Below, piece after piece: positions 1-35,653 of a stretch of DNA of 35,653 nucleotides. A program made the position numbers and the translations under genes. The stretch spans positions 1-35,653 of the forward strand of contig JAGXIO010000043.1 in assembly GCA_024635555.1 (NCBI GenBank). Reading direction: 5' to 3'. The notes beneath the pieces were generated by a model, which saw only the letters and a list, made by a program, of their open reading frames with translations, did not search any database and was not told the DNA's origin. Numbering within the stretch: the stretch's first letter is position 1; the number at the start of each line of letters is the position of its first letter. The DNA comes from Saccharicrinis sp. Lineage in GTDB: Bacteria > Bacteroidota > Bacteroidia > Bacteroidales > Marinilabiliaceae.

Positions 1-35
1 AATGGCAAAAAAAGTATAGATGAACGGCTGGCTTT

Positions 36-505
36 CCCCCTTTCGCAAAGGGGGTGGTAAAGATAGTTGTTTGATAAATATGGTTTCAGGGGGATTTGTA
101 TTGATTAAGCTTCTACCCATTCAATCCCCCTGTCTGGCTTAAAACTGCGAAAAGGCTTTAACTGCCCCCTTTTCCAAGGGGGAAGGTGATTTAATTGCAT
201 GCATATTTTCCCCCTTTCGCAAAGGGGGTGATAAGGATGGTTGTCTGATGAAAATGGTTGTAGGGGGGATTTGCTTTTAATGGGGGTGTTTCGCTGATGG
301 GGGATCTGTATTGATTAAGCTTCTGTCCATTCAATCCCCCTGTCTGGCTTACAACTGCAAAAAGGCTTTTAACTGCCCCCTTTTCCAAGGGGGAAAGTGA
401 TTTAATTGCATGCATATTTTCCCCCTTTCCCAAAGGGGGCGGTAAGGATGGTTGTTCTGATAAATGTGGTTGTAGGGGGATTTACTTTGCCGAAGCGGGA
501 GCTTT
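36..505. repeat. Tandem CCCCCTTT-type repeat, three copies
   Basis: Three copies of a compound repeat start at 36, 210 and 421. Each opens with an imperfect palindrome (CCCCCTTTCGCAAAGGGGG or a variant), runs through GGTTGTAGGGGGATTTG and TCAATCCCCCTGTCTGGCTT, and closes with a second palindrome (CCCCCTTTTCCAAGGGGG). Copy 2 carries an extra stretch near 270-300. Copy 3 breaks off at about 505, where the endonuclease-like gene begins. No gene is supported here; an 80-codon minus-strand frame across it (191-433) is only repeat sequence. Confidence 0.85.
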
Positions 506-508
506 GTT

Positions 509-892
509 TTAATCGCCAGGTTTTAGCTTATCTTCTAATTCGAGCACATTGGCTTCGATAGCCAGAATAACATTGTTCAAATCGGTTTTAATATCGTATT
601 CCTGGATTCTCAATACACGGTAGCCCAATTGATTTAGCCTTTCATCCCTAAGTTTGTCCTTTTCTATTTTGAATTGATGTGAATAACCGTCAACTTCAAT
701 AACGAGCCTTAATTTTCTGCTAATAAAATCTACGATAAAATTATCGATGGGGAACTGTCTGTTGAATTGATGACCGTACATTTTTTTTGCTCTCAGCACT
801 TCTTTCCATAAAATGATCTCGCCATTGGTGGAGTCGTTCCGGAGTTTGCGGGCGAAGTGTTTTAGCCTTTTATTGTAGTGAGAAAGATTCAT
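509..892 (-). CDS. DUF559 endonuclease-like (Vsr fold) protein
   Basis: Small protein of about 127 residues of the DUF559 family, related to the very-short-patch-repair (Vsr) and restriction endonuclease-like fold. Family hallmarks are visible: an N-terminal segment with LRNDSTNGEIILWKEV, then GHQFNRQFPIDNFIVDF, the acidic strand RLVIEVDGYSHQ, and the C-terminal GYRVLRIQEYDI. The D of VDF, the E of VIEVDG and the Q/E residues are likely catalytic. I use the ATG at 892. The frame stays open to a TTG at 937, but those extra residues are translated repeat. The gene sits exactly between repeat copies, which suggests it moves or is maintained with them. The family is clear; the cellular role is not known. 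Confidence 0.8.
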   Translation of the reverse strand: MNLSHYNKRLKHFARKLRNDSTNGEIILWKEVLRAKKMYGHQFNRQFPIDNFIVDFISRKLRLVIEVDGYSHQFKIEKDKLRDERLNQLGYRVLRIQEYDIKTDLNNVILAIEANVLELEDKLKPGD

Positions 893-925
893 GTTTGCAT
901 TTTCACGACAAGTTAAAGCCTTTTT

Positions 926-1125
926 CCCCCTTTTCAAAGGGGGTGATAAATATAGTTGCTTGATTAAGATGGTTGTAGGGGGATTTGCTTTGCTTCTGCG
1001 AGCTGTGTATTGATTAAGCCTCTATCTACTCAATCCCCCTGTCTGGCTTAAAACTGGGAAAAGGCTTTTAACTGCCCCCTTTTCCAAGGGGGAAAATGGA
1101 TTTGATTTGATTAAGCTTCTGCCCA
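926..1125. repeat. Fourth copy of the CCCCCTTT-type repeat
   Basis: It starts at 926 with the CCCCCTTTT...AAAGGGGG palindrome and ends with the CCCCCTTTTCCAAGGGGG palindrome near 1075-1092. A partial fifth copy follows (AAGCTTCTGCCCATTCATTCCCCCTG). Together with the copy ending at 505 it brackets the DUF559 gene, in the same orientation. Confidence 0.85.
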
Positions 1126-1416
1126 TTCATTCCCCCTGCCTGACTTTTCATGGAGCCTTACTCCACAACCACCCCGTCTGCTATTCGTTCCTCATCGCAT
1201 CCACCTCCCGAATGCGAGTTCGGGACCACTTGTCCCGCAGGATTGCGGGAGGCTCTCCTTTAAAAGACGGGGAGCAAAGGGGGGTGCCGCTTAACCACCT
1301 GCAAATCGCCATCCGCCATTCGCTCCCGAAGTAATTAAATTTTGGGCATCGGGACATCGCTTCGCTCTGTATCAGCTACTATTTTTTATTACCTTTATCG
1401 GCAAACATAATATCTT
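1126..1416. other. Intergenic stretch with short palindromes
   Basis: No credible gene; a 75-codon frame at 1107-1334 has no family resemblance and overlaps repeat sequence. Two hairpins stand next to each other: TCCCGAA/TTCGGGA around 1204-1223 and CCCGCA/TGCGGG around 1231-1250. The first recurs inside the coding sequence of the glycosyltransferase at 3615-4880. The segment ends with CGGGACATCGCTTCGCTC, which also recurs near 5005-5020. Confidence 0.6.
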
Positions 1417-2577
1417 ATGCACAAGAAGAAAAAAATACTCATTTTTATCGATTGGTTTTTGCCGGGTTATAAGGCAGGTGGACCGGTGCGCTCCATGGCT
1501 AATATGGTAGAATATTTGGGCGATAGATATGATTTTTATATTGTTACCCGAAATACAGATTATACCGAAACAGTTCCTTACGTTGGAGTTACTGCCAACC
1601 AATGGGTTGATTTTGCTCCTGCTGTAAAGGTGTTTTATTGTTCCGGAGGATATCAAAACTTATCTTCCTATTGTAAACTCGTAAAATCGGAGAAATTTGA
1701 TGTGGCTTATGTTAATGGAATATATTCTTGGAAGTTTTCCATCTTACCTTTGATAGCCTTGAGGAAGTTTGAAGGTAAAAAAATAGTGGCTTCTAGAGGG
1801 ATGCTGGCCCAGAGTGCCATCGATGTAAAGGGAGGTAAGAAAAGGCTTTTCCTAAATTTGGTTAAATGGCTCAAGTTATACAAGGGGGTGATTTTTCATG
1901 CTACCAATGAGCGTGAGAAAGAAGATGTGGAAAGAGAGATAGGGTCGAGGAGTAGGGTGATGATTGCAGATAATTTGCCAAAAAAAAATATGCCACAGGA
2001 AAGAGCTCTAGGCAAAAAAGTGGGTGAGTTGAAACTGGTCAGCCTGGCGCGTATCTCACCGGAAAAGAACACCTTGTTCGCGTTGGATTGCCTAAAGCAA
2101 TTAGAACCGCTTGAGGGACTAATTAGCTTTGATATATATGGACAGATTTATAATCAAGCGTATTGGGAGCAATGTAAAACTGTTATTAGTCAGTTACAAA
2201 AAAATATAACGGTTACACATAAAGGGATTGTGGATGGGGATAAAGTGGGGGAGACCATACAGGATTATCATGTGATATTTTTACCATCACGGGGCGAGAA
2301 TTTTGGCCATGTGATATTGGAAAGCTTTATGGCAGGTCGACCCGTCCTCATCAGCGATCAAACACCGTGGAGGGAATTGGAGGAAGCACAATGCGGTTGG
2401 GATATTGGGCTGGCTCAGGGGGGCAAGGAGCATGGAGCATGGAGCGGGGTGCTTGAGGAATTACTTCGAATGGAACAGGATGATTTTGATGCCTGGTGCA
2501 AGGGAGCGCAGGAAAAAGCCAATAAGTTTATTAACGATCCCAGTTTGATAAAAGGGTATGAGGGGTTGTTGGGTTGA
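1417..2577 (+). CDS. GT4-family glycosyltransferase
   Basis: Retaining GT-B glycosyltransferase of 386 residues, cytoplasmic, transferring a sugar from a nucleotide donor to the growing glycan. The N-terminal acceptor domain opens with ILIFIDWFLPGYKAGGPVRS, a typical start for this subgroup. The C-terminal donor domain begins at KLVSLARISPEKN (about 208-220) and carries the E-x7-E signature in RGENFGHVILESF. Donor and acceptor cannot be told. Residues 335-343 (GGKEHGAWS) come from a run of 7-bp repeats lying in frame, where relatives should have an ordinary loop. First plus-strand gene of the locus, followed by the RAYT region. Confidence 0.85.
   Translation: MHKKKKILIFIDWFLPGYKAGGPVRSMANMVEYLGDRYDFYIVTRNTDYTETVPYVGVTANQWVDFAPAVKVFYCSGGYQNLSSYCKLVKSEKFDVAYVNGIYSWKFSILPLIALRKFEGKKIVASRGMLAQSAIDVKGGKKRLFLNLVKWLKLYKGVIFHATNEREKEDVEREIGSRSRVMIADNLPKKNMPQERALGKKVGELKLVSLARISPEKNTLFALDCLKQLEPLEGLISFDIYGQIYNQAYWEQCKTVISQLQKNITVTHKGIVDGDKVGETIQDYHVIFLPSRGENFGHVILESFMAGRPVLISDQTPWRELEEAQCGWDIGLAQGGKEHGAWSGVLEELLRMEQDDFDAWCKGAQEKANKFINDPSLIKGYEGLLG
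2423..2450. repeat. Four heptamers inside a glycosyltransferase gene
   Basis: Units GCAAGGA, GCATGGA, GCATGGA and GCGGGGT follow one another without gaps inside the gene at 1417-2577. They match, in reverse complement, the GCTCCA/CGCCCCT heptamers at the end of the large array near 11600-11650. Confidence 0.7.
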
Positions 2578-2592
2578 TATACCTATCAAAAT

Positions 2593-2622
2593 ACCTGTCA
2601 GCGTCGATAGACCTGACAGCGT
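2593..2622. repeat. REP-like palindrome upstream of RAYT
   Basis: CTGTCAG pairs with CTGACAG. An inner GTC/GAC pair closes a GATA loop, with one unpaired C between the two stem parts. Same architecture as the palindromes at 2706, 3086 and 3511. Confidence 0.8.
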
Positions 2623-2648
2623 ATGAAAGGTGTAAGTATATTAATAAA

Positions 2649-2717
2649 TCGTTTTTCAATAACGCTGACAATCGTTTTTCAACAACGCTGACAATCGGTT
2701 TTTATAACGCTGACAGG
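2649..2717. repeat. Three 23-bp direct repeats containing half-REPs
   Basis: Three consecutive 23-bp units start at 2649, 2672 and 2695, each with a TTTTT run followed by AACGCTGACA. The last runs directly into the complete palindrome at 2706-2736. They look like half-palindromes duplicated in tandem. Confidence 0.75.
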
Positions 2718-2736
2718 TCTGCGACGCTGTCAGGTT
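2706..2736. repeat. REP-like palindrome upstream of RAYT
   Basis: Stem parts AAC/GTT, CTGACAG/CTGTCAG and GTC/GAC, with a TGC loop and an unpaired G in each arm. It lies 19 bp before the RAYT start codon. Confidence 0.8.
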
Positions 2737-2754
2737 AGGTTTAAAAAATATAAT

Positions 2755-3507
2755 ATGCCGGACAATATAGAAATCATTAAAGAAGGACGTTATTACCATA
2801 TTTATAATCGTGGTATAAATAGTTGTAATCTTTTTAATGAAGAAGGTGACTACTTGCATTTTTTGACGCTTTATGAAAAATTTATCGATCCTGTAGCCAT
2901 TACTTACGCATGGGTATTGATGCCCAATCATTTTCATTGCCTGGTTTATATAAAGGAAGGATTGGTTTATAAATATACCATGGAGGATATCGCCAGGTTT
3001 ACTACAGATGATAAATTGGAAATTAATAAATGGGAAACTATTCCTTTTCAACCTAAACCTAAACCTAAACTTAAACCTAAACCTAAACCTGACAGCGTCA
3101 ACGACCTGTCAGCGTTAAAGGAAAAGGAAAAGGAAAAGGAAAAGGAAAAGTATCTGCTGGAGCATAAAGTACCCGATCCCACCAAACATTTCTCCCATCT
3201 ATTTAATTCCTATTCTAAATATTATAATGCAAAATACATTCGCCACGGAACATTGTTTGAAAGACGATTTAAACGAAAAGTTATTAATTCAGAGGATTAT
3301 TTAAAGCGATGCATAATTTATATCCATAATAATCCCAGCCATCATAAATTTGTTTCACACCCTTTGGAGTATAGTTGGAGCAGCTACTTTGATTACCTTT
3401 CAGAGGAAAATGAAACCATGAAAGAATGTGTTGAAAAATTGTTTGGCGATATAGCTAACTTTAAATACTGCCATAAACATTCCAATAATGATTTTGAATG
3501 GGAGTAG
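2755..3507 (+). CDS. REP-associated tyrosine transposase (RAYT)
   Basis: Y1 transposase of the IS200/IS605-like TnpA-REP family, 250 residues, expected to nick and join single-stranded REP hairpins. The metal-binding HUH motif is HFH (59-61, in LMPNHFHCLV). The likely catalytic tyrosine is Y189, in the family motif YIHNNP. GRYYHIYNRG near the N-terminus is also typical. REP palindromes lie 19 bp upstream and 3 bp downstream, the arrangement expected for this family. Residues 99-132 are an unusual insert: Pro-Lys pairs, then residues read from an in-frame REP (3086-3116), then Lys-Glu pairs. The insert falls between the HUH and tyrosine parts, so the two halves of the active site are intact. 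Whether the protein is active is unknown. Confidence 0.88.
   Translation: MPDNIEIIKEGRYYHIYNRGINSCNLFNEEGDYLHFLTLYEKFIDPVAITYAWVLMPNHFHCLVYIKEGLVYKYTMEDIARFTTDDKLEINKWETIPFQPKPKPKLKPKPKPDSVNDLSALKEKEKEKEKEKYLLEHKVPDPTKHFSHLFNSYSKYYNAKYIRHGTLFERRFKRKVINSEDYLKRCIIYIHNNPSHHKFVSHPLEYSWSSYFDYLSEENETMKECVEKLFGDIANFKYCHKHSNNDFEWE
3051..3150. repeat. In-frame REP flanked by hexamer runs inside RAYT
   Basis: A CCTAAA hexamer run (about 3052-3090) leads into a complete REP at 3086-3116 with stems AAC/GTT, CTGACAG/CTGTCAG and GTC/GAC, an AAC loop and one unpaired C in each arm. A GGAAAA hexamer run (about 3118-3150) follows. Everything stays in frame. Confidence 0.85.
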
Positions 3508-3510
3508 TCC

Positions 3511-3542
3511 AACCTGTCAGCGTCGTTAGACCTGACAGCGTT
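3511..3542. repeat. REP-like palindrome downstream of RAYT
   Basis: Stems AAC/GTT, CTGTCAG/CTGACAG and GTC/GAC with a GTTA loop. It begins 3 bp after the RAYT stop codon. A degraded half follows at 3566-3576. Confidence 0.85.
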
Positions 3543-3614
3543 AAGGACGGTAACGAAGATCGACCTATAGCGTTAAAGGCGGAATAGCCAGTTAAGTATT
3601 TTATTAAAAAAGCA

Positions 3615-4880
3615 ATGTCAATGTCAGATAACATAAAAGTTACCTATTTCTTCCGCAAGCCACAAGCCCAATACTTTTCGATCGAAAGGGTATTTGAACA
3701 GGTGCTGGCCAGTTTGCCTGAACAAGTGAGCCCTGTGGTTTATACTTTAAAAAATGGCGCCAATGGCTTTTGGGGCAGGTTAAGGGCTTTAGCTGAGGTC
3801 AGGAAAAATGGAGGTGCTGTCAATCACATTACAGGCGACATCACCTTTGTGGCGCTGGCCTTACCTAAAAAAGGACTGGTGGTTACCTATCACGATTTGG
3901 AATCATTAACACAGTTTACCGGATGGAGGTTTAAGCTATTGAAATATTTGTGGGTGACCCTGCCGGTAAAGCGAGCCCAGATCGTAACTTCCATTTCGGA
4001 GCATACCAAAGAGCAACTCATCAAGTGGACGGGATGTAATTCTGGTAAAATAGTGGTGGTGCCGAACCCCTTGCCCGAAGAATTAAAATATGCACCTAAG
4101 GTTTTTAATGCTGATAACCCGGTTATATTGGTGATGGGAACCAAAGACAATAAAAATGTGGAAGGGGTTTTTAGGGCGGTGAGTAGGTTTCAGTCAACTG
4201 TAGGCAGGGGGCAAGGGGCAAGGGGCAGTTCTCAGTTCTCAGTAAACAGTAAACAGTTGGAGCGAAGCAGCCTGTCCCGAACTCGATTCGGGAACATCCC
4301 GTCTCCTTATTCAAATTTATTTTTTGACGGGAAAGCAGTCAACAGTGATCAGTCAATAGCGGGTAATGAGCAGATATTAGATGGAGATAAGGGTGTTAAT
4401 GAAGAGGGAAGGGATAAACGGGGTGACATGTCAGAGGTAGAAATACCCAAAGTGAGTTGCAAGGTGTTGCTGGTGGGAGAGATGACGCAGGAACAAAAGG
4501 AACTGGCAGATCAATTAAACCTTGAGGTGGAAAATTTGGTACAAGTGCCTTACGAACTGATATTAGATGCATACAAACGATGCGATATGTTATGTTTTCC
4601 TAGTTTTTATGAGGGTTTTGGCCTGCCCATAGTGGAAGCTCAGGCCATAGGACGACCGGTGATTACCTCCAATTTTGGTGCTATGAAAGAAGTGGCAGGT
4701 GAAGGAGCTATTTTAGTCTGCCCCAATAAAGTGGAAGAGATAGCTGAGGCAATAGATAGAGTAATTGTAGATGAGGAATTTAGGGATAAACTCATCCAAG
4801 CCGGATTGAAAAATGTGGAGCGCTTTGATGCAAAAAAAGTGGCCCGGATGTATGCGGAGGTTTATAGGGTTCAAGGTTAA
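3615..4880 (+). CDS. GT4 glycosyltransferase with an internal repeat insertion
   Basis: GT-B glycosyltransferase of 421 residues. The acceptor domain includes VNHITGDITFVALAL and VVTYHDLESL. The linker IVTSISEHTKEQL...IVVVPNPL leads to the donor domain, whose start VILVMGTKDNKNVEGVFRAVSRF is separated from its continuation SCKVLLVGEMTQEQ by about 85 low-complexity residues (about 193-277). E-x7-E is present in YEGFGLPIVEAQ (E333/E341). Relatives run directly from one strand to the next, so the extra segment is an insertion. At DNA level it consists of heptamers and palindromes found elsewhere in the window. The frame is intact, but folding and activity are uncertain. ATG at 3615, with a second ATG at 3621. 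Confidence 0.85.
   Translation: MSMSDNIKVTYFFRKPQAQYFSIERVFEQVLASLPEQVSPVVYTLKNGANGFWGRLRALAEVRKNGGAVNHITGDITFVALALPKKGLVVTYHDLESLTQFTGWRFKLLKYLWVTLPVKRAQIVTSISEHTKEQLIKWTGCNSGKIVVVPNPLPEELKYAPKVFNADNPVILVMGTKDNKNVEGVFRAVSRFQSTVGRGQGARGSSQFSVNSKQLERSSLSRTRFGNIPSPYSNLFFDGKAVNSDQSIAGNEQILDGDKGVNEEGRDKRGDMSEVEIPKVSCKVLLVGEMTQEQKELADQLNLEVENLVQVPYELILDAYKRCDMLCFPSFYEGFGLPIVEAQAIGRPVITSNFGAMKEVAGEGAILVCPNKVEEIAEAIDRVIVDEEFRDKLIQAGLKNVERFDAKKVARMYAEVYRVQG
4208..4293. repeat. Heptamers and palindrome inside a glycosyltransferase gene
   Basis: Seven consecutive 7-bp units from 4208: GGGGCAA twice, GGGGCAG, TTCTCAG twice, TAAACAG twice. Then comes GGAGCGAAGC, also found reversed near 5010. A hairpin TCCCGAA/TTCGGGA follows at 4275-4293, the same stem as near 1204-1223. 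Confidence 0.8.
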
Positions 4881-5028
4881 GGGTTCAGATTGGCGCGAAT
4901 TAAATGCTTGATTTTGTCAATAGATTAGTAAGCCCCCATGGCTGCAACCGTTTTTTTTAGCTCCAACTGTTTTCCCGTCAATAAATAGATAAAACTAATG
5001 GGACGGGATGTCGCTTCGCTCCAACTGC

Positions 5029-5337
5029 TCACTGTTTTATATCTAATAATAATTGACCTTGCTGTAGAATATGTTCTTTCAGCCTTGGGTTGTCTATAGT
5101 GTTAAAATCAATTATTTCGGTAAAAAAAGGTATTGGTTCTTCTTCGTTGAGGGCATCAATGGCATGCAGTATGGCACTGCGGTGGATGCCTTGGCCTATA
5201 ATTGCGATATCAATATCCGATCCCTCCTTATAATTGCCCATAGCTCTGGAGCCAAATATCCATGCTTTTTTAATACCTGTTATACTGCTTAGGTGTTTCT
5301 TCAGGGCATCCGTATCGCGTTGTTTTAATCCGTACAT
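5029..5337 (-). CDS. MNT-type nucleotidyltransferase (antitoxin)
   Basis: Minimal nucleotidyltransferase of 102 residues. The signature GS-x10-DxD is complete: GSRAMGNYKEGSDIDIAI, with the two aspartates binding metal. In paired systems such proteins act as antitoxins, in characterised cases by AMPylating the HEPN partner. It starts 2 bp after the stop codon of the HEPN-type gene at 5340-5741, so the two are co-transcribed. It could instead be a housekeeping-like nucleotidyltransferase of the HI0073 type; the pairing is certain, the toxin-antitoxin role is inferred. Confidence 0.85.
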   Translation of the reverse strand: MYGLKQRDTDALKKHLSSITGIKKAWIFGSRAMGNYKEGSDIDIAIIGQGIHRSAILHAIDALNEEEPIPFFTEIIDFNTIDNPRLKEHILQQGQLLLDIKQ

Positions 5338-5339
5338 CG

Positions 5340-5741
5340 CTACAGCTTTTGTTTTAAATGTGAATAAAGTTGTTTGAGCAAGGGGTAATAAGTTTCTTTA
5401 ATCTTGTTTTCGACCAATATTGCGGTTGATTCGTCGTAGGTGTGTACAGTTAAACTACGATCGGTAAGCGCATCCATCCAATCGTGACCGTTTTTGATTA
5501 AATCTTGCTGAAAAGCAGTTTTTATGGCTTCACGGGGACTTTTTACTTCGGTGCCATTGGCTTCGAGATAATCTTTAAGGACTTTCCATGCCAGTTCTAA
5601 ACTCATCTCAAAAAACTGTATCAAACCGGCACGTTCAAGCATACTGTTGGTGCCCTCCTTTATAGCTGACTCTAATAAATTAAATGAACGTTCGTAGTTT
5701 TCAAAACGTTGCTTCCAGCGTATGTCTTTTAGGTCATCCAT
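5340..5741 (-). CDS. HEPN-type partner of nucleotidyltransferase (HI0074 family)
   Basis: All-helical protein of 133 residues matching the nucleotidyltransferase substrate-binding (HI0074-like) family of the HEPN superfamily. Recognisable stretches are IRWKQRFENYERSF, FFEMSLELAWKVLKDYLE, SPREAIKTAFQ and RSLTVHTYDE. The last contains R-x4-H-x-Y, the arrangement of the HEPN ribonuclease motif. It is the first gene of the pair, preceded by a TATATTTG box 20 bp before its ATG. Probably a toxin kept in check by the downstream nucleotidyltransferase; not all members of this branch have been shown to be nucleases. Confidence 0.83.
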   Translation of the reverse strand: MDDLKDIRWKQRFENYERSFNLLESAIKEGTNSMLERAGLIQFFEMSLELAWKVLKDYLEANGTEVKSPREAIKTAFQQDLIKNGHDWMDALTDRSLTVHTYDESTAILVENKIKETYYPLLKQLYSHLKQKL

Positions 5742-5760
5742 TTTTTGTTGGGTTAAATAG

Positions 5761-5768
5761 CAAATATA
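5761..5768 (-). promoter_or_regulatory. Candidate -7 box of the HEPN/MNT operon
   Basis: On the minus strand this reads TATATTTG, matching TAnnTTTG. It is 20 bp before the ATG at 5741, implying a leader of about 15 nt. No convincing -33 TTTG at standard spacing. Confidence 0.5.
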
Positions 5769-5792
5769 GGGTGTTTTGCAATAATGATTTTT

Positions 5793-6287
5793 TTAATCGA
5801 ATAGTTCCTTTAAAGTTTTAGTGGCAAGAATCATTTTTTTACTGTCGGGCAGTTTTATGAAGTCATATCTTTGGTAAAATTTTTCTGCATCTTCGTCTAT
5901 TGGGTCAACAACTACTGCAAACGAACCCATTTCTTTTGAAATTAGGTAACATCTTTTTAAAGCATCCATCATTATAATATTTCCGATTCCTTTTCCTTGA
6001 AGTTTGCTGTCTATGGCTAATCTACCAAGTAAGGTAGTAGGAATTGAAATATAAGATTTTGGAAGTTTCTTTTGAATATATTCAGGAAAGCTGCTTAGCG
6101 GAATGCTGTTGTTTGATAAGGTATAATATCCTTTTACAATAGATGTATCTTTCGCTGCCAACACAAAACAAGCACACAGTTTTCTTTTAACGTCTTGTCC
6201 TGCTTGATTTTTCAGGTAATTGTTTAAAAGCTCTTTTCCACAGTCAAAGTTATTCCGATTGTGCTTTTTGGCCAAAAGTTCAATCAT
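5793..6287 (-). CDS. GNAT-family toxin (TacT/AtaT-like)
   Basis: Acetyltransferase of 164 residues of the type that acetylates aminoacyl-tRNA in GNAT/DUF1778 toxin-antitoxin pairs. The start IELLAKKHNRNNFDCGKELLNNYL is characteristic of these toxins (usually FDCG...LDxFL). The acetyl-CoA loop is LQGKGIG within GRLAIDSKLQGKGIGNIIMMDAL. FYQRYDF near the C-terminus gives the usual active-site tyrosine. It begins 5 bp after the antitoxin stop codon, in the standard order antitoxin then toxin. Full length; nothing suggests decay. Confidence 0.88.
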   Translation of the reverse strand: MIELLAKKHNRNNFDCGKELLNNYLKNQAGQDVKRKLCACFVLAAKDTSIVKGYYTLSNNSIPLSSFPEYIQKKLPKSYISIPTTLLGRLAIDSKLQGKGIGNIIMMDALKRCYLISKEMGSFAVVVDPIDEDAEKFYQRYDFIKLPDSKKMILATKTLKELFD

Positions 6288-6292
6288 TTTGT

Positions 6293-6574
6293 CTATTTGG
6301 AGTTTGCCATAAAAGCATTATAGTCATCTAAAGCTTTTTTTAAAGTCTCAGATGGTTTTTTGGGCTTAGTTATCGCATCAAAAAAGATTTGGCTGTCTCT
6401 TTCAGAAACAATTATTTGTTCCTTTTCTTTAATAATTTCTTTTGCCTTTTCTTGCGCAGTTCGGACAATGAAATCCGTAAGGTTTCTGTATCCTCCCAAA
6501 TAGGCAGCTTTCTCAAAAAATAGCTTTTGTTCTCTTGGAAGTCTGGCGTCAAATCTTGCATGTTCTGTACTCAT
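6293..6574 (-). CDS. DUF1778 antitoxin (TacA-like)
   Basis: Ribbon-helix-helix antitoxin of about 93 residues. RFDARLPREQKLFFEKAAYLGGYRNLTDFIVRTAQEKA is the DNA-binding DUF1778 part. The C-terminal tail (FFDAITKPKKPSETLKKALDDY) would wrap the GNAT toxin. I choose the ATG at 6574. An upstream TTG at 6595 keeps the frame, but it overlaps a TACATTTG promoter box at 6593-6600 and so is unlikely to be transcribed. Such proteins normally repress their own operon. Confidence 0.88.
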   Translation of the reverse strand: MSTEHARFDARLPREQKLFFEKAAYLGGYRNLTDFIVRTAQEKAKEIIKEKEQIIVSERDSQIFFDAITKPKKPSETLKKALDDYNAFMANSK

Positions 6575-6592
6575 AGCTTCATTTGTTTTTTG

Positions 6593-6600
6593 CAAATGTA
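6593..6600 (-). promoter_or_regulatory. Candidate -7 box of the DUF1778/GNAT operon
   Basis: TACATTTG on the minus strand, 18 bp before the ATG at 6574. It decides the start codon, because the alternative TTG at 6595 would lie inside the promoter. Confidence 0.5.
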
Positions 6601-6913
6601 CGTAAATATTCCGTAAATAGGTCGTTAGGTCGTTAGGTTGATAGGTTATTAGGTTGGTAGGTCAATTGGAACAGAGTGACATCCCGTAGCCTGAAATATA
6701 ATTATTACGGGAAGGTTAATAGGTTCTTAGGTTGATAGGTTGTTAGGCTGATAGGTCGATAGGTTAGGGGGTTCAAGGTTTAGGGTTTAAGGTATGGCGG
6801 TATGCGGTGTGTCGGTGTGTTGGTTTGCGGTTGGATGGTTTGGTAACCACTAACTCCTAAACCCTAACTCCTAACTCCCGGCTCCCAGCTCCTAGCCCCC
6901 AGCTCCTAACTGT
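6601..6913. repeat. Octamer run, dispersed spacers and heptamer run
   Basis: Gene-free. 6617-6660 and 6719-6770 carry degenerate 8-bp units (TAGGTCGT, TAGGTTGA, TAGGTTGT). 6659-6717 is a near-identical copy of 9369-9426 and contains a CCCGTA/TACGGG hairpin. 6803-6860 is a 58-bp copy of 11222-11279. From 6850 the sequence becomes heptamers of the CTCCTAA/CTCCTAG type. The base skew flips from G/T-rich to C/A-rich at GGTAACC near 6840. Confidence 0.8.
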
Positions 6914-7099
6914 TCACTCTTCAACTAAATCCTTGGCATTTTTTGCTTTGTGTACTTTTCCAATCGGTATATCATGCATCGACTCTTCAATTCCAGATGC
7001 AGAATGAATGGAAACAATACCTTTTAGCGATTTCAAAAACTCAATCAGACTTTTACCCGCTTTTGTATGTTCATTGATATGAATAGTATAAGTGGCCAT
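6914..7099 (-). CDS. Small hypothetical protein, possible solo antitoxin
   Basis: 61 residues beginning ATYTIHINEHTKAGKSLIEFLKSL, then a short linker and an acidic end (AKNAKDLVEE). The N-terminal strand followed by a Lys-rich helix resembles small proteins seen near toxin genes in Bacteroidota, but I cannot assign a named family. It has its own ATG and a TAACTTTG promoter-like box 26 bp upstream, and it lies among toxin-antitoxin genes. No toxin is adjacent: both flanks are repeat arrays. Confidence 0.65.
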   Translation of the reverse strand: MATYTIHINEHTKAGKSLIEFLKSLKGIVSIHSASGIEESMHDIPIGKVHKAKNAKDLVEE

Positions 7100-7124
7100 A
7101 ATAGATGGTTTTAAAGATGAATTT

Positions 7125-7132
7125 CAAAGTTA
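7125..7132 (-). promoter_or_regulatory. Candidate -7 box of the 61-residue gene
   Basis: TAACTTTG on the minus strand, 26 bp before the ATG at 7099. A TTTG lies 14 bp further upstream, somewhat closer than the usual -33 spacing. Confidence 0.45.
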
Positions 7133-7179
7133 CAAAAACAAAATAACAAATTAAAAAGGTGAAATTGGCAAGGTTGAGG

Positions 7180-7432
7180 CTCCACGCTCCCCGCACCACA
7201 CTCTCGGCTCCCCGCACCCCGCACCCCGCACCTAGCTCTTAGCTCTTAGCTCCTAGCCCCTAGCTCCTAGCTCCTAGCCCCTAGTTCTTAGCTCTTAGCT
7301 CTTAGCTCTTAGTTATTAGCTCCTAGCCCATATTTCCTAATTCCTAACTCCTAACCCCTAAAGCCGTAGGCGTCCTAACCCTCAGCTCCTAGCTCCTAGC
7401 TCCTAACTCCTAGCCCCTAGCCCCTCATTATG
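7180..7432. repeat. Heptamer array (CTCCTAG type)
   Basis: Opens with units such as CCCCGCA, then long runs of AGCTCTT, AGCTCCT and AGCCCCT, interrupted by TTCCTAA-type units around 7330-7360 and GCCGTAGGCGTCC near 7363. It ends at the stop codon of the broken ATPase gene. No reading frame of interest. Confidence 0.85.
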
Positions 7433-7435
7433 ATC

Positions 7436-7807
7436 TTAAAAAATATTCTTTTTCAGGAAAGTTCTTAAATGCAGGTGTTGAATACCTTTATATTGGCCTA
7501 TTTGTACGGGATCGAGCGAAACCACATATTTGGGATAATTATCCTTTATGAGCAATAAGTTGCCAAATTCATGCAGTTTTACCTTTTCGTCCGGGATTAA
7601 ATAAGCTACCTGGATATATAGTTTGGCACCGTCTTTTTCTGCAATAAAATCTATTTCGAGCGCTTTCATTACCCCAACATAAACTACGTATCCCAAAGTT
7701 TTTAGGTGGGCAAACACTATATTTTCCAATATATCGGGCACCGAATAATGATGCAGCCCAACAAGGGCGTTGTGCAAGCCCCAATCTTCGAAATAGTATT
7801 TATTGTT
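7436..7807 (-). pseudogene. C-terminal remnant of a DUF4143-type ATPase
   Basis: About 124 codons equivalent to the last third of the ATPase encoded immediately upstream. The frame is open from NKYYFEDWGLHNALVG through VLENIVFAHLKTLGY, IDFIAEKDGAKLYIQVAYLI and LLLIKDNYPKYVVSLD. These align with KYYAADTALL, VLENIVMLELKRREY, IDFVASRGNSTIYIQVAYLL and LLQIKDNYPKYVVTMD of the neighbour. The Walker motifs and all N-terminal domains are missing. There is no ATG at the start of the fragment and a TGA lies just upstream. It is a divergent paralogue, not a recent duplicate. Confidence 0.8.
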
Positions 7808-7839
7808 GAGTGAGTTTCATTGTTGACAGATATTGTTGT

Positions 7840-9054
7840 TTAATAATTGCTTAACATTAAAAAATCTGCTATATGAATATGCTTCACGCCTTTCATATTA
7901 TCTTTCCAAAACTTATCCATGGTTACAACATATTTGGGATAATTATCCTTTATTTGCAATAGGGGTGCAAACTCCCTGTCCACCGTTGATGGCTCTGATA
8001 ACAGATAAGCAACTTGTATATATATGGTACTGTTACCTCTTGAAGCTACAAAATCGATTTCAGTATTGTCAAGTTTTCCAACATATACCTGGTACTCCCT
8101 TCTTTTAAGCTCCAGCATAACAATGTTTTCGAGAACACCGGCAATAATTCTGTCTTTATATCCCATAACCGAATAAAGCAGTGCCGTATCGGCAGCATAG
8201 TATTTTTCCTGGGTCTTTAGTATCTCCTTCCCTTTTACGTCAAACCTGTTTAAGCGGTGAAGAATAAATGCACTTTCAAGTGCTTTTAGGTAGTTATAAA
8301 TGGTATTAATATCCACTTTTCGCTGTTGGCTTTTAAAATAATCGGCAACATTTTTACCCGAAAATTTATTGCCAATATTATCAAAAACAAATTTAACCAC
8401 GCGTTCGAGTAACTCGATATCTCTTATGTTATTGCGCTGGATGGTATCGCGTAGGATGACCGAAGAATAAATATCAAAAACAATTTTATAGGCTGTTTCG
8501 TATGTGTAATTGGAAGTATGCAATACAGGAAATCCCCCCATACGTAAATACGTCTCAAATGCGCTATAGATATCATCTATATTATTATGGCGTTCCTGGT
8601 TAAAATACAGATATTCGCTAAAAGACAAAGTGAAAATTGGCAACTCGATATACCTACCTGCCAGAAAAGTGGCCAGTTCGGAAGATAATATGTGGGAGTT
8701 GGAACCTGTAATATAAATATCGGTATTAAAATCAACAATAAACGAGTTAATTGCTTTCTCCCAATTGTTTACTACCTGAACTTCGTCAAAAATAAGATAG
8801 TAACGTTTGGTGTGGTCAATTTTTGTATCGATGTGCTTATATAAGGTAGTGGCATCTTTTAAATGGGAAAAACGGAAGCTCTCGAAATTAATGTATATAA
8901 TCTGATCGTCACGGACACCTTGTTCATGCAGTTTTTCAATTAAAAGCATGAGTACCGACGATTTGCCGCTTCTCCGGATGCCTGTAATGACTTTTATAAA
9001 GGGCTTATCGATATAGGGTAGCAACTTGTTGATATATAAATCGCGTTGAAACAT
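7840..9054 (-). CDS. AAA ATPase with DUF4143 domain
   Basis: 404-residue P-loop ATPase of the AAA_14/DUF4143 type, common in Bacteroidota and archaea. Walker A is GIRRSGKSS (25-33), Walker B is YYLIFDEVQ (85-93), and a sensor-like YITGSNS follows at 114-120. LAGRYIELPIFTLSFSEYL is diagnostic. The C-terminal part (about 200-370) holds the DUF4143 domain, with a nuclease-like strand pattern IDFVASRGNSTIYIQVAYL. I start at the ATG at 9054. The role of the family is not established; it is often found near mobile or toxin-antitoxin genes, as here. A TACATTTG box lies about 25 bp upstream. Confidence 0.88.
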   Translation of the reverse strand: MFQRDLYINKLLPYIDKPFIKVITGIRRSGKSSVLMLLIEKLHEQGVRDDQIIYINFESFRFSHLKDATTLYKHIDTKIDHTKRYYLIFDEVQVVNNWEKAINSFIVDFNTDIYITGSNSHILSSELATFLAGRYIELPIFTLSFSEYLYFNQERHNNIDDIYSAFETYLRMGGFPVLHTSNYTYETAYKIVFDIYSSVILRDTIQRNNIRDIELLERVVKFVFDNIGNKFSGKNVADYFKSQQRKVDINTIYNYLKALESAFILHRLNRFDVKGKEILKTQEKYYAADTALLYSVMGYKDRIIAGVLENIVMLELKRREYQVYVGKLDNTEIDFVASRGNSTIYIQVAYLLSEPSTVDREFAPLLQIKDNYPKYVVTMDKFWKDNMKGVKHIHIADFLMLSNY

Positions 9055-9079
9055 CAATTATTGTTTGTGGTTGTATGTT

Positions 9080-9087
9080 CAAATGTA
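9080..9087 (-). promoter_or_regulatory. Candidate -7 box of the DUF4143 ATPase gene
   Basis: TACATTTG on the minus strand, 25 bp before the ATG at 9054. Confidence 0.45.
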
Positions 9088-9780
9088 GTCATTTAAATCA
9101 ACTATTTTTGGATGTAACCATAAAAACATTTGAGAGAGAAAAGTTTTTGGGGATTGAAGCCTGGTTTATTTATTTGAATGCTGTAGTTTTTCTAACAATT
9201 TTTTAAGAATAGGATTCGCAGTACAATAGGACGTTAGGTTGTTAGGTTGATAGGTGGTTAGGTGGTTACTGCTGCGCAGTTTTGTTTGTCAACGAATTAA
9301 CACGAATTATCGCGAATTGACTGCTGCGCAGTTTGGTTTTTTAACGCTGTCAGGAGCTAGGTGATTATAGGTCAATTGGAACAAAGTGACATCCCGTACC
9401 TGAAATATAATTATTACGGGAAGGTTGTTAGGTCGTTAGGGTTCAGTTTTCAGTTTATGTTCATTGTTCAAAGTTCTCCCTAATTTAAAGGCAGGCGGCG
9501 GGATTTAGCGTCTAAACAACCGCAGAGCGGTTGAATATGAATAGCCCCGGGTTTCAACCCGGGGAACATAGCATCATGCAAATCCGACGCACTGCCGTCT
9601 ATTCTATATGTACACGATAACTTTGCGTCGGAATATGGGATAATATTAATGGAACCATAATTTCGTGCTTATTCTTTTATGGTTTTTATTTCAATTTGTC
9701 TTTCTGATCACCCCAGCCTGCCATCGGTCGCCAAAGGCTTGCCGCCGGTGATGCCGGCTGGTAGATATCGACCTAACCCT
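9088..9780. other. Gene-free stretch rich in dispersed repeats
   Basis: No credible gene. In order it holds: 8-bp units (about 9229-9264); hairpin words ACTGCTGCGCAGT at 9268-9280 and 9320-9332, flanking an ACGAATTA-type segment; a half-REP (AACGCTGTCAGG, about 9347); a copy of the 59-bp element (9369-9426); the hairpin at 9545-9564; and an imperfect GC-rich inverted repeat (CCAGCC...GGCTGG, about 9714-9762). Confidence 0.7.
9545..9564. repeat. Perfect 9-bp stem hairpin
   Basis: CCCCGGGTT pairs with AACCCGGGG around a TC loop, preceded by GAATAG. There is no T-run on either side, so it is more likely an intergenic palindromic repeat than a terminator. Confidence 0.75.
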
Positions 9781-9851
9781 CGAAAAAGTTTACTTAAACT
9801 TTTTCGGCTTTCCGCCTATGTAGCGGAAAGTGAAAAATGCGTGCATTTTTC
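9781..9851. repeat. Three consecutive perfect hairpins
   Basis: 9781-9806: 12-bp stem CGAAAAAGTTTA with a 2-nt loop. 9808-9830: 8-bp stem CTTTCCGC with a 7-nt loop. 9832-9851: 9-bp stem GAAAAATGC with a 2-nt loop. All three lie within 71 bp, separated by single bases. They directly abut the truncated PIN-toxin frame. Confidence 0.85.
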
Positions 9852-9907
9852 AGGTTAAGAAGATAAATGGCAATGTTGGTGTCGATAAATATTTTATCAC
9901 CACTCAT
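9794..9907 (-). pseudogene. Truncated PIN-domain (VapC-like) toxin start
   Basis: An ATG at 9907 opens a frame reading MSGDKIFIDTNIAIYLL, the standard first strand of a PIN-domain toxin with its first metal-binding aspartate (IDTN). After about 19 residues the frame enters the triple-hairpin repeat and stops at 9794. A complete PIN domain needs about 130 residues and three further acidic residues, all absent. It sits 16 bp after the stop of the DUF5615 gene on the same strand. Confidence 0.65.
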
Positions 9908-9923
9908 CTCTTATTTTTTATTT

Positions 9924-10286
9924 CTAATCAATGACTTTTATACTGTCAAGATAGGCCATAATTAAAGAACCATCTACTAATAATTCTATAATGGTATTCC
10001 AGTTTTCAGAGAAATAATGATGAAGTTGCTGTAGGGTTAGATTCCCAAGTTTAAAAGTAACCACCTTGGGGCAGGTTTCCCGAGTGAGAAACATCTCGTA
10101 AAAGTCAGTATCTTTTGTAAGGATTGTTAAATCGTTTGCAAGTGCATAGTCCCAAATTTCGATGTCTCGCATAGAAGGATTGATATCAACAACATGGATG
10201 TAAAGGGCTGAATTAAAAAAACTAAATTTCTTAGGTAAATTTACATCTACTAGAAATAGGGCTTGCTCAACTTGCTTCGAGATCAT
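9924..10286 (-). CDS. DUF5615 PIN-like putative nuclease toxin
   Basis: About 120 residues of the DUF5615 (Mut7-C-like PIN) family. Core signatures are FLVDVNLPKK (first acidic strand), MRDIEIWDYALANDLTILTKDTDF (second acidic cluster) and CPKVVTFKLGNLT. The usual partner is a DUF433 protein, and here DUF433 lies immediately upstream. The start is the ATG at 10286, giving a 20-bp overlap with the DUF433 gene; a TTG at 10322 is less likely. Probably the toxin of a VapBC-like pair. Confidence 0.85.
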   Translation of the reverse strand: MISKQVEQALFLVDVNLPKKFSFFNSALYIHVVDINPSMRDIEIWDYALANDLTILTKDTDFYEMFLTRETCPKVVTFKLGNLTLQQLHHYFSENWNTIIELLVDGSLIMAYLDSIKVID

Positions 10287-10506
10287 AGGACAGAATTGAT
10301 TTATCAGCAATCTTTCTCGCAAATTCCAGACAAGCTAATAGGTCTTCTTTTTCCAGAATTGGGTAAGCTTCCAGAATATTGTCCATGGATTCGCCCGAAG
10401 CCATATAACCCAAAACCGTAGCGACAGTAATTCGCATGCCTTTGATAATGGGTTTGCCATTGCATATTCCAGGATCGGAGGTAATTCTGCTGAGCAAATT
10501 TTTCAT
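10267..10506 (-). CDS. DUF433 antitoxin
   Basis: 79 residues. RITSDPGICNGKPIIKGMRITVATVLGYMASGES is the classic DUF433 sequence, followed by the helical ILEAYPILEKEDLLACLEFARKIA. The family has a winged or homeodomain-like HTH fold and serves as antitoxin and autorepressor for DUF5615 toxins. It overlaps the toxin start by 20 bp, suggesting translational coupling. ATG at 10506. Confidence 0.9.
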   Translation of the reverse strand: MKNLLSRITSDPGICNGKPIIKGMRITVATVLGYMASGESMDNILEAYPILEKEDLLACLEFARKIADKSILSYDLEAS

Positions 10507-10736
10507 GTGTTATTTCTTGGTTGATATTTCTTAGTTTTTGAACTTAAATATACGCTATTTATGGTTTGGTAGCAAGTCCTAACTAACACTTGTATTTGGT
10601 GTGTCGTTTTCGGTTTGACGGTTTTCGGTTTGACGGTATTCGGTTTACGTGAGTAGCGTGGTGCTTAAAAAGTTAACTATTATGCACACAATGAATGCGC
10701 AAAGTACACCAAAAATCATGGTTCTGCAACGGTAGT

Positions 10737-11063
10737 TTATGCTATTTTAAATTCTCCATCTAATAATTCAACATTAAAATTTACTTTGGCCTTTAAAGCG
10801 CTGAATACGCGTAAGATAGTCTCAATAGTTACATTTTTTGCATTGCTCTCAATTCTTGATATTTGTGATTTCTGAACTCCTATTAATTCTCCTAACTGAG
10901 ATTGAGTCAATTGTCTCTCTTGCCGGGTTTGCTTTATCATTGCCCCTAATAAATCAAGTCTGAGTTCATATTCATACTTGTCCCGCCTTTCAGTGCCCAC
11001 CTTTCCTAAATGCTTGTCCTTAGCCTCGTTTAATGTGTAAATTCTTAATTTAGTATTTTCCAT
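10737..11063 (-). CDS. XRE-family regulator, HigA-like orphan antitoxin
   Basis: 108 residues. The N-terminal helix region (YTLNEAKDKHLGKVGTERRDKYEYEL) is typical of HigA-type antitoxins. The helix-turn-helix follows in MIKQTRQERQLTQSQLGELIGVQKSQISRIESNAKNVTIETILRVFSALKAKV. No HigB/RelE toxin is encoded on either side, so it is an orphan or a free-standing regulator. I use the ATG at 11063; a GTG at 11078 is possible. A TATATTTG box at 11094-11101 fits a leader of about 24 nt. Confidence 0.87.
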   Translation of the reverse strand: MENTKLRIYTLNEAKDKHLGKVGTERRDKYEYELRLDLLGAMIKQTRQERQLTQSQLGELIGVQKSQISRIESNAKNVTIETILRVFSALKAKVNFNVELLDGEFKIA

Positions 11064-11093
11064 TTTTGTTTCATTCACTTTTACCTAACGATA

Positions 11094-11101
11094 CAAATAT
11101 A
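11094..11101 (-). promoter_or_regulatory. Candidate -7 box of the XRE gene
   Basis: TATATTTG on the minus strand, 30 bp before the ATG at 11063. Confidence 0.45.
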
Positions 11102-11164
11102 GTAAAATGTTCTATTATATGGAAACTTTCGAGAGTTGCTGATAGTTCTTTTCTGCAAAAATTA

Positions 11165-11652
11165 ATTATTCGCGATAGGTCGATAGGTTGTTACCTGCCA
11201 GCCGGTAGGGGTTATTAGTTTTGCGGTGTGTCGGTGTGTTGGTTTGCGGTTGGATGGTTTGGTAACCACTAACTCCTAACTCCTAGCTCCTAGCTCCCAG
11301 CTCCCAGCCCCCATCTCCTAGCTCTTAGCCCTATACCCTAGCTCCTAACTCCTAGCTCCTAACTCCTAACTCCTAACTCCCCGCACCCTGCACCACGCAC
11401 CCCGCCCCTTGCCCCTAACTCCTAGCTCCTAGCTCCTAGCTCTTAGCTCATAGTTCTTAGCTCTTAGCTCCTAACCCCTAACTCCTAACTCCTAAACCCT
11501 AAACCCTAAACCCTAGCTCTTAGCTCCCAGCCCCAAGCTCTTAGCCCCTAACTCCTAACTCCTAACTCCTAACTCCTAACTCCTAACCCCTAGCCCCTAG
11601 CTCCTTGCTCCACGCCCCTTGCTCCACGCCCCTTGCCCCTTGCTCTCCGCTC
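11165..11652. repeat. Long composite repeat: octamers, spacer, heptamer array
   Basis: 11165-11200 has 8-bp AGGTCGAT-type units. 11222-11279 is the 58-bp spacer shared with 6803-6860. From 11268 to 11652 there are roughly 55 heptamers, mostly CTCCTAG, CTCCTAA, CTCTTAG and CCCCTAG. Blocks of GCACCCC and GCTCCACGCCCCTT occur near 11380-11410 and 11600-11650. 11491-11516 contains three CCCTAAA units. The array stops 2 bp before the stop codon of the membrane-protein gene. Confidence 0.85.
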
Positions 11653-11654
11653 CA

Positions 11655-13001
11655 CTAAATCCTAATCCCCCATTGCTTTCGAATAAACCACAGCAATCCA
11701 AAAATAAGCACCGCAGATTTTAGCAGATGATTGAGCACGACCACAAACTCTGTTTCGGCTTTGATTACCTGTAAAAAAAGGATGGGACTCCAGATGAGTA
11801 GGGTAGGGTAGAAGACACTCCAGCGACTGAGTTTTTGCCAGAACCATCCTATAAAAATGCCCCACAGGCACATAAAAAGGATACCCCCCAAACGACCGTA
11901 GTTGGCATAGGCTTCTCCTGCCAAACTAATACCCATACTGGTGTTTTCGCCCAAGGGCAAGCCAGTGTACTTAATGAAGTTTTCCTGGCCACCGGCCTTC
12001 TTCTTGTTAGGTGCCAACAAGCGGGGCAGCAAACTCGATTCAATGCCTTCCCAAATGGTAGAACCATTGGCAAAAGGCTGGCGATCCGGTACGTTTTTCA
12101 TTACGGCAGATATAATCCAACCTTGGTTGAGGCGGGCGTTCATATCTTCATCGGAGCTGGGGTTAACAATTCGACCATTGGACCACTGCTCGGCTGCCAT
12201 TCCCAAAAACAAGGACACTTTATTGCCGCCATAACCGCTACTTATTAGGGTGCGGTATTCTTGCTTTACCGATTGTATGGTAATGGCCACAAACATGCCC
12301 AATATAGCAACCGTTAATTTGGCACCCATCGATAATTTTAACTCCCGAGCCACAAAGGTAAAGGTGAGCATGGCCCATAATAGTAGATCGTGGAACATGC
12401 CGGAGGCGATGGAGGCTAGTGCCGTAATGCTCATTACAAAGATAAAGACAGTCCATCGTTTGCTTGATGGAGAGAACAGTAGATAAATGGCGCCGACGTA
12501 TTTTATATTGGCCAGCAGAAAGAAAACGAAGCGCAACGATGCCGGTATAAATGCGTTTAAATAGGGGATACCTAAACCAACTACAATAAGCACATAAGGT
12601 AAACGTGGATATCGGTTCAGAAGATCGGTAACTCGCTGGCCGATACTTTCCAAATCCGATTCGTCCTTAAAAAATAAAGTGCCTAAGCGAAATGCGATAA
12701 GGACAGGTACTATAAAAAGCATATATTGTTCCTCGGGAACGTACATATGGTATTTGTAATGGCTCACACTGTTGTGGTAATCGATGTAAGGGCCCAGTAT
12801 CCATTGCATGGCGGCCATGGCGGTCATTAAATCGATGATGGGTATTTTATGGCCCATGTTAAAAATTACCCTGTACACAGAAAACCCCGTGAAAGCCAAT
12901 CCCACAGCGGTCCATATCTGAATGCCCAATGTAAGGTTGAGTACCAGTGTGGCCGGGAATATCCAAAACCAGCCTTTTTGTTGTTGTAGGTTTGTTAGCA
13001 T
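11655..13001 (-). CDS. Wzy-like polysaccharide polymerase / multi-pass membrane protein
   Basis: 448 residues with about ten hydrophobic segments distributed over the whole length. One large loop (about 255-365) contains EQWSNGRI, NQGWIISAVMKNVPDRQPFANGSTIWEGIESSLLPRLLAPNKKKAG and GISLAGEAYANYG. A multi-pass protein with a long polar loop near the C-terminal third is what Wzy polymerases and O-antigen ligases look like, and the position in a glycan locus agrees. Such proteins share little sequence, so the call is by topology and context. GC content looks higher than in the transferase operon further right. ATG at 13001. Confidence 0.65.
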   Translation of the reverse strand: MLTNLQQQKGWFWIFPATLVLNLTLGIQIWTAVGLAFTGFSVYRVIFNMGHKIPIIDLMTAMAAMQWILGPYIDYHNSVSHYKYHMYVPEEQYMLFIVPVLIAFRLGTLFFKDESDLESIGQRVTDLLNRYPRLPYVLIVVGLGIPYLNAFIPASLRFVFFLLANIKYVGAIYLLFSPSSKRWTVFIFVMSITALASIASGMFHDLLLWAMLTFTFVARELKLSMGAKLTVAILGMFVAITIQSVKQEYRTLISSGYGGNKVSLFLGMAAEQWSNGRIVNPSSDEDMNARLNQGWIISAVMKNVPDRQPFANGSTIWEGIESSLLPRLLAPNKKKAGGQENFIKYTGLPLGENTSMGISLAGEAYANYGRLGGILFMCLWGIFIGWFWQKLSRWSVFYPTLLIWSPILFLQVIKAETEFVVVLNHLLKSAVLIFGLLWFIRKQWGIRI

Positions 13002-13049
13002 TTTATTTTTTTGGACAAACCCGACAAACCCGACAGCGTCGATAGACCT

Positions 13050-13129
13050 GTTGGCGTTTGTCGGTGTTAGTTGGCGTTTGTTGGTGTTAGTTGATGTTTG
13101 TCGGTGTTAGTTGATGTTTGTTGGTGTTG
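13050..13129. repeat. Four 20-bp tandem repeats
   Basis: Units start at 13050, 13070, 13090 and 13110, alternating GTTGGCGTTTGTCGGTGTTA with C/T and G/A variants. Just before them, 13022-13050 reads as a degraded REP (CCGACAGCGTCGATAGACCTG). Confidence 0.85.
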
Positions 13130-13170
13130 GGTTCGTATTTAAAAACGTTTTTATATTTATTCTTTAATGT

Positions 13171-13227
13171 CAACGCTGTCAGGAGCTACGCACGCTGACA
13201 GGTTGAGCTACGCACGCTGACCGGTTG
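13171..13227. repeat. REP-like palindrome with duplicated right half
   Basis: 13171-13205: CAAC/GTTG and CTGTCAG/CTGACAG stems with an unpaired G and a 12-nt loop (GAGCTACGCACG). The right half recurs at 13206-13227 (AGCTACGCACGCTGACCGGTTG). This is the second REP subtype, shared with 15566-15602. Confidence 0.8.
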
Positions 13228-13243
13228 GTTGTTGACCGATTGG

Positions 13244-14335
13244 TTAGATGCCTATTTTGTTGATGACTTCTTTAAGGATGCTACCATAATCCCGTCCGTC
13301 TTTATTTACCCTTTCATTTCCTTTTTGGGTTAAGGTTTCTAATTGGTTTTGATGGCTAATATAGTACTTTATTTTTTTAATCATCTCCTCCGTTGTATCG
13401 TAAAAAATGGCTTCGTCATCCTTAAAAATTGCGTTTGTTTCGGGGTTGCGTTCTGTAATCAATGCCGTGCCACAGGCCGGTATCTCAAAGGTGCGGGTGG
13501 TGTGAAGCTCGGGAAAGTTTTTCTATAACAAACCAATACTGAAGTATGATGAGGATAAAAAATTGGTGTATTCTTTTAAAAATAAACCTTCGCCATAAAA
13601 TGAAAGCATTTTGTTGCTACTATGTTTTTTGATAAAGTTGTGCCATCCTTTACCCGCGATTTTTACTTTAATAGCATTGTTTATAAGGCGTTCTACAATT
13701 GCTTCTCTCGAAGGTTCGCAAAGGCCAATAAAAGCAACTGAGTTTTCTTTTTGATGAAAAGGAACATTGGGATGATGGATAGATTTATCATACCCTTGAG
13801 TGGTAAATACCAATCTATTTTCTGAAACGCACTTTAAATAATGGTCTTTTTCAGCAGTTTTGGTACTGATCAGAAAGTCATAATAGGGTAAGCTTTTTAT
13901 AAAGTGATTAGAATAGTTACTGTAAAAAGCCATATCCGGTGTAAAATGAACCAGCTTATCGCACAATGATTTGAGATAAGCAGTGGTTTGCGGCGTAAGG
14001 AAAATGGCTTTGTCTATCCATATTAGCTTATAGGGTTTAGCTTGTAGCTTGTAGCTTGCAGGAGATGGGGGCTGGGATAATGGTTTTTGTGATAGCCCTT
14101 TGATTTCACTTATAATGTATCTGTTGATGTATTTAATAAGTGGCCCACGTTTATATCTGAAGCCAATGGAACGCCAAAAGCGATGGCAGCGATGAAAAGG
14201 AACATGGGTATCGATAATAGCAAAACTTACCTCTTTATCTCCCTTAGAGGAAGAGGATAGGATATTTTTTAACTGATCGGCACGCATTTTACTTGTGGTG
14301 CCCGGTGTGTATTGACCTATGTAGAGGATGTTCAT
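13244..14335 (-). pseudogene. CgeB-like glycosyltransferase interrupted by an amber codon
   Basis: One continuous frame from the ATG at 14335 to the stop at 13244, broken only by TAG at 13523-13525. Before it: 270 residues starting MNILYIGQYTPGTTSKMRADQL, with SVAFIGLCEPSREAIVERL and ending YFSIGLL. After it, in the same frame: KNFPELHTTRTFEIPACGTALITERNPE and a helical tail. Together they form a complete CgeB-like GT-B protein like the neighbour at 16718-17746, whose matching region reads LNIFRPHNDNSHNMRTFEMPG. The C-terminal donor-site segment is lost if translation stops, so the gene is probably inactive unless suppressed. Residues near 80-104 come from heptamer repeats. Confidence 0.85.
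14022..14078. repeat. Heptamers inside the amber-interrupted glycosyltransferase
   Basis: Consecutive 7-bp units ATTAGCT, TATAGGG, TTTAGCT, TGTAGCT, TGTAGCT, TGCAGGA, then G-rich units. On the coding strand they give the low-complexity part SPASYKLQAKPYKL. Confidence 0.7.
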
Positions 14336-14820
14336 TTGTTTGTTGTTTATCAACGAATTAATACGAATTGAACTGCTTGCGCAGTTTTTTTTGTCCGCGG
14401 ATTACGCTAATTAAACGAATTGTTTTTTTTTGTCCGCGGATTACGCTAATTATCGCGGATTTTTTTTATTTATTAATCAGCGTTTACCCCGTGAAATTAC
14501 TTTTTATTTCACAGGGTGAATCCGCGTAATTAGCGGACTTTAATTTAAGCGTCATGTAAATAAAGTTACTGCTGCGCAGTTTTTTTTATCCCTGCCTACC
14601 GCAGGCAGGCGCGGATTACGCTAATTATCGCGGATTGTTACTGCTGCGCAGTTTTTTTAATGCTGACAGGTTTGTTTTATTAAAATTATTTTTTTTGTTC
14701 GCTAGAATATTCTTAAATTATCGTCAATTAATCAAACACCTCCGGTCAGCTTTAACCGGTCAACTTTGAGCGAGTTTAGGATGAAGAAATTGGAGGATAT
14801 TTATTCACCTTATAAATGAG
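14336..14820. repeat. Gene-free block of dispersed hairpin repeats
   Basis: ACTGCTTGCGCAGT at 14372, and ACTGCTGCGCAGT at 14568-14580 and 14640-14652, each followed by a T-run. TCCGCGGATTACGCTAATTA-like words occur at about 14394, 14432 and 14609. A 12-bp stem hairpin with one mismatch lies at 14486-14517 (ACCCCGTGAAAT arm). Further hairpins: TCCGC/GCGGA (14521-14537) and CCTGCCT/AGGCAGG (about 14590-14608). A half-REP lies at 14659-14673. 14680-14820 shows nothing recognisable except the leader of the next gene. Confidence 0.75.
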
Positions 14821-15204
14821 ATGTTTCACCATATGAGTTTTGCCTATCGTAATTTACCGGATGTGAACAAAAGAGTGATGCGAATCCGTGAAGGTAGCGG
14901 ACATGCAGATATGATCCAAGACTTGCTTGAACTGGCTGTGCTGGCCGAAAAATATCCCGAACCGCTGGCCCAAATTAACTTCGATACTTCGCTCATTGCC
15001 AAGGCCAAAGAAACTTCGCACGAAATGGCAGAGTTGTTGGCACTTAATAATGGTTCAAAGGACGAGAGCAATGCGGTTAAGTTATTGCGCGATAAAGCAT
15101 TTACCCTGCTGGATGATCGTATGCGCAAAATCCGTGAAGTAGGGCAATATGTTTTCTGGAGAAACCCGGATCGCAAAGACAAATATGCCGACGATTATAA
15201 ATAG
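14821..15204 (+). CDS. Hypothetical helical protein
   Basis: 127 residues, mainly helical, no signal peptide or membrane segment. The C-terminal stretch LLRDKAFTLLDDRMRKIREVGQYVFWRNPDRKDKYADDYK resembles a set of uncharacterised Bacteroidota proteins, which I know without a function and which I recall being longer; the N-terminal part here may be shortened. A second ATG at 14833 is a possible start. Upstream, a short frame in another phase (MKKLEDIYSPYK, stop just before 14821) could be a leader peptide or the sign of a frameshift. A good terminator follows 26 bp after the stop. It is the only plus-strand gene in the right-hand part and separates the two minus-strand glycan blocks. Confidence 0.65.
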   Translation: MFHHMSFAYRNLPDVNKRVMRIREGSGHADMIQDLLELAVLAEKYPEPLAQINFDTSLIAKAKETSHEMAELLALNNGSKDESNAVKLLRDKAFTLLDDRMRKIREVGQYVFWRNPDRKDKYADDYK

Positions 15205-15230
15205 AAACTTGCAAAACCCTTGATTTTACT

Positions 15231-15269
15231 ATCCCCCGGAGGTTTTTACCAGCCCTCGGGGGATTTTTT
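15231..15269 (+). terminator. Intrinsic terminator after the 127-residue gene
   Basis: ATCCCCCG (15231-15238) pairs with CGGGGGAT (15257-15264), extended by AGG/CCT inside, and is followed by TTTTTT. The right arm is also the first unit of the 21-bp array. Confidence 0.85.
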
Positions 15270-15384
15270 GTTGTTCTCGTGCAATATTTTGCTTCTCTCG
15301 GGCAACTTATAGCTCTTCTCGCTCAATTTTATGCTGTTCTCGTGTAAGTTTTTATCTCCCTCGGACAAAATTGGCTACTTCTCG
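15255..15384. repeat. Seven-unit degenerate array with an exact 21-bp period
   Basis: CTCG occurs at 15255, 15276, 15297, 15318, 15339, 15360 and 15381, each exactly 21 bp apart. The rest of the unit is variable but patterned (about CTCGKGCAA, T-rich centre, GCT, TT). On the minus strand the frame from 15374 to the TAA at 15246 is open and reads heptapeptides: LSEGDKN, LHENSIK, LSEKSYK, LPERSKI, LHENNKK, SPEGW. That frame has no ATG. Confidence 0.85.
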
Positions 15385-15565
15385 GATGATACCTAACACA
15401 ATACTTCGGTATATTTTTGTAACTATCTGAATGTTAGAGTTTTTGATTAGTTATGCAATTTATACTAACACGTTGATAATATGGCGTTTGCAAATAAGTC
15501 TAATGTCTATTATCTAAAATCTAACGATCTATTGTAACAGGTTTGCTTTTAAAATTATGCCATAC
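15385..15565. other. Intergenic stretch without recognisable feature
   Basis: AT-rich sequence between the 21-bp array and the next REP. It contains no hairpin with a T-run and no open frame of note. Confidence 0.5.
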
Positions 15566-15602
15566 AAAACGCTGTCAGGAACTACGTACGCTGACAGGTT
15601 TT
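15566..15602. repeat. REP-like palindrome overlapping a gene end
   Basis: AAAAC/GTTTT and CTGTCAG/CTGACAG stems with an unpaired G and loop GAACTACGTACG. Same subtype as 13171-13205. The stop codon of the glycosyltransferase lies in its loop. Confidence 0.85.
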
Positions 15603-16718
15603 AACAATTTCATCCACCAACTCCTTATAAACTTCTTCGCAGAAATAGGTGGAGGGTTGATACTCGCAATCCGTAAGGTCAATGGCTTGCTGCCAGTTAA
15701 AAGTGACCAGTTGTTCAAAATTAATTGGTACTACTTTGGGATAGGTGTTGCTGGTGTTATACGGCTGTGGGCCTTGCAATACATCCGGATACCAAACATC
15801 TAAACCACAGGCTAAATACTCAAATAATTTGTTGGGTGCATTATACTCATAGTTAGCAGTTGTGCCTTTATACAAGATAAGGCCAACATCGTATTGTATA
15901 AGAATATCTGGTAAATTTTGATAGGATACTGCCTCTTTAAATTTTATGTTACTTGCACCTAATTCGTTTACCAACGCCTTATACGATTCTGGTGTATTGA
16001 TGAGGTGAAATGCTAACTGCATTGTGTCTTTATGATGAGCAAACCATTTTATTATTTCAGTAGCATACATAGAGTTATCATTTAATGAGAAACCAACGTA
16101 AACAAGCTTTAATAAATTATCTGATTTGTTTTTTGACTTTTCTAATGAGTTCTGTTGCCACGATAAAGGGGGGTAGTTAGGAGATATATGGAAGTTTTTA
16201 TTTGGTATTAAGCCATTGTCATCGCAGAAGAAACGCATCCTATCTTGATTGGTATGCGACAACCAGGATGCCTTAGTGTATAACTTCCGTTCGAGCTGAT
16301 GTATTAATTTTGGTAGTTTTGGCCCATGATTGTATTCTTTTGGTGAAGTGTATTCGTGATAGTGAATAAATAGTTTTGTTCTCTTCCCTAATTGCTTAAA
16401 GAGAAGGGCAGGCAAAGCTGAAATGCTTTCGTAGTAAAGAATGGATGCAGGACTCTTTATTACTATTATTAAACTGCCAACTATATTATAAAGCAAGTAA
16501 CTCAATGCCAAACGTATTGATCTGAACCTTGTACAATTTGAAGTTCCTAACCTGATGATTTTAATATTCTCATAAGTACAGGAGAAATTGAAACTACCTT
16601 TTGTAGTAATGCAAGTGACTTTAACATTTTTGTTACCGTTCAGATAAGTTAGTAAATTCTGAACCGGTGGATATCCTTCGATGGGATAAAAATGACAAAC
16701 AACTATACGCTTAATCAT
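15582..16718 (-). CDS. GT-B-type glycosyltransferase
   Basis: 378 residues with a GT4-like layout. The N-terminal half has VVCHFYPIEGYPPVQNLLTYL, IHYHEYTSPKEY and WLSHTNQDRMRFF. The second domain begins LLKLVYVGFSLNDNSMYATEII and includes YDVGLILYKGTTANYEYNAPNKLFEYLACGLDVW, the place of the donor-binding acid (the E of LFEYLACG). Last gene of the main operon: its ATG overlaps the previous stop codon by 1 bp (TAATG). The final residues, KTCQRT, and the TAG stop are read from the REP at 15566-15602, so the original C-terminus has probably been replaced. Confidence 0.8.
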   Translation of the reverse strand: MIKRIVVCHFYPIEGYPPVQNLLTYLNGNKNVKVTCITTKGSFNFSCTYENIKIIRLGTSNCTRFRSIRLALSYLLYNIVGSLIIVIKSPASILYYESISALPALLFKQLGKRTKLFIHYHEYTSPKEYNHGPKLPKLIHQLERKLYTKASWLSHTNQDRMRFFCDDNGLIPNKNFHISPNYPPLSWQQNSLEKSKNKSDNLLKLVYVGFSLNDNSMYATEIIKWFAHHKDTMQLAFHLINTPESYKALVNELGASNIKFKEAVSYQNLPDILIQYDVGLILYKGTTANYEYNAPNKLFEYLACGLDVWYPDVLQGPQPYNTSNTYPKVVPINFEQLVTFNWQQAIDLTDCEYQPSTYFCEEVYKELVDEIVKTCQRT

Positions 16719-17746
16719 TAATTGAGCAGATTTTTGAAGATGGACAGGACTTGTTTGGCTCGTTCCTTATAAGTATAGCCAGATTCAGCTGAGCGATTAC
16801 AGGCAGCATATCTGATTGCTAAGGCTGTTTCATAATTCATATCAAGAATTGAGTGTGCTTTCTCAATCATTTCTTCAGAGGACCGATAAAAAAATGCTTC
16901 CTTGTTTTCTGTAAACAGGCGTTGATGCTCTTCACTGTCAGGAGCCAACATAATACAGGCTAAACCCGGCATTTCAAAGGTGCGCATATTATGCGAATTA
17001 TCATTGTGCGGTCTGAAAATATTTAGTTGAAGACGGTATTTGCTAGCTACTTTATTGAAATTTTCTTTATAAATAGGAGGAAAAAAGTTAATGTCAGCAT
17101 TATCCATTGGTTTAATCCATTTGTCCCACGCATTGCCAAATAAATCTAACGGGATTCCTGCTTGAATTATCTCTAATAATTGTTGTGCTCTGTATGCATC
17201 TGGATTGCCAATAAAACAGGCACGTTTTATTTCATCTTTTTCTTTTGGGATAACTACTTCGCTTTGTTCGTAACCAAAAGGAAGCCACTCGCAGGCTAAG
17301 TGGTATTTTTCTTCTATTCGTTTTTTTACTGGTAAGTTATAACATAAGTGTAGATCATAATATGGTATGCTTTCTAATACATTATTATTCCCCGAACCTC
17401 TGGTGGTATGAATAAAGGGATGGTCAGGATTAAGGTTAACCAATTTTATTTTTTTCTCGCGTATTTTTTTTAGTGTTTGTGGGTAAATCTCCATGCCTTT
17501 AAAAACCCAGATTATATTGTATTGTGAATTATTTATTAGAGTCAATAATTGATTATTAATCTTATTGTAAATGTTTGACAACCCAAGTCGAAATATTAGT
17601 TTGTTAACAATAGATTTATAATAATAACTGTAAAATAAATCATGCACAGCATAACAATCTACTTCTACACCTAAATCACGTAAGTGTTTTATATAATGAT
17701 TTTCAAATGCCCATTCTTTTTCAGAGCCTATTATAAGAATTCTCAT
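16718..17746 (-). CDS. CgeB-like glycosyltransferase
   Basis: 342 residues of the CgeB/DUF3880-like GT-B group. Visible marks are ILIIGSEKEWAFENHYIKHLRDLG at the start, IIWVFKGMEIYPQTLKKIR, ACFIGNPDAYRAQQLLEII, and the conserved C-terminal NIFRPHNDNSHNMRTFEMPGLACIMLAPDSEEHQRLF...EAFFYRSSEEM. Intact relative of the amber-broken gene at 13244-14335. Located between two other transferases, with 7 bp and -1 bp spacing. Confidence 0.82.
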   Translation of the reverse strand: MRILIIGSEKEWAFENHYIKHLRDLGVEVDCYAVHDLFYSYYYKSIVNKLIFRLGLSNIYNKINNQLLTLINNSQYNIIWVFKGMEIYPQTLKKIREKKIKLVNLNPDHPFIHTTRGSGNNNVLESIPYYDLHLCYNLPVKKRIEEKYHLACEWLPFGYEQSEVVIPKEKDEIKRACFIGNPDAYRAQQLLEIIQAGIPLDLFGNAWDKWIKPMDNADINFFPPIYKENFNKVASKYRLQLNIFRPHNDNSHNMRTFEMPGLACIMLAPDSEEHQRLFTENKEAFFYRSSEEMIEKAHSILDMNYETALAIRYAACNRSAESGYTYKERAKQVLSIFKNLLN

Positions 17747-17753
17747 ATTCGTT

Positions 17754-18914
17754 TTACTTTAGTCTGTTAGCTTCATTTTCTATGCTCTGGCATAATCTAG
17801 TGTATGACCAATCGCTAATGAATTGTTGGCATGTTTCAGATGAAATATGCTCGTAATAGAGCTCTTTTAATTTGATGTGTAGGTCTGTTGGGTTATTATT
17901 CTTGAAAATTCTACCAGTAGCTCGTGTCACTAAATCAATTGCACATCCCACTTTATCACTTACTATGACTGGGCGGCCTGAGGCTAATGATTCATTCACC
18001 ACCAATCCCCAGGTTTCTTCAGGACCTTGAGACGGTAAACAAGTAAAGGTTCCTAAACGATATACAATTGGCATTTTAGATTGGTTTTGAAAAGGCAAGA
18101 AAAAGATGTTTTCATTATTATTTGCTAAACTTTTTAAGTCTTGTTCTAATACACCATTACCTACTAAAATTAATTTAATCTTAATCTCTAACGTTTTATT
18201 GAATTCGAGTATTTGATTTAACAAAAGTAAAGGATTTTTCTTTTTATTAAATTTACCACAAAACAAACAAACGATATCCTCTTTTTTAATGCCTAATAAC
18301 GTACGCCATTGTAAAGCTTGTTGTTCATAATTATCACTTGGGCTATCTGTAAATCGGTTGTTATCAACTGCATGAGGTGCGAAAATTAAATTGCTCGATT
18401 TAATGCCATGCTTAATAAAATATGCCTTGTTATTTTCACCTACATAAAAAGCTTTATCAATGTAATTGTAAACGAAACTCAGTATTATTTTGCGTATAAA
18501 GACTTTTATATTTTTTGCTTCATCTAATAGTGTAGAGTCTCCTCTAAACCATACAGGAACCTTACCCTTAAAATAACGCATTAATTTAAAATGACTCTTA
18601 AACTTCCATCCAAAAACAAGTATGACATTGGGGTTGAATTCCTTAACCTCGTTAATGAGGTTTGGGTTATCAATACCCATATAATTCTTTGAAGATGGTT
18701 TTTGGGATGTATTTTCTATTAACTGATAATTATAACCTTCTAAAAGTGGGATGTCCCATTTTACATTAGTATTAAAGTCAGGATCCTTAAATTCGCCAAT
18801 TGCTTGGGGCCAAGTATAGAATACTTTAATGTTAATGTTGTTACGCTCTGTTAGGGTTTTATAAAGAGGAGAGTAGTATTGTATGGGATGGGTTTGAATA
18901 ATGGCAATTCTCAT
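17754..18914 (-). CDS. GT4-family glycosyltransferase
   Basis: 386 residues. The start MRIAIIQTHPIQYYSPLYKTL is typical of a GT4 subgroup that acts on bacterial glycans. Other marks: VPVWFRGDSTLLDE, FYVGENNKAYFIKHGI, the donor domain from DIVCLFCGKFNKKKNPLLLL, and E-x7-E within GPEETWGLVVNESLASGRPVIVSD. Catalysis would be retaining with a nucleotide-sugar donor in the cytoplasm; the sugar is unknown. Its stop lies 7 bp before the next gene; its ATG lies 85 bp after the preceding stop. Confidence 0.87.
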   Translation of the reverse strand: MRIAIIQTHPIQYYSPLYKTLTERNNINIKVFYTWPQAIGEFKDPDFNTNVKWDIPLLEGYNYQLIENTSQKPSSKNYMGIDNPNLINEVKEFNPNVILVFGWKFKSHFKLMRYFKGKVPVWFRGDSTLLDEAKNIKVFIRKIILSFVYNYIDKAFYVGENNKAYFIKHGIKSSNLIFAPHAVDNNRFTDSPSDNYEQQALQWRTLLGIKKEDIVCLFCGKFNKKKNPLLLLNQILEFNKTLEIKIKLILVGNGVLEQDLKSLANNNENIFFLPFQNQSKMPIVYRLGTFTCLPSQGPEETWGLVVNESLASGRPVIVSDKVGCAIDLVTRATGRIFKNNNPTDLHIKLKELYYEHISSETCQQFISDWSYTRLCQSIENEANRLK

Positions 18915-18999
18915 ATGGTTAGTTTATGCATTGTAAGTGATTAATTTTGCTGACGCTTGCAAATGGTTGACTGTAGCCATGATAATGTTGATTATTTAA

Positions 19000-19920
19000 T
19001 TAATTTGTTGTCAAAACAGAGAGATTGTTCTTTAATAAATCGGGAAGTGTAATCTCGTTATTTGTTTTGCATAGGTGACCCTCAAACATTTTTTTATTAA
19101 AATCAGCAGGACGTATTTGTGAGTCATCCTTAAAGTGATGGATAATAATATTTTCACTTAGTACAGTTGCCCAATAGCTAAAACTACTTCCTTGAGAAGT
19201 TAGTAAGATTTTAGCTTTCGACATAATTAAAATATCAGCAATATCTTTTTCTGATTGATGCAATTTAACATTAGGTAAGGAACTAATTTCTTCTAATTCA
19301 GAAGCATGTCCATCGCTAAATATCAAAACAGGAACTTCAGCGTTGAGTTCCTTACGGAGCAAGTTTATTGTTGTAATAAAATAAGTTAGTGGCGTACGAG
19401 CTACCCAAGTGTTCATATACTCTTCCTCTGTTTCAACCTTTCTAAAATCGCCCATTCTTATATGAATGGCTATAAATGGATCTGGCGTATTGTCAAGTGA
19501 TTTGATTACTGATTTATGTAATGATTCGTTTAGGCCTTTTTTTATAAGATCAATATTTTGACTTATTGATTTGAACCAGATTGTATAATTTGGATATTGA
19601 GTGAATTTATAAACACTTTTGCTAGTAATCTTTTGAGAAATAGGTTGATTGTTAGGATTGATGTTTTTTAGATCTAAAACAATTCTAGAATATGCAAGTT
19701 TAACATAGGCAAAAAAACCAATGCTATTGAATTCTCTAAAATAGAATCGTTTATTTTTCTCTCGTCTTAAAAATGGACCTAAGTAGATAGTAAACCATCC
19801 TGTTGTGAATAGACGCAAGTTGTTATTATGAGCGAAAATATATGCATCTGCCCAAACTAATAATTTGTTACCTAGTCCTGCTCTTGGTAGTTTAGCCCAA
19901 ACAATGTTATCTTTTAACAT
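19000..19920 (-). CDS. GT11-like fucosyltransferase-superfamily protein
   Basis: 306 residues. The GxGN start (AGLGNKLLVWADAYIFA), HIRMGDF at 153-159 and the C-terminal TSQGSSFSYWATVLS correspond to the GxGNQ, HxRRGD and SSFSxW blocks of bacterial alpha-1,2-fucosyltransferases (GT11). The second arginine of HxRRGD is a methionine here, so donor or linkage may differ. These enzymes use GDP-fucose and invert the anomeric centre, but no GDP-fucose genes are in the window. Its start overlaps the small frame at 19907-20128 by 14 bp. Confidence 0.7.
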   Translation of the reverse strand: MLKDNIVWAKLPRAGLGNKLLVWADAYIFAHNNNLRLFTTGWFTIYLGPFLRREKNKRFYFREFNSIGFFAYVKLAYSRIVLDLKNINPNNQPISQKITSKSVYKFTQYPNYTIWFKSISQNIDLIKKGLNESLHKSVIKSLDNTPDPFIAIHIRMGDFRKVETEEEYMNTWVARTPLTYFITTINLLRKELNAEVPVLIFSDGHASELEEISSLPNVKLHQSEKDIADILIMSKAKILLTSQGSSFSYWATVLSENIIIHHFKDDSQIRPADFNKKMFEGHLCKTNNEITLPDLLKNNLSVLTTN

Positions 19921-20128
19921 ACTTAATTTTTGAAATTATTTTTAGCGAATTTTTCAGTCCAATGACTCTAGCTAACTGTTTAAATCTTTTTCCACCGACC
20001 GGCCACATTTTACCCACATCTAAATCTTTAAAGTACGATTCAGCCTCAGCGGACAAGGCAGGGAAGCTGGCGTGGTATTGATACATAAAATTAAGGTAGT
20101 TATTACCTAATTTAAAGTGAATAACCAT
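19907..20128 (-). CDS. Small hypothetical protein or gene remnant
   Basis: 73 codons from an ATG inside the end of the upstream membrane-protein gene (22-bp overlap) to a stop inside the start of the GT11-like gene (14-bp overlap). It fills the only gap between the two. Sequence features: YQYHASFPALSAEAESYFKDLDVGKMWPVGG, then a basic tail ending KIISKIKYVKR. I do not recognise it. It may be a real coupled small protein or the surviving C-terminus of an enzyme whose front was lost when the flanking genes were joined. Confidence 0.45.
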   Translation of the reverse strand: MVIHFKLGNNYLNFMYQYHASFPALSAEAESYFKDLDVGKMWPVGGKRFKQLARVIGLKNSLKIISKIKYVKR

Positions 20129-22056
20129 TTGTTATTATCATTTTGCAGCAATAAGCCACTCATTTCGAGCTGCTCAAATATTGCGATATTATCTGGATGG
20201 GCAACAATATATTTAACGCCTTCACTTTTCATTTTTGCTATTTGAATATGAGGTGCTTTGTTTGTTATTAACTGGTGCATAAGTTCAGCTCTGTAATAAT
20301 TTTTGTTGGTAAGTATGTATCCCGATCCATCGCCACGTTTACAGGTAAACCACCATGGGCCTATTCCTTCTGCCGCCAATAACTGACCCGAATAGATACG
20401 ATTAGCAGATATAGCATATAATCCTTTTGGTGTACACTCATTACGTACTTCCTTTCGCCATGTATTATCTGCCTCAATCACATCCTCCGTCATGAATCGA
20501 TGAATATTTGATGCCAATGTTACGGAACAGTAGAGGCACAATGCAATAATGGTGATTTGATTTAATTTTTGTTGCTTGAATTTTAGGTTGAATAATACGA
20601 TGATGGTTGAAATAGTTAGAAGAAAAAATGCAGCCCTTATAAATTGAATGAGATCAAATGAAACGTCTTGCAAAACCGAGCCATCTGGTGCTAACAGTTT
20701 AAACCTGAATAGCAATGGCAAAAGCACAGTAAACGCCATGGCGGTTAAAATGGCTAGTATTTCAGGTAAAAGTTTTGTTTTGTTTTGAAATAAACCCGTG
20801 GCCAAAATAAGCCATCTGATACCTCCCCAAATAAGTAAGGAAGACACCATGATTATTGTGCCACTTAATAATCCCGTTGTTTGAAGTAATTGGTTAAAGT
20901 ATTCGATATAGAATCCCGGATTAAAATATATTTTGATGAGGCCATCACTGCTACCAAATAAAACCGCATATATACAAGCACCTAATATTGCTGCACTTAT
21001 AGTATATAAAAGTGGTTTTTTGTCATAGTTGTATTTGAATAATGACATAATACCCATGTATATTCCTAAAGGAATGAAAAGTGCTGTTTTTGTGCCAATA
21101 ATTAAGGCTAGTAAGCAGGTGTATAAGATACCATCAAATTTAGTCCAATCACTTTGTTTAAAAAAGATTAGTGTTGCGCCCATCAATGCCATGGCCATGG
21201 TAAAAGGAGGATTGCCACCAGGTAATAAATAGCCCGTACCAAGAAAAACGATTTTGGATAGATCTAATTGAATAAGATATTTTGGGTTGATGGGAGCTAA
21301 AGCAAATAATAAGGTTACAATTAAAGGTATTATCCACCATTTGCTGCTTATTGTATTTTTCACGCTCTTTTTTATGCCAAAAGCCAGTAATAGAAAACCA
21401 AATAGTTTATAGGCTGGCATCCAGATACCCCATAGACTTACCTGAGCTGGTATGTCAAATAGTTTGGTAAAAAACGACGGGGCAAGAAATGAAATAATTT
21501 GATAGTTTAATGCACCACCTTGATCGTAAAAGGCATTGAAAAGATGGTCAACAGAGAGTGACTGTGTGATGAGCGTGAAAAAATAAGGATCGGGCAGACT
21601 GTTTTCGGCCTGAAAAGGAAAGGTGTTTTGAGCTTGATAAATATCTGAATCAATAAGCGTGTAAGCCAATATGATAGCTGCTGAAAGTGCTATGGAAAAT
21701 AAGCCTGTGGTGTTCGCTAATAGATTTAAATGTGCCTTTCGTTTTATCCATATAACAATACTTACAAAGCATAAAAAAACAAATATAAAGCCCAGTGCTT
21801 TTGTTGGTAAAACACTGCTTAGTACACCAATAAATATTCCTCCAATGATATAGGAAAGCATCCAGAAAACAAAAATATTAGTTATTGCCTTGGAATAGCT
21901 TAATAGGGCACTGCCAATGAATGCTAACCCAAGTAAACCAATACTTACGAGGGCAACTTGCGCTAAGCCAATAGTGCCATACGTTATTGGATAAAACAGG
22001 AAGAAAAACAGGTACAGGATGTTAGCACTTGCGTGTGCTATAATCTTATTCTTCAT
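20107..22056 (-). CDS. GT-C-like multi-pass membrane glycosyltransferase
   Basis: 649 residues with about 13 transmembrane segments and a soluble C-terminal domain (about 545-649). The first half has an extracytoplasmic acidic stretch, LIDSDIYQAQ...SLPDPYFFTLITQSLS, where GT-C enzymes carry their catalytic Asp or Glu. PGGNPPFTMAMALMG and GTKTALFIPLGIYMG lie in membrane re-entrant positions. GT-C enzymes use polyprenyl-phosphate sugars in the periplasm. An ArnC-like transferase and a small SMR-like protein in the same operon could supply such a donor. The start is the ATG at 22056, overlapping the end of rffA by 11 bp. It could instead be a polymerase; the fold class is inferred from topology only. 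Confidence 0.7.
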   Translation of the reverse strand: MKNKIIAHASANILYLFFFLFYPITYGTIGLAQVALVSIGLLGLAFIGSALLSYSKAITNIFVFWMLSYIIGGIFIGVLSSVLPTKALGFIFVFLCFVSIVIWIKRKAHLNLLANTTGLFSIALSAAIILAYTLIDSDIYQAQNTFPFQAENSLPDPYFFTLITQSLSVDHLFNAFYDQGGALNYQIISFLAPSFFTKLFDIPAQVSLWGIWMPAYKLFGFLLLAFGIKKSVKNTISSKWWIIPLIVTLLFALAPINPKYLIQLDLSKIVFLGTGYLLPGGNPPFTMAMALMGATLIFFKQSDWTKFDGILYTCLLALIIGTKTALFIPLGIYMGIMSLFKYNYDKKPLLYTISAAILGACIYAVLFGSSDGLIKIYFNPGFYIEYFNQLLQTTGLLSGTIIMVSSLLIWGGIRWLILATGLFQNKTKLLPEILAILTAMAFTVLLPLLFRFKLLAPDGSVLQDVSFDLIQFIRAAFFLLTISTIIVLFNLKFKQQKLNQITIIALCLYCSVTLASNIHRFMTEDVIEADNTWRKEVRNECTPKGLYAISANRIYSGQLLAAEGIGPWWFTCKRGDGSGYILTNKNYYRAELMHQLITNKAPHIQIAKMKSEGVKYIVAHPDNIAIFEQLEMSGLLLQNDNNKWLFTLN

Positions 22057-23212
22057 CAAAAAACTGTTTGATTGTATTAACTATGAATTGTAAATCATCA
22101 TTGGTAAGATCCAGATGGAATGGCAAGCGCACCAATTGTTGGGTATATTTATCGGCTTGCACTAAGCTTTCTCCGGTATATTTATTTTTGTAGAATTCAC
22201 TCTTGTGCAGGCTCTGGTAATGAAAAACGGCATGTATGTTATGTTGCTTTAAGTACTGGATTAATGCGGTGCGGACGTCTAATGACCGACATATCAGGTA
22301 GTACATGTGGCCATTGACGGTAGCGTATTCGGGCACATTAGGCAAGACTACCATACCTTTGGCTTGCAAGGTGGCGAAGGCATTGTGGTAGGTGTCCCAT
22401 ATTGCTTTTCTTCTGTTTTGTATTTCTTCTAAATGTTCCAGTTGGGCATATAAAAAGGAGGTGTTCAGCTCGCTGGGTAAAAAACTGCTGCCCGTATCCA
22501 CCCATCCATATTTGTTAATTTCGCCACGGAAAAACTCGGCTCTGTTGGTGCCTTTTTCCCACAATATCTCGGCTCGCTTTACAAAGCGATCATCGTTAAT
22601 AGCCAATAAACCGCCCTCGCCACATTGTATGTTTTTGGTTTCATGAAATGAGAAACAGCCCAGATGGCCGATACTTCCGAGAGGTTTTTTAACCCCCTCC
22701 CCTTGGGGGAGGGTTGGGGTGGGGCTTCTATAATAACTATCTACTGCCTGGGCGGCATCTTCTACCACAAAAATATGGTGTTTGTTGGCTATGGCCATAA
22801 TTTTACCCATATCGCAAGCCACACCGGCATAATGTACGGGCACTATGGCTTTGGTTTTGGGCGTTATCAGTTGCTCTATTTTATCTTCGTCCATGCCGGG
22901 ATGGTCGGCACGGCTGTCGGCAAATACTATTTTGGCGCCTTGGCGCACAAAGGCCAGGGCTGTGCTCACAAAAGTATAGGATGGCACAATAACCTCGTCG
23001 CCCGGCTCAATATTCAATAGCATGGCGCACATTTCCAGTGCATCGGTGCAGGAGGTGGTGAGCAAGGTTTTTTTAAAGCCCCAGCGCTCCTCGAAAAAAG
23101 CCTGGCACTTTTTGGTGTAAATACCGTTGCCGCTGATATGGCCCGAATATACCGCCTGATATAAATAGTGGGCCTCTTTGCCGGTTAGGTAGGGTTTGTT
23201 AAATGGGATCAT
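22046..23212 (-). CDS. rffA: dTDP-4-amino-4,6-dideoxygalactose transaminase
   Basis: PLP-dependent DegT/DnrJ-type transaminase, 388 residues, converting dTDP-4-keto-6-deoxyglucose to dTDP-Fuc4N. It resembles E. coli RffA (WecE, 376 residues) along its length: MIPFNKPYLTG, LTTSCTDALEM, GDEVIVPSYTFVSTALAFV, PVHYAGVACDM, VVEDAAQAV, GCFSFHETKN, EKGTNRAEFFRGEINKY and GSSFLPSELN. The PLP-binding lysine is K193 in SFHETKN. Residues about 162-176 (RSPTPTLPQGEGVKK) are extra, where E. coli has only a short loop. At DNA level they are a C-rich/G-rich palindrome. The loop precedes the active-site lysine segment by about 17 residues, so folding may be tolerated. RffC lies two genes upstream in the operon. 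Confidence 0.9.
   Translation of the reverse strand: MIPFNKPYLTGKEAHYLYQAVYSGHISGNGIYTKKCQAFFEERWGFKKTLLTTSCTDALEMCAMLLNIEPGDEVIVPSYTFVSTALAFVRQGAKIVFADSRADHPGMDEDKIEQLITPKTKAIVPVHYAGVACDMGKIMAIANKHHIFVVEDAAQAVDSYYRSPTPTLPQGEGVKKPLGSIGHLGCFSFHETKNIQCGEGGLLAINDDRFVKRAEILWEKGTNRAEFFRGEINKYGWVDTGSSFLPSELNTSFLYAQLEHLEEIQNRRKAIWDTYHNAFATLQAKGMVVLPNVPEYATVNGHMYYLICRSLDVRTALIQYLKQHNIHAVFHYQSLHKSEFYKNKYTGESLVQADKYTQQLVRLPFHLDLTNDDLQFIVNTIKQFFDEE
22685..22729. repeat. In-frame palindromic insertion in rffA
   Basis: CCCTCCCC (22695-22702) pairs with GGGGAGGG (22706-22713) around a TTG loop, followed by TTGGGGTGGGG. The segment has the length of a codon multiple and raises the local GC content. It adds about 12 residues relative to E. 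coli RffA as I recall that sequence. Confidence 0.85.
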
Positions 23213-23398
23213 GGTTTATATTGTTGATCAAGAATACGTGTAAAATTTTTGTCAGCTAATTTGTCAACGAATTTTTGCTAATTAACACGACTCAATTGAT
23301 GCTGTGCATTAATTTAATCAAGATAAATTCGTATTAATCTGTGTTAATTAGTTGATTTGTATTAGTTGATATATACAGGTGGAATTTGCATGGTTTGC

Positions 23399-24541
23399 CT
23401 ATTCTTTGCTGCCACTTTTGATGATGGAAAATTTATGTTTCAATTTTAAAAAATTGTTTTCAAAGTACTTTAATGATATTGCGGATATCAGTATGGATAG
23501 TACAATGCTAATAGGATATATGATATAGTTTGATTGCGAATGGTTATAGATAGCCATTTTTATGGCTATGGTAACTGCAATGGGATGAAACATGTATAAG
23601 CCATAGGATATACTGCCCAAATAATTGAGTGCTTTATGTTCGAGTACTTTGCTTAATGCCGGGTTTGCTGCTAAGTTTACAATAAGCACAGCAAATAATA
23701 TTGGGAATTTAACGTGGTTAATGTATGGTGTAAATATTGGATGAATCAGTATGCCAACGATTAGTCCTAACGCTAAAATAAAAGTGTAAATGTTGACAAT
23801 ATATTTTAGAATAGGCTTGTTTTTATATAAGCAATAAGCAATTAGCCCACCTATTGCCATATTATCAATGGCAAAACCATTAACAAAGGCTTTAATGACA
23901 TGTTTATAGGGAACGAAATTGCTGTGAGGAGTGTTTATAAAGAGATAGCACAAGTTATAAGCAACAATGATGGCTATGAACAATAATGCTCTATGTTTTT
24001 TGATGTATTTCACAATAACTGGCCAAACAAAATAAAATTGTTCCTCGGTACCTACCGACCATGTTTGAGAAGCAAACGGGATAACTCCAAACATGGACAA
24101 AACTAAATTGGCAAAGAAAAATAGATACAATAAAAGTTTCCAACCAAGATGGGCTTGTGTAGTTTCTAAAGAATAGCCAGGCCATAAAAGTATATTTATA
24201 TGGGGCAGTATAAAAAGCGAAGAGAGGACAATAAGTAAATAAAGTGGCCAAATGCGCAGTATGCGTCTGATATAGAATTTTTTTATAGCTATAGTCTTGG
24301 TTTTTTCCTCTTCGGCTAACAGCAAATAAGTAATCAAAAATCCACTTAACACGAAGAATAGGACTACGCCAAGTGAGCCAATGCTGTGAATTACGGAGGG
24401 AAGTAATCCCTTAGAATTCCATAAACTATTAATGTTAAAAATGGATTTGAGTTGTTCTATGTGATGAATAATCACTGCAAATGCTGCGATGAACCGAAGA
24501 CCGTTCAGATTGGGGAAATAAATTCGTTTGGTGGAATGCAT
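23399..24541 (-). CDS. Acyltransferase 3 family membrane protein (O-acetylase)
   Basis: 380 residues with about ten membrane segments. The start YFPNLNGLRFIAAFAVIIHHIEQ holds the expected family histidines (H26, H27). GVVLFFVLSGFLITYLLLAEEEKTKT and FYIRRILRIWPLYLL are standard, as is the central SQTWSVGTEEQFYFVWPVIV. Such proteins transfer acetyl (less often other acyl) groups to sugars of O-antigens and capsules. It starts 4 bp after the RffC-like gene stops. Complete. Confidence 0.9.
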   Translation of the reverse strand: MHSTKRIYFPNLNGLRFIAAFAVIIHHIEQLKSIFNINSLWNSKGLLPSVIHSIGSLGVVLFFVLSGFLITYLLLAEEEKTKTIAIKKFYIRRILRIWPLYLLIVLSSLFILPHINILLWPGYSLETTQAHLGWKLLLYLFFFANLVLSMFGVIPFASQTWSVGTEEQFYFVWPVIVKYIKKHRALLFIAIIVAYNLCYLFINTPHSNFVPYKHVIKAFVNGFAIDNMAIGGLIAYCLYKNKPILKYIVNIYTFILALGLIVGILIHPIFTPYINHVKFPILFAVLIVNLAANPALSKVLEHKALNYLGSISYGLYMFHPIAVTIAIKMAIYNHSQSNYIIYPISIVLSILISAISLKYFENNFLKLKHKFSIIKSGSKE

Positions 24542-24545
24542 ATAC

Positions 24546-25241
24546 TTAAAGGTGGTAAATTAGTTTTGTGCTTTCCTTTATGTAGCCCATCTTCTCGTAT
24601 AATCTGCATGCCGCTATATTATTTTGTTGTGTTACAACTGAGGCACTTGTTATGTTATTTTTGTAGTACCAATCATGAGCAGCCATAATTAATTTGCTTC
24701 CCATATTTTGGCCTTGACATGAGGGGGCAACTGCAATTAACCCTATTTGTCCGTCGCTGTTTTTCTTTTTAACGGTCACGAATCCTTTTATATCATCATC
24801 TACGCAAGCTACCAATACCACATTAGCCATTTCACCCGATATTGATTTTTCAATCCATTGTTTATAGAGAGCTTCAAACTTATTGCTTAATACAGGATCT
24901 TTTTTGAACCGACTTTCATGTCCACTTAAAAAGGCAAGTTGAAGTAGTTTGTCGGATAGAATGCCATGGTAAGGTTTTACAAAATCGTTTAGTTGCTCAG
25001 GCTTGGTAATTTCTTTGACTACATAAGTCACCTTTCTGTCGATAACGGGAATGTTGTTTTTTATCAGAAATTTTTCTGCGTCAGCATCGGTTTTAACGAT
25101 AGATAGGTAAATCAAATCGTAATGCTGGCCCAATTTTTCTTTCAATAAGTTTTCTAAAGATTCTTGGGTTAATACAGGAATTTCAAAAAAACCAATTTTC
25201 TGTTCAAAAAACAGTGAATCCCATTCTAAATATCTGATCAT
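24546..25241 (-). CDS. rffC: RffC-like dTDP-Fuc4N N-acetyltransferase
   Basis: GNAT-fold protein, 231 residues. The N-terminal half starts IRYLEWDSLFFEQKIGFFEI, the form seen in RffC/WecD (WE..FFG). The C-terminal GNAT core reads GQIGLIAVAPSCQGQNMGSKLIMAAHDWYYKNNITSASVVTQQNNIAACRLYEKMGYIKESTKLIYHL. The ending, with T-Q-x-N-x-A-A-x-x-LY and ST..Y, matches RffC well. The reaction would be acetyl-CoA-dependent N-acetylation of dTDP-Fuc4N made by RffA, two genes downstream. It overlaps the ArnC-like gene by 4 bp (ATGA). Confidence 0.8.
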   Translation of the reverse strand: MIRYLEWDSLFFEQKIGFFEIPVLTQESLENLLKEKLGQHYDLIYLSIVKTDADAEKFLIKNNIPVIDRKVTYVVKEITKPEQLNDFVKPYHGILSDKLLQLAFLSGHESRFKKDPVLSNKFEALYKQWIEKSISGEMANVVLVACVDDDIKGFVTVKKKNSDGQIGLIAVAPSCQGQNMGSKLIMAAHDWYYKNNITSASVVTQQNNIAACRLYEKMGYIKESTKLIYHL

Positions 25242-26173
25242 TTATCGAGATTAAGTGTTTGTTGAACAATGAAAACCGGACGATCTTTTACCTGATCAAA
25301 AATACGCCCCGTATATAAGCCCAACATACCAATGAGTGTGACGATGATGCCCGATAGAAACCAAAAAGAAATCATCATACTACTATATCCACTCACCGTA
25401 ATATATCCAGCCACGTATCGGATAAAAGTAATAGCGGCAATTAGAAATGAAAATGCAGAAATAGCGATACCTATTTTTACAGTAAGGCGCAAAGGCTTAT
25501 CCGAAAAGGAAAGGATTGTATTCAAGGCTAAATTAGTCAAAGAGCGCAGATTGTAACTGCTTTTGCCATCATATCGTGCGGCATGTTCAACAGCTATTTC
25601 GGTTCTGCTAAATCCTACCCAGCGCACCATGGTAGGGAAGTAACGTGTTTTATCCTTCATCGATAAAATAGCATCAATAACTGCCTTATGGTAAATTCCA
25701 AAATTAGCGATCTCCGAATTTTGTTCTGTATCGGTTAAATAGGCTAGTGTAATATAGAACCATTTTGATGCGGTACGTTTTAAAAAGGAATGCTGCCGCT
25801 CTTTTCTGCGGGCCAATACCATATCGAAACCCTCCATGGCTTTATGATACAAGTGCGCAATTTCTTCGGGTTGGTCTTGTAAATCTCCATCCATCACAAC
25901 CACCCAGTTTCCTAAAGCATAATGCAAGCCGGCGGTAATGGCGTAATGCTGACCAAAATTGCGCGATAGATTTATTCCTTTTACTCTTTCATCGGAGCGT
26001 GTACATTTAGCAACTTCTTCCCAATCATTTTCGGGGCTTGCATCGTTTATATAGATGATTTCGAAATCATGTGTAAGTTTTGATAAGGATTGAATCAATC
26101 GGCTGGTAAGTTCAGGTACGGCCTTGCTACACCTATATAGCGGCACTACAATAGATATTTCGGGATTCTTCAT
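25238..26173 (-). CDS. ArnC/GtrB-like polyprenyl-phosphate glycosyltransferase
   Basis: GT2 enzyme of 311 residues with two C-terminal membrane helices (about 232-255 and 266-290). Hallmarks: ISIVVPLYRCSKAVPELTSRL, YINDASPENDWE, NLSRNFGQHYAITAGLHYALGNWVVVMDGDLQDQPEEI (DxD-type DGDLQD at 95-100), then RTEIAVEHAARYDGKSSYNLRSL. These match transferases that place a sugar on undecaprenyl phosphate (ArnC, GtrB, DPM1-like). With RffC directly downstream, Fuc4N(Ac) is a plausible sugar, but this is inference. The ATG lies 138 bp after the SMR-like gene. Confidence 0.87.
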   Translation of the reverse strand: MKNPEISIVVPLYRCSKAVPELTSRLIQSLSKLTHDFEIIYINDASPENDWEEVAKCTRSDERVKGINLSRNFGQHYAITAGLHYALGNWVVVMDGDLQDQPEEIAHLYHKAMEGFDMVLARRKERQHSFLKRTASKWFYITLAYLTDTEQNSEIANFGIYHKAVIDAILSMKDKTRYFPTMVRWVGFSRTEIAVEHAARYDGKSSYNLRSLTNLALNTILSFSDKPLRLTVKIGIAISAFSFLIAAITFIRYVAGYITVSGYSSMMISFWFLSGIIVTLIGMLGLYTGRIFDQVKDRPVFIVQQTLNLDK

Positions 26174-26310
26174 AGTTTAACAGTTACAATAATTCCGGCG
26201 ATGATACCGATTATATAATGAACTTAACGTCAAGTTCACTGTGTTCCTTCACGCTAGTCATTATTATCCCGTAACAAGTGCGGGACAGGTTATCGGCATT
26301 ATACCATGCA

Positions 26311-26664
26311 TTAATCTAATTGTATAAATGGTATAATAAGGCCAAGGCCGGCCACTTTGCCCCAGGTAAAGGATTCGCCAAATATAATAATACTTAGCAC
26401 CAACACCAATACAAAGGCGAGGCTCATAAAGGGGTAGGCAAAGGAAATTTCGAACTTGGTCATGGCGGCCATCCAAAACAGGCTGGCTACAAAGGCAGCG
26501 GCAAATCCGCTTAATAGCCAGGGATCCAGAAATAGCTTTGCCATGTATATTGCTTTTTCGACAGAACCCTCCGGAAGTTGTCCTTTGAGGTTCATGCGCC
26601 ATTTAAGCGCCAGCTGGCCGTAAACCGTAAATAGAATGCAGCCGAAAATGTATATGTAGCCCAT
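26311..26664 (-). CDS. SMR/EamA-like small membrane protein, possible lipid-sugar flippase
   Basis: 117 residues with four membrane segments. Identifying parts: IYIFGCILFTVYGQLALKWRM (first helix), PWLLSGFAAAFVASLFWMAAMTKFEISFAYPFMSLAFVLVLVLSIIIFGESFTWGKVAGLGLII. The A-YP-x-MSLAFV...GE motif is typical of SMR-like proteins including ArnE/ArnF, which flip undecaprenyl-phosphate aminoarabinose. Placement directly upstream of an ArnC-like transferase supports the same role. The last residues (PFIQLD) differ from the usual hydrophobic end and may have been altered where the gene meets repeat-like sequence. Confidence 0.75.
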   Translation of the reverse strand: MGYIYIFGCILFTVYGQLALKWRMNLKGQLPEGSVEKAIYMAKLFLDPWLLSGFAAAFVASLFWMAAMTKFEISFAYPFMSLAFVLVLVLSIIIFGESFTWGKVAGLGLIIPFIQLD

Positions 26665-26808
26665 GTGTGGTAGGGAGGATTAAGGGATTAGTGATTAGAT
26701 GATTAAGTTGTTATACTGCTTCCAAGTTTTTTGTAAACGAACCTGTCTTGTTCCGGAAAGGTTAAAGCGGATTAGCGGGAATAATGGCTGTATTGAAGTT
26801 TGTTTTGA

Positions 26809-27702
26809 TCAATGAATTCTGTTTGATAGTTTTTTTATTAATAATGATGGTTCATTTATTATTAAGTGAACAATATTAACTAAAAATAAACCATATTTCT
26901 TGTTTGTAAGATAGTTTGCAACTAAGGCCAATTGCCAATATGAATATTGCTTTTTTAACGCAGTTTTATATTTATCTTTAAAATAGGATTGCATTTTCTT
27001 ATTTTGCGCTATAACACTTTTGATGAATTTGTCGTTTTTTTGATTTTTGTTCGTAATGCTCAAGTTGTTTTTTCGATAAACAGACCACGTGTCATTAAAA
27101 GCGTGAGCTTCTCCATTTTCCAGCAATAACAAAAACAGCAGAATATCACCATGCGCGCAATTTGCGGCAAATTTCGGGAAATTAATTGGGTTATTTCTGA
27201 ATAGGACAGAGGCAGTTGGTACAATCCAATTACTTATTATTTCGTCACCATTATAGCTTCGTTCTTCTAAATTAGCAAAAGGATGATTGGGTTTTGAAGA
27301 ATCTTCATAAATAACAGTAGCATTATGAAAACAGAAACTCATTTCCATATGTGCCTCCATAAAATCAACCTGTTTTTGGAGTTTATACTCGTTTGTCCAA
27401 TAATCATCCCCCTCTAAAAGAGCAATGTATTTTCCTTGGCATCTATTCAAGGTCGAAAGCATATTACCCATCATGCCTAAACCGGGCTTATGGAATTCTA
27501 CTTTTATTATTTCCGGATATGTATTGGCATAATCTTGTATAATGCTGGCTGTGTTATCTGTGCTATTATCTTCTCCAATAATGAGTTCTATCTTAAAATT
27601 GGTTTTTTGAGCCAATACACTCTCTATCGCTTGTTCAATATATAGCTCATGATTATAGCTTATCATCCATATACTTACTGATAGTTCCTTAGGTGAATCC
27701 AT
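26809..27702 (-). CDS. GT2-family glycosyltransferase
   Basis: 297 residues, GT-A fold. SVSIWMISYNHELYIEQAIESVLAQ and IGEDNSTDNTASII bind the nucleotide. The metal-binding motif is LEGDDYW. A further helical part includes the conserved SYNGDEIISNWIVPTASVLFRNN. No membrane helices, so it acts on the cytoplasmic face on a lipid-linked acceptor. It begins 3 bp after the GT2 gene at 27706-28668. GC content is low, like the adjacent transferases. Confidence 0.88.
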   Translation of the reverse strand: MDSPKELSVSIWMISYNHELYIEQAIESVLAQKTNFKIELIIGEDNSTDNTASIIQDYANTYPEIIKVEFHKPGLGMMGNMLSTLNRCQGKYIALLEGDDYWTNEYKLQKQVDFMEAHMEMSFCFHNATVIYEDSSKPNHPFANLEERSYNGDEIISNWIVPTASVLFRNNPINFPKFAANCAHGDILLFLLLLENGEAHAFNDTWSVYRKNNLSITNKNQKNDKFIKSVIAQNKKMQSYFKDKYKTALKKQYSYWQLALVANYLTNKKYGLFLVNIVHLIINEPSLLIKKLSNRIH

Positions 27703-27705
27703 ACT

Positions 27706-28668
27706 TTATGTAGTTTCTTTTGAATAAGACTTACAGTATGGGTTACTGCCATTTGGAATTCTATATGGGTTTGATGAGTCATGACCTTCAAATGGATCAA
27801 TGACGATTGGCTTTTTAAATGCATTAAATAAAAACAAAGGGTGTATTTTTACAGTTTTAGAAAGTTTAACGAAGGATTTTATTTTCAATAGTAATGCGCT
27901 TTTAACCAGCATTTTTGAAACTGCGATGTTCAAATTTAAATAAGCCATTTTTTTTTCCTTTTCATTGAAAGGGCAGTTTGCATTTATTAATACTTCACAT
28001 TTTTGTTGGTGTCTTTCGATAAAACCCTGTAACGATTTTGATAATTTACTTGATTCTTGACCTGGAGTTTCTCGCCACCATGTATGGTTGTCAGAAATAA
28101 CAAGTGTGTCCCAATTCAATGCCATTCTGTATCGAGCTAGGTCATCACTAGAAATATGTATAGTTGGGAAACCTCCATTTTGTTTGAATTTAGCAGTATT
28201 AAAGATTACATGGCTCAAGGCTGTACTAACAAAACTTTTATGAAAGAATTCAGCTGTATAAAATCGTTTTGGGGATAATATTATTGGCCAAAAAATATTA
28301 TTTCTATACCAACTCAATACTGCCATCCCTACATTTGGAAACGCTTCAAGCATTTTAACCATATACTCTAGTCCATGAGGGTATATCATGTCATCACCAT
28401 CTATATATATGATATACTTTCCTTTGGCCTTATTTAATACATTGTTACGATTGTGATATTGATAACAATTTTGCTCTGTTTTATAAATATTAATACGCGG
28501 ATCACTATAAGAACGTGCTATATCAATAGTATTGTCTGATGAGCAATCATCACTAATTATCAATTCAAAGTTATGATAGCTAGAAACTAATACACTTTCA
28601 ATTGCCTGTTTTAAGTAATGTGAAGAATTGTAGGTAACCATACCTACTGTTACTAGGGGTTGGCTCAT
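27706..28668 (-). CDS. GT2-family glycosyltransferase
   Basis: 320 residues. GT-A start VTVGMVTYNSSHYLKQAIESVLVSSYHNFELIISDDCSSDNT, the metal-binding DGDD in GKYIIYIDGDDMIYPHGL, then HISSDDLARYRMAL in the acceptor part. The tail (about 225-320) is basic and less typical. It overlaps the epimerase gene upstream by 4 bp and is followed after 3 bp by a second GT2, so the two probably add consecutive sugars. Confidence 0.88.
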   Translation of the reverse strand: MSQPLVTVGMVTYNSSHYLKQAIESVLVSSYHNFELIISDDCSSDNTIDIARSYSDPRINIYKTEQNCYQYHNRNNVLNKAKGKYIIYIDGDDMIYPHGLEYMVKMLEAFPNVGMAVLSWYRNNIFWPIILSPKRFYTAEFFHKSFVSTALSHVIFNTAKFKQNGGFPTIHISSDDLARYRMALNWDTLVISDNHTWWRETPGQESSKLSKSLQGFIERHQQKCEVLINANCPFNEKEKKMAYLNLNIAVSKMLVKSALLLKIKSFVKLSKTVKIHPLFLFNAFKKPIVIDPFEGHDSSNPYRIPNGSNPYCKSYSKETT

Positions 28669-29819
28669 GATTTTATATCTTTAAATAGACCTGCATTTTT
28701 CATTTCAAGAAGAGATTGTTCATAATTGTCCTCTTCTATTTCTTGTTCCTTAACCCAATTGATAAAAGATGTGATGCCTTTCTGAAATTCAACTTTTGGT
28801 TTAAATCCAAGAAGTGATTCAATTTTAGTTAGATCTGCAAAATTCTCCCGAATATCACTAATACGGTATTGGCCAGTAATATTTATTTCTGTTTCTATGT
28901 TAAGTGCCTTCATTAAAGAATTAGCAACTTGCAATACTGTTGTACGTTTTCCACTACCTACATTAAAAGACTGAAAATTGGCTTTATTATTTTGAAGAGC
29001 AAGCGTTGTGGCATTGACAACGTCATCTATATAAATAAAATCCCTACTTTCCATACCATCCTCAAATATATTAATAGCTTGTTTATTCCGTATTAAGTTT
29101 GAAAATATAGACAAAATCCCTGTGTATGGATTTTTAAGGGATTGACCTGGTCCGTATACATTTTGATATCTTAAACTGGCTACTGGTATATTAATGGATT
29201 TTCCGGTAATCATGCATAGTTCTTCTTGCGCTGCTTTAGTAAAACCATAAACAGAAGCTGCATGGATAAGTGAATCTTCAGTTGTTGCTAAAGCTTTTGC
29301 ATTTTGATTACATAGATGACACTTCACATTGTAATCTCCCTTGGAAAGATCCTTGTCATTTCTCATATCAGGATAAATGGTTCCATGATCCTTACAATGA
29401 TATTTGCCCTCGCCATATATGGCGCGTGAGGATGCTATTATTACTTTTTTAATGGTGCGATTTTCCTGTTGTGCTATAACATCCCACATCAATGAAGTAC
29501 CTATTATATTTGAATTACAATATTGCGAGATATTATACATTGATTGTCCGGTACCAGTTTCAGCTGCTAAATGTATTATGGCATCAATTCCCTTGGTAGC
29601 TTTTATCCAGTCTTCCTTTGATAATACACTTCCCTTAATAATAGTAGCGATATTTTTAACTTGCTTGTAAGTATAAGATTCATGATAGTTTTCTCCATGT
29701 ATTTGAGGTAAGAAACAATCAAGGATCACTATATTATAACCTAATGAAACAAGCTTCTTTGTTAGGTTACTGCCAATAAAACCAGCACCACCCGTAATGA
29801 GTATGTTTTTCATTTCCAT
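28665..29819 (-). CDS. Extended SDR, dTDP-L-rhamnose 4-epimerase-like
   Basis: 384 residues. NAD-binding GGAGFIG (10-16), catalytic Y191-x3-K195 in SVYGFTKAAQEE and serines at 130-131 in ASSRAIYGEG. The stretch after it (CKDHGTIYPDMRND...GDYNVKCHLCNQNA) and NVYGPGQSLKNPYTGILSIFSN with EDGMESRDFIYIDDVV are the pattern I associate with dTDP-L-rhamnose 4-epimerases (WbiB/Tll type), which make dTDP-6-deoxy-L-talose. The Cys-rich insert is part of that family. UDP-sugar epimerases are the alternative. A start at 29819 (MEMKN) or at the second ATG, 29813, is possible. Confidence 0.78.
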   Translation of the reverse strand: MEMKNILITGGAGFIGSNLTKKLVSLGYNIVILDCFLPQIHGENYHESYTYKQVKNIATIIKGSVLSKEDWIKATKGIDAIIHLAAETGTGQSMYNISQYCNSNIIGTSLMWDVIAQQENRTIKKVIIASSRAIYGEGKYHCKDHGTIYPDMRNDKDLSKGDYNVKCHLCNQNAKALATTEDSLIHAASVYGFTKAAQEELCMITGKSINIPVASLRYQNVYGPGQSLKNPYTGILSIFSNLIRNKQAINIFEDGMESRDFIYIDDVVNATTLALQNNKANFQSFNVGSGKRTTVLQVANSLMKALNIETEINITGQYRISDIRENFADLTKIESLLGFKPKVEFQKGITSFINWVKEQEIEEDNYEQSLLEMKNAGLFKDIKS

Positions 29820-29822
29820 TTA

Positions 29823-30968
29823 TTAATTGTATGTATATTCTTCCAGATAAAATTTCTTGATGTTATTTACGTATACTTGATGGTCATAAACTGCGTTAAT
29901 AGCCGACTTTTGTTGACTGTTTGTTGCTTGATAATTTATAGGAGAATTATCACATGTTTTAATAAAATTTACAATATTTGACTTTAAGCATTCGAAGTCA
30001 TTATATACAGTCGTTAATTCCTTGAAGTTTTCCGTAAAAAAATCTTCATTATATATTGCTATTGCTATTGATCCGGAATAAACCGATTCAATGAAATAGT
30101 AATCTAATCCTTCGCCAAAAGTAATTGTAAATTTTGCTTTTGATATTAGCTTTAAATATTCAGAATAAGATAGGTTTTCTATTGTTCTAGTTTGGTAATG
30201 AGGTAAATCAAAGTTTATTTTCGATGATAATATTTTGTTTTTTAGCGGATCATCCGGAGAGAACAATATTAGATTTTCTTTTTCTTTATACTTTTTCGCA
30301 TAATATTTAGTGCAATCAGTGAATACAGATAATTTATGAAGGGGGATTTTATAAAAATCTCGGAATTGCTTATTTGTATATTTATCGTGAGCAGTAGTTT
30401 GTGTAACCTTTGAAGCTATTATATAACTTTGAGCGATTTCAGATGGGGTGGGCATTAGTAGTATGTTCTGATTTAGGATATTAACGTGTTTATCTTGAAT
30501 GTGTGTAAACCAATTATGCTTATCAATTAATTGTTGAATACAAATATTGAAATAACAATCAGGAATGTGAATGATAATTTTGTTTAACTTTTTAAAGTGC
30601 TGGAAAAGTTGATTAAATCTAAATATTGGAATGTTATTTGGGAATTTAGTAAGCCGGAGTAATAGATGCGCATCTTTATGTGTTACCATAATCGATTTGC
30701 ATTTATGTAGCTCTTCAAGTTTTAATGTTTCTTCATAAATAGATGAAATAGACATAATGCCTCCAGAAATAGAATCAGTTCCTGTAAACCAATTTGCTCC
30801 ATCAATGAGGAAAACGATAAGTGACGATTCATTTTCAGAATATAGTTCTTTAATAGCTTTATTCTGGCTTTTACGTATTTGGAATTCTCTAAAAATTTTT
30901 TTTCGTTCATTCTTATAATATACAAAGCGAATAATTGGTTTTAGGAAATTAGGTAAATATTTTCTCAT
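29823..30968 (-). CDS. Putative GT-B-like glycosyltransferase, unclassified
   Basis: 381 residues, no membrane segments. I do not recognise a named family. A front part contains VFLIDGANWFTGTDSISGGIMSISSIYEE. A back part contains LILFSPDDPLKNKIL and ISKAKFTITFGEGLDYYFIESVYSGSIAIAIYNEDFF, which looks like a GT-B donor site with the expected acid (FIES). Context fits: the ATG overlaps the vioB-like stop by 4 bp and the epimerase gene follows after 3 bp. Low GC content like the other transferases. Confidence 0.68.
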   Translation of the reverse strand: MRKYLPNFLKPIIRFVYYKNERKKIFREFQIRKSQNKAIKELYSENESSLIVFLIDGANWFTGTDSISGGIMSISSIYEETLKLEELHKCKSIMVTHKDAHLLLRLTKFPNNIPIFRFNQLFQHFKKLNKIIIHIPDCYFNICIQQLIDKHNWFTHIQDKHVNILNQNILLMPTPSEIAQSYIIASKVTQTTAHDKYTNKQFRDFYKIPLHKLSVFTDCTKYYAKKYKEKENLILFSPDDPLKNKILSSKINFDLPHYQTRTIENLSYSEYLKLISKAKFTITFGEGLDYYFIESVYSGSIAIAIYNEDFFTENFKELTTVYNDFECLKSNIVNFIKTCDNSPINYQATNSQQKSAINAVYDHQVYVNNIKKFYLEEYTYN

Positions 30969-31582
30969 TTTGCAGGGTTTCCTTTAACCAATTGATTGTT
31001 CTGAATATTTTTTGTTACAACAGAGCCTGCTCCAATGGTACAATTATCGCCAATGCGTATATCCGGCAATATAATGGCACCTGCGCCGATTAATGTATTC
31101 TTACCTACATGGCATCGGCCCAGTAGTAGGGCAGAAGGTGCAATTTCTGAAAAATCGCCAATACTTACGTCATGGTGGATGTTAGCTCGTGCATTGATAA
31201 GCACGGCTTTGCCTATTTTTACATCGCTACTCACAAAGACCATTTGCATCATAGTACAGCCTTCATTAATATTGTCCTTGCCGGTACAAATAGACGCATT
31301 ATGCGCTTGAAGTGTTGCTGGTTTTCCACCCGCATCCACAGCTTTTTTCCATAGGATGTGTTTTGCCTTGATGCCACCTGCACCAATCACAAAGGAGGGT
31401 TCGTTTTTAAGCCATTGGCTTAATTCTTCGGTATTCTGCAGTCGTTTATAATTTTTAAAAAGAACCGGCCATAGTTCATTTGGCGTTACATCGTCGAAAA
31501 GTGCGATATCGCCATTGAAACCATTGAGAAGTAGAACGTCTATTATTTCCTTGGCATGCCCGCTGCCACCTAGTATAACCAT
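30965..31582 (-). CDS. vioB: VioB/NeuD-like sugar N-acetyltransferase
   Basis: 205 residues. N-terminal Rossmann-like part from MVILGGSGHAKEIIDVLLLNG, then left-handed beta-helix repeats (NIHHDVSIGDFSEIAPSALLLGRCHVGKNTLIGAGAIILPDIRIGDNCTIGAGSVVT). The histidine in HHDVSIGDF is the expected catalytic base of PglD/NeuD-type enzymes. It would acetylate the 4-amino group of the sugar made by the VioA-like transaminase, whose stop is 2 bp upstream. I use the ATG at 31582; the frame stays open to 31666, but that would run back into vioA. The symbol rests on pairing with VioA; other NeuD relatives are possible. Confidence 0.75.
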   Translation of the reverse strand: MVILGGSGHAKEIIDVLLLNGFNGDIALFDDVTPNELWPVLFKNYKRLQNTEELSQWLKNEPSFVIGAGGIKAKHILWKKAVDAGGKPATLQAHNASICTGKDNINEGCTMMQMVFVSSDVKIGKAVLINARANIHHDVSIGDFSEIAPSALLLGRCHVGKNTLIGAGAIILPDIRIGDNCTIGAGSVVTKNIQNNQLVKGNPAK

Positions 31583-31584
31583 GT

Positions 31585-32664
31585 TTAGTATTTTTGTGCC
31601 CTTAAAAGTATTCTGCAAATATAGTCCTGATCCTCGCTTGTTAAATTGTGATATAACGGTAAACACAAAATGCGTTGGCTAATATCATCCGATATCGGGG
31701 TGTTTTGCTTTTCGATGTACTCAAGACTGGATAAGGAAGGATAGAAATAACGCCGTGGATACACCCAGTTGGTTTCTAATTCGGCCTTTGTTTTTAAAAG
31801 CTGCTCCTCCGACTTAAACAAGATAGGGTAATAGGAATAATTGTATGTAGCTTCTTTGTGTATGGTTTGGTGTTCTACATTTAAGTTTCTTAATGTATCA
31901 TTGTAGAACAGATATTGCTTTTTACGGCTTGCCATTATAGCTTCGATATACTTCAAATTACACAAACCCATAGCCGCATGAAATTCGGAGTTTTTAGCAT
32001 TGATACCGATGCCGTCAAATGATTCCGCAGTTTTAAATCCAAAGTTACGCAGCTTGGCTAATCTATACGTTAATTGTGGCGATTTGGTAACCATGGCGCC
32101 GCCTTCGGTAGTATGGTATAACTTGGTGGCATGAAAACTAATGGTACTGATGTCGCCATATTCTAATACCGACTTTCCTTTGTATTGTACCCCAAAGCAA
32201 TGTGCCGCATCGTAAATGACTTTTAAATGGTGTTTTTTGGCAATGGCTTCAATGGCCTCTATATCGCAAGGATTACCAAATACATGTGTGGCCAATATGG
32301 CACTTGTTCTATCCGTAATACAGGCTTCAATTTTAGCCGGGTCGATGTTATAGCTCAAAGGATCAATATCGGCAAACACGGGTTTGCAATTTTCCCAAAC
32401 AATGGCTGTTGTGGTGGCAATAAACGAGAAAGGGGTAGTGATGATTTCGCCGCTTAAGTCCAATGCCTTAATCGCCAGTTGCAGGGCTATAGTCCCATTG
32501 TTTACATAGAGCAAATGCTCTAATCCCAAGTGCTCTTTTAGCTTTAACTCCAATTCGTTAAGTAGTGGGCCATTGTTGGTCAGCCAATTCTTATCCCATA
32601 TTTTATCGATATAGGCTTTATATTCTTCTTTGGGCGGCAGGAAGGGTGTAGTCACTTGTATCAT
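31585..32664 (-). CDS. vioA: dTDP-4-amino-4,6-dideoxyglucose transaminase (VioA-like)
   Basis: 359-residue DegT-type PLP enzyme. MIQVTTPFLPPKEEYKAYIDKIWDKNWLTNNGPLLNELELKLKEHLG, GTIALQLAIKALDL, EIITTPFSFIATTTAIVWENCKPVFADID, ATHVFGNPCDIE and YDAAHCFGV follow the VioA pattern. The PLP lysine is K181 in SFHATKLYHTTEGG. The product would be dTDP-Qui4N, acetylated next by VioB. It overlaps the upstream transferase by 4 bp. Related transaminases with other 4-keto sugars (QdtB, PglE, perosamine synthase) are less alike in what I can see. Confidence 0.82.
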   Translation of the reverse strand: MIQVTTPFLPPKEEYKAYIDKIWDKNWLTNNGPLLNELELKLKEHLGLEHLLYVNNGTIALQLAIKALDLSGEIITTPFSFIATTTAIVWENCKPVFADIDPLSYNIDPAKIEACITDRTSAILATHVFGNPCDIEAIEAIAKKHHLKVIYDAAHCFGVQYKGKSVLEYGDISTISFHATKLYHTTEGGAMVTKSPQLTYRLAKLRNFGFKTAESFDGIGINAKNSEFHAAMGLCNLKYIEAIMASRKKQYLFYNDTLRNLNVEHQTIHKEATYNYSYYPILFKSEEQLLKTKAELETNWVYPRRYFYPSLSSLEYIEKQNTPISDDISQRILCLPLYHNLTSEDQDYICRILLRAQKY

Positions 32665-33881
32665 GAGTTTTTTATATTTTGTTCCAGCATCTTTATTCTA
32701 GGAGCTATTTGACTTTGAAAAGAATATATTTTTTTACAGATTGCCTCTCCATTAGTTGCAATAGAAATAAGTTTTTGAGGGTTCTTTAATAGAAGTAATG
32801 CATTATCAATTATTTCTTCTACTTCAGGTTTTATAATTATTATATCCTTATTATTAGTAAAGTGAATATTAAGATTTAAAGGATCAGTTATCATCATTGC
32901 CACTCTACATAAAGCCGCTTCACTGCAAGCTGCAGTAGGAAAACCATCAAAAGCTCCAGGCTTTAAAATAAATGGCTTATTTGGGGAGACAATCAAATCA
33001 ATCTTCTTATAGATTGTAATTAAATCATTATTGAATTGCATGCCGTAATATTTCAAATTACTCATTGGTATGTTTGTGGGGTAATCATCTTTTTCCCAAG
33101 GGCCTATTATATGAAAATGAAATTTGTTGCTATGCTGTGCAAGGATACAGGCTGCTTCCATAAAGGTGTCGTATCCTTTATCAATTCCACCTTTCATTTG
33201 TTTATTGGCAACAAATGCAATGTTCATGTTATCATTAATAAAGAATTCTTTGTTATTATTATTAAGGTTGAGCATTGCAGTTGGTGTAACTACTCCATAA
33301 ATAAACTTGATTTTATCTTTTGGTATTAAATTATTATCAAGTAAGTAGTTTGTTGTAATGGTTTGAGTAGTAATTACATTTTTAAGCAAGTTTGACTTCT
33401 CTATTTTTACTATGCTTGTTTTGGTTTTTTTTTGATTAAGAAATAATCCAGCACCGGGGTATAATGTAAATGAGAATGGAATATTATTTTTAGACAAGAA
33501 TTGTAAATGTTGTGATGTATTATCTAAAAAAAGTAAGTACGCATGTTTTACTTTTACTTTTCTAAAATATTCGAAACGCTTTACTTTTAATTTGTGGTTA
33601 GGGTATCTTTTGCCAAATAACTGGATGTATTTTTTTATCCCTTGCTTTTGATGTAATGCACCAATTGAACTGCCAGTACAAAGGACACATATACTTGCGT
33701 CTATTTTATCTAAATACATTAAAAATTCTTCATGTCTCCATGATGATATTGGGTTCGGGAAAACATCATCAATTATAATCAAGTCATACTTTTCAGTTAT
33801 AAATATTGATCTTATGTAATAATAGACATAATGAGATAACAGGATTGGTCTTTTAATGAAAAATGAAATCTTTTTATACAT
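32661..33881 (-). CDS. GT4-like glycosyltransferase
   Basis: 406 residues. The acceptor half is poorly conserved but has YDLIIIDDVFPNP and LCTGSSIGALH. The donor half starts NMNIAFVANKQMKGGIDKGYDTFMEAACIL, continues FHFHIIGPWEKDD and YYGMQFNNDLITIYKKIDLIVSPNKPF, and has a GFPTAACSEAALCRVAMMITD segment with the expected glutamate. It is the first transferase after Wzt, overlapping the end of wzt by 8 bp. Very AT-rich. Confidence 0.8.
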   Translation of the reverse strand: MYKKISFFIKRPILLSHYVYYYIRSIFITEKYDLIIIDDVFPNPISSWRHEEFLMYLDKIDASICVLCTGSSIGALHQKQGIKKYIQLFGKRYPNHKLKVKRFEYFRKVKVKHAYLLFLDNTSQHLQFLSKNNIPFSFTLYPGAGLFLNQKKTKTSIVKIEKSNLLKNVITTQTITTNYLLDNNLIPKDKIKFIYGVVTPTAMLNLNNNNKEFFINDNMNIAFVANKQMKGGIDKGYDTFMEAACILAQHSNKFHFHIIGPWEKDDYPTNIPMSNLKYYGMQFNNDLITIYKKIDLIVSPNKPFILKPGAFDGFPTAACSEAALCRVAMMITDPLNLNIHFTNNKDIIIIKPEVEEIIDNALLLLKNPQKLISIATNGEAICKKIYSFQSQIAPRIKMLEQNIKNS

Positions 33882-35172
33882 TTTCTTTTTGAGTTTCCCA
33901 ATTTAGGTTTGGCCTTAGACTTCCGCCCCAATAACCAAAATACCCACCTCTTAATTGTCCATCATCAAATAAGTTAATTTTAATAATTTTATCCAACTGT
34001 GTTATCACATTATAGCTTTCTCCTACAAGGTAAAAGCTAAAAAATAAATCACCATCGTTGAATAGACTCCTAGGGAAAAAGCAACTTGATTTGTATAAAC
34101 CGGGGGTATGAGGCTTTCTGTAAAAAACTTGATCAGATTGAGATGTCGAAGATAAAATATGCTCACCTTTTTCATTATAAATAGCAACAGAATGGTTAAT
34201 GGCAATACAATCCTTTAATACCATATATTCTATATCAAGAATGAAGTCTTCGTTTATGGAAGCTTTATCGATTTGCTTGCCATTCATGTTTTTAAAGTCA
34301 ATTTGAACGATCTTACAAATATCATTTCCAGCAGCACTCTTCAAGTTCCACTTCATTGAGGATTTAATTTGATTTTCACCATACAAGTATTCTTCAATAG
34401 TTTTACTTGTTAGGCCTTCAAAAACCTTTGTTCCATTGCTGAGTAATATTGATTTTGAGCACAAACTTTGCACAGCCGCCATATTATGGCTCACAAACAG
34501 CACCGTGCGTCCATCGTTTTTACTTACATCCTGCATTTTGCCTATGGCTTTTTTCTGGAACTCGGCATCGCCCACGGCGAGTACTTCGTCCACTACGAGT
34601 ATTTCGGGCTCCAGATGGGCGGCAATGGCAAAGCCCAGTCGCACCGTCATGCCGCTGCTATAGCGTTTGGTGGGGGTGTCGAGGTATTTGGCCACGCCGG
34701 CAAAGTCCACAATGGCATCCAGTTGTTTGTCTATCTCCCATTTGCGCATGCCCATAATGGTGCCATTCATATATATGTTTTCGCGGCCCGTCATCTCAGG
34801 GTGGAATCCGGTGCCCACCTCCAATAAGGAAGCCAGCCGCCCCTTTACCTTTATGCTGCCTGTGGTGGGAGAGGTAACACGGCTTAGGAGTTTTAAAAGG
34901 GTGCTTTTGCCGGCTCCGTTTTTACCTATAATGCCCAGCACTTCGCCTTCTTTAACCTCGAGGTTGATGTTGCTAAGAGCACTTATATGTTCGCCCTTAA
35001 CGGCCTTTTGTGTCCTGTCGTTTACCTGGCCTACCTTGGCATATGGATCGTCCTTACCCAGAATGTTCATCTTCCAGAAGCGGTTGAGGTCATGGGAGAG
35101 GGTGCCGGTGCCAACTTCGCCAAGGCGATATACTTTGGATAGGTTCTCTATTTTTATAACGGTTTTGCTCAT
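33874..35172 (-). CDS. wzt: ABC transporter ATPase for polysaccharide export with C-terminal glycan-binding domain
   Basis: 432 residues. ATPase: GKNGAGKST (83-91), signature YSSGM (171-175), Walker B ILVVDE (191-196), switch histidine in SHN (229). The linker before Walker A (about 35-60) is the long form usual for O-antigen and teichoic-acid exporters. Residues from about 265 form a beta-rich domain of the Wzt C-terminal type, which in studied cases binds the finished end of the glycan. Base composition changes near 34440-34560, at the domain border. The membrane partner Wzm is not in the window and is expected upstream, beyond 35653. Confidence 0.92.
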   Translation of the reverse strand: MSKTVIKIENLSKVYRLGEVGTGTLSHDLNRFWKMNILGKDDPYAKVGQVNDRTQKAVKGEHISALSNINLEVKEGEVLGIIGKNGAGKSTLLKLLSRVTSPTTGSIKVKGRLASLLEVGTGFHPEMTGRENIYMNGTIMGMRKWEIDKQLDAIVDFAGVAKYLDTPTKRYSSGMTVRLGFAIAAHLEPEILVVDEVLAVGDAEFQKKAIGKMQDVSKNDGRTVLFVSHNMAAVQSLCSKSILLSNGTKVFEGLTSKTIEEYLYGENQIKSSMKWNLKSAAGNDICKIVQIDFKNMNGKQIDKASINEDFILDIEYMVLKDCIAINHSVAIYNEKGEHILSSTSQSDQVFYRKPHTPGLYKSSCFFPRSLFNDGDLFFSFYLVGESYNVITQLDKIIKINLFDDGQLRGGYFGYWGGSLRPNLNWETQKENV

Positions 35173-35653
35173 ATGTCTGTCCTCAAATACGAGGTTGATT
35201 TTTAAATGTTACTGCTTCGTAGTTTTTTCTTTTGTCCGCGAATTTAGCTAATTAAACGAAATGACTGAAAGGAATTCAACAATACCTTAGAAATAAGCAA
35301 TTTCATTGTTAATTGTAACTGCTTTGCAGTTGATTTATGTTTTTGGTTCGCCAATTTTTAGAAATGTAATGTAATTTTAAAGAACTACGCAGTAGTTCAA
35401 TTTTAATTCGTAAAATTCGTCGAATTCGTGGTTTATTTTTTGCGTCACGTAAATAAAGTTACTGCTTCGCAAGTATGGGTTGTAGGTAATGTTAAGGTTT
35501 ATGTGATTAGCAGAGATTTAGAGTTGTGCTGTCCGAATCTCATAGAATTTAATTTAGTGCATGTTATTTTTTTCATTGCCGTTGGCTTTAGCCAACGGTT
35601 ATGAATGTGCAGTAACTAATGGCTTTAGCCGCATTTAGCCTGTTTGGTTTTAA
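35173..35653. other. Gene-free leader of the operon with hairpin repeats
   Basis: Variants of the ACTGC...GCAGT hairpin lie at 35211-35223, 35318-35330, 35384-35396 and 35461. TCCGCGAATTTAGCTAATTA follows the first. GCGTCACGTAAATAAAGTTACTGC at about 35442 repeats the sequence near 14550. I see no open frame. A promoter for the operon is not evident, and transcription may come from genes beyond the window. Confidence 0.7.
35579..35598. repeat. Perfect 8-bp hairpin
   Basis: CCGTTGGC pairs with GCCAACGG around TTTA. A second, looser GGCTTTAGCC word follows near 35621. No T-run follows, so it is probably an intergenic palindromic repeat. Confidence 0.75.

Follow-up and report, generated by a model that had tools for sequence, protein, structure and literature searches.

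The RAYT gene and its palindromes

The window, as the whole analysed stretch of DNA is called here (35,653 nucleotides of contig JAGXIO010000043.1 from Saccharicrinis sp.), contains at positions 2755 to 3507 of the forward strand an open frame of 250 amino acids that is assigned by its motifs and a sub-threshold NCBIfam match to the RAYT (TnpAREP-like Y1/HUH) transposases. The HUH motif (NHFH) occupies codons 58 to 61, and the Tyr motif (YIHNNP) starts at codon 189, with a spacing of 131 residues; the protein thus combines an HUH motif with a Tyr motif of the form Y---NP, as RAYT/TnpAREP proteins do. The NCBIfam model REP_Tyr_transpos matches it with an E value of 1.7e-14 and a score of 53.9 bits, which is under the curated cut-off of 80. 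A Pfam search returned no family at an E value of 1, and the protein is not among the 10 matches to PF01797 in the window's genome. Alignment with the E. coli TnpAREP structure 4er8 is very weak (E value of 0.032, neither stretch being significant alone) and places a loop insertion between chain residues 69 and 93; the position of the loop used below comes from this alignment and the motif spacing. Structure prediction from the single sequence reached a mean pLDDT of only 38. The same genome encodes two more weak relatives of this protein, with 43% and 29% identity over short stretches.

As the original prediction stated, three REP palindromes flank this gene and a fourth lies in frame inside it. 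The upstream copies are at 2592 to 2623 (forward strand) and, in the opposite orientation, at 2706 to 2736 (reverse strand); the downstream copy, at 3511 to 3542 of the forward strand, begins three bases past the stop codon. The internal copy, referred to below as site 2, is found at 3086 to 3116 of the forward strand and codes for K-PDSVNDLSA-L. All four form 13 of 13 pairs, all of them Watson-Crick, and share one design with AAC/GTT, CTGWCAG/CTGWCAG, and GTC/GAC stems and one unpaired base per arm. The internal copy was also said to be complete and better paired than the others; it is complete, but its pairing equals that of the copies at 2706 and 3511, and the copy at 2592 differs in its outer pair, which is T-A. 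Just upstream of the gene, at 2647 to 2715 of the forward strand, a 23-bp tandem repeat in three copies carries a half REP in each (AACGCTGAC).

The genome search for the palindrome that had been proposed along with the prediction found 11 exact copies of the full pattern and 31 half sites in the window's genome, with none for either pattern read backwards. Thus, the palindromes that flank the gene in three copies are repeated elsewhere in the genome, as is expected of a RAYT. The design pattern without the unpaired bases has no matches in this genome, five letter-shuffled windows gave none with the same palindrome scorer, and the internal copy folds as RNA with a z score of -4.7. The genome counts against the backward controls, the empty shuffled windows, and the fold together argue that the internal REP is not a product of chance. 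Seven full copies lie outside the window. Judged from open frames of at least 60 amino acids rather than from gene calls, the copy at L012 overlaps the end of a long frame, that at L019 overlaps two frames, and none of the others is located in a frame beyond its first ATG, so that the RAYT gene is the only one found with an exact REP copy clearly in its interior. GT[AG]G occurs within 12 nt of a foot in 2 of the 11 exact copies and directly at the foot in none. CGTC-tagged REPs (PMC3733652) were set aside as a model, since CGTC is found here at the loop and not at an end. At 13172 to 13204 and 15568 to 15600, the window contains REPs of another subfamily, whose loop is CGTAG and whose inner stem is imperfectly paired; palindromes with CGTAG or CGAAG loops are also found inside the RAYT genes of L063, L069, and L073.

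Within the gene, the internal REP is abutted on its 5' side by an (AACCTA)6.8 array (3050 to 3090, forward strand), which codes for KPKPKLKPKPK, and on its 3' side by an (AAAGGA)5.7 array (3117 to 3150, forward strand), which codes for KEKEKEKEKE. Both hexamer arrays are near perfect, and a GTTAAT repeat occupies the place of a further palindrome (site 1, see below) in L062, which might reflect slippage beside a hairpin. A KWET motif is encoded upstream, at 3028 to 3039 of the forward strand, between the two internal palindrome sites; KWET, KWDT, or KWKT is also found in palindrome-free homologues. The glycosyltransferase encoded downstream of the RAYT gene (3615 to 4880) is 54 residues longer than its homologue in G066, mostly owing to one stretch (residues about 190 to 290) that holds short 7-bp repeats and is perhaps another in-frame repeat insertion.

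Internal palindromes across RAYT homologues

Relatives of the window protein are present in 77 of the 198 genomes searched. The survey set comprises 91 homologous ORF pieces of at least 100 amino acids from 90 loci (L052 and L056 to L144, with L065 represented by two pieces). It was obtained from 94 pieces by removing two duplicates and one 448-aa frame that matched only partially over a short stretch (40 bits), and it leaves out at least 10 places among the matches listed, in G035, G046, G074, G087, G104, G116, G154, and G173, together with any matches beyond those listed. A scan of genome contigs returned one distant relative, and a plasmid search for named relatives returned 3 weak matches. 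The G052 protein, compared with all 14 genomes of its genus, has matches at an E value of 1e-40 in 3 of them, all already known.

At a threshold of at least 12 of 13 pairs, 37 of the 91 pieces contain internal palindromes, 51 in total, against 4.3 in Markov-resampled genes. An internal REP had been predicted to be unusual; its frequency among these pieces, and the description of REPs inside tnpAREP genes already in print in 2018, show that it is not unusual in this part of the family. The remaining 54 pieces have no internal palindrome at this threshold, so that it is not essential to RAYTs generally. Where a gene has both the HUH and the Tyr motif, its internal palindromes sit mostly between the two (38 of 41), in a segment accounting for 21% of the length. 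The distance between these motifs ranges from 61 to 150 amino acids, with a median of 100 in genes with a palindrome and 84 in those without. Palindromes are also dense outside the RAYT genes (137, against 9.7 in shuffles). L124 (in G172) has thirteen of them, in alternating forms and with a spacing of ~87 bp, on both sides of the RAYT gene, which resembles a BIME array.

Internal palindromes resemble those that flank the same gene. In 23 ORF pieces, the mean similarity is 0.73, compared with 0.30 for permuted partners (0 of 20,000 permutations as high), and for 19 of 31 internal palindromes the gene's own flanks rank in the top 5%, with L094, L082, and one of the palindromes of L073 matching their own flanks poorly. 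The matching stems vary by branch, with ACGTGTTAGG in L115, TCAAGCCTTCACT in L137, and AAGCAAAGC in L112, which argues that common descent alone does not account for the match. On a tree of 80 rows, built with the loop columns excluded and with a stricter label for presence (28 rows), palindrome presence requires 19 parsimony changes, compared with a shuffled mean of 23, or at least 4 if the starred branches alone are trusted. Judging from these sequences, gain and loss of the internal palindrome seem to be frequent in branches other than that of the window. Some carriers are broken, by a stop codon in L061, L062, and L065 or by division into two frames in L064, and L066 is also among the relatives broken by a stop or frameshift; in such genes, selection has either ceased or works by a route other than the protein. 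The stop codon of L065 falls within its palindrome.

Much of this could be accounted for by neutral insertion. REPs are reported to gather near rayt genes (Nunvar 2010), and of the copies scattered around their own RAYT gene only those landing in frame in the dispensable β3-αC loop would survive, without any role, which is the reading given by Quentin 2018. The concentration of palindromes between the two motifs, their density in the flanks, the many changes of presence on the tree, and a motif distance that is variable and larger where a palindrome is present all agree with it. Such an origin may well hold for other branches. As an explanation for the branch of the window, however, it appears rather unlikely, as it leaves unaccounted for the third-position conservation across two genera, the pairing beyond what the peptide requires, and the persistence of palindromes in genomes in which no other copies were found, all of which are described below.

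Conservation of the internal sites in two genera

Site 2, with the consensus K-PDSVxDLSA-L, follows KWET in nine genes of the genera g1 and g12, at a distance that varies through small inserts; L083 was removed from this group as a false match. Most of these genes also contain a second palindrome of opposed orientation upstream of KWET, site 1, which codes for N-ADRSxDAVRF. It is absent from the window gene, where the corresponding place (2986 to 3017, forward strand) forms 6 of 13 pairs. The same glycosyltransferase gene adjoins the RAYT gene in G000, G066, G054, G034, and G007 and is 53 to 60% identical to that of the window, whereas no such neighbour was observed beside the RAYT in G052, G062, and G008. 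G046 and G066 have other nearby genes in common. The common neighbour in five genomes implies that the palindrome has resided there for as long as the glycosyltransferases have been diverging, unless the whole block was transferred together. The locus in G007 (L151, 7258 to 7969 and 8210 to 9233) has the same order of upstream glycosyltransferase, RAYT, and downstream glycosyltransferase as the window (2755 to 3507 and 3615 to 4880). Its RAYT and downstream glycosyltransferase are on the opposite strand compared to the window, and its REPs are at 7983 and 8210, an arrangement that is not one simple inversion.

The DNA of these sites is conserved beyond the protein. In 8 near homologues (28 pairs), identical residues are encoded by the same codon with a frequency of 0.91 at site 2 and 0.50 elsewhere, and third-position identity is 0.81 at site 2 and 0.44 elsewhere, whereas amino acid identity is similar (0.66 and 0.58). 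Site 2 tops the third-position identity of 187 ten-codon windows; by the same-codon measure, the site-1 window comes first (0.96), followed by site 2 (0.94). In the five genes of g12, the two palindrome sites have the highest third-position values among 229 windows (0.89 and 0.83, against a median of 0.43), and the DNA-level conservation tally for the 10 pairs of these genes is 100 of 108 against 449 of 918. Homologues from other genera carrying the insert with diverged DNA had been named beforehand as a sign that it is an ordinary part of the protein. The outcome is divided: the insert does occur in homologues, with DNA far less diverged than the remainder of the gene. The suggestion of a recent landing is contradicted by the recurrence of the palindrome at the equivalent position in nine genes from two genera, five of them beside the same glycosyltransferase gene, and by this conservation of DNA beyond that of the protein.

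Pairing, too, exceeds the share contributed by the peptide. When synonymous codons were redrawn at site 2 (with L065 left out), 7 of 8 genes showed an excess of pairs (p of 0.011 or less), the exception being L062 (p of 0.21), where site 2 has decayed to 8 of 13 Watson-Crick pairs; it is weaker also in L057 (10 of 13). The redrawn codons of the window gene average 6.4 pairs, and none of 20,000 draws reached its 13. At site 1, for which all 15 rows were covered, 9 genes have excess pairing and 6 do not (the window gene, L057, L060, L062, L068, and L069). The peptide PDSVxDLSAL does recur in homologues, as it would if this were an ordinary stretch of protein whose codons are palindromic by accident. 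However, the redraws of the window gene and the identity in sequence between the internal stretch and extragenic REPs contradict that reading at site 2, and on these sequence comparisons it is almost certainly wrong. Overall, the insert in the window's branch looks to be neither recent nor ordinary protein.

Changes in one arm of the palindromes tend to be matched in the other. Site 2 has 5 cells changed on both sides, compared with 1.3 in shuffles, and site 1, in an alignment of 14 of its 15 rows that leaves out the window gene, has 16, compared with 5.5; in both cases, 0 of 500 shuffles were as high. The site-1 places of L056, L057, and L064 were picked by best pairing, which favours these genes in the compensation counts, the redraws, and the tally of Watson-Crick and G-T pairs given below. 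With site 1 at a fixed offset, 11 rows form 109 of 143 pairs, compared with 93.3 when permuted (6 of 5,000 as high). Shifting the structures by 1 to 3 columns lowers the pairing to 37% of cells or less, from 83.5% and 93.2% in place. The counts of pair types at the two sites are not above chance (331 and 397 of 500 shuffles as high), and the number of site-1 pairs changed on both sides was reached by 47 of 500 shuffles. The significance of all such shuffles is overstated, because the sequences are few and related. Mutation bias could produce the same pattern, since template switching in a hairpin during replication can mend imperfect arms, and pairing would then persist without selection. This process would account for the compensatory changes and the near-strict Watson-Crick pairing, and the hexamer arrays that abut the window hairpin are themselves a sign of replication slippage. 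It would keep the arms complementary but would not hold their sequence constant between genera, as the third positions show it to be, and so is an improbable explanation.

An alternative in the original prediction was a hairpin that acts in the mRNA, through translation, stability, or binding of the RAYT to its own transcript. Strong RNA folds are predicted at six single sites (z scores of -3.0 to -5.1) and for the two-site stretch of L059 (-8.7). RNA helices usually tolerate G-U pairs, whereas the rows with at least 10 Watson-Crick pairs (234 cells) have 222 Watson-Crick pairs, 1 G-T, 3 A-C, and 8 other combinations. This is a weak argument against RNA, since the choice of rows itself limits G-T pairs, and the five excluded rows hold 9 of them. 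The TnpAREP substrates described in PMC8266576 are single-stranded DNA. An mRNA role is thus possible but not favoured and is best regarded as unlikely. A long, REPIN-like hairpin joining the two internal sites, to which the z score of -8.7 might point, was rejected because the CCGACAG/CTGTCGG changes in site 1 preserve the short hairpin instead.

The half site CCTGWCAGYGTC is found once in G052 and once in G062, in each case inside the RAYT gene, and not at all in G046; G008 has one copy inside and five outside. When as many as 3 mismatches and a loop of 3 or 4 are allowed, G052, G062, G046, G034, and G054 have matches inside the gene alone, G066 and G007 each have a further one nearby, both matches in G008 are outside the gene, and G000 has 21, with the internal copy among them. 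In G034 and G054, the gene is also flanked by palindromes whose related design escapes these mismatch patterns. The surroundings of the RAYT gene in G052, G062, and G046 (15.5 to 16 kb) contain no further palindrome of the design with loops of up to 5 and containing CTG. The site-1 variant CCGACAG/CTGTCGG is found in these three genomes within the RAYT gene alone and outside the gene once each in G066 and G000; the pattern is short, with 0 to 5 matches per genome and strand in the backward control, so that only the places of the matches are informative. As the copies found in G052, G062, and G046 lie inside the gene only, they have probably not arrived recently from a pool of that design. The genome-wide search in these three genomes covered one REP design, and a pool of another design could still exist there. 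The new finding that these comparisons suggest is that the intragenic REP of the window's branch is old, is kept at the DNA level, and in some genomes is the sole copy found.

A candidate cis target and its known relatives

Self-targeting, as put forward in the original prediction, stays the best reading of these sequences. In the form proposed here, which has about an even chance of being right, the internal palindrome would be a long-resident DNA hairpin of this RAYT branch, kept in place as a cis target for the RAYT itself. Known TnpAREP enzymes act strand-specifically on REP hairpins in single-stranded DNA, which they bind and cleave, and the E. coli enzyme requires unpaired bases in the hairpin stem (PMC8266576). 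The RAYT might similarly bind, and perhaps nick, the internal hairpin while its gene is single-stranded, on the lagging strand or in a transcription bubble. Such a self-target could mark the gene or limit its expression or copy number, and the internal hairpin could serve as the resident donor of the flanking REP copies and, in the window's genome, of the dispersed ones. The β3-αC loop presumably tolerates the encoded peptide, which would allow the element to live there. Recognition of the DNA hairpin by the gene's own product fits the conserved stem with its unpaired base, the near-strict Watson-Crick pairing, and the match to the flanking copies. The many homologues without a palindrome, the decayed sites, and the broken carriers speak against selection on it in general. 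A bolder version, possible but on the doubtful side, makes the transposase gene the home of the palindrome: one hairpin, or two opposed ones, beside the KWET codons would be selected as the target of the enzyme, even in genomes in which dispersed copies were not found, and the REPs of the window's genome would be a secondary escape from this intragenic master copy.

These possibilities bear on the host role of RAYTs and on the origin of REP families. The suggested order, with the intragenic hairpin first and dispersed REPs later, is the opposite of the usual picture in which REPs land in genes. A self-target in a coding sequence that is near constant at silent sites also offers a defined test of RAYT self-recognition by synonymous mutation.

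The arrangement of a REP within a RAYT gene is itself known. Quentin 2018 (PMC6006769) reports that genes of TnpAREP subclass 2.4 (RAYT group 4) can hold in-frame REPs, generally between HuH and Y, that the region of insertion is peripheral and may have little impact on activity, and that some relatives of subclass 2.8 also have a REP insertion. No claim that the inserts are conserved, compensated, or orthologous was found in its text, and a search of the open-licence literature turned up no further description of REPs located inside RAYT genes. Like subclass 2.4, the window gene has its REP in the β3-αC loop of variable length, as judged by motif spacing, and both the Y motif YIxNNP and the HuH motif NH[IFV]H fit its protein. 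In contrast to that subclass, the protein has LFER where 2.4 has WQ before the Tyr helix, its core is followed by a serine motif (SWSSY) whereas 2.4 has no core extension, and the REPs have no GT[AG]G foot. In the last two respects, and in its Tyr motif, it resembles subclass 2.6 (RAYT group 5, Bacteroidetes; PMC6006769), which has atypical palindromes without GT[AG]G, a YIH[QN]NP motif, and a serine extension. The 21-aa insertion of subclass 2.6 is located between αC and β4, whereas that of the window protein, again by motif spacing, precedes the HFSHLFN helix, and no mention of intragenic REPs in this subclass was found in the text of that paper.

As in the REPtrons of E. coli and Stenotrophomonas (PMC2817692, PMC8266576), inverted palindromes belonging to the RAYT's own family lie on both sides of the window gene. 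In those systems, the flanking REPs of orthologues stay palindromic despite sequence changes, and the E. coli hairpin needs its unpaired stem bases. The REPtron palindromes are flanking ones, whereas the window gene also has an internal palindrome, conserved in place. In-frame palindromic repeats within coding genes are also known as intragenic REPs and Rickettsia palindromic elements (PMC3733652), and a figure legend in that paper describes repeats that overlap tyrosine transposase genes at their ends. However, the intragenic elements named there reside in uvrA, DnaE2, recB, and other genes, and the paper makes a case against their being functionally constrained, whereas the host gene in the window is the cognate transposase and the copy lies in its interior.
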